A stretch of 64,000 nt of DNA, from contig JALHQO010000005.1 of NCBI GenBank assembly GCA_022841905.1, positions 1-64,000 of the forward strand, in the 5' to 3' direction. The notes under the pieces are model-generated. The model was not told the DNA's origin, did not search any database, and saw nothing but the letters and a program-made list of their open reading frames with translations. Position 1 is the first letter of the stretch; the number at the start of each line of letters is the position of its first letter. A program made the translations under genes and the position numbers. Positions 1-64,000 of the stretch are shown in pieces. Source of the stretch: Hyphomonadaceae bacterium (lineage in GTDB: Bacteria; Pseudomonadota; Alphaproteobacteria; Caulobacterales; Aquidulcibacteraceae).

Positions 1-128
1 CCCACAGTTCTGCACTCTGCGCCGAAGTAAATCCTACGCGGTGATATGGCTTTCTCACTGTCATCGCTCCACGACCTCAAACTAAGGTACGTGTTGCGCT
101 CACCAGTTGAGACCGCCAAGCGATTGGG

Positions 129-314
129 TCATGGGCGCTTCTCAAGTGCGGCGGCGATGCGTTCGAGGGCCTCGACTTTGCGGCGCTCGAGACTGGTAAA
201 GTCAGCACCATCTTTCCCGTATCGCATGCGCCAGAAGAAATACACGAACGCTCCGATCAGGAACAACATCGGCAACGAACCCAGCAAGACATCAAACGGT
301 GTTATCTCGCGCAT
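129..314 (-). CDS. Small single-pass membrane protein, hypothetical
   Basis: Protein of 61 residues with one hydrophobic segment near residues 6-27 (LLGSLPMLFLIGAFVYFFWRM core) followed by a charged, probably cytoplasmic helix ending in ALEKRP. Family not recognised. It directly follows mutY: its two candidate ATGs (317 and 314) overlap the mutY stop codon, so the genes are translationally coupled. A GGAGGGA sequence sits just upstream; the spacing favours the second ATG at 314. A real small gene is likely because of the coupling and the sensible membrane topology, but no function can be assigned. Confidence 0.6.
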   Translation of the reverse strand: MREITPFDVLLGSLPMLFLIGAFVYFFWRMRYGKDGADFTSLERRKVEALERIAAALEKRP

Positions 315-1378
315 CATTCCCTCCCCTTAAGCGCCGCCTTCTTAAACACGGTCGGCAGCACACTTGCGTCGCCCCACCAGCCCTCGCCAGCCGGCTCAGC
401 TTGCGCTTCATACACATCGAGCGTCAGCGCGAAATGCGTGAAGACGTGTTCGACTTGGCCGATCTTTTTCCACGCTGCACCAGCGGGCGCGTGCTTCAGC
501 GCTTGCGCGCATGACCATGTCCCGGCGCGCCATTCGGTCGTCGGCAACGCGGCCATGCCGCCGAGCAGACCTTTGTCGGGGCGGCGGACGAGCCAGAGCT
601 GATCGCCGCGCGTGATGCGGAAGACAGCGCCGTGGCGGCGGGGGCGCTCGGCCTTGGCGGCGCGGCGCGGGTAGGTCTCGGGCGCGCCGGTCGCGCGGGC
701 GGCGCAGGGGTCGGCCCAGGGGCAGAGATCGCATTTAGGAGATTTCGGGGTGCAGACGGTTGCGCCGAGATCCATCAAAGCTTGCGCCCAGTCGCCAGGG
801 CGATCGGCGGTGACGAGTTGGGCGGCGCGCACGTTGAGTTCGGGCCTGGCGGCGGGCAGAGGCGTCTCCACCGCGTAAAGTCGCGCCATGACACGCTCGA
901 CGTTGCCGTCCACGACGTTGGCCGGAAGGCCGTAGGCGATCGAGGCGATAGCGGCGGCGGTGTAGGCGCCTATCCCCGGAAGTGCGCGCCAGCCTTCCTC
1001 GGTTTCGGGAAAACCCTCAGCCGCGAGCCTCTGCGCGGCGGCGTGTAGATTGCGGGCGCGGGAATAGTAGCCGAGCCCGGCCCAGACGCTGAGCACATCA
1101 TCGCGCGGGGCGGCGGCGAGGTCGGCGACCGTGGGCCAGCGCTCCAGGAAGCGCATAAAGTACGGAGCGACGGCGGCGACCGTCGTCTGCTGCAGCATGA
1201 TCTCGGAAAGCCAGACCCGGTAAGGATCAGCAGCGCCGCCGCGCACCCGCCAGGGCAGCGTCCGGCCGGCGAGATCATACCAGGAAAGCAATGATTTCCG
1301 GAGCTTTTCCCGAGACTTATCCCGAGTCGTGGATAACTTATCCACAGCGCGGCGGGGCTGGCGGGCAAAGGCGGGCAT
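314..1378 (-). CDS. mutY: A/G-specific adenine DNA glycosylase MutY
   Basis: Removes adenine mispaired with 8-oxoguanine or guanine in base excision repair. The 354-residue protein has the helix-hairpin-helix LPGIGAYTAA (residues 133-142), the catalytic aspartate in VVDGNVERV (D157), the catalytic glutamate in SEIMLQQT (E59), and a complete 4Fe-4S cluster motif C-X6-C-X2-C-X5-C (Cys 209, 216, 219, 225). The C-terminal third (about 245-350) is the NUDIX-like domain that recognises 8-oxoG. Length is normal for the family. It is divergent from the DUF721 gene at 1429, and its stop overlaps the start of a small membrane protein gene. Confidence 0.96.
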   Translation of the reverse strand: MPAFARQPRRAVDKLSTTRDKSREKLRKSLLSWYDLAGRTLPWRVRGGAADPYRVWLSEIMLQQTTVAAVAPYFMRFLERWPTVADLAAAPRDDVLSVWAGLGYYSRARNLHAAAQRLAAEGFPETEEGWRALPGIGAYTAAAIASIAYGLPANVVDGNVERVMARLYAVETPLPAARPELNVRAAQLVTADRPGDWAQALMDLGATVCTPKSPKCDLCPWADPCAARATGAPETYPRRAAKAERPRRHGAVFRITRGDQLWLVRRPDKGLLGGMAALPTTEWRAGTWSCAQALKHAPAGAAWKKIGQVEHVFTHFALTLDVYEAQAEPAGEGWWGDASVLPTVFKKAALKGRE

Positions 1379-1428
1379 CGGCTCTCTTTACCCTTCCTTC
1401 ATGCATTTACGATTCGCTGCCAGGTCCC

Positions 1429-1962
1429 ATGTCTCTGCGTGACCGCTTTCGCCCGGCCTCCGCGCCGACGGCTGATCCGAGAGCGGAAACCCGCGCCGCG
1501 CAAGCGCTGGCTGCAAAGCGCGGCCGCGCACCCATCGCCCCCGCGCCGTCCGCGGGCCGATCGGTGACGGCTGTGCTGAAGCCGTTCCTGAAGGAAGGCG
1601 GCATGGGGATCAATGAATTGAAGCGGCGCTGGCCCGAAGTGGCGGGCGATAGCTTCGCCAAGGCCGCGCCGGACAAACTGGTCGCCGGCGTGCTGACGCT
1701 GAAGGCCCCGGGCGCGCTCGCCCCCTTCCTGCAGCAGCAAACCCCGCTGCTGATCGAGCGGCTCAGGGTGGCCGGCGTGAAGGTCAAATCCGTCCGCATC
1801 GAGCAGCGCACCGCCGCCATGCGAAAGGGCAATATCCGCCCGCTCCGCAAGCCCCTGACCGCGGCCGAGGAAGCCGCCCTGGCGCAGACGCTTGACCCGG
1901 TCGGCGACCCTAGCCTGAGATCAGCCCTGATGCGGCTTGGGCGCGCGGTTCGGCAGGGCTGA
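1429..1962 (+). CDS. DUF721 (DciA-like) protein
   Basis: Protein of 177 residues with a DUF721 domain at roughly residues 45-125 (core INELKRRWPEVAG, then LTLKAPGALAPFLQQQ). DUF721 proteins include DciA, a loader/operator of the replicative helicase DnaB, but the name covers several related small nucleic-acid-associated proteins, so the exact role is inferred. The ATG at 1429 starts a protein of family-like length; an upstream in-frame extension to 1291 overlaps the mutY start region and has non-conserved composition. The neighbourhood mutY / DUF721 / thiol-disulfide protein / smc is a recurrent alphaproteobacterial arrangement. Confidence 0.85.
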   Translation: MSLRDRFRPASAPTADPRAETRAAQALAAKRGRAPIAPAPSAGRSVTAVLKPFLKEGGMGINELKRRWPEVAGDSFAKAAPDKLVAGVLTLKAPGALAPFLQQQTPLLIERLRVAGVKVKSVRIEQRTAAMRKGNIRPLRKPLTAAEEAALAQTLDPVGDPSLRSALMRLGRAVRQG

Positions 1963-2019
1963 GGTTTCCTCCTCCGCGAAAAAACACTATGCCTCCCGGC
2001 CACATCTGGAGGTTTGCTC

Positions 2020-2658
2020 ATGATCGCCATTCGGCGCAGGGAATTGCTTGTCGGCGCGGCCGCGCTTGGTCTGTTAGGCGTGAGCGCCTGCAATGGCGCG
2101 AGCGGCGGCGCGGGCGTCACCGCGGACGACATGGTGCTGGGCCCGGCTGACGCGCCGGTCACGGTCATCGAGTACGCCTCGACCACCTGTTCGCATTGCG
2201 CGGCATTCCACGAGGAAGCCTGGGCGCGTCTGAAGGAAAACTACATCGACAACGGCCGCATCCGCTTCGTGCTGCGCGAGTATCCGACAGCGCCTGCGCC
2301 GGTCGCGGTGGCCGGCTTCCAACTCGCCCGCTGCGGCGGCGCCAGCGCCGAGCAATATTACACGCGCGTCGGCGAGCTCTTCCGCCAGCAAGCGGCGATC
2401 TTCGCCACCGGCACGATGGAAGGCATTCGCCAAAAGTTCGTCGAGATCGGGGGCGCAGCGGGCCTCAACGAAGAGCAAGTGATGCAGTGCATCGCCGATG
2501 AAGCCGGCGCTGAACGCATCCGCGCGACGGTGGAAACCGCCAATAGCGAGTTCAACATCACCGGCACGCCGACCTTCATCATCAATGGCGTGAAGCTCGA
2601 AACGGCGCCGACCTACGAGAATGTCGCCGCTGCGATCGACGCGGCGCTGGCCGGTTAA
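2020..2658 (+). CDS. DsbA-family thiol-disulfide oxidoreductase, putative lipoprotein
   Basis: Periplasmic thioredoxin-fold protein of 212 residues. It begins with a basic n-region (IRRREL), a hydrophobic stretch and a lipobox VSAC with Cys24, so it is probably lipid-anchored (Tat export is possible given the twin Arg). The active site is CSHC at residues 57-60, and the cis-proline loop GTPTFIING is near the C terminus, with the DsbA helical insertion between. Start ATG 2020 follows TGGAGGT at good spacing; the TTG at 2014 is less likely. It probably oxidises or isomerises disulfides of exported proteins. Ends 23 bases before smc. Confidence 0.88.
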   Translation: MIAIRRRELLVGAAALGLLGVSACNGASGGAGVTADDMVLGPADAPVTVIEYASTTCSHCAAFHEEAWARLKENYIDNGRIRFVLREYPTAPAPVAVAGFQLARCGGASAEQYYTRVGELFRQQAAIFATGTMEGIRQKFVEIGGAAGLNEEQVMQCIADEAGAERIRATVETANSEFNITGTPTFIINGVKLETAPTYENVAAAIDAALAG

Positions 2659-2681
2659 AGGCGGAGAGGCGCGCAGCGACC

Positions 2682-5600
2682 GTGCATATCACCGAGCTGC
2701 GCCTCCACGGCTTCAAGAGCTTCGTCGATCCCGCACGCGCGCCGATCGAACGCGGGCTGACGGGCGTCGTCGGGCCAAACGGTTGCGGTAAATCCAATCT
2801 GTTGGAAGCGGTGCGTTGGGTGATGGGCGCGACCAGCGCCAAGTCCATGCGCGCCGCCGACATGGACGATGTGATCTTCTCCGGCAGCGCTGGGCGGCCA
2901 TCGCGCGAACATGCGGAAGTGACGCTACTGCTGGCAGACGCCGCGGGACGTGCGCCGGCGCCGTTCAACAAAGAAGAGCTGCTCGAAGTCACGCGCCGCA
3001 TCCGGCGCGGGCTCGGCTCGACCTATCGCATCAATGGCAAGGAAGTGCGCGCCAAGGACGTGCAGCTCTTGTTTGCGGACGCAGCAACCGGCGCGAACTC
3101 GCCTGCCCTGGTGCGGCAAGGCCAGATCAGCGAACTGATCGCGGCCAAACCGCAGAACCGCAGGCGCATTCTTGAAGATGCGGCTGGCATCGCCGGCCTA
3201 CACGCACGGCGGCACGAGGCTGACCTGAAGCTCAAGGCGGCGGAGACCAATCTAGCGCGGCTTGACGAAGTGCTGGCGGAAATCGAGTCTCAGGCGGCGT
3301 CGCTAAAGAAGCAGGCGCGTCAAGCCGAACGCTATCGCGGGCTGGCGCAGACATTGCGCGAAACCGAAGCGCTGCTGCTGCACCGCCGCTGGACAGAAGC
3401 GCGCGAGCGGCAGGCTGAGGCGCAAACGGCACTGCGTGAAGCAGAGCGCGCGACGGCGCTTGCGGCGAGTGAAGCAAGCGCTGCGGAACGTGCGGCGGAA
3501 GAAAAGCGCGAGGCTTTGACGCCGCTGCGGGAAGAAGAAGCGATCGCCGCGGCGGTGTTGCGCCGGCTCGAGGGCGTGCGTGTCGGGCTGGAGCGCGATC
3601 TGGCGGAAGCGGTAGGCGCGATCGAGCGCTGCGATGCGGAAGCGCGCCGCGCGCGCGATGAAGCGGAGCGGCTCAATGCGCTGAAGCAAGACGCGCAAAC
3701 GGCGCTGACACAATTGGCCGAAGAAGCGGGCGCGCTGGGGCCGGATGATGTTGGCAAAGCGCAAGCGGCGCTGAAGGCGGCGCAAGCGGCCGAGCTTGCG
3801 GCGGCGAAGACGCGCGCTGAAGCCGAAGCCAAACTCGAAGCCATCAACGCAAACCTTGCCGCACAACGCGCGCGGGCGCAGGCGCTGACCGATACGGCAA
3901 CCGCCGCGCGGGCGCGCTTGTCGCGTGTTGAGGAACGCAAGCGCGCGCTAGACGCACAGATCAAAGCGCTGCCGGCGAGCGCAGAAGTTGAAAAACGCGC
4001 GGCCGTTGCGACGGCCGAAGCTGAGAAAGCGCACGCGGCCAGCGCCAAAGTGCGGGCTGAGTTGGCGGAGGCCGAAGCGGCGCTGAAGCGCGCGGAAGCC
4101 GCCGACGAAGCGGCGTGGAGCCCGCATCGCGCCGCAGAGAGCGCGCTCAATGCGCTTGAGGCGGAAGTGAAGGCGCTGGACAAGCTGGCGCCGCCGGATG
4201 CGGGGAAGTTTCCCCCGGTGCTGGCGTCGATCGATGTCGAGCCGGGCTATGAGCGCGCGCTGGCGGCGGCGTTGGGCGATGATCTCGATGCCTCGGTGCA
4301 CGCCGATGCGCCGGCGCGTTGGAGCGGCGCCAAGGCGCCTGCGCCAAATCTTCCCGCTTCCGCGCAATCCTTGGCGCGGTTCGTGAAGGCGCCGGATGCG
4401 CTGGCGGCGCGCTTGTCGCTGGTCGGCGTTGTTGACGCCAAGGACGGCGCGAAGCTGGCGAAGGATTTGCCGCCGGGCGGACGTCTGGTTTCAATCGAGG
4501 GCGATCTTTGGCGTTGGGACGGTTTCGTGCGGCGCGCCGACGCGCCGCAACCGGCGGCGGCGCGGCTTGAGCACAAGAACAGATTGGCGGCCGCACGGGC
4601 TGAGCTGAAGGCGGCGGAAGCGAAGGCCGCGAGCGCCAAGGCGGCGTGGGAAGCGGCCAAGGCGCAGCGGCAAACTTTGGACGCCAAGGCGCGCGGCTTG
4701 CGTGCGGAAGCGCCGAAGGCGGCGACCGCGGAAGCGGCGGCGGTGCGCGAGAGCGAGCGCTTGCAGGCCGAACTTGTGCGCCTGAGCGAACGCCGCGCCG
4801 ATTTGGAAGCACAAGCGCGCGCACTGGATGGCGAGTTGAACGAGGCGCGCGCGGCGGTGGAGGCTGCCGGCGCCGTTGCCGACACCGCACCCTCCTCGGC
4901 GCCGACGGAAGATCCAGCCCAAGCGCGCGCGGCGGTGGATGCGGCGCGTGCGGCGGCAGCGGTTGCGGCGGCGGCGGCGCAATCTTTGGTGCGCGACAAG
5001 GCGCAGCGTGATGCGCGCCGTCAAATCGTGGAGCGCGAGAGCGGCCAATGGCGAGCCCGCATCGCCGACGCGGATGCGCGTCTGAAAGTGCTCGATGGCG
5101 AACTGGACGAGATCGAAAAGCGCCGTGACGCGGCCAAGTCCGCACCGGAAGCAGCGCGCGCCAAGTTAGAAGCGCTGATGGAAGAAGCTGGCGGCGCCGA
5201 GCAGCGCCGCGCCGACGCCAGCGACCGCGTCGCGCAAGGCGAAACGGCAGCACGGATTGCAGCCGAACACGCGCGCGCGTCCGAGCAAGCGCACGCCGCC
5301 GCGCGCGAACGCCGCGCTGCCGCGGAAGCGCATGCGAGTGCGGCGAGCGCGCGGGTCGAGGATGTCGCGACGCAAGCGCGTGAAGTCACCGGTAAACCAC
5401 CAGAGGAATTGGCCGACGCCGCTGGCAGCCTGCTCGGCGCAGCTTTGGGCTCGGCGCCGATCAGCGAAGTCGAGCGCCGGCTGGAACGGCTGAAGGCCGA
5501 ACGCGAAGCGGCGGGGCCGGTCAATCTGCGCGCGCAGGAAGAATTGGCCGAGGCGCAAGAGCGCATCGATACGCTGACGACGGAGAAAAACGACGTCGCC

Positions 5601-6134
5601 CAAGGCGTCGCCAAGCTTCGCCGCGCGATCACGACGCTGAACAATGAAGGCCGGACGCGGCTGATGCGGGCGTTCGAGGAGGTGGACGCCCATTTCGCGC
5701 AGCTCTTCGCCACCCTGTTCGAAGGCGGTCAGGCGGCGTTGAAACTCACTGAGAGCGACGATCCGCTCGAAGCGGGGCTCGAGATTTTCGCGCAGCCGCC
5801 GGGCAAGCGGCTGACCAGCCTCAATCTGCTCTCCGGCGGCGAACAAGCGCTGACCGCGACGGCGCTGATCTTCGCGGTGTTCCTCGCCAACCCCGCCCCG
5901 CTCTGCGTGCTGGACGAAGTCGACGCGCCGCTGGACGACGCCAATGTCGACCGCTTCTGCCGCCTACTCGAAGAAATGAAGCGGCTGACCACGACGCGAT
6001 TCATCGTCATCACCCATAACCCGGTCACGATGTCGCGGATGGACCGGCTCTACGGCGTGACGATGCCGGAACAAGGCGTGAGCCAGCTGGTCAGCGTCGA
6101 TTTGGGCCGAGCGCAGGCGCTGGCGGCGGAATGA
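2682..6134 (+). CDS. smc: Chromosome segregation ATPase SMC
   Basis: Core ATPase of the SMC-ScpAB condensin that loads at parS and organises the chromosome. The 1150-residue protein has the Walker A GPNGCGKS (31-38), long Ala/Glu/Arg-rich coiled coils, a hinge near residues 505-620, then the C-terminal head with signature LLSGGEQALTA and Walker B LCVLDEVDAPLDD. Start is GTG 2682, with GGAGAGG about 14 bases upstream. The coiled-coil region is exceptionally alanine-rich, which produces long open frames on the opposite strand (for example 4147-5253) that are not genes. No scpA or scpB in the window. Confidence 0.97.
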   Translation: MHITELRLHGFKSFVDPARAPIERGLTGVVGPNGCGKSNLLEAVRWVMGATSAKSMRAADMDDVIFSGSAGRPSREHAEVTLLLADAAGRAPAPFNKEELLEVTRRIRRGLGSTYRINGKEVRAKDVQLLFADAATGANSPALVRQGQISELIAAKPQNRRRILEDAAGIAGLHARRHEADLKLKAAETNLARLDEVLAEIESQAASLKKQARQAERYRGLAQTLRETEALLLHRRWTEARERQAEAQTALREAERATALAASEASAAERAAEEKREALTPLREEEAIAAAVLRRLEGVRVGLERDLAEAVGAIERCDAEARRARDEAERLNALKQDAQTALTQLAEEAGALGPDDVGKAQAALKAAQAAELAAAKTRAEAEAKLEAINANLAAQRARAQALTDTATAARARLSRVEERKRALDAQIKALPASAEVEKRAAVATAEAEKAHAASAKVRAELAEAEAALKRAEAADEAAWSPHRAAESALNALEAEVKALDKLAPPDAGKFPPVLASIDVEPGYERALAAALGDDLDASVHADAPARWSGAKAPAPNLPASAQSLARFVKAPDALAARLSLVGVVDAKDGAKLAKDLPPGGRLVSIEGDLWRWDGFVRRADAPQPAAARLEHKNRLAAARAELKAAEAKAASAKAAWEAAKAQRQTLDAKARGLRAEAPKAATAEAAAVRESERLQAELVRLSERRADLEAQARALDGELNEARAAVEAAGAVADTAPSSAPTEDPAQARAAVDAARAAAAVAAAAAQSLVRDKAQRDARRQIVERESGQWRARIADADARLKVLDGELDEIEKRRDAAKSAPEAARAKLEALMEEAGGAEQRRADASDRVAQGETAARIAAEHARASEQAHAAARERRAAAEAHASAASARVEDVATQAREVTGKPPEELADAAGSLLGAALGSAPISEVERRLERLKAEREAAGPVNLRAQEELAEAQERIDTLTTEKNDVAQGVAKLRRAITTLNNEGRTRLMRAFEEVDAHFAQLFATLFEGGQAALKLTESDDPLEAGLEIFAQPPGKRLTSLNLLSGGEQALTATALIFAVFLANPAPLCVLDEVDAPLDDANVDRFCRLLEEMKRLTTTRFIVITHNPVTMSRMDRLYGVTMPEQGVSQLVSVDLGRAQALAAE

Positions 6135-6289
6135 CTTTCGGCGCCGCCGACGAGGGCGCCGGCGCTCCATACTAGCCATGCAAATGTCGCAGGCCGCGTT
6201 CCTTGACCCTGCCGCGACCCCTGCTAGTTTCCGCGCGCGCGAAACGGGGGGCTTGCACAAGTCACCCGCGTTCGTGCATCGACCGTTCA

Positions 6290-6631
6290 ATGGCTGACAG
6301 AAAACCGCCGGAGGACGCCCTTTCCAACTTGCGCCGTCGCGTTGATGCGGCGCGTGGAACGGACGGCTCTCAGAACGCCCCGCCCCCGCAAAGCCCGGCA
6401 TCGCTGGCGCTTCGCTACGGTGGAGAGTTCGGCGCGGCGGTGATCGTTGGTGCGTTGTTGGGCTACGGGGCCGACTACCTTCTCCACAGCCAACCGTGGG
6501 GGATCGTGATCGGCATGGGGCTCGGCTTCGCGGCGGGTGTGGTGAACGTGGTGCGCGTGGCGCGCTCGTATAACCAGGCCAACCCGGTCGATCCGAACGC
6601 GCCGTCCATTCCGGACGACGAAGAGGACTGA
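6290..6631 (+). CDS. atpI: ATP synthase protein I (AtpI-like)
   Basis: Accessory membrane protein of the F0 operon, implicated in c-ring assembly. The 113-residue product has a polar N-terminal part and two hydrophobic segments: LRYGGEFGAAVIVGALLGYG and the IVIGMGLGFAAGVVNVV region, the usual AtpI/AtpZ hairpin, ending in acidic DDEED. The ATG at 6290 (MADRKPPEDAL) matches the usual length; an upstream in-frame start would add an unrelated stretch. It is the first gene of atpI-atpB-atpE-atpF'-atpF, with atpB 8 bases downstream. Confidence 0.88.
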   Translation: MADRKPPEDALSNLRRRVDAARGTDGSQNAPPPQSPASLALRYGGEFGAAVIVGALLGYGADYLLHSQPWGIVIGMGLGFAAGVVNVVRVARSYNQANPVDPNAPSIPDDEED

Positions 6632-6639
6632 GCGGGCAC

Positions 6640-7410
6640 GTGGCAGACGATCCGATCGAACAGTTTCACATCGAGCCGATCGCCGAGTTCAATCTCGCCG
6701 GCTGGGATGCGAGCTTCACCAATGCGAGCCTCGCCATGGTCGGCGGCGTCGCGGTCGCCGCACTCTTCTTCAATTGGGCGATGAAGCCGGCGGCGATGGT
6801 GCCAGGCCGCGCCCAAGTCGTCGCGGAAGGCGCGCACGACTTTATCCGCGGCATGCTGAAGGACGGCGCCGGCGAAGAAGGCGTGCAGAAGTTCTTCCCG
6901 CTGGTCTTCACGCTCTTCCTGTTCATTTTTCTGTCGAACATGCTGAGCATGTTCCCGGGCTTTTTCGGCGTGCATCACGTCTTTGCGCCGACCAGCCAGA
7001 TCGTCATCACGGCGATGCTGGCGTTACTGGTGTTCTTCACCGTCATCATCGTCGGCTTCGCCAAGAACGGGCTGAAATTCTTCAAGGTGTTCGCGCCGTC
7101 GGGCGTGCCGATCTACATCTTGTGGTTCGTCATCATCATCGAGATCATCTCGTTCTTCAGCCGGCCGCTCAGCCACGCGGTTCGTCTGTGGGCGAACATC
7201 CTGGCCGGCCACATCCTGCTGAAAGTATTCGCGGGCTTCGTGCCGGCGCTGGCGAGCCTCGGGCTCATCGGCATTCTCGGCGCCTCATTGCCGCTGGCGA
7301 TGACGGTCGCGCTCTACGGCCTCGAATTCCTGGTCGCGTTCCTGCAAGCTTACGTGTTCGCGATCCTGACCTGCATCTATCTCAACGACGCTCTTCATCC
7401 CGGGCACTAA
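6640..7410 (+). CDS. atpB: F0F1 ATP synthase subunit a
   Basis: Proton-channel stator subunit of the F0 sector in the inner membrane. The 256-residue protein has several hydrophobic helices and the family segment around RPLSHAVRLWANILAGHILL, which holds the essential arginine facing the c-ring, followed by the C-terminal GLEFLVAFLQAYVFAILTCIYL helix. Start is GTG 6640, with GAGGA upstream; the N terminus MADDPIEQF resembles other alphaproteobacterial subunits a. Second gene of the F0 operon; the F1 genes are not in this window, as is usual in alphaproteobacteria. Confidence 0.97.
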   Translation: MADDPIEQFHIEPIAEFNLAGWDASFTNASLAMVGGVAVAALFFNWAMKPAAMVPGRAQVVAEGAHDFIRGMLKDGAGEEGVQKFFPLVFTLFLFIFLSNMLSMFPGFFGVHHVFAPTSQIVITAMLALLVFFTVIIVGFAKNGLKFFKVFAPSGVPIYILWFVIIIEIISFFSRPLSHAVRLWANILAGHILLKVFAGFVPALASLGLIGILGASLPLAMTVALYGLEFLVAFLQAYVFAILTCIYLNDALHPGH

Positions 7411-7448
7411 GGCCCGGCTGAAATCCAACCCAAAGGGGAGACTTTATC

Positions 7449-7682
7449 ATGGACGCAACTGCAGCTGCTTATATCGGCGCGGGCCTCGCCTGCCTCGGCA
7501 TGCTCGGCGCCGCCATCGGCGTGGGCATCATCTTCGGCAACTTCCTGCAAGGCGCAATGCGCAACCCGTCTGCGGCCCCGGCCCAGTTCGGCAATCTGAT
7601 CTTCGGCTTCGCCGTGACCGAAGCGCTCGGCATCTTCTCGCTGCTGATCGCCATCCTGCTGCTCTTCGTCGTGCCGAAGTAA
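7449..7682 (+). CDS. atpE: F0F1 ATP synthase subunit c
   Basis: Proteolipid of the rotating c-ring, 77 residues and two transmembrane helices joined by a polar loop (RNPSAAPAQ). The second helix carries the proton-binding glutamate in [10 protein letters not shown] (about residue 58). The first helix is glycine/alanine-rich (GAAIGVGI), as required for ring packing. A clear ribosome-binding site AAAGGGGAG precedes the ATG at 7449, consistent with the high translation this subunit needs relative to its neighbours. Confidence 0.97.
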
Positions 7683-7691
7683 GCACTGACA

Positions 7692-8231
7692 ATGGCTGAC
7701 CCGGTCGCCGATACGCACGCAGCGGACGCCGCCCATGGCGCGGCGGACGCCTCTCACGCCGCGGGCGCCGGGGGCGAACACGCGGCAAGCTTTCCGCCGT
7801 TCGACGCCTCGCTCTTCCCGAGCCAGATCTTCTGGTTCGTGCTGACGTTCGGCGCGCTCTACTACATCGTCTCGCGCTTCATCATCCCAAGCGTGACGTC
7901 GGTGCAGGCCAAGCGCGCGACGACGCTGAAGAGCGATCTCGACTCGGCCGCTCAGAAGAGCGCCGACGCCGATGCGGCGCGGACGGCGATGGAGAAAGCC
8001 ACCGCAAAGGCGCGTGCGGAAGCGCGCGCCATGGTCGATGCGGCGCGGGCTGACGTGCAAGCCAAGCTCAGCGCCGAACAGGCCGAAGCCGAGAAGCGCC
8101 TCGCGGCGCGGATCGATGCGGCGGAAGCCAAAGTGAACGATGCGCGCACCAAGGCTTTAGCCGATGTGCCGGGCATCGCCGACGCGCTGGCGCGCGACAT
8201 CGCCGCCAAGCTCGTGCCGGCCAACGGGTGA
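7692..8231 (+). CDS. atpF': F0F1 ATP synthase subunit b' (AtpF')
   Basis: One of the two different b-type peripheral-stalk subunits found in alphaproteobacteria and photosynthetic bacteria. The 179-residue protein starts with a His/Ala-rich N-terminal extension (to about residue 30), then one membrane helix (IFWFVLTFGALYYIVSRFII) and a long charged Ala/Glu/Lys coiled coil. It links F0 to the F1 head as a heterodimer with the b subunit encoded next. The N-terminal extension and the order before atpF mark it as b' rather than b. Confidence 0.92.
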   Translation: MADPVADTHAADAAHGAADASHAAGAGGEHAASFPPFDASLFPSQIFWFVLTFGALYYIVSRFIIPSVTSVQAKRATTLKSDLDSAAQKSADADAARTAMEKATAKARAEARAMVDAARADVQAKLSAEQAEAEKRLAARIDAAEAKVNDARTKALADVPGIADALARDIAAKLVPANG

Positions 8232-8241
8232 GGACTGAGTG

Positions 8242-8727
8242 ATGGATATCACCGCGACAGAAATCGCCTTCCTCGCCCTGTTGCTGTTCATCGGGCTGCT
8301 CGTGTACCTAAAGGTGCCGGCTGCGATCCTGAGCGCGCTCGACAAGCGCTCGGCTGAGATCGGCCACGAACTGCACGAAGCGCGTCGCCTGCGCGAGGAA
8401 GCCGAGAAGCTCTTGGCCGAATACGAAGCCAAGCGCATCGCCGCCGAAGCCGAAGCGCGCGCGATTGTCGAGGCGGCGAAAGAGCAAGCCGTCGCTGTCG
8501 CGGAAGAGACGCGTCAGTCGATGATGGCGGCGATGGCGCGCCGCGAGCAGCAAGCCGAAGATCGGATCAAATCGGCTGAAACCAAAGCGACGGACGAAGT
8601 CCGCGCCGCTGCCGCTGAAGCCGCAATCGCCGCGGCTGAAAAACTGATCCGCGCGCGTATGAACGACGCCACGCAAGGCACGCTGGTGCAAACCGCCGTC
8701 GGCGACCTCAAACGCAATTTCGGCTGA
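8242..8727 (+). CDS. atpF: F0F1 ATP synthase subunit b
   Basis: Second peripheral-stalk subunit. The 161-residue protein has a single N-terminal membrane helix (TEIAFLALLLFIGLLVYLKV, within residues 4-27) and then a coiled coil with long runs of Ala, Glu and Arg that dimerises with b'. ATG 8242 is preferred over the adjacent GTG at 8239. It is the last gene of the F0 operon; no F1 genes or clear terminator hairpin follow, and a DUF1304 gene starts 50 bases downstream. Confidence 0.94.
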   Translation: MDITATEIAFLALLLFIGLLVYLKVPAAILSALDKRSAEIGHELHEARRLREEAEKLLAEYEAKRIAAEAEARAIVEAAKEQAVAVAEETRQSMMAAMARREQQAEDRIKSAETKATDEVRAAAAEAAIAAAEKLIRARMNDATQGTLVQTAVGDLKRNFG

Positions 8728-8777
8728 GTTCCCAAGTTTAGCCAAAAGCGTCTAAGCTGATCCGGGAGGGATCGGCC

Positions 8778-9146
8778 ATGACCATGCTCGCACGCCTGCT
8801 TGTTGTGCTCGTCGCACTCGCGCATGTCGGCTTTCTGGTGCTCGAGATGTTTCTCTGGAGCGGGCCGACGGGCCAGCGCGTGTTCGCCATGACGCCGGAG
8901 TTTGCCGAACAGACGGCGGTGCTGGCGGCCAATCAGGGCTTTTACAACGGCATCCTCGCCGCTGGCCTCCTCTGGGGCGCGCTCACCAACAACCGCGCGT
9001 TCATGATCTTCTTCCTGCTCGCCGTCATCGCGGCGGGCGTGTTCGGCGCATTCACCGCGAAGATGAGCATTCTTTATCTGCAAGCAGCGCCGGGCTTGGT
9101 CGCCCTGCTCGCCGTGCTGGCGGCGCGGCCGAAACAAGCGGCTTGA
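8778..9146 (+). CDS. DUF1304 family membrane protein
   Basis: Protein of 122 residues with four predicted hydrophobic helices, and the family pattern HVGFLVLEMFLW near the N terminus and NQGFYNGILAAGLLWG in the middle. DUF1304 proteins are small integral membrane proteins of unknown function. GGGAGGGAT precedes the ATG at 8778; an internal ATG at 8784 is possible. It is 50 bases after atpF and upstream of the manganese riboswitch, so it may form its own transcript. Confidence 0.85.
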   Translation: MTMLARLLVVLVALAHVGFLVLEMFLWSGPTGQRVFAMTPEFAEQTAVLAANQGFYNGILAAGLLWGALTNNRAFMIFFLLAVIAAGVFGAFTAKMSILYLQAAPGLVALLAVLAARPKQAA

Positions 9147-9202
9147 GTTTGCGAACCCGTCGCACGTTTGACCCTCCGCACGCCCGCGCCTATGTAACGC
9201 CC

Positions 9203-9316
9203 GTTATCGGGGAGTAGCCGGCCGCAACGAAGCGGCGCCCGCGTCAACATACTTGGCCCGCAAAGGTCATGGCGCGTGCGGCGGATCATCTGGTCCGGAT
9301 TGGCGAGACCGACGAT
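9203..9316 (+). promoter_or_regulatory. yybP-ykoY manganese riboswitch
   Basis: The leader of the GDT1-family gene has the conserved elements of this riboswitch in order: TCGGGGAGTAGCC (9207-9219), the GTCAACATACT segment (9243-9253), and TGGCGAGACCGA (9301-9312). TCGG (9207-9210) can pair with CCGA (9309-9312) to close the P1 helix. This class binds Mn2+ and switches on manganese export genes, which fits the downstream gene exactly. The remaining 70 bases before the start codon probably form the expression platform; I cannot tell transcriptional from translational control. Confidence 0.88.
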
Positions 9317-9384
9317 GCTAGCCGCAAGCGAGGGCCGCTTGTTGCATTGCGTCGTCGTGTCAAAGCAGGCCCCCGGACGTTTTC

Positions 9385-9951
9385 ATGTTTGAAGCTTTCG
9401 CCGTGTCCACCGGCCTCGTCGCGCTCGCCGAGATCGGCGACAAGACGCAATTGCTGGCGATCGTGCTGGCGGCGCGCTTTCGCAAACCGGTGCCGATTAT
9501 TCTCGGCATCCTGGTCGCGACGCTGCTGAACCACGCCGCGGCGGCAGCGCTTGGTTTTCTCATCGCCGGCTGGCTGACGGGGCAGACGTTCCAGATCGCC
9601 GTGGGCGCGGCCTTCATCGTCATGGCCGCCTGGGCGCTGATCCCCGACAAGGAAGACGAGCGCGCGCAGAACACCAATGCCGGCACTGTGTTTCTCACGA
9701 CGCTGGCGGCGTTCTTCCTGGTCGAGATCGGCGACAAAACCCAGATTGCGACGTCGCTGCTGGCGGCGCGGTTCGAGAACATCCTGGTCGTCACCGCCGG
9801 CACGACATTGGGCATGATGCTGGCGAACGTGCCTGCTGTGCTTCTGGGCGAAGCGGTGACGAAAATTGTGCCGCTGCACTACGTGCGCGTGGGCGCGGCG
9901 TGCGTGTTCGCGGCGATTGGCGCGTGGGTCGTGGTCGCGGCGATGATGTAG
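9385..9951 (+). CDS. GDT1/TMEM165 (UPF0016) family cation transporter, probable Mn2+ exporter
   Basis: Inner-membrane protein of 188 residues with six hydrophobic helices arranged as two repeats. Each repeat carries the family signature E-x-G-D-K-T: EIGDKT at residues 16-21 and again at 114-119, the acidic residues that bind the cation. Members export Mn2+ (or exchange Ca2+/Mn2+ for protons in eukaryotes); bacterial MneA/Mnx proteins protect against manganese. The Mn2+-sensing yybP-ykoY riboswitch directly upstream supports a manganese-export role. Confidence 0.92.
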   Translation: MFEAFAVSTGLVALAEIGDKTQLLAIVLAARFRKPVPIILGILVATLLNHAAAAALGFLIAGWLTGQTFQIAVGAAFIVMAAWALIPDKEDERAQNTNAGTVFLTTLAAFFLVEIGDKTQIATSLLAARFENILVVTAGTTLGMMLANVPAVLLGEAVTKIVPLHYVRVGAACVFAAIGAWVVVAAMM

Positions 9952-9990
9952 TCACCGTATTCCTGCTGGAAGCCGGCGGTCCTCGGTGTT

Positions 9991-11511
9991 CTACTCCGCC
10001 GCCACTTTGTTCGCGGTGTCGTTCTCGCCCCGCCGCCAACGCAGTTTCGGCTGCCGGGCGGCGCGCGTGTCGTCGAGGCGGCGCATGGGCGTGAGTTTTG
10101 GCGCTTGTTTGAAAAACTCCACCTCGCCTGCGTTCACGCGCTCCGCCAAAGCGATCATCACATCGGCGAAGCGGTCGAGTTCGCGTTTTGGCTCGGTTTC
10201 GGTGGGCTCGATGAGCATGGCGCCGTGGACGACGAGCGGGAAGTAGGTCGTGAAGGGGTGATAGCCTTCGTCGAGCAGCGCTTTGGCCATGTCGATGGTT
10301 TCGACGCCTTTCGGCTTGATGCTTGAATCGTCGAGCAGCACTTCGTGCATGCAGGGGCGATCGCCGAACGGCGCGTTGAAATGCGGCTTCAAGCGCGCGA
10401 GCAGATAGTTGGCGTTCAAGACCGCGTCTTCAGCGACTTGGCGCAAGCCGTCGCTGCCATGGCTCATCATGTAAGCGAGCGCGCGGGTGAACATGCCCAT
10501 CTGGCCGTGGAACGCGCACATGCGGCCGAAGGCCTGGGTGCCAGCCATATGCTCGCGCAGTTCGCGCGTCTCGCCGCGCAGGACAATGTGCGGCACCGGC
10601 GCGAACGGCGCGAGTGCGGCGGAGAGCACCGTCGGGCCGGCGCCCGGGCCGCCGCCCCCGTGCGGGGTGGAGAACGTCTTGTGCAGATTGATATGCATCG
10701 CATCGATGCCGAGATCGCCGGGGCGCACCTTGCCGACGATGGCGTTGTAATTGGCGCCGTCGCAATAGAAGTACGCGCCGGCTTCGTGGATCGCGTCGGC
10801 GATGTTTTTGATCTCGGGCTCGAACAGGCCGCACGTGTTCGGATTGGTGATCATAATGGCGGCGACGTCGGGGCCGAGCTTGGCTTTGACGTCATCGAGA
10901 TGGACGCGGCCATCATCGCGCGCCGGGATTTCATCGACCGTGAAGCCCGCGGCGGCGGCGGTGGCTGGATTAGTGCCGTGTGCGGAGCTTGGGACAAGCA
11001 CGCGCTTGCGATGGCTTTCGCCTTTCGCATCGAGCGCGGCTTTGATGGCGAGCATGCCGCAGAATTCGCCGTGCGCGCCGGCTTTTGGCGAGAGCGCGAC
11101 AGCCGGCATGCCGGTCAACGTGCAGAGCCAATGCGCGAGTTCGTCCATCAGTTCGAGCGCGCCCTGGATGGTGGACGTCGGCTGCAGCGGGTGCAGATCG
11201 GCGAAGCCTTCGAAGCGCGCGGCGCGTTCATTGAGGCGCGGATTGTGCTTCATCGTGCACGAGCCGAGCGGAAAAAGACCGAGATCAATGGCGTAGTTTC
11301 TTTGGCTCAGTCGCACGAAGTGGCGCATCGTCTCCGGCTCGGAGAGACCGGGCAGATCGAGCGGCGCTTTACGCGTCAACGTGCCAAGCTTCGACTTCAA
11401 GCCCTTCGGCGCGGGCAGATCGACGCCAGTGCCGGTGGCGTGACCGGTCTCGAAGATCAGCGGTTCGGCTTGTAGAAGACCGCGATTGCCGGAGGTGGTT
11501 TCGGTGATCAT
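9991..11511 (-). CDS. gcvPB: Glycine dehydrogenase (decarboxylating) subunit 2
   Basis: Second half of the split P-protein of the glycine cleavage system; with GcvPA it decarboxylates glycine and passes the aminomethyl group to the lipoyl arm of GcvH. The 506-residue protein carries the PLP-binding lysine in [14 protein letters not shown] (K278) and the SSAHGTNPA cofactor loop. The start codon overlaps the gcvPA stop by 4 bases (ATGA), so the two subunits are translationally coupled. Last gene of gcvT-gcvH-gcvPA-gcvPB. The C-terminal tail after about 480 ([13 protein letters not shown]) is poorly conserved-looking. Confidence 0.97.
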
Positions 11512-12851
11512 TGCAGCACTTCCTTCAACGTCTTGGCGAAGGCGGCGATGTCTTCGTCCGTGTTCATCTCGGTGGCGCAGGTGATGAGCACGTTGTCCAT
11601 GTTGGCGCGCGGATTGAGGCGGCTCATGGCGACGCCGCCGATGACGCCCTTCTCGGCCAGCGCGTCGACCACGCCTTGCGCCGGCTTTTTCAACATCACG
11701 GCGATTTCGTTGAAGCAGCGCTTGGTCAGCACTTCGACGCCGGAGACTTTGTCGAGTGCGTCAGCGAGTTGGATGGCTTTTTCGTGATTGAGCACCGCCA
11801 GCTTGCGCAGCCCCTCCTCGCCGAGCAGCGTCATGTGGATGGTCCACGCCAATTGGCAGAGGCCGGAATTGGTGCAGATGTTCGAGGTCGCCTTTTCGCG
11901 GCGGATGTGCTGCTCGCGCGTGGAGAGCGTCAGCACGAAGCCGCGCTTGCCGTCAGCGTCGAGCGTCTCACCGGCAACGCGGCCGGGCATTTGGCGGATG
12001 TATTTTTCCTTGACGGCGAAGAGCCCGACGTACGGCCCGCCGAAGTTCAGCGCGTTGCCGATCGATTGGCCTTCGCCGCAGACAATGTCGGCGCCGTACG
12101 CGCCTGCGGGCTCGATCAGGCCGAAGGAGACGCATTCGGTGAAGGTCGCGATCATCAGCGCGCCTGCGCCGCGCGCGGCTTCACCGATTGCGGTTAGATC
12201 GGTCACCGTGCCGAACACGTTCGGCGATTGTACGATGACGCCGGCAACATCGGCGCCGAGATGCTTGGTGACAGCGGCTTCGTCATCGACGGCGGCGGGC
12301 AGCGCCACCACTTCGAGGCCGAGCGCTTCGCAAGCGGTGCGCGCGGTGTCGACATAATGCGGATGGACGCCGCCGGAGAAGATGATCTTACGCCGCTTGG
12401 TGACGCGCGCGGCCATCATGGCCGCTTCAGCGCAGGCGGTGGAGCCGTCGTACATCGAGGCGTTGGCGACTTCCATGTCGAGCAGCTGCGCGACTTGGGA
12501 TTGGAATTCGTAGAGCGCCTGCAGCGTGCCTTGCGCGATTTCCGGCTGGTAGGGCGTGTAGGCGGTGAGGAATTCGCTGCGCTGGATCAAATGATCGACG
12601 CTGGCCGGCACGTGGTGGCGATAAGCGCCGGCGCCGAGGAAGAACGCCGTGCGGCCGGCGGGCGTGTTCTTTTCCGCCAGGCGCTGCATGTGGCGATGCA
12701 CCTCAATCTCGCCCTGCGCGCGCGGCAGATCGACGAGATCTTTCAGCACGGCGGCTTTGGGAACATCGACAAAGAGATCGTCAACGTGCTGGGCGCCGAT
12801 GACGTTCAGCATTTGCTGGCGATCGACCTCGGTGAGCGGCAGATAGCGCAT
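11508..12851 (-). CDS. gcvPA: Glycine dehydrogenase (decarboxylating) subunit 1
   Basis: First half of the split P-protein, 447 residues, structurally like the PLP-dependent subunit but lacking the PLP lysine; it forms a heterotetramer with GcvPB. Typical N terminus [14 protein letters not shown] and the conserved blocks [36 protein letters not shown] and [17 protein letters not shown] are all present. Its ATG shares one base with the gcvH stop codon (TGATG), so translation is coupled along the operon. Confidence 0.97.
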
Positions 12852-13225
12852 CAGAGCCCCTTCACGTAATCGACGTAGGCGGCTTCATCCATGAGCGCCT
12901 CGAACTCGCTCTTGTTGGCCACCTTCAGCTTCACGAACCAGCCGCCGGCTTCGGGCTCATCGTTGATGATCTGCCAATTCTCGCCGGCGATCGCTGCATT
13001 GCCTTCGACGATCTCGCCGGAGAGAGGTGCGTAAACATCGGACGCGGTCTTGGCGCTTTCGACGACGGCCATGTCGTCGCCTTGGCCGAAGCTTTTGCCG
13101 GCGGCGGGAAGCTCGGCGTAAACGACGTCGCCCAATTGTTCGGCGGCGTATTTGCTGATGCCGATCGTGGCGATGTCGCCGTCGAGGCGGACCCATTCGT
13201 GGTCTTTGGTGTAGCGCGTGGTCAT
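12851..13225 (-). CDS. gcvH: Glycine cleavage system H protein
   Basis: Lipoyl carrier protein that shuttles the aminomethyl intermediate between P-, T- and L-proteins. 124 residues, with the lipoylation lysine in [12 protein letters not shown] (K59) and the usual KDHEWVR start. I take ATG 13225 because GGGAG stands upstream at workable spacing and the N terminus [11 protein letters not shown] matches the family; the TTG at 13234 would overlap the end of gcvT. Encoded between gcvT and gcvPA. Confidence 0.96.
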
Positions 13226-13230
13226 GGGTC

Positions 13231-14397
13231 TCAAGCTCCCTTTTTCGGGCGGTGATATTGGTGTGGGACGAACGGCAGCGGCGTGACAGTGGCTGCACGC
13301 GCTTGGCCGCGGATCATGAGTTCGAGGCCGGTTCCGGGCTCGGCATAAGCGGCATCGACGTAACCCATCGAGATTGGGCCATTGAGCACTGGCGAAAAGC
13401 CGCCGCTGGTGACTATGCCGATGGTCTTGCCATCCTTGACGATCTCGACGCCCTCGCGCGCCGGCGCGCGATCATTGGGGCGGATGCCGACGCGCTTGCG
13501 CGGCGCGCCCAGTTCGTATTCGCGCAGGATGCGCTTGGCGCCGGGAAAGTCAGCCGCTTCACGGCGGCGCTTTTGGATTGTCCAGGCCAGATCGGCTTCG
13601 ATCGGCGACGTGGTCGGATCGAGATCATGGCCGTAGAGGCAAAGGCCGGCTTCCAGCCGCAATGAATCGCGCGCGCCGAGGCCGACCGGTTTCACTTCGG
13701 CGTGCGCGAGCAGCGCGTTAGCAAGCTCTGTCGCGTGTTCGGCGCGGACGAGAATTTCGTAACCGTCCTCGCCGGTGTAGCCTGAACGCGTGACGGTGAG
13801 GCGGCCGAAGGCGTCGTAGCGCTTCACGCTCATGAAGCTCATCTCGGCGAGCGCGGGATCGATCACGGCGGCGGCGACTTCGCGAGCCTTCGGCCCTTGC
13901 AGCGCCAGCAAGCAGCGATCGTCGGCGCGGACGAGATTGGCTTCGCCCTTCGTCGCGTCTTCGATCAGCGCCCAGTCCTGATGCTTACAGCCGGCGTTGA
14001 CGACGATGTAGAGATCGCCCGCCGCACCCGGTTCAGCAGGACGCGCGATCATCAGATCGTCGAGCACGCCGCCATCGGCGTTGGTGATCATGGTGTAGCG
14101 GACTTGGCCGGGCTTCAGGCCTTGGATGTCCGCCGGCACGAGACGCTCGATCAGCGAGGCTATTTTCTTGTGCGCGTGTTCGCCTTCGAGGCCGTGACCC
14201 TTCGGCAGCGCGAAGAAGCACGGCCCCATGTGGCTGACATCAAATAGACCCGCGTGTTGGCGCGTCCACATGTGCTCGGGGATCAGGCCTTCGAACTGGA
14301 GCGGCATGTCGTAGCCGGCGAAATCGCCGAACTTCGAGGTGCGCGCGCGCCAAAGCGCGTCGAGCGGCAGCTTCTTCGGTGATCCGGCTTCGTCCAT
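13231..14397 (-). CDS. gcvT: Aminomethyltransferase (glycine cleavage T protein)
   Basis: Transfers the one-carbon unit from the aminomethyl-lipoyl arm of GcvH to tetrahydrofolate and releases ammonia. The 388-residue protein has the GcvT/YgfZ-type blocks FDVSHMGP near residue 48, [13 protein letters not shown] in the middle, and the C-terminal barrel domain with [18 protein letters not shown]. First gene of the gcv operon, immediately behind the tandem glycine riboswitch, which places the whole operon under glycine control. Confidence 0.97.
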
Positions 14398-14444
14398 ATC
14401 TGTCCCAGGTACGCGTGGCGCATGCCTTTCGGCACGCTGCCCCC

Positions 14445-14608
14445 GCTGTCCCTGGCGCCTGAGAGATTTACTCCTTCGGCGACCGCGCCTCCCTTGAAGG
14501 CGCAGCTCTTTCCAGCGTGTTCATCCCCCCGCGGTCCGGTTCCCTGAGAGTTTCCGGGGCGGTTGCTCCTTCGGGGGCGGCTTTGTTGTGCCGCGCTCTC
14601 CCACGGGG
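14445..14608 (-). promoter_or_regulatory. Tandem glycine riboswitch (two aptamers) of the gcv operon
   Basis: Read on the minus strand, two copies of the glycine-aptamer core follow one another. The first has GTGGGAGAGC (about 14604-14595), CCGAAGGAGCAACC and AAACTCTCAGG; the second has GGAAAGAGC (about 14513-14505), GCCGAAGGAGTAA (about 14483-14471) and ATCTCTCAGGCGCC. Each keeps the conserved CCGAAGG-AGYAA element and the closing CTCTCAGG. Glycine binding normally switches on gcv expression so that excess glycine is degraded. The second aptamer ends about 45 bases before the gcvT start. Confidence 0.95.
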
Positions 14609-14689
14609 TTCGCTTGTGTGGCCGGGGCGTGGCGACTCAACGTCGGCGCGCCCCGTTAAGGCGGAAACTGGTCGCGCCGCTGATGAGAG

Positions 14690-15430
14690 TCAATCGCCCC
14701 AGGAGAGGATCGTTTCGCCGCGCAACAAAGCCTCCGCTTCTGGCGTATATTTGGCGCCGCTCTCATCGTGAAGATCGAGCCCTTTCAACAATCTGAGCGG
14801 CGCGCGCGAGCCCTTTCGCGCGCGCACAATCACGCGCTTTGCCGGCGCCGATGCGCGCGGTCGCACGGGTGCGATTTCCACACCGCCCAAACGTCCCTCC
14901 AGCGCGCTCAGGATTTCGGGGAGTTTGTGGGCGCGATGAATGAGCGTCAGCGCCGCACCGCCTGTGAGTTGATCGGCCAATGCTGCGACCCAAGCATCGA
15001 TCGGCGCATCCGCAATATAAGCGTGGCGGCGCGCTTCGGTTGGCGCGCGGCCTTCGCCCTCTTCGTCATAAGGCGGATTTAAAAACGCGCCGTCGTACAC
15101 GCTTCGATTCGCGTCGCGTCCAAGCACATCGCCTTTCAAGATTTCCGCTCTTGTGGACATCCCGTTAGCGGCGACATTTTCGCTCGCAAGTGCTGCCATG
15201 TTCGCATCGCGTTCGAGTCCGACGAAGGTCGTGTTCTCAGTGCGTGCCGCGACAGCCAAGAGTGCGGCGCCGACGCCACAGCCGGCTTCAAGCAAACGCA
15301 TGCCGTCACGCGCCTCAACCGCGGCCGCTAGAAGAAGCGTATCGACGTTTACGCGATAGCCGCGCGCCGGTTGCCGGATACGCAAGCGACCGTCGAGCAG
15401 CACGTCATCTGTGACTTCGAACTCGGCCAT
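14690..15430 (-). CDS. tRNA1(Val) (adenine37-N6)-methyltransferase-like protein
   Basis: Class I SAM-dependent methyltransferase of 246 residues. The SAM loop is LLEAGCGVGAALLAV, followed by the acidic VGLERD, and the N6-adenine methyltransferase motif NPPY in AFLNPPYDEEG. This arrangement and length fit the TrmN6/YfiC family that methylates A37 of valine tRNA, but substrate cannot be read from sequence. I place the start at ATG 15430 (MAEFEVTDDVLL), where conservation begins; an in-frame extension to 15640 overlaps the divergent polyprenyl synthetase gene and is not plausible. Confidence 0.85.
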   Translation of the reverse strand: MAEFEVTDDVLLDGRLRIRQPARGYRVNVDTLLLAAAVEARDGMRLLEAGCGVGAALLAVAARTENTTFVGLERDANMAALASENVAANGMSTRAEILKGDVLGRDANRSVYDGAFLNPPYDEEGEGRAPTEARRHAYIADAPIDAWVAALADQLTGGAALTLIHRAHKLPEILSALEGRLGGVEIAPVRPRASAPAKRVIVRARKGSRAPLRLLKGLDLHDESGAKYTPEAEALLRGETILSWGD

Positions 15431-15479
15431 AAAGCTGATGCGACCCTTCCGCGCGACGCCGGGAACTCGGCTTGACCCA

Positions 15480-16550
15480 ATGCCGCCGCGCCACCATCGT
15501 TTTCCCCAGACGCAGAGGCAAGCGGAGGCCCATTTGGGACCGGCGGTCGGACCAGCCAAGCAAGTCGCCGGCGAACCGCACGCGGTCGACCGGTTGGCTA
15601 CGCTATTGGCCGAAGACCTGACCGCCGTCGACGCCATCATCCACGATTACATGACAAGCCCGGTCGGGGTGATCCCCAATTTGGCGGCGCACCTGATCGA
15701 CGCTGGCGGCAAGCGGATCCGGCCATTGATCACGCTGGCTTCGGCGCGCCTGCTCGGCGGTGGCGGCGACGGGCCGCGTAAACTGGCGGCGGCGGTCGAG
15801 TTCATCCATTCGGCGACGTTGCTGCACGACGATGTCGTGGACCTCTCTTCGATGCGGCGCGGCAAGAAAGCCGCCAATGTGGTGTGGGGCAATTCGGCCA
15901 GCGTGCTGGTTGGCGATTTTCTGTTCGCGCGCTCTTTCAATTTGATGGTCGAGACCGGCGACATTCAGGTGCTCGATATATTAGCGCGCGCCGCGAGCGT
16001 GATCGCCGAAGGCGAAGTGATGCAGCTCGCGGCGGCGAATGACGCCGATACGACGCGCGAACGGTACATGGAGATCGTTGTCGCCAAGACCGCGGCGCTG
16101 TTTGCGGCGGCGGCCAAGGCTGGCGCAGTGGCGGCCGGCCGCGCCGGGCCGGAAGCGTCGGCGTTGGAGACTTATGGTCGCGAACTGGGTCTGGCGTTCC
16201 AACTCGTCGATGACGCGCTCGATTATGGCGGCCTCTCCGCCACCATGGGCAAGAACGCTGGTGACGATTTCCGCGAAGGCAAAGTCACACTGCCGGTGAT
16301 CTTCGCGCGCGATGCGGGCGACGAGAGCGAGCGCGGGTTCTGGCGGCGCGCCATGGGCGGCGAACGGACGGACGACGACTTCTATCGCGCGCAAGCGCTG
16401 CTCAAGCGCCACAACGCCATCAGCCGAACGCTAGACGCGGCGCGCACACACGCGACCGCCGCCAATGAAGCGCTCAAGCTCCTGCCTGCGAACGCCTATC
16501 GCGACGCGCTGGCGGATTTGCCGACCTTTGTAGTCGAACGCGGATTCTAA
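15480..16550 (+). CDS. Polyprenyl (octaprenyl/decaprenyl-type) diphosphate synthase
   Basis: Trans-isoprenyl diphosphate synthase of 356 residues that makes the long prenyl tail, most likely for ubiquinone. First Asp-rich motif HDDVVD (DDVVD at 117-121), second DDALD (244-248), and substrate-binding GGKRIRP near residue 77 are intact. The large family to which IspB and SdsA belong has this size. ATG 15480 lies 49 bases from the divergent methyltransferase start. Its TAA stop overlaps the stop of the convergent GT4 gene. The first 40 residues are not conserved-looking, so a later start is possible. Confidence 0.92.
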   Translation: MPPRHHRFPQTQRQAEAHLGPAVGPAKQVAGEPHAVDRLATLLAEDLTAVDAIIHDYMTSPVGVIPNLAAHLIDAGGKRIRPLITLASARLLGGGGDGPRKLAAAVEFIHSATLLHDDVVDLSSMRRGKKAANVVWGNSASVLVGDFLFARSFNLMVETGDIQVLDILARAASVIAEGEVMQLAAANDADTTRERYMEIVVAKTAALFAAAAKAGAVAAGRAGPEASALETYGRELGLAFQLVDDALDYGGLSATMGKNAGDDFREGKVTLPVIFARDAGDESERGFWRRAMGGERTDDDFYRAQALLKRHNAISRTLDAARTHATAANEALKLLPANAYRDALADLPTFVVERGF

Positions 16551-17596
16551 ACGCCGCCAACTTTCCGCCGGCTGGCGAAGCGGCGCACCACGGCTGACAC
16601 TACAATCGCCAGAAACGCCAACAGGCCGAGCGCAATCCACGCCGCCAGCGGCTCGTCGGCCACCAAAAATCCGATGGCGCCGCACATCGCCATCGCGGTC
16701 CAATAGGTCAGCGCCACTTCGGCATGGCTCAGGCCGCCGCGCATCATGATCTGATAGATGTGCTCGGAATGGCCATCAAGCAGTGAGTGACGTTTGTAGG
16801 CGCGCCAGGCCAGCGTGAGCAAAGCGTCGGCCAGGAACGGAAAGAAGACGATCGCCGGCACGACAGGCGACAAGCCCGTGCGGTGTATGACAATCACCGA
16901 AACAAGCGCCGCCAGAGCGCCGGTGAACAGCGCTCCACTATCGCCCGCAAACAAAAGCCCTCGCGGAAAATTCCACACCAGGAAACCGACAATCGCACCG
17001 ACAGCGCACGCGGCAAGCGCCACGCCGGACAAGCGTTGATCCACGAACGCGATGGCGCCGAGCGCCGTCAGGCCAATGGCCACCGAGCCCATGGCGAGGC
17101 CGTTGGCGCCGTCCATGAAGTTCACGGTGTTGACCATCACGAAAATCCACGCCGCTGTACCGAACACGGCGAACCAATACGGCGCCACCCACGCACTCTC
17201 GCCGAGTGGAAACGAAGCCACAGGCCCGACGATCAAGGCCGCGGCGATCGAGAGCACGGCGAACACTGCGAATTTGAGCCTAGCGCTCAAGGCGCGCGCG
17301 TCGTCGACGAAGCCAACGACAAGAAAGGCGCTCGAGAACAAGGAGGCGACGGTGAGCAGCACGACGCCGCGCGGGCTGATCTCGGAACGGAAGATGTCAG
17401 ACATGAAAGCCAGCGCCATCAGCGCGACGCCGAACCCAAGACCGATGCCGACGCCGCCGCTCGTGGGCGTCGGGCGGGTGTGCGCATGGCGCGCCGCTTG
17501 CCCGCGATCGACGGGGCCAGCCGCGATGATCAGGCGGCACGCGGCCGCGCTGACCAGCGCTGCCACCAGCGCACCACCGAGGAGTTCAGAAAACAC
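16547..17596 (-). CDS. GT4-family undecaprenyl-phosphate glycosyl-1-phosphate transferase (WecA/MraY-like)
   Basis: Integral membrane enzyme of 349 residues with about ten hydrophobic helices. Conserved cytoplasmic motifs: RPTPTSGGVG (near 41), GFVDDARALS (VDD motif, near 98), and NFMDGANGLA (near 160), which bind Mg2+ and the nucleotide sugar. Such enzymes transfer a sugar-1-phosphate from UDP-sugar to undecaprenyl phosphate to start O-antigen, capsule or wall polymer synthesis. Not MraY itself, which would lie in the division/cell-wall cluster. Convergent with the polyprenyl synthase (stops overlap by 4 bases). Confidence 0.88.
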   Translation of the reverse strand: MFSELLGGALVAALVSAAACRLIIAAGPVDRGQAARHAHTRPTPTSGGVGIGLGFGVALMALAFMSDIFRSEISPRGVVLLTVASLFSSAFLVVGFVDDARALSARLKFAVFAVLSIAAALIVGPVASFPLGESAWVAPYWFAVFGTAAWIFVMVNTVNFMDGANGLAMGSVAIGLTALGAIAFVDQRLSGVALAACAVGAIVGFLVWNFPRGLLFAGDSGALFTGALAALVSVIVIHRTGLSPVVPAIVFFPFLADALLTLAWRAYKRHSLLDGHSEHIYQIMMRGGLSHAEVALTYWTAMAMCGAIGFLVADEPLAAWIALGLLAFLAIVVSAVVRRFASRRKVGGV

Positions 17597-17626
17597 GGCC
17601 CGGGCTAGAGCGCGGCCCCGTACCGG

Positions 17627-18496
17627 TCAAGCGCCGGTGAGTAACGTGTCCGCGACCCACCACTCAGGATGCACGGTTTGCAGCGCATCGGCCAATGCTT
17701 CGCTATCGGCGGCCGAGGCGGTGAGCGCAAAGCAAGTCGCGCCGCTGCCCGAGAGGGCGACATAGCGGGCGCGGCTGTCGGCGCGGAGCGCTTGTGACAC
17801 TTCCGCGATCTCCGGCATGAGCGCGGTCGCGGGTGCAGTGAGGTCGTTGCCGATGGCGGGGAGTGCCGCGAGCGCGTGTGCAGGATCGCCCAACGTCGGC
17901 GCGGGCTTGGCTTCGAAATAGCGGCCGAGGCCCATCACATCGAAGCGGCGATACACATCGGGCGTGGGCAACGGCTTCAGGGGATTGACCAATACCGCGG
18001 CGAAGCTTGGCGCGTTCATGGGTTCGAACGTCTCGCCCGCGCCGGTCATGTAAGCGGGCACACCGGCAAGGCAGACTGGCACGTCGGCGCCGAGCGTGCG
18101 CGCGATTGGCTGCAGGCGCGCGAGCGGCCAATCCAGGCCCCACAGCGCATTGAGCGCGCGCAATGCGGCCGCCGCATCGGCGGAGCCGCCGCCAATGCCG
18201 GAGGCGATCGGCAGATTTTTCTCCAGAAGCAGCCGCGCACGCGGTTGCGCAATCCCGGCTTCCGCGGCCAGAGCGCGCGCGGCCCGCATAATGAGATTGG
18301 TCTCATCGGCGGCGAGTGCCGCGCCGAACTCGCCGACAATCTCGAGCGAAAGCGTTTCAGCTTCTGCAGCTTCCACGACGTCGCCGACGTCGGCGAACAT
18401 CACGACGCTTTGCAACGGATGCATCCCATCGGCGCGCGGGCGGCCGACCTCCAAAATGAGATTGATCTTCGCCGGTGCGAAGACACGCACACTCAT
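17627..18496 (-). CDS. ispE: 4-diphosphocytidyl-2-C-methyl-D-erythritol kinase
   Basis: GHMP kinase of the MEP (non-mevalonate) isoprenoid pathway, phosphorylating CDP-methylerythritol. 289 residues, starting SVRVFAPAKINLIL, with the ATP-binding loop PIASGIGGGSADAAAAL and a C-terminal GSGATCFAL glycine motif. ATG 18496 overlaps the stop of the upstream TPR gene by 4 bases (ATGA), so a longer in-frame extension inside that gene is rejected. Its linkage behind a TPR lipoprotein gene recurs in alphaproteobacteria. Confidence 0.95.
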   Translation of the reverse strand: MSVRVFAPAKINLILEVGRPRADGMHPLQSVVMFADVGDVVEAAEAETLSLEIVGEFGAALAADETNLIMRAARALAAEAGIAQPRARLLLEKNLPIASGIGGGSADAAAALRALNALWGLDWPLARLQPIARTLGADVPVCLAGVPAYMTGAGETFEPMNAPSFAAVLVNPLKPLPTPDVYRRFDVMGLGRYFEAKPAPTLGDPAHALAALPAIGNDLTAPATALMPEIAEVSQALRADSRARYVALSGSGATCFALTASAADSEALADALQTVHPEWWVADTLLTGA

Positions 18497-20154
18497 CGCG
18501 TGGCCGATTGCGTGGGCGGCAGATCGGGAAGACCGTTCGCAATTTTCGCTTCGATGGCGGCAGCGTCCGTCGGCGACAATGTAAGCGCGCGTTGCCATTG
18601 GAAACGCGCTTCGATGCGTCGCCCGAGGCGCCAGTAGATATCGCCCAAATGATCGTTCAGAGTAGCGTCGGCTGGCATGAGTTCGACGGCGCGCTCCTGG
18701 TACAGCAGCGCTTGGCCGTAGTCGCCGATCTTGTAGTAAGCCCAAGCCAAGCTATCGATGATGGCGCCGGATGACGGGCGCAACTCGACCGCGCGCTGGA
18801 GCATGCGCAAAGCTTCGTCGGTGTTTTCGCCGCGTTCAACCCACGTGTAGGCCAGATAGTTCATCACGTCCGGCTGTTCGGGCGACAGATCCAGGGCTTG
18901 GCGGAAATCAGCTTCGGCTTCCGGCCAGCGCTGCAGCCTCTCCCGCGCGACGCCGCGCGCGAAATAAAGCCGCCACTCGCGCGGCTGATCGACCAGCAGT
19001 TCAGTGTAGATCGTCTCAGCATCGCTGTGGCGGCCGAGGCTGCGATACATATCGGCGAGCGCACGCTTGGCGCGAAGATCGCCGCCATCGGCGGCGGCGC
19101 GCACGCGCGTCAACGCTTGCTCCTGCTCGCCGGCGTCGAACTGCAGCCACGCCTCCATCACGCGCGCGGACGGGGCGTAAGGCGAACTGGCGGGAATGCC
19201 CGCCAGCACGCGTTGCGCAATGGCGTGGCGATCCTGCTGCGATTGAGTTTGCGCGAACAATAGGCGCGACGCGTCGAGCCCGGGATCGAGCATGAGTGAC
19301 AGCGTCAGTGCTTCGAGAGCGCTGGTCGTGTCGTTCTCTTGCAAAAAAAGCGCGGCCAAGCCGTAGAGCCCGGCCGCCGCGCCGCGCGCTGGCGTAAGCG
19401 GGTTCGCGGCAAGCGGCTCGCCACGTGAGAGGCGCTGCGCTGCGGCGATGAGAGCCGGATTGATGCGGTTAGAATCGGTTTGCAGGAGCGCCTCCGCCTC
19501 TGACTGGGCGCCGGTGCGCGCCAGCAAGTCGGCGTGACGCTCGACCGCGGGCGGCAGGAACATGCCGCCGCTCGCCGCTTCCGCATAAGCCTCGAGCGCT
19601 TCGCTGTTTCGCCCCGCAAAATCGAGCGCCATCGCTTGCTGATAAGAAAACAGCGCGCCGTAAGGACGGATCGATGCAAGCGGCGACAGATCAGAGATGA
19701 CGTCATCGACGCGTCCGCCCGCAGCGTTCGCCCACACCAACATCATGCGCGCGGTCAAGTTCTGCGCGGCGCGGCCTTCGACACCCTCAAGCGCCTGCGC
19801 AGCTTGACGCCAGCGATTGCCGGCGATGTGATCGGCGGCGCGAACGAGTTGCACGGATGGCGGCGGTGCCTCGCTTGTCGACACGCGCGCGGCGCGGCGG
19901 GCGTTGGTGATGTCGCCTGAGGCGAGCGAGGCGGAGGCGGCGCCATCGAGCAAAGCGGCGTTGCGCGGATCGCGCCTGAGCGCGGTGAAATAGCGCTCAG
20001 CGGCGGCCTCATGGTCCTGACGCAGATTGGCAAGACGCCCGATCAGATGATCGGCGTATACGCGCGACACCGGCGCGCGCGGCGGCTCTGGCGTCGCGCA
20101 CGCGGCGAGACACAAGCCCGCCGCGAGCGCCGCCAGGCGCGCGCCTGCGCTCAC
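18493..20154 (-). CDS. TPR-repeat lipoprotein
   Basis: Secreted protein of 553 residues with a lipobox LAAC (Cys19), so lipid-anchored, probably to the outer membrane. The rest is helical repeats; clear TPR units lie in the last 200 residues (EWRLYFARGVARERLQRWPEAEAD, then DSLAWAYYKIGDYGQAL and DHLGDIYWRLGRRIEA). No catalytic motif is visible. Start is a GTG that overlaps the preceding gene's stop (GTGA). Encoded in an operon with another TPR protein upstream and ispE downstream. A scaffold or assembly role is plausible but unproven. Confidence 0.85.
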   Translation of the reverse strand: MSAGARLAALAAGLCLAACATPEPPRAPVSRVYADHLIGRLANLRQDHEAAAERYFTALRRDPRNAALLDGAASASLASGDITNARRAARVSTSEAPPPSVQLVRAADHIAGNRWRQAAQALEGVEGRAAQNLTARMMLVWANAAGGRVDDVISDLSPLASIRPYGALFSYQQAMALDFAGRNSEALEAYAEAASGGMFLPPAVERHADLLARTGAQSEAEALLQTDSNRINPALIAAAQRLSRGEPLAANPLTPARGAAAGLYGLAALFLQENDTTSALEALTLSLMLDPGLDASRLLFAQTQSQQDRHAIAQRVLAGIPASSPYAPSARVMEAWLQFDAGEQEQALTRVRAAADGGDLRAKRALADMYRSLGRHSDAETIYTELLVDQPREWRLYFARGVARERLQRWPEAEADFRQALDLSPEQPDVMNYLAYTWVERGENTDEALRMLQRAVELRPSSGAIIDSLAWAYYKIGDYGQALLYQERAVELMPADATLNDHLGDIYWRLGRRIEARFQWQRALTLSPTDAAAIEAKIANGLPDLPPTQSATR

Positions 20155-22106
20155 AGATCGTCCCGTTGCCGCGGTCCTTCCGGAAGATCGACACGCGGCA
20201 GCTCACGCACACGCGGCGCCGACGCTGTCAGCCCACGCGAGAGCTTTTGTTCGAGTTGGCGACGGCGGATAGCGTCGGGATCGGCGGCAAGCGCTTGACG
20301 CCATTGCTCGCGCGCATCGTCGCGGCGATTGAGCCGCCAATAAATGTCACCCAAGTGATCGAGTACTTCCGCGTTCGGATCGCCGACATTGAGCGAGACC
20401 GCGCGTTCGATCAGCGCGCGCGCCTCTTCGAAATGGCCATAGAGATAATACGCCCAGCCCAAACTATCGACGACGGCGTAATCCTGTTGACCGAAATTGA
20501 AGCCCCGCCACAGCAGGCGATAGCCCTCTTCCAAACCTTCCGGCCGTTGGATCAGCGCATAGCCGAGCGCGTTGAGGCGCAGCACCGAGTCTGGTTGCTC
20601 GGCAAAAAGACCGCGCGCCACTTGAATGCCGTCACGCCACACGCCTTGATCGCCGTCCATCATGATCGACACGTAGAGAAGTCGCGTGTCGACGCTTTGG
20701 TCGAGTTCGTAGGCGGCGCGCATATCGGTGACGGCGGCGGGAATATCTCCGGCGAAGCGATGCGCGTAGGCGCGGTAGCCAAGTACATCGGCTCGATCTT
20801 CAGGATCCTCCACCATGCCGAGCGCGCTGCTATAGGCGGGGATAGCGAGGTCGTGACGGTTGGCTTGGCGGAAGATGTCGGCGGCTGCGGCGACGAGCGC
20901 CCAGCGATCGCCTGCACGGGCGACGACACGCTCGGCCGACGCCACCGCTGCGGCGTCATCGTCGCGGCGCAACTGGATGCCGGCGCGGAGGATGTCGGCG
21001 TCCGGCGCGAACACGTCGTCGGCGGGCATCAGCGCTATGATGCGCTCAGCCCCGCTTTCGCCGCCTGACGAAGCCAATTGTTGCGCCGCATAGAGGCGCC
21101 AATCATTGGCGTCTGGCGCGAGCAGCAAGCCGATTTGCAGAAGCGCCGTGCCGGACATCGAACTCAGTCCGCGCTGGGGATCCTGCGAGGACAGCACCTG
21201 CGCGAGCATTTCCGCTTGCGTCACGAACTCCGACAGGAAGATCATCCAACGGCCAGCTGCGCTCTTCGGCGTGAGAGTCGGTTCGAACGGTTGCTGGCCG
21301 GCGTCGAGACGGCGGAGGTTTTCTTGAACGTCTTCCGAACGCGGCGCGAACTCTAGAACGACGTTATAGAACCGGCGCGCGTCTGCTGTGCGGCCGAGAC
21401 GATGATGCACGATCGCGGCGCGATAGACCGAGTGCGCCACGCGTGCGGCGCCGAGAGCGCGCTCGAACTCCTCCATGTTCTGCGGCTCGGCGTCCGGCGG
21501 CGGCGTCAGATCGAGCCCTTCCACCATTTGCGCATAGACCGCAGCCGCTTCCGGCAAACGTCCGGCGCCCTCGAACACCAGAGCCCGCGCCACGTCAGGC
21601 AGCGGCGCCGGCAGAGAATTGCCTTCATTGACGCGTTCCACGCCGCGATCGACTTGGCCTTCGGCAGCGAGCAAGAACGGCTCGAGCATGTCGGCCAAGC
21701 CGCCTTCAAGGCCGCCCGGCGCATTGCGCAATGTGCCGCGCGCAGAGTCGTAGCGTCCAGCGGCGAAATCGTCGGCGAATATCGCAAACGTCCACAGCGG
21801 CATAACTTCATCGGCGCTGTCGCCGCGCGCCGTGGCGCGGCGCGCCTCGCGGACGAGATAGTCGATGTCGGCTTCGAGCAAAGCCGCTTCTGGCGTTTCG
21901 TAAGTGCGATTCGGCGCTGCGTTCGGCGGTGACGTAACGATCAGCTCAGCCGATGGCGGCGGACCTTGATCGACAGCGGGCTCGATCACCGCATCGCTTT
22001 GCGCAGCTGCAGTTGGGACTGTGTCCGGCGCCTTATCGTCCTGCGCGTAAGCCGGCGACAGCGCGCCTACCGCGACACTCACCGCGAGAATTGCCCAACG
22101 TATCAT
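20151..22106 (-). CDS. TPR-repeat periplasmic protein, paralogue of the next gene
   Basis: Protein of 651 residues with a signal peptide (MIRWAILAVSVAVGALSPAYA) and a largely helical body. Its C-terminal block DSLGWAYYLYGHFEEA...DHLGDIYWRLNRRDDAREQWRQAL closely matches the end of the adjacent TPR lipoprotein, so the two arose by duplication. ATG 22106 sits behind GGAGGAAAGGGA; the ATG at 22127 would precede the hydrophobic signal with a charged stretch and is less likely. First gene of this three-gene operon with ispE. Function unknown. Confidence 0.84.
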   Translation of the reverse strand: MIRWAILAVSVAVGALSPAYAQDDKAPDTVPTAAAQSDAVIEPAVDQGPPPSAELIVTSPPNAAPNRTYETPEAALLEADIDYLVREARRATARGDSADEVMPLWTFAIFADDFAAGRYDSARGTLRNAPGGLEGGLADMLEPFLLAAEGQVDRGVERVNEGNSLPAPLPDVARALVFEGAGRLPEAAAVYAQMVEGLDLTPPPDAEPQNMEEFERALGAARVAHSVYRAAIVHHRLGRTADARRFYNVVLEFAPRSEDVQENLRRLDAGQQPFEPTLTPKSAAGRWMIFLSEFVTQAEMLAQVLSSQDPQRGLSSMSGTALLQIGLLLAPDANDWRLYAAQQLASSGGESGAERIIALMPADDVFAPDADILRAGIQLRRDDDAAAVASAERVVARAGDRWALVAAAADIFRQANRHDLAIPAYSSALGMVEDPEDRADVLGYRAYAHRFAGDIPAAVTDMRAAYELDQSVDTRLLYVSIMMDGDQGVWRDGIQVARGLFAEQPDSVLRLNALGYALIQRPEGLEEGYRLLWRGFNFGQQDYAVVDSLGWAYYLYGHFEEARALIERAVSLNVGDPNAEVLDHLGDIYWRLNRRDDAREQWRQALAADPDAIRRRQLEQKLSRGLTASAPRVRELPRVDLPEGPRQRDDL

Positions 22107-22141
22107 TTCGTCCCTTTCCTCCCGCATTCATGCGGGTGCGC

Positions 22142-23830
22142 CTACAGATTGGCGTAGTTCGGCCCGCCACCGCCTTCGGGCGTCGTCCAGACTATATTCT
22201 GGCTTGGGTCCTTGATATCGCACGTTTTGCAGTGAACGCAGTTTTGAGCATTGATCTGAAAGCGCGGATTGGCCCCCGCCTCGTCGTAAAGCACCTCGTA
22301 CACGCCAGCGGGGCAATATCGTGTCGCCGGCTCGGCGTATTCAGGAAGATTGACTTTAATCGGGATGCTCGGGTCCTTCAGCACCAGGTGCGCCGGCTGA
22401 TCTTCCTCGTGATTGGTGTTTGAGAGATAGACCGAGGAGAGCTTGTCGAAGGTCAGCACGCCGTCCGGTCTTGGATAGGCGATCGGCGTGTGGGCGCTGG
22501 CTTTCTCAGTGGCGGCGTAGTCGGCCTTGCCGTGCTTGAGCGTGCCCAGGAACGAGAAGCCGCCGAGCAAGGTCGTCGTCCACATGTCGAACATGCCGAC
22601 GACGCCGCCCCAGAACGTGCCGAAGCGCGTGAGCAAGGGCTTTGCGTTGCGCACGCCGTAGAGATCCTTCCAGATGCGGCTGTCGCGATACGCGTCGTCG
22701 TAGCTTTCCAGCGTATCGCTTTGGCGCCCGGCTTGGATCGCCGCGAACGCGGCCTCCGCCGCGAGCATGCCTGACGTCATCGCATTGTGGCTGCCCTTGA
22801 TGCGCGGCACGTTGACGAAGCCGGCCGAACACCCGATCAGCGCGCCGCCCGGAAAGGCGAGCGTCGGTACGGACTGGAAGCCGCCTTCGGTGATGGCGCG
22901 CGCGCCATAGGCGATGCGCTTGCCGCCTTCGATGTGCTCGCGGATGTCGGGATGCAGTTTGTGCTGCTGGAACACGTCGAACGGCGAGATGTACGGGTTC
23001 TTGTAGTTCAAGTGCACGACATAGCCGACGGACACGTAGCGCTCGCCCCAATGATAGAGGAACGAGCCGCCGCCGGTGTCGTCGTCGAGCGGCCAGCCGA
23101 CGGTGTGCAGCACGAGGCCCGGCTTGTGCTTTTCCTTCGGCACTTCCCAGAGTTCTTTGATGCCGATGCCGAACTTCTGCGGATCGCTTTTGCTGCAGAG
23201 ATCGTATTTCGCTTGCAGCACTTTCGCGAGCGAACCGCGTACGCCTTCGGCAATAAACACGTACTTGCCGTGCAATTCCATGCCCGGCTGGAAATCGCCC
23301 TTCTTGTGCCCGTCCTTGCCGATGCCGAACACGCCAGCGACGACGCCCTTCAATGCGCCGTGTTCATTATAGACTGGCGCCGACGCGGACATGCCTGGAT
23401 AAATCTCAACGCCAAGCGCTTCGGCCTCAGTGGCGAGCCACTTCGTCAAGTTCGAGAGCGAAGCGATGTAGTTGCCGTGATTGTCGAACAAAGGCGGCAT
23501 CAGAAACATCGGCAGCGAAGCAGAGCCGGCAGGGCCGAGGATTTTGAACTCGTCTTTCGTCACCGGCGTATCGAGCGGCGCGCCCTTTTCTTTCCAATCG
23601 GGGATCAGTTCGTTCAGCGCCACCGGATCGATGACCGCGCCGGACAGAACATGCGCGCCAACCTCGGCGCCTTTCTCCAACACGGCGACGGTGATCTCGC
23701 CGCCGGCCTCGGCGGCCAATTGCTTGAGCCTGATCGCGGCCGACAGGCCCGCAGGGCCGGCGCCGACAATCACGACATCGTACTCCATGGAGTCGCGCGC
23801 GATTTCCTCGTCGGCTACGTCGGCTGCCAT
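22142..23830 (-). CDS. Electron transfer flavoprotein-ubiquinone oxidoreductase
   Basis: Inner-membrane-associated flavoprotein of 562 residues that passes electrons from acyl-CoA dehydrogenases, through ETF, to ubiquinone. FAD-binding Rossmann motif VIVGAGPAGLSA (GAGPAG at 23-28). The C terminus is a ferredoxin-like 4Fe-4S domain with CPAGVYE and CVHCKTCDIKDP. Start ATG 23830 follows AAAGGA; the ATG at 23887 is less likely. Length and layout match the ETF-QO family. The etfA/etfB genes are not nearby. Confidence 0.95.
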   Translation of the reverse strand: MAADVADEEIARDSMEYDVVIVGAGPAGLSAAIRLKQLAAEAGGEITVAVLEKGAEVGAHVLSGAVIDPVALNELIPDWKEKGAPLDTPVTKDEFKILGPAGSASLPMFLMPPLFDNHGNYIASLSNLTKWLATEAEALGVEIYPGMSASAPVYNEHGALKGVVAGVFGIGKDGHKKGDFQPGMELHGKYVFIAEGVRGSLAKVLQAKYDLCSKSDPQKFGIGIKELWEVPKEKHKPGLVLHTVGWPLDDDTGGGSFLYHWGERYVSVGYVVHLNYKNPYISPFDVFQQHKLHPDIREHIEGGKRIAYGARAITEGGFQSVPTLAFPGGALIGCSAGFVNVPRIKGSHNAMTSGMLAAEAAFAAIQAGRQSDTLESYDDAYRDSRIWKDLYGVRNAKPLLTRFGTFWGGVVGMFDMWTTTLLGGFSFLGTLKHGKADYAATEKASAHTPIAYPRPDGVLTFDKLSSVYLSNTNHEEDQPAHLVLKDPSIPIKVNLPEYAEPATRYCPAGVYEVLYDEAGANPRFQINAQNCVHCKTCDIKDPSQNIVWTTPEGGGGPNYANL

Positions 23831-23951
23831 TGCATTCCTTTCACGTTGTTCGAGGGCGTTTATCAAAGCTGATGCGATGAGGCGCAAGCGGGCCGCGTTG
23901 CTTTGCCGCTCGCTTTGGCGATTCGTACGAGTCCGTGCACACTACGGTTTC

Positions 23952-24782
23952 ATGGACGTGAACCACGACCCCGCTGGCGCCGCGCGCGCGCTGCTCGCCT
24001 TCTGGCGGGCGGCGGGCGTCGATATGGACGAGGCCGAGGCGGTTTACGCCGGGACGCCGAAAGCGCAGGCGGGAACCACAGCCAGAGCGCCGCTGCCGGG
24101 CCGCGAACCGGCGCCGATCACTGCGCCGCGACCGAAGAAGGTCGCCTCCGCCCCTGTGGATAACGCCCGGGCGCTGGCGGCGGCGGCCAACACGGTGGCC
24201 GAGCTCAGGGCGGCGGTGGAGCGCTATGACGGCTGCGCCCTAAAGGCCACGGCCCGAAATACGGTGTTCGCCGACGGTCACGAAGACGCGCCCGTGCTCC
24301 TCATCGGCGAGGCCCCCGACAAGGAAGAGGATGAACAAGGCAAGCCGTTCGTCGGCGCGAGGGGGGCGCTGCTGGATCGCATGCTCGCCCAAATTGGCCT
24401 CGATCGGCAGTCCAATGTATTGATTTCAAATACGATTTACTGGCGCCCGCCCGGCAATCGCGATCCCACGCCGGGCGAAACGCTGGCTTGTCTGCCCTTC
24501 GTCGAGCGGCTGATCGCGCTGACGCAGCCAAAGCTTCTAATCCTGACCGGCAAGGCGGCCGCCAATACGGTGCTCCGCCGGGAGGATGCGGTGAACAAGC
24601 TGCGCGGCCGCCGCCTGCTCTATACGCGCGACGGGCTCGACCTACCTGTCAACGCGCTGGTCATGCTTCATCCGGCATATCTGCTTCGTCAGCCGCAGCA
24701 AAAGCGGCTGGCGTGGACCGATCTTTTGCTCGCCGAAGCCTGGCTTTCCGAACTGGGCGTCGCGCGAGCCCCGCACGTTTAG
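23952..24782 (+). CDS. Uracil-DNA glycosylase superfamily protein (family 4-like)
   Basis: Protein of 276 residues with a variable, proline-rich first 70 residues, then a UDG fold: motif 1 LLIGEAPDKEEDEQGKPFVG (119-134 core) and motif 2 MLHPAYLLR (239-246). Family 4 enzymes hold a 4Fe-4S cluster with four cysteines; here only Cys95 (GCALKAT) and Cys180 (LACLPF) match, while the others are replaced (YWRPPGNR has W where Cys is expected). The first motif reads GEAPD rather than GEAPG. This variant is common in alphaproteobacteria; it probably excises uracil from DNA but may lack the cluster. Confidence 0.85.
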   Translation: MDVNHDPAGAARALLAFWRAAGVDMDEAEAVYAGTPKAQAGTTARAPLPGREPAPITAPRPKKVASAPVDNARALAAAANTVAELRAAVERYDGCALKATARNTVFADGHEDAPVLLIGEAPDKEEDEQGKPFVGARGALLDRMLAQIGLDRQSNVLISNTIYWRPPGNRDPTPGETLACLPFVERLIALTQPKLLILTGKAAANTVLRREDAVNKLRGRRLLYTRDGLDLPVNALVMLHPAYLLRQPQQKRLAWTDLLLAEAWLSELGVARAPHV

Positions 24783-24801
24783 ACAGCTCAGAAGGGCCCC
24801 G

Positions 24802-26385
24802 ATGACGTTCCGCACCGCCCTCGCCGCCTTCTCCGTCGCCGCGATCATCGCGCCGGTAACCGCTGAAGCGCAGACGCGCATCGTTGCGCTCAACGAAAAT
24901 GACGAAGCCGCGTACCGCGACGCCTTCGCCGCCATCGAGTCCGGCGACTGGCGCGGCGTCAGCGCAGCGCTCTCGCGCGCGGAAGACGATGTGCTCGACG
25001 GCGTCGTGCGCGGACGTGCGCTGCTGGCGCGCGGCAATAGCCCGAGCTGGAGCGATTATACCGGCTGGCTGATGAACCATGCCGATTACGGCATGGCGCC
25101 GGATGTGTACGAGCGCGCGCTCGACTCGCGCTCACGTCGCGCTCGCCGCAACGGCGTGCGCCCACCCGCACCGCGCGCCGGTCGCGGCCGCACGCTGCCA
25201 GGCACGCCGCCGCCGATTTCAGGCGATAGCGCCGGCGCACGCGCGGGGATCGAGCGGGTCGCTGAACGGCTCGGCGCTGGCGACATGGATGGCGCGCGCG
25301 CTGCGGCGCTTGCGCAAGTCGGTGGCCCGCGTTCGGGGCAAGCACAATGGCAGTTGGGCCTCATCGCTTATCGTCAGCACGATTACGCCGAAGCGGTGCG
25401 CCAGTTCGAAGCCTCTGCTGACTGGCCACATCATGGCGGCTGGGCGCGCGCAGCAGCGCACTACTGGGCAGCACGCGCGCGACTGGCGGCAGGCGACGCC
25501 AACGGCGTCACACGCCATCTCGAAGCCGCTGCCGAGCGGCCATGGACGTTCTACGGCCAACTCGCGGAAACCCAACTCGGCCGCGAGAGCCCGCTCTCGT
25601 TTACACCGCCAAGCATCGAGAACGTTTCGCTGGAACGCTTCATCGAAACGCATGCCGGCGCGCGCCGCGCCGCGGCGTTGGCGCAATTAGGCCGGCTCTC
25701 TGAAGTCGAAAGCGAACTGCGCCGCCTGCACGCGGATCTGACAAGCGAACATGACGCGGCGTTTCTGACGCTCGCAATCTCGCTCCAAGCGCCGGCCGCG
25801 CAATTGCGCGCGGCGGAGTATGGCGGCCGCGAGGTCGCCGCCGGTTTCTGCCCGACGACATCATTCGAGCCCGACGTCGGCTTCATGCTCGACCGCGCGC
25901 TGATCTATGCGATTGTGCGCCAGGAGAGTTATTTCAATCCGCGCGCAGTCAGTGTCTCGAACGCACGCGGACTGATGCAACTTCTGCCATCGACCGCGCG
26001 CGACATGGACCGTTCGCACAATTATCGCCGCGCGCCAGCGCCGTTGTTCGAGCCCGGCCTTAACATGCGTTTGGGCCAAAGCTACGTGCAGTGGCTGATG
26101 ACCGAGTTTCACAATGACGGTGACCTCGGCCGCGTTTTCGCCGCCTATAATGGCGGCCCCGGCTGGCTTTCACGCTGGGTCGCGACGCAGCCCAGCGACA
26201 TCGATCCGCTTTTGTTGCTGGAATTGCTGCCGCGCGCTGAAAGCCGCGACTATGCCGAGCGCGCGCTCTCGCACATGGCGCTTTGCCGCAAACGCTATGG
26301 TCAGCCAACGCCCGAGATGGATCGTTTGGCCTCCGGCGATCCAGCGATTTATCAGCCGCTCGACCAGCGCTTAGCGCAACGCTGA
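24802..26385 (+). CDS. Soluble lytic murein transglycosylase (SLT family)
   Basis: Periplasmic peptidoglycan-cleaving enzyme of 527 residues. A signal peptide (about residues 1-25, ending VTAEAQT) leads into a helical superhelix (about 30-340), as in Slt70-type enzymes, and a C-terminal lysozyme-like SLT domain: catalytic Glu375 in VRQESYFNP, then SARGLMQLLP-type NARGLMQLLPSTA and the AAYNGGPG substrate motif. Arg/Pro-rich stretch near 107-135 is unusual low-complexity. Convergent with the large TPR protein gene of the flagellar region, one base between stops. Confidence 0.92.
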   Translation: MTFRTALAAFSVAAIIAPVTAEAQTRIVALNENDEAAYRDAFAAIESGDWRGVSAALSRAEDDVLDGVVRGRALLARGNSPSWSDYTGWLMNHADYGMAPDVYERALDSRSRRARRNGVRPPAPRAGRGRTLPGTPPPISGDSAGARAGIERVAERLGAGDMDGARAAALAQVGGPRSGQAQWQLGLIAYRQHDYAEAVRQFEASADWPHHGGWARAAAHYWAARARLAAGDANGVTRHLEAAAERPWTFYGQLAETQLGRESPLSFTPPSIENVSLERFIETHAGARRAAALAQLGRLSEVESELRRLHADLTSEHDAAFLTLAISLQAPAAQLRAAEYGGREVAAGFCPTTSFEPDVGFMLDRALIYAIVRQESYFNPRAVSVSNARGLMQLLPSTARDMDRSHNYRRAPAPLFEPGLNMRLGQSYVQWLMTEFHNDGDLGRVFAAYNGGPGWLSRWVATQPSDIDPLLLLELLPRAESRDYAERALSHMALCRKRYGQPTPEMDRLASGDPAIYQPLDQRLAQR

Positions 26386-26386
26386 T

Positions 26387-29300
26387 TTAAGCGCCCGCTG
26401 GCGCAGGCATCGGACGCGGTGGCGTCGCCGGCGGCGGTGCAGCGGTGGGCGGCGCAGGCGGTGCTGCTGGCGCACCTGGTGTTGCCGGGGGCGCTCCACT
26501 TTCAGCGCCGCCAGTCATCTGCGAACGCACGCGCTGGATGAAGCGATCCATCAAATCTGTACGCGCCACGGCGCGAGCGACATCGCGGATCGCTGCGCCG
26601 TCGGCGTGAATGCCGGCGGCGACGATTTCGAACGCGTCAGCTTCCGGCGTACCGGCGAGATCGCCAGCGTAGTCACGATAAAGCGCGCGCACGCCTTCTT
26701 CATCGCCCGCCAGCGTCAGCGCAATACCGGTGCGCAGCACAGCTTGGCGCGCATGATCGTCCAACGGCGCAGCACGCGTGCGCATCGCCAACAACGCCCG
26801 CAACTCAGCCCCCGCGCGCTGCCAATCACGCGCGCGCCATGCGGCTTCGGCGCGCACACGCTGCGCATCTTCGCTGCGATCGCGCTCAACTAGCTCAACA
26901 GCGCCTTCCAAGCGGCCGAGATCGAGCAACGCACGCGCTTCGAGAATGCGACGGTCGGCGAGCAAGGTCGCCGGCATGTTCGGTTGCCGCGACGATGCGA
27001 TAGCGACCAGAGCCTGATCGGGCTTGTGATCCATCAGATAGATCGCCGCGAGATCGGCGGCGACTTGCGCCTTGCCGATGCCGTCGAGGCGGGTGTCGAC
27101 CTGGTGTTGGAGCAATTGCGCGGCTTGTTCGAGCAGATCGACGTGCACCAATCGCCCCGAGAGCAGCCGTACGATGCGGTCGCCATTGGGGCCTACAGGC
27201 GTCAGATCGCTGAACTCGTAGAAGAGGCCAAGCGCTTGGATCGGCTCTAGGCGATCCGCTTCGCCGTCAAGAAAGAGGCGTTCGAACAACACGCCCATGT
27301 CGGCGCGCAACTGCCGCGCGGCGGGGTCGGCTGGAAACCGGTCAGCGGCGGTGCGCATCACCGCCATTGCATCGCGCCAGCGGCCAAGCTCGGAATACAC
27401 TTCGCCCAACATGCCGACAATTATCAGTTCGGTGGAGTCGCCGCGCCAGCGGAAGCGCAGCGCTTCCAAAGGCTCGATGGCGTCGACGCTGCGCATGACG
27501 CCGGTGCCGCGGCGCAGGCGGATCGCCTCGACAGTGGCGCGGACGGCGACTTCTTCGTCATTGATGCGCGAAAGTTCATCAAACATGGTGAGCGCGCGCG
27601 CTGCATCGCCGCGCAACGCCACCACCCGCGCTTGTAGCAGCCGCGCGTGCATGCGCATGAAGCGATCCGGCGCCTCGGCCAGCGCGGCGCGCGCGGACGC
27701 CTCCGCGGCGGCGGGGTCGTTCAGCTCAAGCGCTGACTCCGCAAGCGCCAGCTGGAAGCGCGCGCGCCAAGCCGGGGGATGCTCTTCGAGACCGCCGGCG
27801 CCGCGTTCGAGTTCGCGCCGCGCATCACTCCAATTATGCTGCAACGCCGCCGCATAGCCGCGCCACAGCGCGGCGGACGGATTGTTGACGAGCGCCGAGG
27901 CTGTGAGATCCGGCATCGCGGCGGCGGCGCGGCCGAGCATGACATTGGCGGCGCCGCGCATCAGCCGGAATTCCGGATCGATTTCGACCAACTCGCCTTG
28001 ATTGATGGCGACGATGCGCAACGCGCCGAGTGCTTCGGCGGCCAGATCGTTTTCGAGCAGGTAACGCGCCAACGCCATACGCGCTTCGACCGGCGCGCCT
28101 TCGGCGACGCCTTCGTCCGCCGCGCGGCGCGTCAGTTCGGCGATGGTTTCGCGCACACGCACGAGGTCTTGCGCTTGCGCCGGCGCCAGGGCGGTGTCGC
28201 TTGCGGGACTGAGCGCGTCGTTGAGCCCAGCTTCGAGTTCGGATTGCACCGGCGTCTGCGCTGCGATCAAACCAGCGTCGCCGCGCGAAACAGTGAGAAC
28301 GCCTTGCGCGAACGTCGCGGTGACGCCGTCGGCGCGCGGTTCGATGACGCCGCCATGCGCGGACGGTAGCAGTGCAGCTTCCAAAGTCGCGCGCCGCGCA
28401 TCGACGCCGCGCGCGGGGCCGCCCATCAACGCAACCGCGATGCGGTCTCCGATTTCCGGATCGTTGATCCAGCGGACCACACCTTCGCGGCCGAACGCAG
28501 CCGTCAGGCGACCGCGCCCGTCTGGCAGTGTTTCGCGTGTCAGCGTAGCGGCCGCACCCGGCGCGGCGCGGGCGCCGAGCGTAAACGTCCAAGAATTCTC
28601 GCTGGCGGAGGCGGAAACGAGCACGTCCGGCGGCGTGAGCACCCGCAAGCCGACAACGCCCTCGCCATGCACGAGTTCGATGTTCTGGTGGCGCCGCCCT
28701 GCACGCGCAACACCGGTGAGATCGACGCGGCCCTGGGCATCGAACACCAACCAAATCGCTTCGCCGCGCCGGAACGCAGCCGCGCGCGCGGGCGATGGCC
28801 ATGTCACAGTCACGCGCGTGACATTGGCTTCTTCCACCAATTGCACACGCGCATTGCCGCGCACAGGCGGCGTCGCCGGCACCGGCGCTTCGCGGGTTGT
28901 GCCGGGCGCCGTGGTTGCCGGCTGGACGCCGCCTTCCGGTGGCATGAGATCGACGACGACGCGATCGCCGTCCACAAAGTGGCGCTGACGGACGCCGGGC
29001 TCGAGCGTGATGGTGAGACGCACGGGCGCACCAGCCGCACTGACGCGGCGCACTTCACGCACCAGACGCGGCGGCGTCGAGCGGAGTTCGGAGATGTCGA
29101 TGTCGGCGGCGCGCGAAAAGCGCAGGTCGAGCCGGTTGCCTTGCAGCAGCGGCGTCACCGTCGTCGCGCCTTGGAAGCGGAATGCGAGGCGCGTGTAATC
29201 GTCCTGCACGCCGACACTCACCGTCGCGGTCGGCACGACAAGACGCGGCGGCGGAGGCGGTGCGGGTGGCGGCGTTGGCGCTGCGGCGGCGACGACGGGC

Positions 29301-29602
29301 GTCGGTTCTGGCGCGGCGGGCGGTGGCGCGGGGGGCGGCGCTGGCGGTGGCGTGGCGAGCGTCAAATCCATCGGCAACGGACCGACCGGGCCGCGCAGTG
29401 CGGCCGGCTCTTCCGGTGCGGGTGCAGGCGTGAGCGGCGCGCCCGGCGCTGGCGTCGCGACAGCGACCGGTGGCGGCGCGGCCTCGGCCGTGACATCGGC
29501 GCGCTCCTCCGGCGGCGTCAGCTGGATAGGCTGCGCGGCGACGGGCGGCGTCGCAATGAGCGCCGCCGCTGCGATCGCGATCGGAGAGCGCAAGGGCTTC
29601 AT
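26387..29602 (-). CDS. Large exported AMIN-like/TPR protein beside motE
   Basis: Protein of 1071 residues with a signal peptide (to about residue 23), a Pro/Ala-rich linker (25-125), a beta-rich AMIN-like region (about 128-225; VQDDYTRLAFRF, RLDLRFSR, RVVVDLMPP), a second beta-rich segment to about 430, then about 550 residues of TPR-like helices and a Pro/Ala-rich tail. No enzyme motif seen. It follows motE on the same strand, 42 bases away, so it probably shares the motE-DUF6468-fliM-fliL transcript. AMIN-type domains bind cell-wall or secretin-like structures; a periplasmic role in motor anchoring is a guess. Confidence 0.85.
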   Translation of the reverse strand: MKPLRSPIAIAAAALIATPPVAAQPIQLTPPEERADVTAEAAPPPVAVATPAPGAPLTPAPAPEEPAALRGPVGPLPMDLTLATPPPAPPPAPPPAAPEPTPVVAAAAPTPPPAPPPPPRLVVPTATVSVGVQDDYTRLAFRFQGATTVTPLLQGNRLDLRFSRAADIDISELRSTPPRLVREVRRVSAAGAPVRLTITLEPGVRQRHFVDGDRVVVDLMPPEGGVQPATTAPGTTREAPVPATPPVRGNARVQLVEEANVTRVTVTWPSPARAAAFRRGEAIWLVFDAQGRVDLTGVARAGRRHQNIELVHGEGVVGLRVLTPPDVLVSASASENSWTFTLGARAAPGAAATLTRETLPDGRGRLTAAFGREGVVRWINDPEIGDRIAVALMGGPARGVDARRATLEAALLPSAHGGVIEPRADGVTATFAQGVLTVSRGDAGLIAAQTPVQSELEAGLNDALSPASDTALAPAQAQDLVRVRETIAELTRRAADEGVAEGAPVEARMALARYLLENDLAAEALGALRIVAINQGELVEIDPEFRLMRGAANVMLGRAAAAMPDLTASALVNNPSAALWRGYAAALQHNWSDARRELERGAGGLEEHPPAWRARFQLALAESALELNDPAAAEASARAALAEAPDRFMRMHARLLQARVVALRGDAARALTMFDELSRINDEEVAVRATVEAIRLRRGTGVMRSVDAIEPLEALRFRWRGDSTELIIVGMLGEVYSELGRWRDAMAVMRTAADRFPADPAARQLRADMGVLFERLFLDGEADRLEPIQALGLFYEFSDLTPVGPNGDRIVRLLSGRLVHVDLLEQAAQLLQHQVDTRLDGIGKAQVAADLAAIYLMDHKPDQALVAIASSRQPNMPATLLADRRILEARALLDLGRLEGAVELVERDRSEDAQRVRAEAAWRARDWQRAGAELRALLAMRTRAAPLDDHARQAVLRTGIALTLAGDEEGVRALYRDYAGDLAGTPEADAFEIVAAGIHADGAAIRDVARAVARTDLMDRFIQRVRSQMTGGAESGAPPATPGAPAAPPAPPTAAPPPATPPRPMPAPAGA

Positions 29603-29644
29603 GTTCGGCTGAGCAACTCTCTCCGTTGCGCGTTAAGCGCGCGT

Positions 29645-30334
29645 TTACTCGGATGCGGCCGGCGACGCGCCACGCGCGCGGTTGAGCAGATCGCCGCCCC
29701 CGGTCGGCGGGCGCGCGCGGTCGGCGAGCATTTCGGTCAAGCGGCGCGCGCGCTCGGGCTCCATGCGGCCCAGAATTTCCGCCAGATTGGTCTGACGCAT
29801 CCGGCTGGCGACCTGGATCAGCACGTCGTCTTCAAGACCATCGAACACGGTCGCCGCATCCTTGGCGCGCATGCGCTGATAGACGTCGACGAGGCTGGCC
29901 AGACGCTGCTCCTGCGCTTCATCGAGTTGACCGAGTAAATCCTGCACAGTGGTTTCCAACTGGCGCAGCTCGGCTAGACGTTCGTTCAAGCGTTGTTCGG
30001 CTGCGAGCATCAGCGCGTCTTGCGTGCCGAGCGCCTCGCCGCGCGCATCGAGCGCTTCGCGGCGCGCGCTCAAAGCTTGCAGCACCTGCACTTCTTCAGC
30101 GGAAAGCCCAGCCATGTCGGCAAGCGTCGCCGGTTCGCACTGAGTTTGCGACGGCGTTGCGCCTTCCGCCGGCGTTTCGGTTTCGCCGTGCGCGGCGTCT
30201 GCTACTTGCGGGATCGTTTCAGCGACGCCCTCAGCCATCGCGACGGCCTTTAAGCCGAGCACGGCGGCGACCGTAACCATCGCCGCCGGCAAGAGCCGGA
30301 CCTTGGACGCAGGCGCTTTGCGCTTGGCTGACAT
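29645..30334 (-). CDS. motE: Flagellar motility protein MotE
   Basis: Protein of 229 residues with one N-terminal membrane or signal segment (about 12-33), an acidic linker, a coiled coil (about 85-150) and a C-terminal MgtE-N/FliG-like helical domain (AATVFDGLEDDVLIQVASRMRQ region, then LAEILGRMEPERARRLTEML). In Rhizobiaceae MotE is a periplasmic chaperone of the MotC stator protein. It overlaps the upstream DUF6468 gene by one base, in the fliL-fliM group, which supports a motor-related role. Confidence 0.86.
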   Translation of the reverse strand: MSAKRKAPASKVRLLPAAMVTVAAVLGLKAVAMAEGVAETIPQVADAAHGETETPAEGATPSQTQCEPATLADMAGLSAEEVQVLQALSARREALDARGEALGTQDALMLAAEQRLNERLAELRQLETTVQDLLGQLDEAQEQRLASLVDVYQRMRAKDAATVFDGLEDDVLIQVASRMRQTNLAEILGRMEPERARRLTEMLADRARPPTGGGDLLNRARGASPAASE

Positions 30335-30651
30335 CAGAGCCGCCCGCGCGCGCCGACATCGGCGCTGGAGCGCAGACGCCCGGCGCCGAGACCTAAGCGG
30401 TCAGCGGTGACGCGTGCATCATTGATGCGTGCTTGCAGATCGCGGCCTGTTTCCTGGGCGGTGGCGCGCAGGTTGCGGACCGCTGCTTCGGCTTGCTGCG
30501 TTGCTTGCATCAACTCGGCGGCGGCGGCGCGAATGCCGTCCTGGCCGGTGCGCAGCGCCGCGAGCTTGCGATCGAGCCGCCAGAAGTAAAACAAGCACGC
30601 CGCCAGCATGGCCGCGAGCACGAGTTCGATAACGAGTGTGACGGGGCTCAT
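30334..30651 (-). CDS. DUF6468 small membrane protein of the flagellar motor cluster
   Basis: Protein of 105 residues with one N-terminal membrane helix (VTLVIELVLAAMLAACLFYFW) and a cytoplasmic or periplasmic coiled coil rich in Ala, Arg and Gln. It matches the small proteins found between fliM and motE in alphaproteobacteria (DUF6468). ATG 30651 is chosen because GGAGG lies at better spacing than for ATG 30654; either start overlaps the fliM stop. Function unknown, presumably linked to stator or switch assembly. Confidence 0.8.
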   Translation of the reverse strand: MSPVTLVIELVLAAMLAACLFYFWRLDRKLAALRTGQDGIRAAAAELMQATQQAEAAVRNLRATAQETGRDLQARINDARVTADRLGLGAGRLRSSADVGARGRL

Positions 30652-31712
30652 CATTTGCCTCCCATTTTCATGACGGCCTGCTGCATCGCAGGCGCGATCG
30701 GGCGCTCGACACGGACGGCCAAGGAATGTCCCATGCGGCCAACACGGCCCTGGCTGAGTTCGACGGCGCCACATTTGAGCAGCACCGGGTCGTCGGGCGC
30801 CGCATCGAGCATGAGCGTGTCGCCGACTTTCAGATCGAGCACTTTGCGCAGCGGTTGCTTCATCTCGTTGAGGACGGCGCGCACTTCGAGCTTGGTGGCC
30901 CAAAGTTCGCTGGCGAGGTGGCCTTCCCAAATATTGTCACGGCCGAACTTCTCGCCCATGAATTGCTGCAAGAGCATCTTGCGGATCGGCTCAAGCGTCG
31001 CGTACGGCAACAGCAGTTCGAGCCGGCCGCCGCGATCTTCCATGTCGATGCGCAGCTTCACCACGATGGCCGCGTTCGGCGGTCGCGCGATGGCGGCAAA
31101 GCGCGGATTGGTCTCGATACGGTCGAGCGAGAAATCGACTTCGGTCAGCGGCGCGAAGGCTTGGCTGGCGTCCTTCAGCACGACTTCGATCATGCGGGTG
31201 ACCAGCATGCGCTCGATCGTGGTGTAGGGCCGGCCTTCGACGCGCGTCGCCGCAGCGCCGCGGCGCCCGCCCAGCAGAACGTCGACGACGGAGTAAATGA
31301 GATTGGAGTCGACCGTCGCCAAGCCGAAATTATCGAGCTGCTCGGCGCGGAAGACAGCAATGATGGCCGGCAGCGGGATCGAGTTCAGATAGTCGCCGAA
31401 GCGGATCGAGCTGATCTGATCGAGACTGACCTCTACATTGTCGGACGTGAAATTACGCAAGCTCGTCGTCATCAGCCGCACCAAGCGGTCGAAGACGATC
31501 TCGAGCATCGGCAAGCGCTCGTAGGAGACGAGCGCGGAATTGATGATGGCGCGGACGCCGGTGCGCGTGCTGCTGTCGTCTTCGTTCAGGCCGAAACCGA
31601 GCAAGCTGTCGATCTCATCCTGATTGAGGATGCGCTCGGCGCCTTGATCCGGCGCTTCGCCCTCGCCGGTCGACCAGTCTTTGTCTGCAGCCTCAGCCGC
31701 CCCGGCGCTCAT
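30651..31712 (-). CDS. fliM: Flagellar motor switch protein FliM
   Basis: C-ring component that binds CheY-P and sets rotation direction. The 353-residue protein has the N-terminal CheY-binding-type segment (RILNQDEIDSLLGFG, near residues 27-41), the middle CheC-like domain (LEIVFDRLVRLMTTSLRNF and VFRAEQLDNFGLATVD), and the C-terminal SpoA domain (EVRAVLNEMKQPLRKVLDLKVGDTL). Overlaps DUF6468 downstream and is one base from fliL upstream. Transcribed with fliL, motE and the TPR gene. Confidence 0.97.
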   Translation of the reverse strand: MSAGAAEAADKDWSTGEGEAPDQGAERILNQDEIDSLLGFGLNEDDSSTRTGVRAIINSALVSYERLPMLEIVFDRLVRLMTTSLRNFTSDNVEVSLDQISSIRFGDYLNSIPLPAIIAVFRAEQLDNFGLATVDSNLIYSVVDVLLGGRRGAAATRVEGRPYTTIERMLVTRMIEVVLKDASQAFAPLTEVDFSLDRIETNPRFAAIARPPNAAIVVKLRIDMEDRGGRLELLLPYATLEPIRKMLLQQFMGEKFGRDNIWEGHLASELWATKLEVRAVLNEMKQPLRKVLDLKVGDTLMLDAAPDDPVLLKCGAVELSQGRVGRMGHSLAVRVERPIAPAMQQAVMKMGGK

Positions 31713-31713
31713 C

Positions 31714-32367
31714 TTACTGCACCAGCATTTCTTCGATCAGCACAGCGTTCACATGCGCCGGCGCGATCGCGAGATTGACACGGCGCAGCAATTCGATGCG
31801 CAGACGGTAAGCGCCGGCCGAGCCGGAGAGATCGTCCGTGCGCAACTCGCGCAGGAAGCCGGCGAACTGATCGTTCACGCGCGGGATGTGTTCGGTGAGC
31901 GTCGTCACCGTCGCGTCGTCGGGTGCTTCGAGCGTGAGCTTGAGCTTCAAATAGGCGGGACGGCCATCGGGGCCGCTAATGTTGACGAGAATTTCTGGCA
32001 TGGTGACGAAGACGACGTTTTCGCCGTGCAAGATCATCGTGCCGTTCGGGCCGGGGACGGCTTCGCCGATCGGGCCGTCACCGTGGGCGCCGCCCTTCGC
32101 TTTGCCGTGATCGCCGGCTTCAGCGTGTTGCTCGCCGCCGCCGCCGGACAGAAGCATGAACGCGGCTGCACCGCCGCCGCCAAGCACGAGCACGGCGGGC
32201 AGAATGATGAAGAGCACGAGCTTCTTGCCCGACATCTTTTTCTTGGCGGGCGCTTCGCCCTCGGCGCCCTCGACGCCTTCGCCCTCAGCCGGCGGGCTTG
32301 CGCCCTCGGCTTCGGTATCGGCGTCCGGCGCCTCGCCCTTCTTCTTTTTCTTCGACTTCCCGAACAT
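31714..32367 (-). CDS. fliL: Flagellar basal body-associated protein FliL
   Basis: Inner-membrane protein of 217 residues that surrounds and stabilises the MotA/B stators. A Lys- and Glu-rich cytoplasmic N terminus (KSKKKKKGEAPDADTE) precedes one membrane helix (about 49-73) and a periplasmic stomatin-like domain with the typical VNISGPDGRPAYLKLKLTLE and a RIELLRRVN C terminus. ATG 32367 is chosen because the conserved charged N terminus begins there; upstream in-frame codons run into the shared intergenic region with flgF. First gene of the minus-strand flagellar transcript. Confidence 0.93.
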   Translation of the reverse strand: MFGKSKKKKKGEAPDADTEAEGASPPAEGEGVEGAEGEAPAKKKMSGKKLVLFIILPAVLVLGGGGAAAFMLLSGGGGEQHAEAGDHGKAKGGAHGDGPIGEAVPGPNGTMILHGENVVFVTMPEILVNISGPDGRPAYLKLKLTLEAPDDATVTTLTEHIPRVNDQFAGFLRELRTDDLSGSAGAYRLRIELLRRVNLAIAPAHVNAVLIEEMLVQ

Positions 32368-32521
32368 GGAATCGCCCGCATCAATCCATGTTCCTTGGTG
32401 GCGCGCGCTGGTTAAGGATTGGTAGCAACTCGGCAAAACTTGCCGCCCCGCCCGGCAGTTTCGCGCCGGCCGTTCACCATGCCGCGCCGCCTTGCCCCAT
32501 GAAAACCAAGCGATTAACCAC

Positions 32522-32537
32522 TGGCGCGGTCCTTGCA
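32522..32537 (+). promoter_or_regulatory. Sigma-54 promoter of flgF-flgG-flgA-flgH
   Basis: TGGCGCGGTCCTTGCA matches the sigma-54 consensus TGGCACG-N4-TTGCA at all but one base, with the invariant GG and GC separated by exactly 10 bases (GG 32523-32524, GC 32535-32536). It faces flgF. In Caulobacter relatives the flgF operon is a sigma-54/FlbD class promoter. The predicted transcription start (about 32547) lies only about 2-3 bases before the ATG at 32550. Confidence 0.82.
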
Positions 32538-32549
32538 TGGTTAAAAGCG

Positions 32550-33278
32550 ATGGATAACGCCCTCATGCTCGGCCTGCAGACGCAACGCGTTCTGCAACGG
32601 CGTATGGATGTGGCGGCCAACAATTTGGCCAACGTTTCCACCTCGGGCTTCAAGGCCGACACGCTGCTGCTCGAGGAAGCGGACCGCACAGCGGCGCACG
32701 CCGACGCAGATCCGCGCGAAATCCGCTTCGTCCGCGATATCGGCATCATGCACGGCATGGATCAGGGCCCGATCGCGATGACGGGCAACCCGCTCGACGT
32801 CGCCATCGAAGGCGACGGCTTCTTCATGGTCGAAGGGGTTGGCGGAGAAACACAATACACGCGCGATGGCGCGTTTTCGTTAGCCGGAGACGGCAGGCTC
32901 GTGACCAGCGATGGCCGGGCCGTGCTCGACTCCGGGGGGGCGTCGATCGTGCTCGACCCACAGGGCGAAAGCCCGGTGATCGGGCGCGACGGCGTAATAC
33001 GGGTGGCCGGCGTCGAAGCCGGCCGCATCGGCGTGGTGGGTTTCGCCGCGCCGGGCGCGCTTTCAAAGGTCGGGGACAACCTTTGGGACGCGCAGGGACA
33101 ACAACCGGGCGCCTTCGAGGGCGTCGTCGTTCAAGGCGCCCTCGAAGGGTCCAACGTACGCCCGGTTTTGGAACTGACACGATTGATCGAAATTTCGCGC
33201 GCTTACGCATCGGCCTCCCGCATCGTTTCGGGTGCGGATGATCTTCGTAAGACCGCGATCGAGCGGCTCGGCCGCTAG
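32550..33278 (+). CDS. flgF: Flagellar basal-body rod protein FlgF
   Basis: Proximal-rod protein of the flagellar axial structure, 242 residues. The N terminus MDNALMLGLQTQRVLQRRMDVAANNLAN is the standard FlgF form and fixes the start at ATG 32550; in-frame upstream codons (from 32298) lack conservation and overlap fliL. It carries the rod-protein fold with GDGFFMVEG and the C-terminal VLELTRLIEISRAYASASR helix. First gene of flgF-G-A-H, preceded by a sigma-54 promoter, with no recognisable ribosome-binding site because the mRNA would be leaderless. Confidence 0.95.
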   Translation: MDNALMLGLQTQRVLQRRMDVAANNLANVSTSGFKADTLLLEEADRTAAHADADPREIRFVRDIGIMHGMDQGPIAMTGNPLDVAIEGDGFFMVEGVGGETQYTRDGAFSLAGDGRLVTSDGRAVLDSGGASIVLDPQGESPVIGRDGVIRVAGVEAGRIGVVGFAAPGALSKVGDNLWDAQGQQPGAFEGVVVQGALEGSNVRPVLELTRLIEISRAYASASRIVSGADDLRKTAIERLGR

Positions 33279-33290
33279 GAGTAGTCCCAG

Positions 33291-34076
33291 ATGCGTGCAC
33301 TATCGATCGCAGCCAGCGGCATGCAGGCCCAGCAGCTGAACGTCGACGTCATTTCGCACAACATCGCGAACATGAACACGACGGCGTACAACCGTCAGCG
33401 CGCCGAATTCCAGGACATGCTCTATCAAAACATCGAGCGCCCGGGCTCGACCTCTTCTGCGTCAGGCGCGGTCCTGCCGCTCGGCATCCAGATCGGCGTC
33501 GGCGTGCGCGCCGATGCGGTTGGGCGCATCACCGAACAAGGCAGCATCAGCCAAACCGGCAACGCCTACGACATCGCCATCAACGGGCGCGGCTTCCTGC
33601 AAGTCGGCCTGCCCTCGGGCCAAACTGCTTACACACGCGCCGGCAACCTCGCCATCAATGCCGAAGGCCAATTGGTCACCACCGACGGCTACCCGATCGA
33701 ACCGTCGATCAGCGTACCGCCGGAAGCCACCGCCGTGCAGATCACGCGCGACGGCATCGTCGAAGTGACGCTGACTGGCCAAACCGATCCGCAACAAGTC
33801 GGCCAATTTGAACTCGCCACCTTCATCAATCCGGCGGGCATGGAAGCGATCGGCGACAATCTCTATTTGGAAACCGCCGCGTCCGGTTCGGCAAACACCG
33901 CGACGCCGGGATCGCCCGGTCTCGGCACGGTGATGCAGGGTTTTCTCGAGCTCTCTAACGTCAACGCCGTTGAAGAAATTTCGCAGCTGATCGTGGCGCA
34001 GCGCGCTTACGAGATGAATGCGCGCGTCATCACAGCGGCGGACGAAATGCTGCAATCCGCAACCCAATTGCGCTGA
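33291..34076 (+). CDS. flgG: Flagellar basal-body rod protein FlgG
   Basis: Distal-rod protein, 261 residues, about the usual length. The N terminus MRALSIAASGMQAQQLNVDVISHNIANMNTTAYNRQRAEF and the rod motif (GRGFLQVGLPSGQTAYTRAGN) are canonical; the C-terminal VNAVEEISQLIVAQRAYEMNARVI helix forms the other half of D0. Secreted by the flagellar export apparatus without a cleaved signal. It follows flgF by 12 bases with GGAG upstream. Confidence 0.97.
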   Translation: MRALSIAASGMQAQQLNVDVISHNIANMNTTAYNRQRAEFQDMLYQNIERPGSTSSASGAVLPLGIQIGVGVRADAVGRITEQGSISQTGNAYDIAINGRGFLQVGLPSGQTAYTRAGNLAINAEGQLVTTDGYPIEPSISVPPEATAVQITRDGIVEVTLTGQTDPQQVGQFELATFINPAGMEAIGDNLYLETAASGSANTATPGSPGLGTVMQGFLELSNVNAVEEISQLIVAQRAYEMNARVITAADEMLQSATQLR

Positions 34077-34087
34077 GGAGGATCGTC

Positions 34088-34618
34088 ATGTTGCGTTGGT
34101 TCTGCCTCGTTGCTTGCCTTTATATGTTTTTCAGCGCCGTCGCGTTCGCCGATCCGGTTACGTTGCGCGCGCGCGTCGAAGCGAGCGGCCCGGCCGTTAC
34201 GATGGGCGATATTTTCAACGGCGCGCCGGCCAACGTCGCTGGCCGCGCCGTCGCTCCGGCGCCGCCGCCGGGGCAAATCTCGAACATCTCGATGGCGGTG
34301 ATCGCCGCTTCTGCTTCTGCTGCCGGCTTGGACTTCACACCCCCTGCTGGCGTCACCCAAGTTCAGGTCATCCGCCCAGGCGGCATGCGCGCGACATTGC
34401 CGCCCGCTGGCGGCAGACAATCCATCGCCAACGCCGCCATCCGCCGCGGCGAAACAGTGACGCTGATTTACGCCGCACCGGGCATCTCACTCAGCATGCG
34501 CGCGCGGGCGCTTGAAGACGGCGCAGTCGGCGACAGCATTAGCTTCTTGAACGTCGCCTCCAATCGCCAGATCGACGCCGTCGTGACCGGCGCCGGCCAA
34601 GCCACGGCAAGCCCATGA
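34088..34618 (+). CDS. flgA: Flagellar P-ring assembly chaperone FlgA
   Basis: Periplasmic protein of 176 residues that helps FlgI assemble into the P ring. It has a cleaved signal peptide (about 1-21, LYMFFSAVAFA) and an SAF/FlgA-type domain: VTMGDIFNGAP at the N side and, near the end, AAIRRGETVTLIYAAPGISLSMRARALEDGAVGDSISFLN. AGGAGGATC precedes the ATG. Shorter than enterobacterial FlgA, as is common in alphaproteobacteria. Its stop overlaps the first candidate start of flgH. Confidence 0.9.
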   Translation: MLRWFCLVACLYMFFSAVAFADPVTLRARVEASGPAVTMGDIFNGAPANVAGRAVAPAPPPGQISNISMAVIAASASAAGLDFTPPAGVTQVQVIRPGGMRATLPPAGGRQSIANAAIRRGETVTLIYAAPGISLSMRARALEDGAVGDSISFLNVASNRQIDAVVTGAGQATASP

Positions 34619-34635
34619 CCCGCAAGGACGACCTT

Positions 34636-35424
34636 ATGCGCACTCTCGCTCTGCTCGCACTGGCCGCAAGCGCCGCCGGATGCGCGAGCGCCGACCGGCG
34701 CGAATATGCGCACGATGCTTTGGCCATGCCGGGCGCCGCCTACAACGCCGCGCAACGCGCGCTTGGCCCGCCGCAACTACAACCGGTGCAGTCTCCACAA
34801 GGCCTCACTGGCGGCGGGCAACAATCCATGCCGCAGCCGGAGCCGGTCGTGTATGAGCCGGCGAGCCCCTCCTCGCTCTGGCGCTCGGGCTCGCGCAGCT
34901 TCTTCAACGATCAACGCGCCACCGACATTGGCGACATTATCACGGTGCAGATCGAGATCGACGACAGCGCCAACATCTCCAACTCGTCCGACCGCCAGCG
35001 CGAAAGCTCGACATCAGCAGGCGTCGGGAATTTCTTTGGCCTAGAGAGCGCCGTTGGGCAGATCTTCAACAACGCCTTCGATCCGGAAAACATGATCAGC
35101 GCCGAGGCGGAATCCGAGCATCGCGGCTCCGGCGCGATCAATCGGCAAGAAAAGATCGAGCTGACCGTGGCCGCTGTGATCGTGGACCGCTTGCAGAACG
35201 GCAATCTCGTGATTGCTGGCCGTCAAGAAGTGCGCATCAATGGCGAAGTGCGCGAACTCACGGTAAGCGGCGTCATCCGCCCCGAAGACGTCACCGCAAG
35301 CAACACGATCAATCAAACGCAGATCGCCGAAGCGCGTATCTCTTATGGCGGTCGTGGTTCGATTAGCGCGGTGCAACGTCCGAACTGGGGCCAGCGCATC
35401 GGCGACGCCATCTCGCCGTGGTGA
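34636..35424 (+). CDS. flgH: Flagellar L-ring protein FlgH
   Basis: Outer-membrane lipoprotein of 262 residues that forms the L ring around the rod. A short signal ends in the lipobox SAAGC (Cys15). Family blocks include GSRSFFNDQRATDIGDIITVQIEIDD, and the C-terminal RQEVRINGEVRELTVSGVIRPEDV. I choose ATG 34636, with AAGGA 8 bases upstream and a normal lipoprotein n-region; ATG 34615 overlaps the flgA stop (ATGA) and would add seven residues. Last gene of the flgF operon; convergent with an acyl-CoA synthetase. Confidence 0.93.
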   Translation: MRTLALLALAASAAGCASADRREYAHDALAMPGAAYNAAQRALGPPQLQPVQSPQGLTGGGQQSMPQPEPVVYEPASPSSLWRSGSRSFFNDQRATDIGDIITVQIEIDDSANISNSSDRQRESSTSAGVGNFFGLESAVGQIFNNAFDPENMISAEAESEHRGSGAINRQEKIELTVAAVIVDRLQNGNLVIAGRQEVRINGEVRELTVSGVIRPEDVTASNTINQTQIAEARISYGGRGSISAVQRPNWGQRIGDAISPW

Positions 35425-35425
35425 G

Positions 35426-37027
35426 CTAGTTCACGCGCCGGTCGCGCCCGACCCAATACGGCTCACGCAATTCGCGGCGTAGAATTTTGCCGGACGTGCT
35501 GCGCGGCAAAGCATCGGCGCGGAAGTCGACGCTCTTGGGCGCTTTGTAGTGCGCGATGCGTTCGCGTGCGTAGGCGATGATGCTTTCCGAATCGGGCGCG
35601 ACGCCAGGCTTTGGCACCACGACGGCTTTCACCGCCTCGCCCCAAGTATCATCCGGCACGCCGATGACGGCGACTTCGGCGACATGCGGATGGCCATGGA
35701 TCGCGTTCTCGACCTCCGCCGGATAGACGTTCTCGGCGCCGGAGCAGATCATGTCCTTGATGCGGTCCTGGATGAAGAGGTAGCCGTCTTCATCCAGATA
35801 GCCAGCGTCGCCAGTGCGCAACCAGCCTTCGGAATCGATCGTTGCCGCTGTCGCGCTTTCATTGCGCCAATAGCCCGCCATGTTGGCCGCCGAGCGTGTG
35901 CAGATTTCGCCCGTCTCGTTTGGGCCCAACACTTTGCCCCCCGCATCGACGATCCGCAGCTCAACGCCCGGCATCGGCAGACCCGCTGACGCCATGCGTT
36001 TCGCGCCTTTCGGATCGTGATCCTGCGGCGGCAGATAGACGATGGTGCCGGTGGTTTCAGTCATGCCGTACTGCTGGCAAAACTGGCAGCCGAACACTTC
36101 CATGCACTCTTGCAGAAGCGCCACCGGCATTGGCGAGGCGCCGTAAAGAATGTGCTGCAAGCTCGAATAATCAATCTCTCTCGCGCGCGGCATGCGGACG
36201 ATGAATTGCAGCGCCGCCGGCACCATGAACATTTTGGCGATGCGCTCGCGCTCGATCAGTTCAAGCGCCTCCATCGGATTGAAGTCGCGCGTCACGATGT
36301 TGCGCACGCCATTGAGGAGGCCGACGAGCCCCCAGCCGGAGCCGCCAATGTGCGCGATCGGCATGGCCGCTAGGCTCGTCTCGCCTTCATTCCACTCGTT
36401 CCAGCCCAGCCCCGCCTCCGACAGCGCGCGCCGCGAGCGAAGCAGATTGGCGCTGGTGAGCATCACGCCCTTCGGTTTGCCGGTCGTGCCGGATGTGTAG
36501 AGCAGAAGCGTTGGGGCGTCGGATGGAAGCGATGTGTTGGGATCGCGCGCAGGCTGCGCATCGCGCCAGGCTTCGTAGATGGGGAGATCGTGCGCGCCCG
36601 CCTCCATCGCGACGAGGAACGGCTTTGTGCTTGCAAGCTTCAGTGCCTCGCCCGCGCACTCAAGGCACTCGGGGCCGACGAACAGAACTTTAGCGCCGGT
36701 GTCGTCGAGAATGTAGGCGACTTCTGGCGGCGATAAGCGCCAGCCGATCGGCGCGATGATCGCGCCAATCTTGGCGGCGGCGAACCATATCTCGAAATAG
36801 CGGTCACAATTCTTGCCGAGGAACGCGACGCGATCACCGGGCTCGACGCCCGCCGCGATCAACGCATTGGCGGTTTGACTGGATTGGCTGTCGAGTGCAG
36901 CGAACGTCGTCTTGCGGCCTTCGAACTCCAGCGCGATGCGATCAGCGCGGGCGCGGCCGTGGTGGCGGGTCACGTCCGCCAGGGTCACGAACGCGTCAAA
37001 TTCTTCGGGCTTCAGCGACGCGGCCAC
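35426..37027 (-). CDS. AMP-dependent acyl-CoA synthetase / fatty acid-CoA ligase
   Basis: ATP-dependent enzyme of 533 residues that activates a carboxylic acid through an acyl-AMP to acyl-CoA. AMP-binding loop LLYTSGTTGKPKGVML, the acid-recognition segment YGMTETTG, and the C-terminal lid with RTGDAGYLDEDGYLF, RIKDMICSGAENVYP and the catalytic lysine region RSTSGKILRREL. Substrate chain length cannot be read. Start GTG 37027 lies just after the stop of the DUF2214 gene; the longer in-frame ATG reading to 37081 overlaps that gene. Confidence 0.92.
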   Translation of the reverse strand: MAASLKPEEFDAFVTLADVTRHHGRARADRIALEFEGRKTTFAALDSQSSQTANALIAAGVEPGDRVAFLGKNCDRYFEIWFAAAKIGAIIAPIGWRLSPPEVAYILDDTGAKVLFVGPECLECAGEALKLASTKPFLVAMEAGAHDLPIYEAWRDAQPARDPNTSLPSDAPTLLLYTSGTTGKPKGVMLTSANLLRSRRALSEAGLGWNEWNEGETSLAAMPIAHIGGSGWGLVGLLNGVRNIVTRDFNPMEALELIERERIAKMFMVPAALQFIVRMPRAREIDYSSLQHILYGASPMPVALLQECMEVFGCQFCQQYGMTETTGTIVYLPPQDHDPKGAKRMASAGLPMPGVELRIVDAGGKVLGPNETGEICTRSAANMAGYWRNESATAATIDSEGWLRTGDAGYLDEDGYLFIQDRIKDMICSGAENVYPAEVENAIHGHPHVAEVAVIGVPDDTWGEAVKAVVVPKPGVAPDSESIIAYARERIAHYKAPKSVDFRADALPRSTSGKILRRELREPYWVGRDRRVN

Positions 37028-37028
37028 A

Positions 37029-37484
37029 TCAACCCCCAATCCCGCGCGCCATGAGCGACGCGAAAAGCAACAATAGCGCAATCAAATGCACCTCGATCAT
37101 GAGCATACGGCGCACATGCTTCACTTCAGCCTCCGGCGGCGCGAACGCGGGATCGGCGTTGAATGATTTGGTCCAGCGCATGAAGGCGCGCGTGGGGCCG
37201 ATAGAGAGAAGGCCGATCACCGCGAAGGCGGCGATCTTGGCCCAGAAGAAGGGCTGCGCCTCGTAAAATTCCCAGCCTTTCGCGCCCCAGATGACGCGCG
37301 AGACACCGGCGACAATCAGCAAGACGGACGAGATGCCGTAGAACAAGTCCACACGCAGCAAGAGGCGCGCGACGCGGTTATCGACGGGCAGTCGCAGGAT
37401 GAAGAGCTCAGCGCTCAACGCGCCGACGAGGACGAAAGCAAACAGGAAATGGAGCCACGCAAGGCCAGCCTCGTGCATCAGCAT
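37029..37484 (-). CDS. DUF2214 family membrane protein
   Basis: Protein of 151 residues with four hydrophobic helices (LHFLFAFVLVGALSAELFIL, FYGISSVLLIVAGVSRVIWG, FWAKIAAFAVIGLLSIGP, MLMIEVHLIALLLLFASLMA). Family DUF2214, function unknown. It ends just before the acyl-CoA synthetase start and probably shares its transcript. Start is ATG 37484; ATG 37478 is an alternative. Confidence 0.85.
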   Translation of the reverse strand: MLMHEAGLAWLHFLFAFVLVGALSAELFILRLPVDNRVARLLLRVDLFYGISSVLLIVAGVSRVIWGAKGWEFYEAQPFFWAKIAAFAVIGLLSIGPTRAFMRWTKSFNADPAFAPPEAEVKHVRRMLMIEVHLIALLLLFASLMARGIGG

Positions 37485-37527
37485 GGCGTCAAGCTAGCGT
37501 CGCGGCGCGGTTCGCGCCACCCGGATC

Positions 37528-37578
37528 GCGAGCCTTCAGGCTCGCCGCTTTATCGAGAATGCGGGCCTGAAGGCCCGC
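37528..37578. repeat. Paired inverted hairpins, REP/BIME-like element or terminator
   Basis: Two near-identical palindromes in opposite orientation: GCGAGCCTTCAGGCTCGC (37528-37545) and GCGGGCCTGAAGGCCCGC (37561-37578), each a 7-bp perfect stem with a 4-base loop (TTCA and TGAA, complementary to each other), separated by 15 bases. The second hairpin begins 8 bases after the dksA stop on the minus strand, so it can terminate dksA transcription, but the doubled arrangement resembles bacterial REP/BIME repeats. No T-run follows. Confidence 0.65.
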
Positions 37579-37585
37579 GGCCCGA

Positions 37586-37999
37586 TCAATCGTCCCGGTG
37601 GACGCGTTCGCGGCGCTCGTGGCGTTCTTGGGCTTCGAGCGACAGCGTGGCGATGGGGCGGGCTTCGAGGCGCGAGAGCGAGATCGGCTCTCCGGTCTCT
37701 TCGCAATAGCCGTAAGAGCCGTCTTCGATGCGGCGCAGCGCTTGCTCGATCTTGGCGATCAGCTTGCGCTGGCGGTCGCGCGTGCGCAGTTCCAGGCCGC
37801 GATCGGTTTCGCTGGTGGCGCGGTCGGCCAGATCAGCTTCCGGGACCGTATCCTGTTGCAGCGTGGCGATGGTGCTGCGCGACTCTTCGAGAATCTCTTC
37901 TTTCCAGGCGAGCAGCTTGGCGCGGAAATAATCCCGCTGCCGTTCGTTCATGAACGGCTCGTTGTCGCTGGGGCGATAATCTTTCACCGACGAAGCCAT
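37586..37999 (-). CDS. dksA: RNA polymerase-binding transcription factor DksA
   Basis: Secondary-channel regulator of RNA polymerase acting with ppGpp at rRNA and stress promoters. The 137-residue protein has the N-terminal coiled coil, its tip motif DLADRA (matching DxxDxA), and the globular region YGYCEETGEPISLSRLEARPIATLSLEAQ. Only one of the four zinc-ligand cysteines is present, the usual form in alphaproteobacteria. Placed between flgH and fliX, an arrangement also known from Caulobacter. Start ATG 37999. Confidence 0.92.
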   Translation of the reverse strand: MASSVKDYRPSDNEPFMNERQRDYFRAKLLAWKEEILEESRSTIATLQQDTVPEADLADRATSETDRGLELRTRDRQRKLIAKIEQALRRIEDGSYGYCEETGEPISLSRLEARPIATLSLEAQERHERRERVHRDD

Positions 38000-38117
38000 C
38001 TTCCCTACTCCGCGTCCCTCGCGAGGTGGGGCGGCTTATAGCGGCGTGCCCCAGCGCCGTCCATTCAGCAAGACCAGTGCCAAACACCTTCTATTTTCCG
38101 TAAGTTGCGGTGCAGCA

Positions 38118-38534
38118 TCAAGCGCGGCCGACGCGCTCCAGCTTGGCCAGCTCGACGGCGAGTCGTGTGTCAATTTCACGAAGGACGTCGTCCAGGCCGT
38201 TCTCGCCAGTGCGCTCGGCCCCGTGGGAGAGGCGCTCCAACTCGGCTTTCAGCGCCGCCGGGGCGCGGCCCGAGACCAGCCCCTGCTCCAGCCGTTCCAA
38301 GGCATCCAAAGCATCGCCGCCCCTCTTGGCCTGACGCGCGCGCCGGCGCGCCGGCGGCTCGTCGCTCTGCAGCGCGATGATGGCGTCGAGCGCCGTCAGC
38401 GGCGCGGTTTGCGAAACCGCTGCCGTACGCTGAGGCGCCTCCACCGAAGGCGAAAAGCCGGGCGCGGCGGCGCCGTTGCCGCCCTTGCGGACGCCGGACG
38501 AGGCGCCGACAGACTTGCCGCTCTCGATCTTCAT
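38118..38534 (-). CDS. fliX: Flagellar assembly regulator FliX
   Basis: Protein of 138 residues that in Caulobacter couples early flagellar assembly to FlbD, the sigma-54 activator of middle and late flagellar genes. Glycine-rich N terminus (KSVGASSGVRKGG), then LTALDAIIALQSDE and ending in DTRLAVELAKLERV, match the FliX family. ATG 38534 follows GGAGG at 9 bases. It is divergent from flgI, as in Caulobacter, with a CtrA-like site between. Confidence 0.88.
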   Translation of the reverse strand: MKIESGKSVGASSGVRKGGNGAAAPGFSPSVEAPQRTAAVSQTAPLTALDAIIALQSDEPPARRRARQAKRGGDALDALERLEQGLVSGRAPAALKAELERLSHGAERTGENGLDDVLREIDTRLAVELAKLERVGRA

Positions 38535-38584
38535 GAGGGCGAACCTCCGCTGATGCCGTTTCCGATTGATTAACGTTTCAAAAT

Positions 38585-38599
38585 TGAACCGGTCGTTAA
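38585..38599. promoter_or_regulatory. Candidate CtrA-binding site between fliX and flgI
   Basis: TGAA-CCGGTCG-TTAA fits the CtrA box TTAA-N7-TTAA with one mismatch. It lies 51 bases upstream of fliX and 25 bases upstream of flgI, in the divergent promoter region. FliX genes are CtrA-activated in Caulobacter. A single mismatch in an 8-base motif can occur by chance. Confidence 0.4.
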
Positions 38600-38623
38600 C
38601 CGAACTGGTGGCGTGTCGGTCTG

Positions 38624-39760
38624 ATGGGATTTGCATCACGCGCGGCGCGTTTCGGCCTTTTGGCCATGGCCTCAGTGGCGGCGATCACCACCCCGATCGC
38701 GACGCCCGCGGCATGGGCCGGGCCGCGCATCAAGGATGTCGCCGACTTTGAAGGCGTCCGCGAGAACCAACTCGTGGGCTATGGACTGGTTGTCGGCCTC
38801 GCCGGCACCGGAGATTCTTTGCGAAACTCGCCGTTCACGCGCCAAAGCTTGGCGGCGATGCTCGAGCGGCTGGGCGTCAACGCCGCCGAAGGCAATTTGA
38901 ACACTCGCAACGTCGCCGCCGTGATGGTGACCTCGAACCTGCCGCCGTTCGCCAGCCAAGGCTCGCGCATCGATGTAACGGTGTCTGCCCTCGGCGATGC
39001 ACGCAGCTTAGCCGGCGGCCAGTTGCTGGTGACGCCGCTCATGGGCGCGGATCAACAGATTTACGCGGTCGCGCAAGGCGCGCTGGCGATTGGCGGCTTC
39101 TCCGCTGCAGGCGCTTCCGGTTCTTCGGTGACGCGCGGCGTGCCGACTGCCGGCCGCATCGCTTCCGGCGCGCTGGTCGAGCGCGAGATTCCATTCGATA
39201 TCGCAGGCCAAAGCGAATTGCGCTTGGCGCTGCGCAATCCCGATTTCACCACAGCTCAGCGCATCGCGCAGGCGATCAACAATGTCGTTGGCGCTGGCAC
39301 GGCGCGGCCGGCCAATCCGGGCACCGTGATCCTAACGCGCCCCGCCGCTTATGCCGGCGACATGGTGGCGTTGATCAGCGCCATCGAAAATCTCGAAGTC
39401 GAGGTCGATACGGCGGCGCGCATCGTCATCGATGAAAGCTCCGGCATTGTCGTCATGGGCGAAAACGTGCGCGTTTCCACCGTTGCGATCGCGCAGGGCA
39501 ATCTCACCATCTCGATCCAGGAAGATCCGTTCGTCAGCCAGCCCGAACCGTTCTCGCGGGGCGAGACGGTGGTCGTGCCGTCCACCACCGTCGATGTCGA
39601 AGAAGAAGCCGGTGGGCTAGTCGTGGTGCCGGGCGGCGTGCCGCTTCGGCAGTTGGTCAACGGCCTGAACGCACTCGGCGTCACGCCACGCGACATGATC
39701 TCGATCCTGCAGGCGCTGAAAGCCGCCGGCGCGATCCAAGCCGAAATCGAAGTGATGTAG
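38624..39760 (+). CDS. flgI: Flagellar P-ring protein FlgI
   Basis: Periplasmic protein of 378 residues that polymerises around the rod in the peptidoglycan layer. Signal peptide to about residue 32 (TPAAWA cleavage), then the conserved start RIKDVADFEGVRENQLVGYGLVVGLAGTGD and the C-terminal TLRDLISALQ-like block DMISILQALKAAGAIQAEIEVM. Requires FlgA for assembly. First gene of the flgI transcript; its TAG stop is immediately followed by the next ATG. Confidence 0.96.
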   Translation: MGFASRAARFGLLAMASVAAITTPIATPAAWAGPRIKDVADFEGVRENQLVGYGLVVGLAGTGDSLRNSPFTRQSLAAMLERLGVNAAEGNLNTRNVAAVMVTSNLPPFASQGSRIDVTVSALGDARSLAGGQLLVTPLMGADQQIYAVAQGALAIGGFSAAGASGSSVTRGVPTAGRIASGALVEREIPFDIAGQSELRLALRNPDFTTAQRIAQAINNVVGAGTARPANPGTVILTRPAAYAGDMVALISAIENLEVEVDTAARIVIDESSGIVVMGENVRVSTVAIAQGNLTISIQEDPFVSQPEPFSRGETVVVPSTTVDVEEEAGGLVVVPGGVPLRQLVNGLNALGVTPRDMISILQALKAAGAIQAEIEVM

Positions 39761-40120
39761 ATGACAGACGCGATCTCCCTCGCCGGCGCGCCGCTGCCGA
39801 TCAGCACCGCTACGCGTGGTCACGGGCCCCGCGACGCTGGAGCACCAGTGCCCCCCGAGGTGCGGCGCGCGGCGGAAGAGTTCGAGGCGGTGTTCCTCTC
39901 GGAGATGCTGGCCCCGATGTTCGAGGCGCTCGATACCGACGGGCTCGGCGGCGGCGGTACGGGCGAACAGATTTTCCGGCCGATGCTCGTCGAACGCTAC
40001 GCGGAATCGATTGCGCGCTCCGGCGGCGTGGGCATCGCCGATAGCATCGTGCGCGAACTGATGCGGCTGCAGGAAGCCGTCATTGTCGAACCGGAGGCCG
40101 CCGATGGCGCTGCTGGCTGA
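39761..40120 (+). CDS. FlgJ-type rod-binding protein (rod-capping domain only)
   Basis: Protein of 119 residues corresponding to the N-terminal rod-cap domain of FlgJ: AAEEFEAVFLSEMLAPMFEAL and the FRPMLVERYAESIARSGGVGIADSIVRELMR segment. The muramidase domain of enterobacterial FlgJ is absent, as usual in alphaproteobacteria, where a separate lytic enzyme does that job. ATG 39761 abuts the flgI stop, and the C terminus overlaps the next gene by 17 bases. Confidence 0.9.
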   Translation: MTDAISLAGAPLPISTATRGHGPRDAGAPVPPEVRRAAEEFEAVFLSEMLAPMFEALDTDGLGGGGTGEQIFRPMLVERYAESIARSGGVGIADSIVRELMRLQEAVIVEPEAADGAAG

Positions 40121-40547
40121 CGACGCGCGCGATCGCGCCGCGCAATTGCTGCTTATCACCGAACGGCTCAGCGCTTTGATCACGGCGGAGACGCAGCGCA
40201 TCGAGGCGCGCCTGCCCCCGCTTGAAGGCGCCGAGGCGGAAGAGAAAACGCGGCTCGCCAACGCCTATCGGCTGGAGCTGACGCGCATCAAGCACGACCG
40301 CAGCCTGATCGAAGGCGCAAGCCCGGAAACGCTCACCAAACTGCGCTCGGCGACCGAGACGCTCCACGTCGCCATGGCGGCGCACGAGACGGCACTCAAC
40401 GCGGTCAAGGTAATCAGCGAGGGCCTCGTTCACGCCATGGCGGAGGAGATCGCACGGCTGCGCGGCGGCGAGACCGGCTATCAGGCCAGCGGCAATCTCG
40501 CGGCTGCGAGCGGCCCGATGCCGACGGTGATCGATAAGAGCGCTTAA
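40104..40547 (+). CDS. FlgN/FlbY-like flagellar protein
   Basis: Protein of 147 residues that is entirely helical by composition (RDRAAQLLLITERLSALITAETQRIEARLPPLEG, EEKTRLANAYRLELTRIK). The position after flgI and flgJ, size and helix pattern fit the FlgN-like export chaperones (FlbY in Caulobacter) for hook-associated proteins; I cannot prove it from sequence. ATG 40104 has CCGGAGG six bases upstream and overlaps the end of the rod-binding gene by 17 bases; an earlier ATG at 40083 lies deeper inside it. Confidence 0.78.
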   Translation: MALLADDARDRAAQLLLITERLSALITAETQRIEARLPPLEGAEAEEKTRLANAYRLELTRIKHDRSLIEGASPETLTKLRSATETLHVAMAAHETALNAVKVISEGLVHAMAEEIARLRGGETGYQASGNLAAASGPMPTVIDKSA

Positions 40548-40568
40548 CAAACGCCGTGAATAAACCCC

Positions 40569-40584
40569 GGTCCGGGGACCTTTT
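40569..40584 (+). terminator. Possible terminator after the flgI operon
   Basis: GGTC-CGGG-GACC (40569-40580) forms a short GC-rich hairpin followed by TTTT (40581-40584), 21 bases after the FlgN-like stop. The stem is only 4 bp, so the call is weak; it would separate the flgI operon from the following membrane-protein gene. Confidence 0.4.
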
Positions 40585-40659
40585 CGCCTTTCCTGTAATT
40601 CATCTTGCTCTACGGCGTCACAGCCGGTTCTGTATGTGCGGCTGCGGTCCGGGACAAAG

Positions 40660-41898
40660 ATGAGGCATACGAAGGTATCGAGCGCTTGGCGCCCGGTGGG
40701 GGCGCGTCGCGGCGCATCTGCGCCGCAAGGGATCATCGGCGCACTCGTGTTTAACGTGTGCATGCTGGTGCTCGCCGTCGCCAGCGCCTTCGCAGTCCTG
40801 ATCATCGGCCGCGATCACCTCTACGCTTACGAATACTCCGAAGCCGGCGCGCGCGTGATTTCGGCCCGGGTCGAAGAGCTCAACGCCGAATTGATCCAGC
40901 TCGATTTTGACCGCTACCGCCAGTGGGACGACCTGATCGCGCTCGAACTGATGTCAGGCGACATCGCAGCGGCTCGCGGCTTCATGCTGTCGGGGCGCGA
41001 AATGCTGCCGCCGCGCTACGCCAATGTGCTGCGTCGCACGAATGACGACGCCGAGATGGAACTCGCCGGGCTTGAACTGCTAACGCCAGGAACGCGGGCG
41101 CGTTACGAAGAGCGCGTGCCCCTGCTCTCGCGCCGGGCTGAGAGCGTGGCCGCCGTAACAGAGCGCGTGACGCCGAATTTCGTCGGCGACGCCGATGATT
41201 TCGAACTGATGGCGCGGGCGCTTATCGCCGAGCCCTCCACCGATACGCTGCAGTTCATCCTGACCGGCTTCAGCCTTGGGCTAGCCGGCGATTTCGGCCC
41301 GGAGGCGACCACCGGTGCGGTGGCGCTGCTGATCGCCAGCCGGCGGACCGACTATCCGGCCGCGTTCGGCGCCGAGATCGAGACGTTGCTGAACGAGGCG
41401 CTCCCCGTCGAAGCCTTCCGCACCGCGGCGATGGCGGGCAGCGAAGACCCTGGCGCGTTCGCCAACGCAGCGGCCGCGTTCCGCTCTGTCGCCGACACCG
41501 CGCGCGCGGAACAAGTGCGCGAAGCCTTGGCCTCGCTAGGCGCCGTGAGCGACGCGACATCGCCAAGTGCGGCCGTCGATTTCATCACCCACGCGACCGC
41601 CCTGCGGGATCTGCCGCGCTTGCGTTTGGTGGCGCAAGCCGCGGGCGAACGCGCATCGGCGGCGGCCAAGCGCCTGCCGCGCGACGGGCGCTTGCTGGAA
41701 GCGGCGCGCGGTGACCTGCGCATCACCCGCGAACTCGCGATCGCGCTCGCGGCGGCGGGCGCAGCGCTGGCCGGCCTGCTGCTCATCCTCGGCATCAAGG
41801 GTTATCAAGCCGGGCGCCGGATTTGGCGGCGGATGCAGGATGACGATTACGGCAGCGAATTGGTCGATATCGGCGCCAGCAATTGGCGCCCGCTCTGA
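40660..41898 (+). CDS. Hypothetical two-pass membrane protein in the flagellar region
   Basis: Protein of 412 residues with an N-terminal membrane helix (GALVFNVCMLVLAVASAFAVL, about 25-48), a 320-residue exported alpha-rich domain (helical-repeat-like, rich in Ala, Arg and Glu; the FSLGLAGDFGPEATTG and RRTDYPAAFGAEIETLLNEAL segments look repeated in style), and a C-terminal membrane helix (LAIALAAAGAALAGLLLILG) with a charged tail. Family not recognised. ATG 40660 chosen; an in-frame GTG lies at 40636. Stop abuts that of the flagellin-like gene, so the two are convergent. A flagellar or envelope role is only contextual. Confidence 0.78.
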   Translation: MRHTKVSSAWRPVGARRGASAPQGIIGALVFNVCMLVLAVASAFAVLIIGRDHLYAYEYSEAGARVISARVEELNAELIQLDFDRYRQWDDLIALELMSGDIAAARGFMLSGREMLPPRYANVLRRTNDDAEMELAGLELLTPGTRARYEERVPLLSRRAESVAAVTERVTPNFVGDADDFELMARALIAEPSTDTLQFILTGFSLGLAGDFGPEATTGAVALLIASRRTDYPAAFGAEIETLLNEALPVEAFRTAAMAGSEDPGAFANAAAAFRSVADTARAEQVREALASLGAVSDATSPSAAVDFITHATALRDLPRLRLVAQAAGERASAAAKRLPRDGRLLEAARGDLRITRELAIALAAAGAALAGLLLILGIKGYQAGRRIWRRMQDDDYGSELVDIGASNWRPL

Positions 41899-42630
41899 TC
41901 AGGCCCTGAACAGGGTCAGCACAGCTTGCGGTTCGGCGTTGGCGATGGCCATGCCGCCAGCTTTCTCGAGCCCCTGACGCACCTGCAACGCAAGCAACCG
42001 CGCGCTGTCAGCGTCGAGATCAGTGCGCACGCTGGCGGCTTCCGCGGCGCCGAGAAAACCTTGATGCGCCTCCAGCGAGCGCACGGAATCGAGCAGCCGC
42101 GTCATCGCATCCTGGAGCTTTTCCATCGAACGCTGCACAGCTTGCGGCAGCTCAGCGTCAGCAACTTCAGCCTCTGACGACACCGCCATCACATCATCCG
42201 CGCTCGGCTCGGCCTTCAGACGCAGATCGACACCGTCAATGGTGACGGAGGCCGCGCCTGGTTCGGCTTGCACGCTGACCGTCCCGCCCGCAACGAGTGT
42301 TGCGCCTCGGCCGATCGCAGCTTCCAGGCGTTCCGCAAACGCGCTCAGCGCCGCGTCGAGATCAGCTTGTGAACCGCTCTTGGCCGCGGCTTGCACCTGC
42401 ACCAGCATGGCTTGCGCTTCATGCCCCAGCGCCAACGCTTCCTGCACATGCGCCAAGCCAGCGCGCACGCTTTCGCGGGACGAGGCCAGTGACGCGCCGC
42501 TCAGCTCGACGCTATCGCCTGGCGTAGGCATTTCGCGACGTTGCGGCGCTGCGCCATTGGCGCGCGCCATACGCTGATCGACGCCGAGCGCATTTGCGCC
42601 CGTCGCACCTGGCATGATGCTGGAAACCAT
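41899..42630 (-). CDS. Truncated flagellin-like protein
   Basis: Protein of 243 residues. Its C terminus (DLDADSARLLALQVRQGLEKAGGMAIANAEPQAVLTLFR) matches the flagellin D0/D1 end of the neighbouring flagellin (VDADLAKESARLQALQVKQQLG...IANSAPSIVLSFFR). An internal part (AQAMLVQVQAAAKSGSQADLDAALSAFAERLEAA) follows flagellin D1. The N-terminal D0 helix is missing; in its place is a Pro/Met/Ala-rich stretch (residues 1-45). AAGGAG stands 9 bases before ATG 42630. It is downstream of a perfect CtrA box and a 5'-UTR hairpin. Minor flagellin, cap/adaptor or regulator are possible. Confidence 0.8.
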   Translation of the reverse strand: MVSSIMPGATGANALGVDQRMARANGAAPQRREMPTPGDSVELSGASLASSRESVRAGLAHVQEALALGHEAQAMLVQVQAAAKSGSQADLDAALSAFAERLEAAIGRGATLVAGGTVSVQAEPGAASVTIDGVDLRLKAEPSADDVMAVSSEAEVADAELPQAVQRSMEKLQDAMTRLLDSVRSLEAHQGFLGAAEAASVRTDLDADSARLLALQVRQGLEKAGGMAIANAEPQAVLTLFRA

Positions 42631-42661
42631 AGAGCCTGCTCCTTCGGATCGCGCGTCCCAA

Positions 42662-42685
42662 GCGAAGACGCGCGGCGCGCTTCGC
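42662..42685 (-). ncRNA. 5'-UTR hairpin of the flagellin-like gene
   Basis: GCGAAG (42662-42667) and CTTCGC (42680-42685) are inverted, with CGCG inner pairs between, giving about a 10-bp stem with a one-base bulge in the leader, 32-55 bases before the start codon. In Caulobacter, FlbT binds the leader of flagellin mRNA; this hairpin could be such a target. Transcript start not mapped. Confidence 0.4.
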
Positions 42686-42712
42686 CGCAGGCGTGAAGAA
42701 AGCGTAAATGCG

Positions 42713-42727
42713 TTAACGAAACGTTAA
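42713..42727. promoter_or_regulatory. CtrA-binding box (perfect TTAA-N7-TTAA)
   Basis: TTAACGAAACGTTAA is an exact match to the CtrA consensus and is palindromic in context (GTTAACGAAACGTTAAC). It lies 83-97 bases upstream of the flagellin-like gene on the minus strand, and in the gap downstream of the small FlaG-like gene. CtrA is the master regulator of the cell cycle and flagellar genes in Caulobacterales. Confidence 0.7.
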
Positions 42728-42764
42728 CGCTATCGCCTCCGAACCAAATAAATTTAGATTTTGT

Positions 42765-43061
42765 TTACTCGCCGCTCAGCGTGCGGAGATAGGCCATCAC
42801 GGCGCGCGAGTAAGCGAGTTGCGCTTCGCTCGGATACTTGCGCAGCATCTCGGCGGTCGAGGTGTCAGTCAAGGTGTGGACGAAGCGCTGAGCTTCCGCA
42901 TCGAGGCGAACTTCGGCTTTATCGGGCATCGCTTCAGCGCCCAGCATCGCCGCATGTTCGGCCCTGCGCCGTTCGGCTGCTTCCGCGGCCTGGCTGGGCT
43001 CAGACACGAGAGCCGGCGCGCGCGCCGGCATCAGAGCCACGGGGGGAGCGATGGTGGACAT
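42765..43061 (-). CDS. Small flagellar-locus protein, possibly FlaG-like
   Basis: Protein of 98 residues: an unstructured Pro/Ala-rich N-terminal third and a C-terminal part FVHTLTDTSTAEMLRKYPSEAQLAYSRAV that loosely resembles FlaG (VDKETGEVIRQIPSEEALRLA pattern). Sits between flagellin and the flagellin-like gene, with a strong hairpin separating it from flagellin. FlaG proteins affect filament length. The match is weak and the alternative is an unassigned small protein. Confidence 0.6.
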   Translation of the reverse strand: MSTIAPPVALMPARAPALVSEPSQAAEAAERRRAEHAAMLGAEAMPDKAEVRLDAEAQRFVHTLTDTSTAEMLRKYPSEAQLAYSRAVMAYLRTLSGE

Positions 43062-43082
43062 CGATCATGCGCAAAGGAAATC

Positions 43083-43107
43083 GGCGGGGAGCACGAAGCT
43101 CCCCGCC
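43083..43107 (-). terminator. Strong hairpin terminator after flagellin
   Basis: GGCGGGGAGC-ACGAA-GCTCCCCGCC is a perfect 10-bp stem with a 5-base loop, starting 17 bases after the flagellin stop on the minus strand. The sequence past it on that strand (GATTTCC) has only a weak T-run; a TTTT lies on the other side. It likely terminates or attenuates the flagellin mRNA, limiting read-through to the downstream small gene. Confidence 0.75.
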
Positions 43108-43123
43108 TTTTCCGTTTCCGCTC

Positions 43124-44371
43124 TTAGCGGAAGAACGACAGAACGATCGATGGCGCCGAATTGGCGATCGACAAGGCTTGCGCGCCCAGCTGCTGCTTAA
43201 CTTGCAGCGCTTGCAGGCGGGCCGATTCCTTGGCGAGGTCGGCGTCGACGAGGTTGCCGATACCAGCTTCGATCGAGTCAGACAGCTTGCCCAAGAAGGT
43301 CTTTTGCACGTCGAGCGCCTTCGATTGCGCACCGAGCGAAGCAAGGTCCTTGTTGAGGTTGGTCAGCGCGTCGTCGATGGCGTTGGAGGCCACCGCACCG
43401 CCCGCCGCCGTGGAGATATCCAGCGACGAAGAGAAGTTCGCGAGCGCTTGGCCCGAAGTGCCGAGGCGGAAGTCGAAGCCCGCGACGACCAGCGAGTTGC
43501 TGCCCGTGCCCGGCGCGACGACTTGGCTGAACTGCGTGCCGGTGATGCCATCGGTGCCGTCAAAGAAGCCGTTGTCATCGAGACCCGTGCCCGAACCGTT
43601 CTCGTAGGTAACGGTGAACTGCTCTTGCGAGGCGTAGCTGATGGCGCCCGTGGTGTCGTCGTAAGACGCCGTCACGCGGCCGCCGGAAGCTTGGCCAACG
43701 CTGTCGACGAATTGCTGGATCGTGTCGGTTGCATCGACGTCGACCGTGAAGGTCGTCGTTTCATTGCCCGACGTGATCGTGAACGACAGAACGTCGCCGC
43801 CGCCAACCGTGAGCGCGCCGTTCGCCGTTTCCAGCGTGGTGGCCGACGAGTAGAGCGTGCCGAAGGTCAGGCCGTCGAGGTCGTAAGCGCCGGCGGTGCC
43901 GCTGATGTCAGAGGTCAGAACGCTGAACGCGGACGCACCACCGGTGAGGTTCGAACCGTTGACCAGGTTCGAGCCGTTGAACGTCGCGGCGTTGGCGATC
44001 TGGTTGATTTGATCGCGCAGAGCGGCGAAGTCGGCCTGCAGAGCGTCACGTTGGTCTTGAGACAGGTCGTTCGCTTGCGCGGCGACGGCCTTGTCCTTCA
44101 ATTGCTTCAGGATGTCGCCGATGGCTTCACCGGCCGACAGACCGACGTCGATAACCGAAGTCGCGCGATCGATACCGTCTTGCACAGCGCCGAGCGAGGC
44201 GACGCGCGCGCGTTGACCTTCAGCGATAGCGAACACGGCGCCGTTGTCCTTCGCCGACGCGACCTTGAGGCCGGTGTTGACGCGGTTTTGGACTTCCGAG
44301 AGTTCGCGGGTGGTTTGGGTGAGCGATTGGAGCGCAACGAGGGCGCCGTAATTGGTATTCACGCTGGTCAT
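43124..44371 (-). CDS. Flagellin
   Basis: Filament subunit of 415 residues. The N-terminal D0/D1 helices (NTNYGALVALQSLTQTTRELSEVQNRVNTGLKV...) and C-terminal D0 (ARLQALQVKQQLGAQALSIANSAPSIVLSFFR) flank a variable, Thr/Ser/Gly-rich central domain (about 150-320) that is longer than Caulobacter flagellins. AAGGA lies 8 bases before ATG 44371, inside a short hairpin. flaF and flbT, its translational regulators, lie just upstream on the same strand. Confidence 0.96.
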   Translation of the reverse strand: MTSVNTNYGALVALQSLTQTTRELSEVQNRVNTGLKVASAKDNGAVFAIAEGQRARVASLGAVQDGIDRATSVIDVGLSAGEAIGDILKQLKDKAVAAQANDLSQDQRDALQADFAALRDQINQIANAATFNGSNLVNGSNLTGGASAFSVLTSDISGTAGAYDLDGLTFGTLYSSATTLETANGALTVGGGDVLSFTITSGNETTTFTVDVDATDTIQQFVDSVGQASGGRVTASYDDTTGAISYASQEQFTVTYENGSGTGLDDNGFFDGTDGITGTQFSQVVAPGTGSNSLVVAGFDFRLGTSGQALANFSSSLDISTAAGGAVASNAIDDALTNLNKDLASLGAQSKALDVQKTFLGKLSDSIEAGIGNLVDADLAKESARLQALQVKQQLGAQALSIANSAPSIVLSFFR

Positions 44372-44377
44372 TTATTT

Positions 44378-44389
44378 GTCCTTCTGGAC
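44378..44389 (-). promoter_or_regulatory. Hairpin over the flagellin ribosome-binding site
   Basis: GTCC-AGAA-GGAC on the minus strand folds into a short stem that contains the AAGGA ribosome-binding site. FlbT is known to bind the 5' leader of Caulobacter flagellin mRNA and control its stability and translation; flbT is encoded nearby. The stem is only 4 bp, so this is suggestive. Confidence 0.4.
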
Positions 44390-44564
44390 TTGTGTTGAAC
44401 CGGCCATTTTAGCCAGCTGAGCGTTGCCGCCCGATCCGCACGGAATTCTCCGCACGCCCTCCCCCGCCAAGGGTTAGACGCTTTGCGTTGCCGGTATTTC
44501 TACGGATTGAGGGTTAATATTGCGTCAGCGCCGAAACGATTCTTGCTAGGCAATTAGTGCCCAG

Positions 44565-44912
44565 TTAGCGAAGCGCGAGGCCTTCCATCATGGTGCGGTT
44601 TATGTCGATCAATGGCTCGACATCGGCGCCTTCGCGCAGCACCTGACTCGAATAGCGCGACACCCAAAGCGCCAGCGAGATGATCTGGCCGCGCAACGCC
44701 ATCGGCAATTGGTTCTCCGGCGCTGAGCAATCGGCCGAGAGCAGATTCCAAAGCCTGCGGTTGGATTCAAGCGCCTCGGCGACGAGCGCCGGGGCGGGTT
44801 TTTCATCCTTGATGCGCAGGAGCGCGGCCGTCGCTTGGCCGAAGGCGCGATATTCCAGGTCGCGCGGTTGCTCAGCCTGTGTGGCCGCGCGCTGGTACGC
44901 TTTGATCGACAT
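44565..44912 (-). CDS. flaF: Flagellin biosynthesis regulator FlaF
   Basis: Protein of 115 residues; FlaF is required for flagellin synthesis or secretion and acts against FlbT. Family pattern IKAYQRAATQAEQPRDLEYRAFGQATAAL at the N terminus and LISLALWVSR-like ISLALWVSRYSSQVL at the C terminus. ATG 44912 lies inside flbT (the genes overlap by 41 bases), so translation is coupled. A 193-base gap separates it from flagellin. Confidence 0.92.
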   Translation of the reverse strand: MSIKAYQRAATQAEQPRDLEYRAFGQATAALLRIKDEKPAPALVAEALESNRRLWNLLSADCSAPENQLPMALRGQIISLALWVSRYSSQVLREGADVEPLIDINRTMMEGLALR

Positions 44913-45303
44913 GCCCAAGCCCCAAGCGCTCGGCCTCAAACGTGATGAGTTTCCGGCAGCGCATCAATGCGCGGTAATATTCCCCGCCCATTACTTCTTT
45001 GGAAACGCCGATACATTCTGCGAGCACCGCTGGATCGCGCACCGCGCCCATGAACTCGGCCAGGCGGGCAGCGAACTCGGCATACGCCTTCTCGCGGCCC
45101 ATCTCGTCGAGATACATGAGCATGATGGGGAAGTAGATCCGTTTGGCGGGCGTGTCGGCCTCGTCCGCCTGCATGATGTCCTTTTCGCGCAGCACCGAGG
45201 CCTTGTTCTGCAGAACAAGCGCGGCGCGCCGGTCGCCGTTTTGCACGACCGCCCCGTTGACGACGAATTTCTCGCCCGGGCGCAGGGACAACTTCAGTGG
45301 CAT
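44872..45303 (-). CDS. flbT: Flagellin mRNA-binding regulator FlbT
   Basis: Protein of 143 residues that binds the 5' UTR of flagellin mRNA and promotes its degradation until the hook is complete (known in Caulobacter). Family start MPLKLSLRPGEKFVVNGAVVQNGDRRAAL is intact. ATG 45303 follows AGGAGAGGG; an in-frame start 48 bases earlier is unnecessary. First gene of flbT-flaF. Confidence 0.92.
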   Translation of the reverse strand: MPLKLSLRPGEKFVVNGAVVQNGDRRAALVLQNKASVLREKDIMQADEADTPAKRIYFPIMLMYLDEMGREKAYAEFAARLAEFMGAVRDPAVLAECIGVSKEVMGGEYYRALMRCRKLITFEAERLGLGHVDQSVPARGHTG

Positions 45304-45458
45304 GAGGCCCTCTCCTCCCGCTTCTGGGAGTCCATCGGGTGTAAGAGTCACGCCTTCAGGTTAACGAGATGTTGCGCGCGGCGCCGCGCGGGCCTTATTG
45401 CTGGCTCGAAACATCGGGCGCGCCGAGCGCGCCGAGACGAAATGTATTGGGAGCTCAG

Positions 45459-46316
45459 ATGCGGTTCGAGGGAACGAAGGACTATGTCGCTACGGAAGAC
45501 CTGAAGGTTGCCGTCAACGCGGCGATCACGCTGGAGCGGCCGCTCCTGGTCAAGGGCGAACCCGGCACCGGCAAAACCATGCTGGCGATCGAGGTCGCCA
45601 AGAGCCTCGGCGCGCCGCTGATCGAGTGGCATGTCAAATCGACCACCAAGGCCGTACAAGGGCTCTACGAATACGACGCGGTGATGCGCCTGCGCGATAG
45701 CCAACTAGGCGACACGCGCTCGAGCGACATTGCCAACTACATCAAGCGCGGCAAACTCTGGGAAGCGTTCGAGAGCGATGTGCGCCCTGTGCTGCTGATC
45801 GACGAGGTCGACAAAGCCGACATCGAGTTTCCGAACGATCTTCTGCAAGAACTCGATCGCATGGAGTTCTACGTCTATGAACTCGACCGCACCATCAAGG
45901 CCAAAGTGCGCCCCGTCATCCTGATCACGTCAAACAACGAGAAGGAATTGCCCGACGCGTTCCTGCGCCGCTGCTTCTTTCATTACATCCGCTTCCCCGA
46001 CGAAGAAACAATGCGCGCCATCGTCGAGAGCCACTATCCCGGCGTGAAGACGCGGCTCGTCAACGAAGCCCTGAAAATTTTCTACGACATCCGCAAAGTG
46101 CCGGGCCTGAAGAAAAAACCGAGCACGAGCGAGTTGCTCGATTGGCTGAAGCTGCTGCTGACCGACGACATCGATCCGGAAACGCTGAAGAGCCGCGATC
46201 CGTCAAAGCTCATCCCGCCGATGCACGGCGCGCTGTTGAAGAACGAAGCGGATGTGATGCTGTTTGAGCGGCTGGCGTTTTTGGCGCGGCGGGAGCAACG
46301 GGGCGGCGGGAGCTAA
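45459..46316 (+). CDS. MoxR-family AAA+ ATPase
   Basis: Protein of 285 residues with Walker A GEPGTGKT (33-40), Walker B VLLIDEVDKAD (111-120), and the sensor segment ILITSNNEKELPDAFLRRCFFHYI. MoxR ATPases act as chaperones that activate partner VWA proteins. GGGAG precedes ATG 45459. Its stop overlaps the start of the CoxE/VWA gene (TAATG), so the two are a co-translated pair. Client proteins are unknown. Confidence 0.93.
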   Translation: MRFEGTKDYVATEDLKVAVNAAITLERPLLVKGEPGTGKTMLAIEVAKSLGAPLIEWHVKSTTKAVQGLYEYDAVMRLRDSQLGDTRSSDIANYIKRGKLWEAFESDVRPVLLIDEVDKADIEFPNDLLQELDRMEFYVYELDRTIKAKVRPVILITSNNEKELPDAFLRRCFFHYIRFPDEETMRAIVESHYPGVKTRLVNEALKIFYDIRKVPGLKKKPSTSELLDWLKLLLTDDIDPETLKSRDPSKLIPPMHGALLKNEADVMLFERLAFLARREQRGGGS

Positions 46317-47491
46317 TGTTCCAACGCTTCTTCACCGAACTTCGCGCCGCGCGGGTGCCTGTCAGCCTCAAGGAATACCTTGTGCTGGTGGAGGCGCTGG
46401 AGAAGGACGCCATCGCGCCGAATGTGGAGCAGTTCTACTATCTCTCGCGCGCGACGTTGGTGAAGGACGAGCGCCATCTCGATAAGTTTGACCGCGTGTT
46501 CGGGCATGTGTTCAAGGGGCTCGATAGCGCGGCCGAGGCGGTGAACGCGGAAATTCCGGCTGAGTGGCTGCGCGCGCTGACGGAGAAGTTTCTCACCGAT
46601 GAAGAGAAGGCGCAGATCGAAGCGCTGGGCGGTTGGGACAAGTTGATGGAGACGCTGAAAGAGCGGCTCGAAGAACAGAAAGAGCGCCACCAAGGCGGCA
46701 ACAAATGGATCGGAACAGGCGGCACGAGCCCATACGGCAATAGCGGTTACAATCCCGAAGGCGTACGCATCGGCGGCGAAGGCGGCCAGCGTAAGGCCGT
46801 GAAGGTCTGGGACAAGCGCGAATACAAGAACCTCGACGACAGCGTCGAGCTAGGCGTGCGCAACATCAAGGTCGCACTCCGGCGCTTGCGCAAGTTCGCG
46901 CGCACCGGCGCGCCGGATGAACTCGATCTCGACGGCACAATCAAGACCAGCGCCCGCCAAGGCTATCTCGACATCGTCATGCGGCCCGAGCGGCGCAACG
47001 CCGTGAAAGTGCTGCTGCTGCTCGATATCGGCGGCTCGATGGATTCGCACATCAAGCTTTGCGAGGAATTGTTCTCCGCCGCGCGCACTGAGTTCAAGAG
47101 CCTCGAATTTTTTTACTTCCACAATTGCCTCTATGAGAGCGTGTGGAAGGACAATCGCCGCCGTCACGACGAAAAGACGATGACGTGGGATTTGCTCCAC
47201 AAATACCCGAGCGACTACCGCATCGTCTTTGTCGGCGACGCGACCATGAGCCCGTACGAAATCACCTACCCCGGCGGTTCGGTAGAGCATTGGAACGAAG
47301 AGCCGGGCGCGATCTGGCTGCAACGGTTCGCCGATGTGTATGAGCGCATGGTCTGGCTCAATCCAACGCCGCGCGCGCACTGGGACCACACGCCCTCGAT
47401 CCAGCTGGTGCGCGAGATTATCGGCCCAGACCGCATGTTTTCATTGACCATCGAGGGTCTCGACGGGGCGATGCGGGAGCTCAGCCGCTAA
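46316..47491 (+). CDS. CoxE-type VWA-domain protein
   Basis: Protein of 391 residues. N-terminal half: a helical CoxE-type region. C-terminal VWA domain: VLLLLDIGGSMDSH with MIDAS residues DIGGS (237-241), then FVGDATMSPYEI and the conserved Asp. Such proteins pair with MoxR ATPases to insert metal or mature enzymes (as CoxDE for CO dehydrogenase). No obvious client enzyme gene is in the window. Coupled to the MoxR gene by a shared ATG/TAA overlap. Confidence 0.9.
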   Translation: MFQRFFTELRAARVPVSLKEYLVLVEALEKDAIAPNVEQFYYLSRATLVKDERHLDKFDRVFGHVFKGLDSAAEAVNAEIPAEWLRALTEKFLTDEEKAQIEALGGWDKLMETLKERLEEQKERHQGGNKWIGTGGTSPYGNSGYNPEGVRIGGEGGQRKAVKVWDKREYKNLDDSVELGVRNIKVALRRLRKFARTGAPDELDLDGTIKTSARQGYLDIVMRPERRNAVKVLLLLDIGGSMDSHIKLCEELFSAARTEFKSLEFFYFHNCLYESVWKDNRRRHDEKTMTWDLLHKYPSDYRIVFVGDATMSPYEITYPGGSVEHWNEEPGAIWLQRFADVYERMVWLNPTPRAHWDHTPSIQLVREIIGPDRMFSLTIEGLDGAMRELSR

Positions 47492-47559
47492 CGCGGCGCC
47501 TTGGCGCAGGCGCGCCCTGAGCCTAAGTTTGGCCCAAGGCTGGTGGGAGAACGCGCCCT

Positions 47560-47829
47560 ATGCGCGCATTGTTTTTGATCATTATCGTTCTGTTTTTGGC
47601 GACCATCGCCGTGTTCGCGTTCCAGAACCTCTATTCGGTGACGGTTGCGTTTTTCGGCCTGCAACTGACCGCGCCTTTGGCGTTCCTGATCGCGCTCATC
47701 TATTTGCTCGGCATGGCGACGGGCGGCAGCCTGATCTCGTTCCTGCGCTACTCCATTCACAAAGCGACGGCCAAGCCCGGGGTGCGCGCATCAGCGCCGC
47801 CGCCGAAGGTAATCGATCATGCGCCGTGA
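47560..47829 (+). CDS. LapA-domain (DUF1049) inner-membrane protein
   Basis: Protein of 89 residues with two hydrophobic helices (LFLIIIVLFLATIAVFAFQN and LAFLIALIYLLGMATGGSLIS) joined by a short loop VTVAFFGLQLTAP, the LapA pattern of lipopolysaccharide assembly proteins. Its C terminus (KVIDHAP) overlaps the region before the protease gene start. Function in this organism unproven. Confidence 0.87.
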   Translation: MRALFLIIIVLFLATIAVFAFQNLYSVTVAFFGLQLTAPLAFLIALIYLLGMATGGSLISFLRYSIHKATAKPGVRASAPPPKVIDHAP

Positions 47830-47845
47830 GGCTGGGGGACTGACG

Positions 47846-48937
47846 ATGCTGAAACGCACCATGATGGCAGCACTCGCGGTGGCGCTCGCTGCGTGCGGCG
47901 TCGGCGCGCCATCGGTTGAGGGCGGCACTCAAACCGGCGAGATCGATCCGCGCGTGATCCAGGCGCGCGGTACGCTGGCCGAAAGCGAACAGGCCACGAT
48001 CGCTATTTTTGAATCGGTTGCGCCGTCCGTGCTGTTGGTGATCAGCGGCGGCGGGTTTAGCCAAGAGGTCGGCAGCGGCACCGGTTTCGTCTGGGACGCT
48101 GAGGGCCACGTCGTCACCAACAATCACGTCGTCCAGGCGCCGCAAGTCATCATTCGCTTGCCCAATGGCGAAGACATCGCCGCGCAGGTCATCGGCCGTG
48201 CGCCGCAATACGACATCGCCGTTCTGCGCCCCGAAAGGCGCATCGAAGCTCCGGCGCTAGCGATTGGCACCTCGGCCGATCTGCAAGTCGGACAAGCGAC
48301 GTTCGCAATCGGCAACCCGTTCGGCTTCGACCGCACCATCACCTCCGGCATCGTCAGCGCGTTGGGGCGTCAATTGCCGACGCGCGAAGGCCGCGAGATC
48401 GCCGACGTCATCCAAACCGACGCCGCCATCAATCCCGGCAATTCCGGCGGCCCCCTGCTCGATAGCGCCGGGCGCGTCATCGGCGTGACGACGGCGATCT
48501 ACTCGCCGTCTGGCGCCTACGCGGGGCTGGGCTTTGCGGTGCCGATCGACACCGTTGTGCGGGTGGTGCCGGCGCTTATTCGCGACGGGCGCGCGCCGAT
48601 TGCGGGCATTGGCATTCTCGCCGCCGATCAATCGATCGCAGCGCGCCTCGGTGTCGAAGGCGTGCTCATCTGGGAAACCTCTGGCGGCTCGCCTGCGGCG
48701 CGCGCCGGCTTGCGCGGCACCGATCCGCAACGCGGCGTCGTCGGCGATGTTATCGTGCAAGCGGAAGGTCAGCCGATACGCCGCTTGGCTGATCTCACCG
48801 GCGCGCTCGACCGGCTCGGCGTCGGCGGCGAGATTGATCTCACCATCCGTCGAGGCGATCGCACGCTCGAGGTCAGTGTGCCGATCGAGGATATCGGCGC
48901 CGAACGCGGCGGCGGACCGACTGCGCCGGATAAATAG
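47846..48937 (+). CDS. DegP/HtrA-type serine protease lipoprotein
   Basis: Exported protease of 363 residues: lipobox LAAC (Cys17), trypsin-like domain with His94 in TNNHVVQ, Asp123 in QYDIAVLR and Ser200 in NPGNSGGPLL, then one PDZ domain (residues about 245-345, GRAPIAGIGILAADQS to EVSVPI). Anchored in the periplasm it would degrade or refold damaged proteins. ATG 47846 is favoured over 47819 because the signal and lipobox begin there; 47819 would overlap lapA. Confidence 0.92.
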   Translation: MLKRTMMAALAVALAACGVGAPSVEGGTQTGEIDPRVIQARGTLAESEQATIAIFESVAPSVLLVISGGGFSQEVGSGTGFVWDAEGHVVTNNHVVQAPQVIIRLPNGEDIAAQVIGRAPQYDIAVLRPERRIEAPALAIGTSADLQVGQATFAIGNPFGFDRTITSGIVSALGRQLPTREGREIADVIQTDAAINPGNSGGPLLDSAGRVIGVTTAIYSPSGAYAGLGFAVPIDTVVRVVPALIRDGRAPIAGIGILAADQSIAARLGVEGVLIWETSGGSPAARAGLRGTDPQRGVVGDVIVQAEGQPIRRLADLTGALDRLGVGGEIDLTIRRGDRTLEVSVPIEDIGAERGGGPTAPDK

Positions 48938-48940
48938 TGC

Positions 48941-49462
48941 TCAAGCGCGCGGTTGCGCCCACACCATATCGGCCGGATCGAAGCCGAAGCTTTGCATGCG
49001 CTGCTCGAACCCGGCGCGCTCGGCCGGCGTCAGCGTCTCGGCGCGCGTCAGCAACCAGAAATAACGGCCGCGCGGCTCGCTGACGATGCTCCAGCTATAA
49101 TCCTCGGCGCGGTCGATCACCCAATAGTCGCCCCAGAATGGGCCAAAGAAACTAACCTTGAGCTGCCCCTCGCCGACCACGCGCGCGCGGCCATTGGCGA
49201 CACGCTCGCCGCCATCCTCTTCAAAGCAGGTGTTGCGCACCGAAATGAGTCCGTCGTCGCGGACGCCATATTCGGCCGTAGCGCGCGCACAGCCGCGCTC
49301 GAACGAGTTTGGAAGCCTCGCTTGTTCGTGCCAGAGCCCTAGATAAGCGTCACGGTCGATCGACTCCGTGGTCAGCGGCGGCTGGTCGGACAATCGATAA
49401 ACCGGGTTAGCCACGCACGCGGAAAGCGAAAGGGCGGCCAAAAGCACCAAGAGTGAACGCAT
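48941..49462 (-). CDS. Lipocalin-family lipoprotein (Blc-like)
   Basis: Protein of 173 residues with a lipoprotein signal (SLSAC, Cys16) and the lipocalin motif YLGLWHEQARLPNSFERGC (G-x-W). A beta-barrel pattern follows (VSFFGPFWGDYWVIDRAEDYSW, RYFWLLTRAE). Bacterial lipocalins bind fatty acids or phospholipids at the outer membrane. ATG 49462 chosen; upstream in-frame codons overlap the divergent serine-hydrolase-fold gene promoter. Convergent with the protease gene. Confidence 0.9.
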   Translation of the reverse strand: MRSLLVLLAALSLSACVANPVYRLSDQPPLTTESIDRDAYLGLWHEQARLPNSFERGCARATAEYGVRDDGLISVRNTCFEEDGGERVANGRARVVGEGQLKVSFFGPFWGDYWVIDRAEDYSWSIVSEPRGRYFWLLTRAETLTPAERAGFEQRMQSFGFDPADMVWAQPRA

Positions 49463-49527
49463 GGGGGCTGATACGCACGACTTGTGCGATTGGTTCCGTT
49501 TGGGGAGACTGTGCCCCGGGGAGTCGT

Positions 49528-50538
49528 ATGGATCGCCGCCTTTTCCTAGCCGCCGGCGCATGCAGCGCGGTCAGCGCATCGACGCTATTGACGGCCCAGG
49601 CGCAACCGGCTGCGCCGTTCGCCGATGCGCTGCGCTATAGCGCCGAGCGCGGGGGCGCCGGTGTGCTCATCGTCCGCCACGGCATCGTGTTGGCGGAGGA
49701 TTATGCGGCCGGTCGACCCGATACGCGCTGGCCCATCGGCGCCGGCACGCGGGTCTTTGCGCCGCTGCTCGCCGCCTCGCTCGCCGACGACCGTTTGCTC
49801 AACCTGGATGAACCCGTCGCCTTCACGCTGGGCGACTGGGGCGCGCATCCGGTGAAGAGCACGATCTCCATCCGCGCGCTGCTCAGCGGCACCAGCGGCA
49901 TTGGCTTTGGCCGTCGCGACGCGCGCACGCTTGAAGCGGCGCTGATGCTTGAACCGGTCGATTCACCCGGCATGCGCTTCATCGACGACGCTGCCGCCTA
50001 TATTCTCTTCACCGAAATCGCGCGCCGCAAATTGCTCGGCGCCGGCGGCGAGACCGATCCGGCGCGCTACCTCACTACGCGCACGTTGCTGCCAATCGGA
50101 TGCGTACCGATCGGATGGACGCGCAGCGCAGATGGCGCGCCATATCTGGACGATGGCGCCGCGGTGTCGGCGCGTGGCTGGGCGCAAGTGGGCGAATTGA
50201 TCCGCCGCGAAGGCGTGTGGCGCGCACAGCGCTTGGCCGATGACGGCGTGTTGCGCGAAGCGGTGCGCGGCTCATTTGCGGAATCGCGCGCGGGCTTTGG
50301 CCTATGGCTCGCTGCACCGGCGCGCAGCCGCGACGACCTCGGCATCGATAGCGACCTCTGGCGCGCCAATTCTCCCGCGCCGACCGATCTTGCCATGGCG
50401 GCGGGCGCGGGCGGACAGCGGCTCTATTTCTCGCCGACGACAGGCATTGTCATCGTCCGCCAAGCACAGTCACTGGCGCCGGACCAAAACTGGTCCGACG
50501 CGCAGTTTCTATCTTTGGTCTGGCGCGGGCTTGCTTAG
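49528..50538 (+). CDS. Beta-lactamase/serine-hydrolase fold protein with catalytic residues lost
   Basis: Exported protein of 336 residues with a Tat-type RR signal (MDRRLFLAAGA). The class C beta-lactamase-like fold is recognised from WPIGAGTRVFAPLLAASL, LLNLDEPVAFTL and STISIRALLSGTSGIGF. The S-x-x-K catalytic motif reads A-G-T-R (72-75), the Y-x-N motif reads F-I-D, and the last H/K-T-G motif reads A-G-A-G (AGAGGQRLYFSP). It is probably a non-catalytic paralogue. GGGGAG precedes ATG 49528. Its stop overlaps the stop of the next gene. Confidence 0.82.
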   Translation: MDRRLFLAAGACSAVSASTLLTAQAQPAAPFADALRYSAERGGAGVLIVRHGIVLAEDYAAGRPDTRWPIGAGTRVFAPLLAASLADDRLLNLDEPVAFTLGDWGAHPVKSTISIRALLSGTSGIGFGRRDARTLEAALMLEPVDSPGMRFIDDAAAYILFTEIARRKLLGAGGETDPARYLTTRTLLPIGCVPIGWTRSADGAPYLDDGAAVSARGWAQVGELIRREGVWRAQRLADDGVLREAVRGSFAESRAGFGLWLAAPARSRDDLGIDSDLWRANSPAPTDLAMAAGAGGQRLYFSPTTGIVIVRQAQSLAPDQNWSDAQFLSLVWRGLA

Positions 50539-50837
50539 GCGCGCGGACGGATCAGCAGGCCGGCAATGAGGCCAAGAATGCCGCCGCCTGCAGCGCCAGT
50601 GATCAGATTGGCCAAGTGAACGCCGTTGTCGCCTTCGATCAGGTTCGACCACATCGCGGTGATGCCGCCGACCGCTTCGACATTGCCGCTGGCATAGCCA
50701 GCCGCGAGACCGCCGAGGGCGCCGATCACGGTGCGGCCAAGCAGACCGCCGCCGCCGCGCGTCACCGCGCCAAGAATATTGCCGCCCACAGCGCCGCCGA
50801 CGGCTTGGACGATATAGGCCAGAATGGTCGGATCCAT
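50535..50837 (-). CDS. Glycine-rich hydrophobic protein, hypothetical
   Basis: Protein of 100 residues, nearly all Gly, Ala, Ile and Leu: VQAVGGAVGGNILGAVTRGGGGLLGRTVIGALGGLAAGY and a C-terminal GAAGGGILGLIAGLLIRP. Looks like a small glycine-zipper membrane protein. ATG 50837 (MDPTILAYIV) has GGGGAGAG upstream; an in-frame ATG at 50933 adds a basic, non-matching stretch. Family not recognised; stop overlaps the serine-hydrolase-fold gene. Confidence 0.65.
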   Translation of the reverse strand: MDPTILAYIVQAVGGAVGGNILGAVTRGGGGLLGRTVIGALGGLAAGYASGNVEAVGGITAMWSNLIEGDNGVHLANLITGAAGGGILGLIAGLLIRPRA

Positions 50838-51102
50838 TTGAGAGCTCTCCCCTTCCCTCGTGCGCGGCCCCTGAGGTCGCGCTTGGGCCGCCAGCATACG
50901 AGTTCCCAACCGGGTGACAAACAAAGATTGCACGCCTGTAATGCGAAACGGGCGCAGGTTCGCCGCTTGTTCGCGTCAGCGGCGCCGCCGCCATGCAAGC
51001 GAATCTCCTTGCACTTATGCACAGTCGTGAGCGGAAGCCGCTGCTGTCGGCCATAAGGGCGTGTGCTAAAGCGAAGCTCAACTGCTCCAGGCCCCCCGCC
51101 AC

Positions 51103-51867
51103 ATGATCGACGTCCGCATAATCTGCACCCACGACGCAGCCAAGCTTGCGGAAACGCTGACGCGCTTGCTCGAAGCCGAGGAACATCGCGTGCGCCTCAC
51201 CATCGGGCGCCAAGCGATGGGCGAACTGCAGGGCGCGCGAGAAACCAAAGACGCGGTCGTGCTGATCTGGTCGCCCGATGCGCGCAGTCAGACATTCATG
51301 CTCGAATGGGCGCGCCAGATCGATGCAACGCGCGTGATCGACATCACGCTGACGCCGGATTGGCCGCGCATCGGCCGCAAGGTGACGGCAATCGACTTCG
51401 CACAATGGCGCGGCGACCGCAGCGAACGCGCGGCCTGGAACGCGCTCAACGATCGCCTGCGCGGCGTCGCGCGCGCGATCAATCCGCCGAAGCCGCCGCC
51501 GAAATACGCAACGCTCGCGCTCGGCCTCGCGAGTGCTGCAGCGATGACCGGCGCGGTGTTTTTGCGCATGAACGATGTCGCGGCGCCATCGAGCCCAGGC
51601 GCGCCAGCGGCCGGCGATCAACTGGTCGCCGCCGATCCTGACACCGGACTTGGCGGGCCGGTGCTCGCTCTTGAACCGGCATCGGTGGGCGAATGGGGCA
51701 TTCCAGCGCGCAATTTTCCCGACGCACCATTGATCCGCGACAGCGGTGGGCCGGAGCTGATGAACGCGCCCGAACCGATTGGGTATCTCGAATTGCGCGA
51801 CGCGACTTTTCTCGAGCGTTTGAGCGCGATCAATCCGCTGCGCGAGCGCGAAAACGAAACGCCCTGA
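51103..51867 (+). CDS. Unrecognised cytoplasmic domain plus transmembrane anchor, possibly TIR-like
   Basis: Protein of 254 residues. The first 125 residues alternate strands and helices in the order of a TIR/flavodoxin-like fold (VRIICTHD, then AKLAETLTRLLEAEEH, VRLTIG, AVVLIWSPDARSQTFMLEWARQI, RVIDITLT), followed by Pro-rich PPKPPPK, one membrane helix (about 135-156) and a 95-residue outer tail (PGAPAAGDQLVAADPD). TIR resemblance is pattern-based only; the catalytic Glu cannot be verified. Divergent from the glycine-rich gene, convergent with the NUDIX gene. Confidence 0.72.
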   Translation: MIDVRIICTHDAAKLAETLTRLLEAEEHRVRLTIGRQAMGELQGARETKDAVVLIWSPDARSQTFMLEWARQIDATRVIDITLTPDWPRIGRKVTAIDFAQWRGDRSERAAWNALNDRLRGVARAINPPKPPPKYATLALGLASAAAMTGAVFLRMNDVAAPSSPGAPAAGDQLVAADPDTGLGGPVLALEPASVGEWGIPARNFPDAPLIRDSGGPELMNAPEPIGYLELRDATFLERLSAINPLRERENETP

Positions 51868-52329
51868 TTAGCCCGGGCCGCGGCGCAGACGCAGCCAGTG
51901 CATGATCGCCCAGCCGTGCGCCTCGTGGCGCACGCGCAGGATCGCTTCGGCTGGCGACATCCAGACCAGCGTATGATCCGGCTCGGTCGCCGCGCCATCG
52001 GCTGCGGAAAGCTCCACCTCGTAGAACGTCGCCAGCGAATTGCGTGGTTCAGTCTTGTTGACCCAATACTGACCCGCGCGCCCGATCACACGCGTCGGCC
52101 AAACGGTCAGCCCCGTCTCTTCCTGAAACTCGCGCATCAGCGCCGCCGCTTCGTCTTCGTCCGCTTCGACGCCGCCGCCAGGGAGATCGTATTCGTACGG
52201 CGCTCGCTTGCCGATCTGGACGATGGCGATATTGGCCTCGCCACGCGGGCACACGCCGTAGGCGCTGGTCCGCTCAAGATAGGTGATGCCGGACTGAGTC
52301 GAGCCGAATTGGAGGGCAAAGCGCGTCAT
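51868..52329 (-). CDS. NUDIX hydrolase
   Basis: Protein of 153 residues; cleaves a nucleoside diphosphate linked to another group. The NUDIX box is intact: GGVEADEDEAAALMREFQEETGL (residues 52-74, G-x5-E-x7-R-E-x2-E-E-x-G-L). Substrate unknown. ATG 52329 gives a normal NUDIX length; upstream in-frame codons overlap the divergent short-chain-dehydrogenase gene. No gap to the stop of the preceding gene. Confidence 0.9.
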   Translation of the reverse strand: MTRFALQFGSTQSGITYLERTSAYGVCPRGEANIAIVQIGKRAPYEYDLPGGGVEADEDEAAALMREFQEETGLTVWPTRVIGRAGQYWVNKTEPRNSLATFYEVELSAADGAATEPDHTLVWMSPAEAILRVRHEAHGWAIMHWLRLRRGPG

Positions 52330-52410
52330 GAGCGCCGATATAGCGCGCTTGGGCCCCTGCGGCCATGACAGGATTTGACGCTGGTAAGACCGCGTGGCGT
52401 AAGGGCCGGC

Positions 52411-53187
52411 ATGGATCTCGACCGCATCAACCCAGTCGCGCTGATCACGGGCGCTACCACCGGCGCAGGCAGCGCCTGCGCACGCGCCATCGCCAGCCGC
52501 GCCGATGGCGGCCTCATCCTCGTCGGCGATGACGCCGCCGCGCTCGACGCGTTGGCGGACAAGCTCGGCCAACAGGGTGCGGCGCCCGAGCGCGTCTCCA
52601 TGCTCGCTTTCGATGTCGCCGATCCCGATGCGTGGAAGCGCGCGCACGATTTCATCAAAGGCCAATACGGCCGCCTCGACTGGGCGATTGTCAACGCTGA
52701 CGCCACCGCGCCCGAAGTGCAGTCCGACCTGGTGCAATGGCCGCAAGCGCTCGCGCATCTCGAAGGCGCGGTGCTGACATTGCGCTCGGTAATGCCGCTG
52801 ATGAAACTCAACAGCCAAGGCGGCGCCATCGTCGTCGCCGCTGCTGGACACGCGCTGAAGCCCGACGCGGGCAGCGCTCCCTTCTCCGGCAAGCCGGGCC
52901 TACTGCAAATGGTGCGCGCCGCCAGCAAGGAAGGCGCGCCCGACATTCGCGTCAACGCCGTCGCCGCCGACAGCGCCGATGCTGCTGTCAAAGCGTCGGC
53001 GCCCGCATTTGCGGATTTGGTGCGGGAAACCGGCAGCGAGCGGCTGGCGCTGGAACGGATCACCATCCTGGGCACGCCTCTGGTGCGCTACGGCGACAAT
53101 ATCTCCAGCGCGATCATCATGTTGCTGTCGGATGACGCCCCCATCACGGGTGCGACGCTTATCGTGGACAGCGCCTATACGCTCTGA
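52411..53187 (+). CDS. Short-chain dehydrogenase/reductase-fold protein lacking the catalytic Tyr
   Basis: Protein of 258 residues with the Rossmann nucleotide loop TGATTGAG (13-20) and the NADAT position of the NAG motif. The catalytic Ser is replaced (VVAAAGHA) and the Y-x3-K motif appears as F-S-G-K (158-161), one residue shorter with Tyr to Phe. It likely binds NAD(P) but may not reduce substrate. ATG 52411 follows AAGGG. Divergent from the NUDIX gene. Confidence 0.85.
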   Translation: MDLDRINPVALITGATTGAGSACARAIASRADGGLILVGDDAAALDALADKLGQQGAAPERVSMLAFDVADPDAWKRAHDFIKGQYGRLDWAIVNADATAPEVQSDLVQWPQALAHLEGAVLTLRSVMPLMKLNSQGGAIVVAAAGHALKPDAGSAPFSGKPGLLQMVRAASKEGAPDIRVNAVAADSADAAVKASAPAFADLVRETGSERLALERITILGTPLVRYGDNISSAIIMLLSDDAPITGATLIVDSAYTL

Positions 53188-53218
53188 TGGTCGCGAAACG
53201 CGATTCGCGAGGCGGGCC

Positions 53219-53560
53219 ATGATGTCTTTGTTTCAACGCTTCCTGGGCTTTGACCGGCTGCTCGGGCCGAGCCTGGTGAAGCTCGTTTATTATGTCGGCG
53301 CCGCCGCCATCGTCGTGCTCGCAGCGGGCGCGCTGCTCACCGCGATCTTCTCGCTGGCCGGCGGCAATTTCGGCGCAGCGGCGATGCAATTGCTCGCCGT
53401 GCCGGCGGTCGCGGCGGTGGCCTTCGTCTATTGGCGATTTTTGTGCGAGCTCTTCATGCTGGCGTTTCTCGCCTACGAACGCCTCGGCGAAATCCGTGAC
53501 TCGATGCGCATCGCAACCGGTGAAGCGTCAGCGCCCGATCCGGATCATCCGGCGTTCTAA
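53219..53560 (+). CDS. DUF4282 small membrane protein
   Basis: Protein of 113 residues with two hydrophobic helices (VYYVGAAAIVVLAAGALLTAIFSL and LLAVPAVAAVAFVYWRFLCELFMLAFLA) and an N terminus FQRFLGFDRLLGPSLVK, the DUF4282 pattern. Unknown function. Adjacent ATGs at 53219 and 53222; GAGG lies upstream. 31 bases after the SDR gene, likely co-transcribed; its stop overlaps the convergent thioesterase stop. Confidence 0.82.
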   Translation: MMSLFQRFLGFDRLLGPSLVKLVYYVGAAAIVVLAAGALLTAIFSLAGGNFGAAAMQLLAVPAVAAVAFVYWRFLCELFMLAFLAYERLGEIRDSMRIATGEASAPDPDHPAF

Positions 53561-53958
53561 TCCAGAAAGCGCTGCACGAGTTCTGACGGCACGCGCTTCA
53601 CGCGGCGAGTGTTTGCATCGAGCAAGCACCAGTTCGACTTGATCTGCACGGCGGGTTTTTCGCTGCCGACTTTGTAGATGTCGACGAAGCGCGCCCAGGC
53701 CGCGCCCTGCGGCGCATCATCGACGCGCGTGCGCACTTCCACTTCATCGCCGAGCGTCAGTGCGGCGCGGTAGTCGGCTTCGTGTCGGAGCACCACCCAG
53801 ACGAGGCCCGCCAGCATTTCTTCGCTCGCGCGCGATCGCCAATGCGCGATGGCGATCTCTTGCGCCCAACGCAGATAGACGATGTTGTTGACGTGGCCGA
53901 GTTCGTCGATATCGGCGGCGACGACCGGGAAGCGCTGAGTGAAACTTTGAGCGGCCAT
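53557..53958 (-). CDS. Hotdog-fold acyl-CoA thioesterase
   Basis: Protein of 133 residues, YbgC/FadM-like. Hotdog active segment ADIDELGHVNNIVYLRWAQE (Asp16 and the H-V-N-N motif). Hydrolyses acyl-CoA thioesters; substrate unknown. It is transcribed after an Hpt gene on the same strand, 23 bases away. Confidence 0.9.
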   Translation of the reverse strand: MAAQSFTQRFPVVAADIDELGHVNNIVYLRWAQEIAIAHWRSRASEEMLAGLVWVVLRHEADYRAALTLGDEVEVRTRVDDAPQGAAWARFVDIYKVGSEKPAVQIKSNWCLLDANTRRVKRVPSELVQRFLD

Positions 53959-53981
53959 AACACCACTCTAGCGCGAAACGC

Positions 53982-54296
53982 TCAGGCCGCCTCGGCGGCG
54001 AATTGTTCCAGCGCCGCGAGCGCCTCGTCCAGAGCGGCGCGCACGCGGGCCAAAACTTCAGCGCTCTGCGCGTCCGGCGCAGCTTCCGCCGCCTCGCATG
54101 CGGCCGCGAGCCGGTTGAGCCCAATGCCGCGGGCCGAGCCTTTCATGGTGTGAACCGCATCGCGCCAGCCCGCGCCCTGCCCGAGCGCTGCTACCCACGC
54201 TTCCACTTGCATGCGGAAAAGGCCGAGCACCTCAACCTGCAACGCGCGGTCAGCGCCGGTCATGTGATCGAAATGGGCGCGGTCGAGCACGAGCAT
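53982..54296 (-). CDS. Hpt-domain phosphotransfer protein
   Basis: Single-domain histidine phosphotransfer protein of 104 residues: helical bundle with the phosphorylatable His49 in VHTMKGSARGIGL. It relays phosphate between hybrid kinases and response regulators in multi-step phosphorelays. In Caulobacterales ChpT is larger and different; the partner kinase is not in the window. Confidence 0.87.
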   Translation of the reverse strand: MLVLDRAHFDHMTGADRALQVEVLGLFRMQVEAWVAALGQGAGWRDAVHTMKGSARGIGLNRLAAACEAAEAAPDAQSAEVLARVRAALDEALAALEQFAAEAA

Positions 54297-54331
54297 GCGC
54301 CGATTGTGACGCCCTGGCTCTTAAGGCGAGG

Positions 54332-55027
54332 TTAGAGAACCGGCGGGCCAACTAGGCCGTGCGCCCAGGCGATCAGCGCCGCCCCTGCAACACCGACCAA
54401 GCCGCGCCAGCCGATTTCGCCAAGCGCCAGCCGGTTGCGCCCTTGCGCGATCGCAGCGAACGGCGCGTTCGAGGTGACGTCAGCAAAACGCGGCCAGGCT
54501 TCGGGATCACGCGCCGCGCCCTTACGGTCGATCGATCGCGCGCCCAGCACCGCCATCGCGCCGAGCGCGCCGAACAGCATGACAGCGAAGCGCTCGCCAT
54601 TGGTCATCAGGTGTGACGCAGCCCAGAACGCCACGCCCCACAGGAAGGGATGACGCGTGATCCGCAGCACGCCGCGCGCCGGTTCTGGCTGGGCCAAAGC
54701 CCGGCTCTCAAAGCCTGCCAATGTCGGCCCCGGCGTCAGCACGCCCGTCACGCCGAGCGCCACCCCGAACAGCCCCAACGCCAGCGCCGGCCAGCGCAGC
54801 CATTCCGGCGGCAGCCAAAGCGCTTCGTTCAGCGGATCGAACGGGTCGGCGCGCATCGCGCCATAGCCCTGGATCATCCACACCAGCAGCCCAAGCGAGA
54901 GCAGCGAAAACACGGCCCGATACGACCCCTCGCCGATCAGCCCGACCAGCCGCGCTCTGAGCCCCGTCGCGGATAGGCCGACATGGATCAGCACGAAAGC
55001 GATCAACGCCCAGACAAACCCATCCAT
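54332..55027 (-). CDS. NnrU family membrane protein
   Basis: Protein of 231 residues with about six hydrophobic helices, NnrU-type blocks SYRAVFSLLSLGLLVWMI and ITRHPFLWGVAFWAASHL. NnrU is linked to nitrogen-oxide metabolism in some denitrifiers and resembles the MAPEG/isoprenylcysteine methyltransferase-like proteins. AGGGG lies 9 bases before ATG 55027; the GTG at 55036 is less likely. Confidence 0.86.
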   Translation of the reverse strand: MDGFVWALIAFVLIHVGLSATGLRARLVGLIGEGSYRAVFSLLSLGLLVWMIQGYGAMRADPFDPLNEALWLPPEWLRWPALALGLFGVALGVTGVLTPGPTLAGFESRALAQPEPARGVLRITRHPFLWGVAFWAASHLMTNGERFAVMLFGALGAMAVLGARSIDRKGAARDPEAWPRFADVTSNAPFAAIAQGRNRLALGEIGWRGLVGVAGAALIAWAHGLVGPPVL

Positions 55028-55123
55028 GCCGATCACCCCTGCGCGAACGCCGTTCCAGCGCGACCCTCCTGCACTGGACGGCGCCCCGCAATGCCCTTAT
55101 GTCCGACCCTCGTTTGAGTCGAT

Positions 55124-55198
<75 letters not shown>

Positions 55199-55199
<1 letters not shown>

Positions 55200-55228
55200 T
55201 TCTACGCTCGCGTTAGCGCGCGTAGAAT
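55199..55228 (+). terminator. Hairpin immediately after tRNA-Lys
   Basis: ATTCTACGC (55199-55207) and GCGTAGAAT (55220-55228) are perfect inverted repeats, with an inner CGC-GTTA-GCG stem. It starts at the last base of the tRNA and may terminate or process its transcript; no T-run follows. Confidence 0.55.
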
Positions 55229-55311
55229 GTCCTCCGAAGCCTTGGCGTAGGAGGACTGTACGCTCCGGGCGCGCGCTTCGGATGACTTACGCCGAGCACC
55301 AAAATCCAAAA

Positions 55312-55341
55312 CAAAAAAGCCGGCGCGCTTTCGCGGCCGGC
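55312..55341 (-). terminator. Intrinsic terminator of the autotransporter gene
   Basis: Minus-strand hairpin with GCCGGC stems (55341-55336 and 55324-55319), inner GCG/CGC pairs around a GAAA-type loop, followed by TTTTTT (55318-55313). It is 25 bases after the autotransporter stop and is a classic intrinsic terminator. Confidence 0.88.
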
Positions 55342-55365
55342 CTTCTAGCGTTTGACGCGCCCTGC

Positions 55366-58300
55366 TTAGAAGCGGAAGCGGATGGCGGCGTTGATGCTGT
55401 GGCGCTCGATCTGGTCGCCGTATTCGCCTTCATAGCCGAGCGAGAATGTCGAGTAGCCGTTGGTGGCGTCGACGCCGATGCCGACCAGCGCGCCGCCATC
55501 GCCGAAGCCCTCATCAGTGAGCGTGAATTCGTCGCCAGTGGAGACGAAGCGGAACGTGCGCTCGGCCTCTTCGTCGATGATGTTGGCGCGATAGCCAGCG
55601 AACAAACGCGGCGCGATCACGGTTTCGCCGCGCATGCGGAAGCGCGCGCTGAGCTCGACCCCGACATCGCCCCACAGACGCTGCGACGTGGTGCTGTCGA
55701 CCTCGTAGTCGATCGCCGCGCCGCCGCCTTCTTCAGTGTAGCCGTCCTCGGCGAGGAAGACGTAAGTGAGCGCCGCTTGCGGCGTGATCACGAACGAGTT
55801 GCCAAGGCTGAGCGGCACCGAAGCGCGCGCCATGCCGTGGCCTTCGTACGCCCACCATTCGGCTTCGCTGATTGCTTCGAAGTCCTCGCCAATCTGCACG
55901 TAGCGCTGCGAGTTCATTTGGCCGGCGCCTACGCCGACGACAAAGTCGAGATCGACGATGCCGACTGCTGTGCCGAGATATGCGCCGACTTGGCCCAACG
56001 TTGCTGAGATCTCGCCTTCGGGCCGCCCCTCTTCCTCAACTTCCGAGGTGATGAACGAGGCCGACAAACCGAACAGGCCGCCATTCTCGAGCGGGCCGTC
56101 AATGCCGAGCGCCATGCCGAAGCCGTAGCCGGTGAACTCCTGGCCGTTCAGCGACGGCGGCGTACGCGAAACGAAGTAACCGATCTCCTGCGCCCACACC
56201 GACACTTCGTCGATACCTTGCAGGCGCGTCGCCGCGAGACGATTGCCGCTCGCGCCTTGCGCTTGCTGGATCGCAGTGGCGGCGAGCTCAGCGGCAGCCG
56301 AAGAGAAGCTCGGCATCAGGTCGTCATAAGCGTCATCGAAGGCGGCTTGGGTTTCGAGACCGAGGAAGGCCGCCGCGGCTGCATCGTCAAGGCGCAACGC
56401 CGCGATGATCGGATCGAAAGCGATGCCCTGATTGATGGTGAGGCCGAGTTCGGTCGCGTCCTTTAGATCGTAAACCGCCTGCAAGCCGTTGGCGGCGCCG
56501 TCAGCAGCCATCGGATTAGTGAGTTCGACCGCAAGATTGTAAACAAACGGCACGTTGTCGCCGCTCAGGTTCGGATTGACGACGTTTGCGCCGCCGAACA
56601 GCGAGCCAGCGGTTAGGAACACGATGGTGTCGCCATCGGGCAAACCGGCCGGGATATACGGTGTCACCACCGCCCCAGGCGCGAAGGTGACCACGCCGCT
56701 CGCTTGAATCAATGTCGAGTTCGCTGGCGTTTCCGAGAGACGCAAGCGCAGTTCTGAATCTGCGCCGAACGTAGCGGTCGTAATGTTCACTTGGCCGCCT
56801 ACTGCGCCCTGCAGATCCAACAGGCCATCGCTGACCGTGAGGGCGAGCGCGCCATCGGAGTCGCTCAGAATGCCGGAATAAGTCGCGCCATTATCGATGA
56901 AGAAGTTGTCGGCGCCGGCGCCGAACGACAAGTCGCCTATGACGCGGCCATCGAGCAAGTTGAAGGTGTCGTCGCCGGCGCCCAGCCGGATGTCGCCGAG
57001 TATCTGAACGGCGACGGGCGTGGCCACGTCGTTATCGACGCCGTCATCGTCGGTAAAGGGAATAGTCGCGAGTTGTTCGATCAGAACGCCAATGGTCGAT
57101 GCAGAGACATCGATGGCGACCGAATCGCCAGTCACGGTCGGCACAACATTGTCGGACAGATCATCATCGGTTGCGACGACTTGGGCGACGAGGGTGCCGC
57201 TATTGGTGATCGTGGCGAGCGTGTTGGATGCGTCATAGATAGCAAACGCGCTGCCCGCCTCACCGTACAGTTCGACTGCGAGCGTGCCCGTGTTGGTGAG
57301 GGCGTTGGTCGAACCACCCTCCAGATAAACACCGTAGGCCGTGTGTATGTTCTCTGAAGTTGTGGCGACGAACAAACGACCGCGATTCAGAATCTCCGGC
57401 ACAAGTGCGCCGTCGCCGATCGAGACGCCGAAAGCGTCGGCCTCGTGTGATGCCACAGAGAGCAGATTGTAGGTGGCGATGCCGCCCGCCGTATCGACCG
57501 TATTGCCGCCGCTTCCATCGACCCGGAAGCCGGTAGCGGATCGGCCATCGTAAACCGAGTCCACCGTGATGCTGCCGCGGTTGAACAGTCCGTAGCCGCT
57601 GGCGGTGGCCCCGAGAATAACGTCGTTGCCAGTATCGGCACGCAGCAAGATTGCCGGCGCGGAGCTATATATGAGCAGTTGGGCTGTATTGTCGTCGTCG
57701 GAGTCACCGGTGGTTTCAGTGATGCCGTCATTGTCATCGTCGAGATCATCCTCGACGCCGATGCCCTCAATGGTCACGCCACCGCCGACGCTGGCACGGA
57801 CATCGACGATGGCGCCGCTGATCAGGAGGTCTGCTGGTTCAAACCCGCTCTGATCCGCCGGCGGAGGATTATTGGAGAGATAACCGCTGACAACGTACGA
57901 GCCATTCAAACTTAGCGCGCCACCGATTTGACCATCGACACGGACGGCCGAACTGTTCTCGCCCCGCGAGACAATGTTGCCAGTGCTGACTACATCGCCT
58001 GTGACGCCACCGCCCAGGATATGAATTCCGTAGCTGTCGGCCCCGATAATCGTCACAGCGCCGCGATTGATCACATCGCCCGTCAACGTGCCATCGACCG
58101 TGATGCCACTGGAGTTGTTGCCCTCGACCGTGATCGTTCCTGAAGCGAGATTGGTGATGTTTCCAGTGAAGGCGCCGTCGACAAAAATAGCGTGACGGTT
58201 GTCGCCGATGGCGACCGTGCCGTCTCCATCCCCGTCACTGTCGGTGTCGGTGACGGTGTGGTCTTCGAGCAGATTAATGGCGCCGCCATTGCTGATATCG

Positions 58301-58605
58301 CCACTGAAGCCGCCGAGAGCGTAAATGGCGAGGACATCGTCGGCGTTATTGGAGGCGATTGTGCCGTTGTTGGTGACATCACGGTTCGCGGAATTCAGCG
58401 TCACGGCAGTCGGACCGGCCGTAACTGTGACGGAGCCCGTGTTCGAGATAGTGATGTCGCCCGGCGTGCCGTTTAGCGGGTTAGCGGTAGCGACCGGGGT
58501 CGTCGTCGCCGTCGAAATCGTCAAATCATCCGCCGCGGCTTCGTGCGCGGCGCCGCCGGCGATGGCTACAGCCAAACCTGCAAGTTGAATTCGGGAAATA
58601 CGCAT
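55366..58605 (-). CDS. Large autotransporter with beta-barrel domain
   Basis: Outer-membrane/secreted protein of 1079 residues. Signal peptide to about residue 25; passenger of repeated G/N/D-rich strands (NNGTIASNNADD, NLASGTITVEGNN) typical of a beta-helix; C-terminal barrel (about 800-1079) ending in FRF, the outer-membrane insertion signal. Short acidic loops (DTDSDGDGDG at 120-129, DDLDDDNDG near 286-294) resemble Ca2+-binding motifs. No protease or adhesin motif identified. Ends in an intrinsic terminator; start ATG 58605. Confidence 0.93.
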   Translation of the reverse strand: MRISRIQLAGLAVAIAGGAAHEAAADDLTISTATTTPVATANPLNGTPGDITISNTGSVTVTAGPTAVTLNSANRDVTNNGTIASNNADDVLAIYALGGFSGDISNGGAINLLEDHTVTDTDSDGDGDGTVAIGDNRHAIFVDGAFTGNITNLASGTITVEGNNSSGITVDGTLTGDVINRGAVTIIGADSYGIHILGGGVTGDVVSTGNIVSRGENSSAVRVDGQIGGALSLNGSYVVSGYLSNNPPPADQSGFEPADLLISGAIVDVRASVGGGVTIEGIGVEDDLDDDNDGITETTGDSDDDNTAQLLIYSSAPAILLRADTGNDVILGATASGYGLFNRGSITVDSVYDGRSATGFRVDGSGGNTVDTAGGIATYNLLSVASHEADAFGVSIGDGALVPEILNRGRLFVATTSENIHTAYGVYLEGGSTNALTNTGTLAVELYGEAGSAFAIYDASNTLATITNSGTLVAQVVATDDDLSDNVVPTVTGDSVAIDVSASTIGVLIEQLATIPFTDDDGVDNDVATPVAVQILGDIRLGAGDDTFNLLDGRVIGDLSFGAGADNFFIDNGATYSGILSDSDGALALTVSDGLLDLQGAVGGQVNITTATFGADSELRLRLSETPANSTLIQASGVVTFAPGAVVTPYIPAGLPDGDTIVFLTAGSLFGGANVVNPNLSGDNVPFVYNLAVELTNPMAADGAANGLQAVYDLKDATELGLTINQGIAFDPIIAALRLDDAAAAAFLGLETQAAFDDAYDDLMPSFSSAAAELAATAIQQAQGASGNRLAATRLQGIDEVSVWAQEIGYFVSRTPPSLNGQEFTGYGFGMALGIDGPLENGGLFGLSASFITSEVEEEGRPEGEISATLGQVGAYLGTAVGIVDLDFVVGVGAGQMNSQRYVQIGEDFEAISEAEWWAYEGHGMARASVPLSLGNSFVITPQAALTYVFLAEDGYTEEGGGAAIDYEVDSTTSQRLWGDVGVELSARFRMRGETVIAPRLFAGYRANIIDEEAERTFRFVSTGDEFTLTDEGFGDGGALVGIGVDATNGYSTFSLGYEGEYGDQIERHSINAAIRFRF

Positions 58606-58869
58606 GCCGGCTCCGTCCCCTATCGCTCCGATGCGGGCGCGGCGCCCTCAAGCCGCCGCGCAGGCCGTCCCTTCCCGGGCAGACCTGCAATTCCCCACAT
58701 TGCGCTGGGCCGATACGGGGCCAGCAACGCTCGGATGGCATGCCGGGTTAGCGGAATTTTGTCCATAGCGGGACGCACGCCGAAGGGCGCCGCGACGTGG
58801 CAATAAAACGACAGGGTTCAGTCAGTTCGTGCGCGAAGCGAACTACCGATGCTGCGCTGCACCTAAGGC

Positions 58870-61179
58870 TTAGCCGCCGAGTTTGGCGCGCAATGTCGCG
58901 AGCGCCGCGGGTTCGCCAACGATAGGGGCATGGGCGGCGTTGTTGAAATCGGCGACCAGGGCGTCGATCTCGTCCGGGGCGACTGCTTGGGAGAAGAAGA
59001 AGCCCTGCAGTTCCGTGACGCCGACGAGGCGCATCACCGAGGCTTCCGCTTCCGTCTCGACGCCCTCCGCGACGATGTCCATGCCCAGCCCGCGGCCGAG
59101 CGTCACCACCGATTGGATGATCGTCATAGCGCGCTTGCGCTCGTGAATGCCGGTGACGAAGGCGCGGTCGATTTTGATCTTGTCGAAGCGGAAATCGCAG
59201 AGGTAGCGCAGCGACGAATAGCCGGTGCCGAAATCGTCGAGCGCGATTTTGAAGCCGAGCGCCCGAACTGCGTCCAGAATCTGCCTGTTGCGATCGGTCG
59301 ATTCCATCAGCACGCCTTCGGTCACTTCCAGCACGATGCGGCGCGGATCGACCTGATGCTTGACGATCAGGCTTTCCAGCAACTCGACCAGATCGACGTG
59401 ACGGAACTGAACCGGCGACAGATTGATCGAGACTTCGAGATCGGGCCAGCGTTTGGTTTCGGCGAAGGCGCGCTCCAGCACATAGGCGCCCAGCGCCGGC
59501 ATCAAGCCCGCCTCTTCCGCGATCGGCACGAACTTGGCCGGCGAGATCGCGCCCTTGGTCGCATGATTCCAGCGCAGCAGCGCTTCGACGCCGCTGATGC
59601 GGTTTTGACCGCACGAGATCACTGGCTGGTAGTGCAGAAAGAGCTCGCCGGCATCGATAGCGGCCTGCAATTCGAGTTCGACTTCGCGGCGTTGCTCCAC
59701 TTCGGCGGCCATCTCGGCGCAGAACGTCATGGCGCGGTCGCGGCCCTGGTTCTTGCCCTGATAGAGGGCGATGTCGGCGTGGCGCATCAGCTCTTGCGGC
59801 GAGAAGCCGTGCTCCGGCGCCGTGGCGATGCCGACCGAGGCGGTCATGCGAATGTGTTGGCCGTAGACGTCGAAGGCTTCCTCGAAGCCCTTGCGCACGC
59901 GCTCAGCGAGGTCGTTGACCGCATTTTCGCCAGTCGCGCGGCACAGCACGGCAAACTCGTCGCCACCGAAGCGCGCCAGGAAATCCTCCGGCGCGAGCGT
60001 GCGGCGCAGACGATCGGCGACCCCCATGATGAGCGTATCGCCGGCGGCGTGGCCCATCGTGTCGTTGACGTCCTTGAAGCGGTCGACGTCGATATAGGCG
60101 ACGATAACCCGGCCATTGTTGCGCGATTGAACGAGGCCATCGAGCGACTCTTGCAGACGCTCCACAAAGTGGTGGCGGTTCGGCAGGCCCGAGAGCGAGT
60201 CATGCAGCGCTTGGTGGCGCGAGAGCTCTTCGCGGTCAGCGAGATCGCCGGTGGCGCGCTTCAGGCGATGCACCATAAGCCAGGTGAAGAAACCTGCGCC
60301 GAACACGCCAAGCGCGACGAGCGGCAGGATAAACAGCAGCAGCGTTTGGCCCGGGCGGCGCGGCGTCCAGGTCAGATAGCCAACCGACGCGCCATCGTCG
60401 GCGCGGAACGGTTCGGAATTGAGCCCCGCCGCGGAGGCCGGCGCAGGCGCAAGCGCCAGATCGTCCATCAACAAAGAGCCACCGACTTCGGCCATGAATG
60501 TAGCGTCGATGCGGACAACGCTCAGCATCAAGTGAGGCTCGCCCTGCACTAGGCCAGCGTCGAGGTTCGGCACGATCGAGAGCGCAGCGACCACGGCGGG
60601 TTCGCCATCGACTTCCATGATGTGGCCAGCCCAACGGCCGAAGCTTGCGCCTAGCAGCGCGTTATAATTGCCTTGGCTTTCCACGAACGCTTGATCGCGA
60701 CGGCGCAGCGTGCCATCGGCCCCGCCCCGCGCTTCCTGCACGATCTGGTCGAGCACGGCGCGATGGTTGTTGTACGCTTGGACGGGATCGCTCAATTCGC
60801 CGGCGACATTGGCGTAGATTGGGCGGTTATCGGCATCGACGATGATGACTTCGTCGTGGCCGTAAGTTTCGAAAAAATAGACGCCGACATTGGTCTCGAG
60901 CCATTCGACATTGATCGGACGCGCCTGGGCATTGATGACGGCGTCATCCCACCAAGCGATTGCCTTTTGCTGATCGAGGACGCGGCTGACGCTCTGATCG
61001 AGCGCGTTTTCCACAAGCTGGCGCTCGCGCATGACGGCGTTGTTGTTGCTCGACCAGCCCGCATAGCCGACCACCGCAACAAGCAGGAAACCCAGGGCGA
61101 CAAGGCCAACACCAATCAAGCCCGTGAGCCGGTGCAGGTCGTTCCTGTAATGGAAAGTCTTGGCGTTGGCGGGCGTCAT
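58870..61179 (-). CDS. CHASE4-GGDEF-EAL c-di-GMP regulatory protein
   Basis: Inner-membrane protein of 769 residues: TM1 (about 18-40), periplasmic CHASE4 sensor (about 50-250), TM2 (near 275-297), GGDEF domain (ARFGGDEFAVL, catalytic signature intact, no RxxD inhibitory site), EAL domain with EALLRW, NLSPVQF, DDFGTGYSS, DKIKID and AEGVET all present. It could both make and degrade c-di-GMP. ATG 61179 is preferred over GTG 61206. Divergent from the GNAT gene. Confidence 0.93.
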   Translation of the reverse strand: MTPANAKTFHYRNDLHRLTGLIGVGLVALGFLLVAVVGYAGWSSNNNAVMRERQLVENALDQSVSRVLDQQKAIAWWDDAVINAQARPINVEWLETNVGVYFFETYGHDEVIIVDADNRPIYANVAGELSDPVQAYNNHRAVLDQIVQEARGGADGTLRRRDQAFVESQGNYNALLGASFGRWAGHIMEVDGEPAVVAALSIVPNLDAGLVQGEPHLMLSVVRIDATFMAEVGGSLLMDDLALAPAPASAAGLNSEPFRADDGASVGYLTWTPRRPGQTLLLFILPLVALGVFGAGFFTWLMVHRLKRATGDLADREELSRHQALHDSLSGLPNRHHFVERLQESLDGLVQSRNNGRVIVAYIDVDRFKDVNDTMGHAAGDTLIMGVADRLRRTLAPEDFLARFGGDEFAVLCRATGENAVNDLAERVRKGFEEAFDVYGQHIRMTASVGIATAPEHGFSPQELMRHADIALYQGKNQGRDRAMTFCAEMAAEVEQRREVELELQAAIDAGELFLHYQPVISCGQNRISGVEALLRWNHATKGAISPAKFVPIAEEAGLMPALGAYVLERAFAETKRWPDLEVSINLSPVQFRHVDLVELLESLIVKHQVDPRRIVLEVTEGVLMESTDRNRQILDAVRALGFKIALDDFGTGYSSLRYLCDFRFDKIKIDRAFVTGIHERKRAMTIIQSVVTLGRGLGMDIVAEGVETEAEASVMRLVGVTELQGFFFSQAVAPDEIDALVADFNNAAHAPIVGEPAALATLRAKLGG

Positions 61180-61492
61180 ATTACTAAGCCAAAGTAAACT
61201 AGCCACAATGTGGGCTAACGAGCACTCTTATCTCAGATTATCCCAATTTATAGTTACAGCGGTACTTGGATAACCCAATTAAAAGACGCGAATACTTTGG
61301 TAACCATACTTCGGAACAACATGGTTAACGCGCTAAGTGTCGATGTTAATATTAGTAAATACTCGTTTGGGCTTGTCTTTTGCCGATTTACGCTTTATTA
61401 GGGAAATGCGCACGCCGAAGGATCGCTAGGGGCAACACCGGGTAATCGCGACGCCGGGCGCACTATTGGTTAACGAAGAACTTGGGTGACCC

Positions 61493-62239
61493 ATGAGCCG
61501 GTACGCCGTGAAGACGCGCGCCGACAGTCCGGAGCTGCGCAAAGCAGCGATGGCGATCGAACAAGCCGCCTGGAGCGCGCTTGGCTTTCTGAATTTCACC
61601 CGCGCGCACTTTGCCTTCTACCAGGAGTTGCTGGAGGAGCACGCCGACTGCCAGCTGGTGCTGGTGGACGAAGCGACCGGCTATCCGGTCGCGGTCGGCA
61701 ATTGCGTGCCGCTCGCCTGCGACTTCAACAATCTGCCGCCCGAGGGCTGGGATTGGATCGTGGAAACCGCCGCCAATGACCGCGCGCGGCCAAAGAATGC
61801 GCTCGGCGCGCTCGCCATCTCGGTGCCCGGCATTCACCGCAGTAAGGGCCTGGCCCGGCGCATGATCGAAGAATTCCGTGCACTCGCCGTCAAGAAAAGC
61901 CTCGACGGCGTCGTTGCGCCCGTGCGCCCTTCCTCCAAGCACCAGCATCCCTTCATCCCGATCGATGATTACGTCACCTGGACCGACGATCGCGGCCGCC
62001 TCTTCGATCCGTGGCTGCGCAGTCACTCGGCCGCTGGCGGGCGCATCATCAAGACCGCCGAGCGCTCGATGATCGTCGAAGAGCCTGTCGGCTTTTGGGA
62101 AATGTGGACCGGTCGCACCTACGAAGAGAGCGGCAAGTACGCTGTCGAAGGCGCGCTTGTACCGGTCTCCATCGAGCTTGATCGTGGTGTTGGCCGTTAC
62201 GTCGAACCGAACGTATGGTTCGCTTACAACGCCGCCTAA
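61493..62239 (+). CDS. GNAT-like acyltransferase, hypothetical
   Basis: Protein of 248 residues with a GNAT-like core: VDEATGYPVAVGN..., GALAISVPGIHRSKGLARRMIEEFRALA (acetyl-CoA loop R/Q-x-x-G-x-A pattern, SKGLA), and a C-terminal extension. Substrate unknown. It sits between two GGDEF-EAL genes; its stop overlaps the convergent one by 4 bases. GGGTGA lies upstream. Confidence 0.75.
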   Translation: MSRYAVKTRADSPELRKAAMAIEQAAWSALGFLNFTRAHFAFYQELLEEHADCQLVLVDEATGYPVAVGNCVPLACDFNNLPPEGWDWIVETAANDRARPKNALGALAISVPGIHRSKGLARRMIEEFRALAVKKSLDGVVAPVRPSSKHQHPFIPIDDYVTWTDDRGRLFDPWLRSHSAAGGRIIKTAERSMIVEEPVGFWEMWTGRTYEESGKYAVEGALVPVSIELDRGVGRYVEPNVWFAYNAA

Positions 62240-64000
62240 ACAGCAGCGCGCAATTTCTCGCCATAGCTTGGCAGCTCGATCGCGGCGCCGAAAAGATAGC
62301 CTTGTGCGAACTCGCACCCCATCGCGCGCAACGCGTCAGCTGTGGCTTCGTCCTCAACGCCTTCGGCTGTCACTTGCAGACCAAGTGCGCGGCCCAAGCC
62401 GACCAGCGCGCCAACAATGGTGGCGTTCTCACGGTCGGCGATGAGCGTAGATACGAACGACCGGTCGATCTTCAGCTTGTCGATCGGCAGCGCGCGCAAC
62501 AAAAATAGCGACGAATAGCCAGTGCCGAAATCGTCCAGCGCGACTTTCACGCCTTGGTTCTTCAGCGACATCAGCGAGGTCTTCGCGCGCTGAATATCGC
62601 CTATCATCGCGCTCTCGGTGACTTCGATCTCAAGCCGCTGCGGCGGAAAGCCCGTTTCGCGCAGCGTGCGGAGAACTTTCTCCGGGAACCATTGGTCACG
62701 AATCTGGCTGGGCGAGATATTGACCGCCAGCATGAAATCGCCCGGCGCATTCAGCGCCTTCGAACACGCCTGCGCCAATAGCGCCCAGAACATTGCATCG
62801 ACCAGGCCCGCCTCTTCCGCCACCGGGATAAACAGCGTCGGCGAAATCATGCCGCGTTCGCGATGCGGCCAGCGCGCCAACACTTCGTAGCCGGCGAGCG
62901 CTCCGGTCTCGAGGCTGAGCACTGGCTGGAAATACGGCACGATATCGCCGTTCGGGATGGCGACACGCAGTTCGGTTTCGAGTGCGGCTTTGGATTTTAA
63001 CGCTTCATCGATCGATGAATCGAAGAACTTGTACGCGCCGCGATCTTCCTTGGCGCGCAGCATGGCCGCGTCGCCGCGTTGCAGCAGATCGGCAGCGGTG
63101 CGTCCGTCTTCCGGGCACATGGCGACGCCGATCGAGGCGCCGACCGTCAGCTTCAAACCATTGACCAGAATCGGCGCCGACAGTTCATGCAGCACGCGTC
63201 GCGCCGCAGCCGCCACGCCATCCCGCCCATCCGGGCCTTCGAGCAGCACGGCGAATTCATCGCCGCCGAGACGCGCCGCGAAGCTATCATCGCGCAGGCA
63301 GCCAGACAGGCGCGCAGCAATCACTTGCAGTAATTCATCGCCGATCGCGTGTCCGTGCACATCGTTGATCGGCTTGAAACGATCGAGATCGACGAACATC
63401 AGCGCAAAGGCGCTCGATTCTTCGCCGATCAGTTTCAGGCGACGGTCGAGATCTTCGAGGAAATGGCGGCGGTTGGCGAGGCCAGTCAGCGGATCGTGGC
63501 GGGCCAGCGTTTGCGCGCGGGCTTCGGCGGCTTCGCGCTCACAGATTTCTGCCGACAGCGTCTCGTTCGCCGTCACCAGATCCTGAGTGCGCTCTTGCAC
63601 CGTGCGTTCAAGATCGTTGCGGATGGCGTCGAGTTCAAGCACGGCCTGGCGGCGATCGAGCTGCGCCTTCACGCGCGCGGTCAGCACGCGCAGATCGATC
63701 GGCTTCGGGATGTAATCGTTGGCGCCGGCTTCCAGCGCCATCGAGACAATGTCGCCATCGTCCAACGCGGTCACGACGATCACCGGCACGTGCTCGGCGT
63801 CATGGTGCAAACGAATGCCTAGAAGCGCGTCATGGCCAGAGCGCTCGGGCATCATCCAGTCGAGCAGAACAAGCTCGATGGCTTCCTGCTCAATGACCTC
63901 TTCGATGCCTACCGCGCTCTCGCGCAACACGACTTCATAACCGCGACGCTCAAGCCGGCGGCCGAGCATGTCACGGTTTTGCGCCTGATCGTCGACCAGG
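62236..64000 (-). CDS. REC-GGDEF-EAL response regulator (5' end beyond window)
   Basis: At least 587 residues; the first codons lie outside the right edge. The visible N terminus continues L-V-D-D-Q (the acidic Asp pair of a receiver domain), then VLLDWMMPERSG with the phospho-acceptor Asp, and KP near IPKPIDLRV. A coiled coil leads to GGDEF (ARLGGDEFAVLLEG) and EAL, here EVLARW, with NISPSQIR, DDFGTGYSS, KLKIDRSF and AEGVED. Phosphorylation would control c-di-GMP turnover. The partner kinase is not visible. Confidence 0.9.
   Translation of the reverse strand, partial: LVDDQAQNRDMLGRRLERRGYEVVLRESAVGIEEVIEQEAIELVLLDWMMPERSGHDALLGIRLHHDAEHVPVIVVTALDDGDIVSMALEAGANDYIPKPIDLRVLTARVKAQLDRRQAVLELDAIRNDLERTVQERTQDLVTANETLSAEICEREAAEARAQTLARHDPLTGLANRRHFLEDLDRRLKLIGEESSAFALMFVDLDRFKPINDVHGHAIGDELLQVIAARLSGCLRDDSFAARLGGDEFAVLLEGPDGRDGVAAAARRVLHELSAPILVNGLKLTVGASIGVAMCPEDGRTAADLLQRGDAAMLRAKEDRGAYKFFDSSIDEALKSKAALETELRVAIPNGDIVPYFQPVLSLETGALAGYEVLARWPHRERGMISPTLFIPVAEEAGLVDAMFWALLAQACSKALNAPGDFMLAVNISPSQIRDQWFPEKVLRTLRETGFPPQRLEIEVTESAMIGDIQRAKTSLMSLKNQGVKVALDDFGTGYSSLFLLRALPIDKLKIDRSFVSTLIADRENATIVGALVGLGRALGLQVTAEGVEDEATADALRAMGCEFAQGYLFGAAIELPSYGEKLRAAV

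Follow-up and report, generated by a model that had tools for sequence, protein, structure and literature searches.

The window analyzed here is a stretch of 64,000 nucleotides from a Hyphomonadaceae bacterium (contig JALHQO010000005.1). On its reverse strand, a gene for a 243-residue protein, hereafter the short gene, lies 493 bases from the gene of a 415-residue flagellin, with a gene for a 98-residue FlaG-like protein in between (Table 1). A second Flagellin_C match in the genome falls on an FlgL-like gene beside a flgK-like ORF (L093; named by inference).

Table 1. Features of the flagellin locus (window coordinates; ND0 and CD0, N- and C-terminal D0)
Feature	Position	Strand	Basis
flgI, FlgJ-like rod-binding protein and 154-residue protein; far side of the conserved cassette	38624..40547	+	Pfam, conserved loci
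Conserved 420-residue protein (p420), convergent with the short gene	40636..41898	+	no Pfam or NCBIfam match
Short gene: flagellin paralogue without ND0, 243 residues	41899..42630	−	ORF with ATG start
Short protein 161–242, D1 C-terminal helix and CD0	41905..42150	−	BLASTP, invariant columns, AlphaFold2 model
Short protein 48–107, D1 N-terminal helices	42310..42489	−	phmmer, orthologue alignment, low-confidence model
Short protein 1–45, ND0 replacement: Pro/Ala-rich, predicted unstructured, GD.VELS motif	42496..42630	−	orthologue alignment, pLDDT about 29–41
Shine-Dalgarno AAGGAG of the short gene	42639..42644	−	read from sequence
CtrA box TTAA-N7-TTAAC (palindromic), 97 nt ahead of the short start codon	42712..42728	−	motif scan
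FlaG-like protein, 98 residues	42765..43061	−	weak FlaG matches below cut-off
Structural flagellin, 415 residues	43124..44371	−	Flagellin_N and Flagellin_C; no other structural flagellin found in the genome
Leader element of the flagellin mRNA, two hairpins followed by GUCC-AGAA-GGAC	44378..44451	−	leader alignment, covariation, covariance model
GTCCAGAAGGAC hairpin with the flagellin Shine-Dalgarno inside	44378..44389	−	leader alignment, RNAalifold, folding
Central hairpin of the leader element, 6-bp stem, AAAAY loop	44400..44416	−	5 of 6 pairs changed on both sides
FlaF	44565..44939	−	PF07309, 2.7e-33
FlbT	44872..45351	−	PF07378, 2.6e-44

These genes form a conserved cassette. Among 16 loci that carry the short gene on about 10 kb or more of sequence (the window, L031, L032, L034–L040 and L047–L052), flgI, the rod-binding gene and the gene for the 154-residue protein (p154) are present in all. 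L035 is the only one without p420 (15 of 16) and L040 the only one without flagellin, flaF and flbT (15 of 16), while the FlaG-like gene is missing from both L032 and L040 (14 of 16). In L051 (4657–6498, genome G053) the flaF and flagellin frames are both split, perhaps by sequencing errors. p154 (window 40083–40547, forward strand), encoded after the rod-binding gene in all 16 cassettes, matches nothing in Pfam or NCBIfam; its place suggests an export chaperone. By eye, p420 has hydrophobic segments at both ends, and a similar-looking p420-like ORF, also named by eye, occurs in family f2 (L070, 8809–10113). The position of p420 beside flgI presumably recalls that of Caulobacter PflI.

Sequence Comparisons

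Neither Flagellin_N nor Flagellin_C (Pfam) matches the short protein at E ≤ 1, whereas the neighboring flagellin, included as a control, matches both (5e-31 and 6e-17). The protein therefore lies below the two thresholds by which a bacterial flagellin is recognized. The NCBIfam flagellin C-terminus model does match it at 8.6e-4, under the curated cut-off, while the FlgL family and FliD_C (Pfam) give no match. Direct comparison is more informative: BLASTP aligns residues 124–242 with the neighboring flagellin (E = 2e-9), with 34% identity over residues 121–242, and a phmmer search of the PDB gives Caulobacter FljL (9cem) as best match (E = 3e-4), with residues 44–242 of the short protein aligned to 57–272 of FljL. 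Since this alignment spans both halves of D1 and CD0 and leaves ND0 out, it confirms at the level of sequence what the initial annotation had read from this gene, namely a predicted flagellin relative with a D1-like middle and CD0 but without ND0.

An AlphaFold2 model built from three input sequences has a mean pLDDT of 48 and the helix order D1–hairpin–D1–CD0, with helices at 48–85 and 88–107 and no confident structure in the first 47 residues. This predicted order fits D1 plus CD0 but is no proof of it. Foldseek searches with the model returned flagellins or flagellin complexes as the best 22 PDB rows, none at E ≤ 0.001. Residues 161–242 contain 10 of the 14 columns that are invariant among 30 orthologues (H189, D204, A210, R211, L212, A214, L215, Q219, L238 and F241). 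The ribosome-binding site noted earlier is present, and GGAG precedes most orthologues of the gene. At the N-terminus, 36 of 38 orthologues begin with MV and 23 of 38 with MVSSI.

Relatives of the short protein were sought in 60 genomes of the window's family and in 298 genomes of its order (an even draw from a larger group), the order-wide search using a 30-row profile. We found 38 true relatives in six genera, all within the window's family: 29 of 30 genomes of the window's genus, four of g3, two of g14, and one each of g9, g10 and g11. These score at E ≤ 2e-37, and the next matches start at 4e-28. Among the matches listed, nearly all of this second group are flagellin-sized frames, those retrieved are full flagellins, and two smaller frames of 214 and 244 residues start at contig edges. 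The one genome of the window's genus without the gene is G045, where the flagellin runs up to the edge of a contig of 3,174 bases.

All 38 orthologues lack ND0 (identical proteins were left out of the comparison; L031, L032 and L047–L052 repeat other loci), and none with a full ND0 was found. The claim that the N-terminal D0 has been replaced thus holds throughout the group, and a local frameshift or a wrong start codon is rejected as its cause. A protein of the FljJ type has both terminal D0 helices; the short protein has one. Because ND0 is missing we class it neither as a flagellin nor as FljJ proper. Over 10 pairs of genes dN/dS is 0.05–0.16, mostly looser over the first 45 residues. The short gene, present in 38 genomes of six genera, is under purifying selection and not in decay, as had been argued from its own expression signals.

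Phylogeny and Gene Order

The short gene follows the FlaG-like gene. This slot has a counterpart in other families: in f4 (6 of 6 loci examined: L065–L069 and L072) and in f2 (L071) the order is structural flagellin or flagellins, FlaG, and then a divergent full-length flagellin, so that in these seven loci the place of the short gene is held by an FljJ-like flagellin. Placement in the FlaG slot as a mark of the FljJ type is a rule drawn here from f4 and f2 loci, and "FljJ-like" in these families denotes position and divergence and not a named Caulobacter FljJ sequence. The counterparts of the 98-residue FlaG-like gene pass the PF03646 cut-off in all seven loci. The genes flbT and flaF stand at the cluster head in L065–L068, L070 and L072, and fall outside the stretch examined in L046, L069 and L071. 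L046 (g12, in the window's family) has the same order with a middle ORF that has no Pfam match, and in L070 (f2) no FlaG gene precedes the third, divergent flagellin, which has p154, the rod-binding gene and flgI on its other side. Five divergent flagellins tested (L046, L058, L065, L070 and L071) exceed the cut-offs of Flagellin_N and Flagellin_C. Identity of the third flagellin to the others is 56–61% in L066, L067 and L069, compared with 71–88% among those others; the three other f4 loci were left out of this comparison (third or other flagellins filtered off).

For phylogeny, flagellins of fewer than 260 residues, those with masked letters and identical sequences were dropped. In trees of the D1 and CD0 region, all short proteins fall into a single clade with support of 100. 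A careful tree of 50 of the 102 rows, with 10 of the 22 short rows and the longest-branched sequences left out, sets the short proteins and the FljJ-like flagellins apart from the structural flagellins (98/99). Forcing the short proteins to group with their own structural flagellins makes this tree 10.9 log units worse, which the AU test does not reject (p = 0.16). In the quick tree of all 102 rows the same constraint gave p = 0.59 and a slightly better likelihood; since constrained trees scored better, the quick tree was not taken at face value. At 16 diagnostic columns the residues of the short protein have a mean frequency of 0.11 in FljJ-like and 0.23 in structural flagellins and so do not decide the matter, leaning slightly to the structural side; the comparison restricted to structural flagellins of its own family is biased by profile breadth. 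We conclude that the short protein is a positional counterpart of FljJ, not a proven orthologue, and probably a descendant of the FljJ type; the AU test (p = 0.16) does not exclude descent from the neighboring flagellin.

That the gene is a duplicate of this neighbor that drifts after loss of ND0 is very improbable: the AU test leaves the required grouping possible, but a gene kept in 38 genomes at dN/dS 0.05–0.16 (10 pairs) with its promoter and place conserved does not behave like one adrift, and the identity to the neighbor over residues 121–242 is merely 34%.

The short gene is also distributed by flagellin copy number. Of 60 genomes in the window's family, 38 gave a single ND0-bearing match and 22 gave two or more; 35 of the former carry the short gene, versus 3 of the latter (G023, G030 and G050). 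The single-match genomes without it are G045 (the contig end described above), G029 (marginal match only, probably no flagellin) and G014, which encodes a 115-residue protein with CD0 only, adjoining a p420-like ORF. Kinship accounts for much of this pattern.

CD0-only proteins were seen in two places. In a single-flagellin g4 genome, L042 (3774–4133, reverse strand) encodes a 115-residue protein that looks disordered at its start and resembles flagellin only in its CD0-like C-terminus, with a p420-like ORF as neighbor; no CtrA box was found at this gene even when one mismatch was allowed. In g2, proteins of about 124 residues next to flagellin clusters (L043 6537–6977, L045 6588–6995 and L063 4969–5376) combine a 15-residue flagellin-like start with a CD0 end, so that CD0-only derivatives of flagellin apparently arose there independently.

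Promoter and Leader RNA

The CtrA box reported ahead of the short gene is the only exact TTAA-N7-TTAAC site in the 64 kb (expected 0.02; the palindrome reads on both strands). It recurs upstream of all 38 short genes, exactly in 35 and with one mismatch in 3, mostly 89–106 nt ahead of the start codon (extremes about 65 and 136). In a control scan of the 250 nt ahead of neighboring genes, with partly redundant rows, the exact box was found before 1 of 24 flagellins and before none of 21 FlaG-like genes (p98), 17 flaF, 11 flbT, 35 p420, 7 flgI, 8 rod-binding or 16 p154 genes. It is likewise absent before 6 of 6 FljJ-like genes of f4, three of which are preceded by sigma54-like sites. In Caulobacter, CtrA is reported to promote FljJ (PMC7591256), whereas a review lists all six flagellin genes as RpoN-dependent (PMC3930126). 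Together with the f4 sites, this statement implies that the promoter type is not common to the short gene and those relatives. The pattern used detected no sigma54-type motif before the window's flagellin, and RpoN is present in the genome.

The flagellin mRNA, and not that of the short gene, has a structured leader. An alignment of 20 flagellin leaders contains, just 5′ of the start codon, a GGGC/GCCC hairpin, a second one with a 6-bp stem and an AAAAY loop, and GUCC-AGAA-GGAC around the Shine-Dalgarno sequence. For the model we kept 31 of 32 leaders, those carrying [GT]TCCAGAAGG[AG] (L037 was left out). Since the leaders were chosen by the TCCAGAAGG motif, the constancy of that stretch is partly a product of selection; this does not apply to the covariation seen in the other hairpins. 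In the 31 leaders 95.6% of cells pair and 8 of 14 pairs have double-sided changes; such changes amount to 28 cells versus 5.6 in shuffles (0 of 500), and slid structures collapse. RNAalifold recovers the last two hairpins unaided. The window's flagellin leader folds at −28.1 kcal/mol (z −2.9) versus z −0.5 for the leader of the short gene, and Rfam gives no match to the flagellin leader at E ≤ 1.

The covariance model was searched at E ≤ 1 in 73 source entries, and a match was counted if it lay on the same strand and ended 0–60 nt ahead of a start codon. In f4, which lies outside the model-building set, 13 of 14 structural flagellins match versus none of 6 FljJ-like genes (Fisher 2e-4, with rows that are not independent), several of these matches being individually weak (E 0.01–0.75). 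The corresponding counts are 1 of 3 and 0 of 2 in f2, and 1 of 33 and 0 of 11 in the multi-flagellin genera of the window's family. Flagellins of the genomes with the short gene plus g4 match in 10 of 11 cases, most of them used in the model, and none of the 38 short-gene leaders matches at E ≤ 1. Thus, in two families of the order the element goes with structural flagellins, and one weaker match, in L070, adds a third (f2). Outside the window, 3 of 28 matches fell elsewhere than in flagellin leaders. This genome holds one strong copy (2e-12); the next match (C2, 22 bits, E = 0.015) is antisense within a long ORF and was judged to be chance. A second exact TCCAGAAGGAC in the genome lies, by eye, inside an rpoB-like coding sequence.

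Discussion

The primary study of FljJ is reportedly that of Ardissone et al. (2020), said to describe a regulatory flagellin that acts as FlbT co-repressor. Caulobacter FljJ is described as a divergent paralogue, with 49% identity, by which translation of the other flagellins is controlled; it binds FlbT and cannot build a filament alone, and its secretion lifts the repression (PMC7591256, PMC9812332). FlbT itself is reported to bind flagellin leaders (PMC4347634, PMC3930126).

The short protein combines a presumed early drive by CtrA, a predicted inability to polymerize, an mRNA without the leader element and a cluster with FlbT and FlaF, which is the profile expected of an FljJ-type co-repressor. 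We therefore lean, if only slightly, toward reading it as a putative co-repressor of this type that has lost its polymerizing half, and as a functional counterpart of FljJ. Counting against this reading are the promoter type not shared with the FljJ-like genes of f4, the few leader matches in the multi-flagellin genera (1 of 33) and f2 (1 of 3), and the proposal that Brucella FlbT is an activator (PMC4347634).

According to this proposal, CtrA would switch the short gene on early, alongside the basal-body genes, and the D1/CD0 part of the product would join FlbT to hold the flagellin mRNA, through its leader element as the presumed target, in a nontranslated state. Once the hook-basal body is ready, FlaF, presumably by way of CD0, would pass the short protein to the export gate, and the unstructured N-terminus would serve as export signal. 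Emptying the cytoplasm of the protein would then release flagellin translation. Loss of ND0 would mean that the protein cannot pack into the filament and is left as a pure checkpoint signal.

Like the short protein, FljJ is a divergent flagellin paralogue whose genome also encodes FlbT and FlaF, and its expression is reported to be promoted by CtrA (PMC7591256); by inference, it also shares the slot in the flagellin cluster and the lack of a leader element. In contrast, FljJ is treated as a complete flagellin that is built into the filament beside the hook, whereas the short protein lacks ND0 in all 38 genomes, begins with a new, unstructured stretch and has one structural flagellin as its likely target. 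With bacterial flagellins (PF00669 and PF00700) the short protein shares D1/CD0 homology and the C-terminal ARL.AL and IAN motifs, but it lacks ND0, stays under both Pfam thresholds and has no room for D2/D3. Vibrio FlaE and FlaF also appear to be flagellin homologues outside the filament, though these are reported to be excreted and to act in biofilms (PMC6692518, PMC8998449). A literature search that stopped short of full texts returned no regulatory flagellin without ND0.

FlgM is a secreted anti-sigma factor, an inhibitor made early whose export tells the cell that the hook-basal body is complete. The proposed logic of the short protein would be alike, with FlgM acting on a sigma factor and the short protein putatively on translation.

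A decoy would account for part of the same evidence. Here CD0 would occupy FlaF or the export gate and so limit early export of flagellin, with translation untouched. Most of the invariant residues fall in CD0 and the stretch ahead of it, the CD0-only proteins of g4 (L042, 115 residues) and g2 (about 124 residues) look as if CD0 were the working part, and FlaF is reported to bind all six Caulobacter flagellins (PMC7591256). But this leaves unexplained why the leader element sets structural genes apart from FljJ-like ones and why D1 has been retained under selection in 38 genomes, and we regard it as unlikely.

The initial annotation had also offered a cap, an adaptor or a length control. As a secreted structural accessory, the protein would dock by way of D1/CD0 and be unable to extend the filament. 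FliD_C was not found in this genome, the FlaG-like gene is adjacent, and FljJ is reported to be the hook-proximal flagellin in Caulobacter (PMC7591256). However, FliD_C was equally undetected in the Caulobacter control, so the absence of FliD leaves no special gap for the short protein to fill, which weakens the case for a cap by default. A cap would also be needed in the multi-flagellin genera of the window's family, yet of the 22 genomes with two or more ND0 matches, 19 have no short gene. To our knowledge, the known caps and junction proteins retain both D0 helices, a further point against a structural role. Nothing specific in support of length control or a cap emerged, and such an accessory seems quite improbable. 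From the same annotation, the suggestion of a protein that binds the partners of flagellin survives best as an FljJ-like regulator of translation; its placement in the filament core does not.

Conclusions

More broadly, and more tentatively than for the co-repressor itself, we suggest that a flagellin may have been turned into a translational checkpoint protein by shedding its polymerizing half, in a series from FljJ-like through D1–CD0 to CD0-only forms. It would act on a covarying leader element common to Caulobacterales-like families and specific to structural flagellins, a proposal that falls a little short of an even chance in our estimate.

If correct, the short protein would amount to a naturally occurring separation-of-function form of a regulatory flagellin. 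Should it still work with FlbT, ND0 would be dispensable for co-repression and export, and incorporation into the filament would lie outside the signal. The covarying leader element offers a defined RNA on which FlbT can be tried, and with one structural flagellin instead of six, these bacteria would provide a simpler system to study how an mRNA is freed when a protein is exported.
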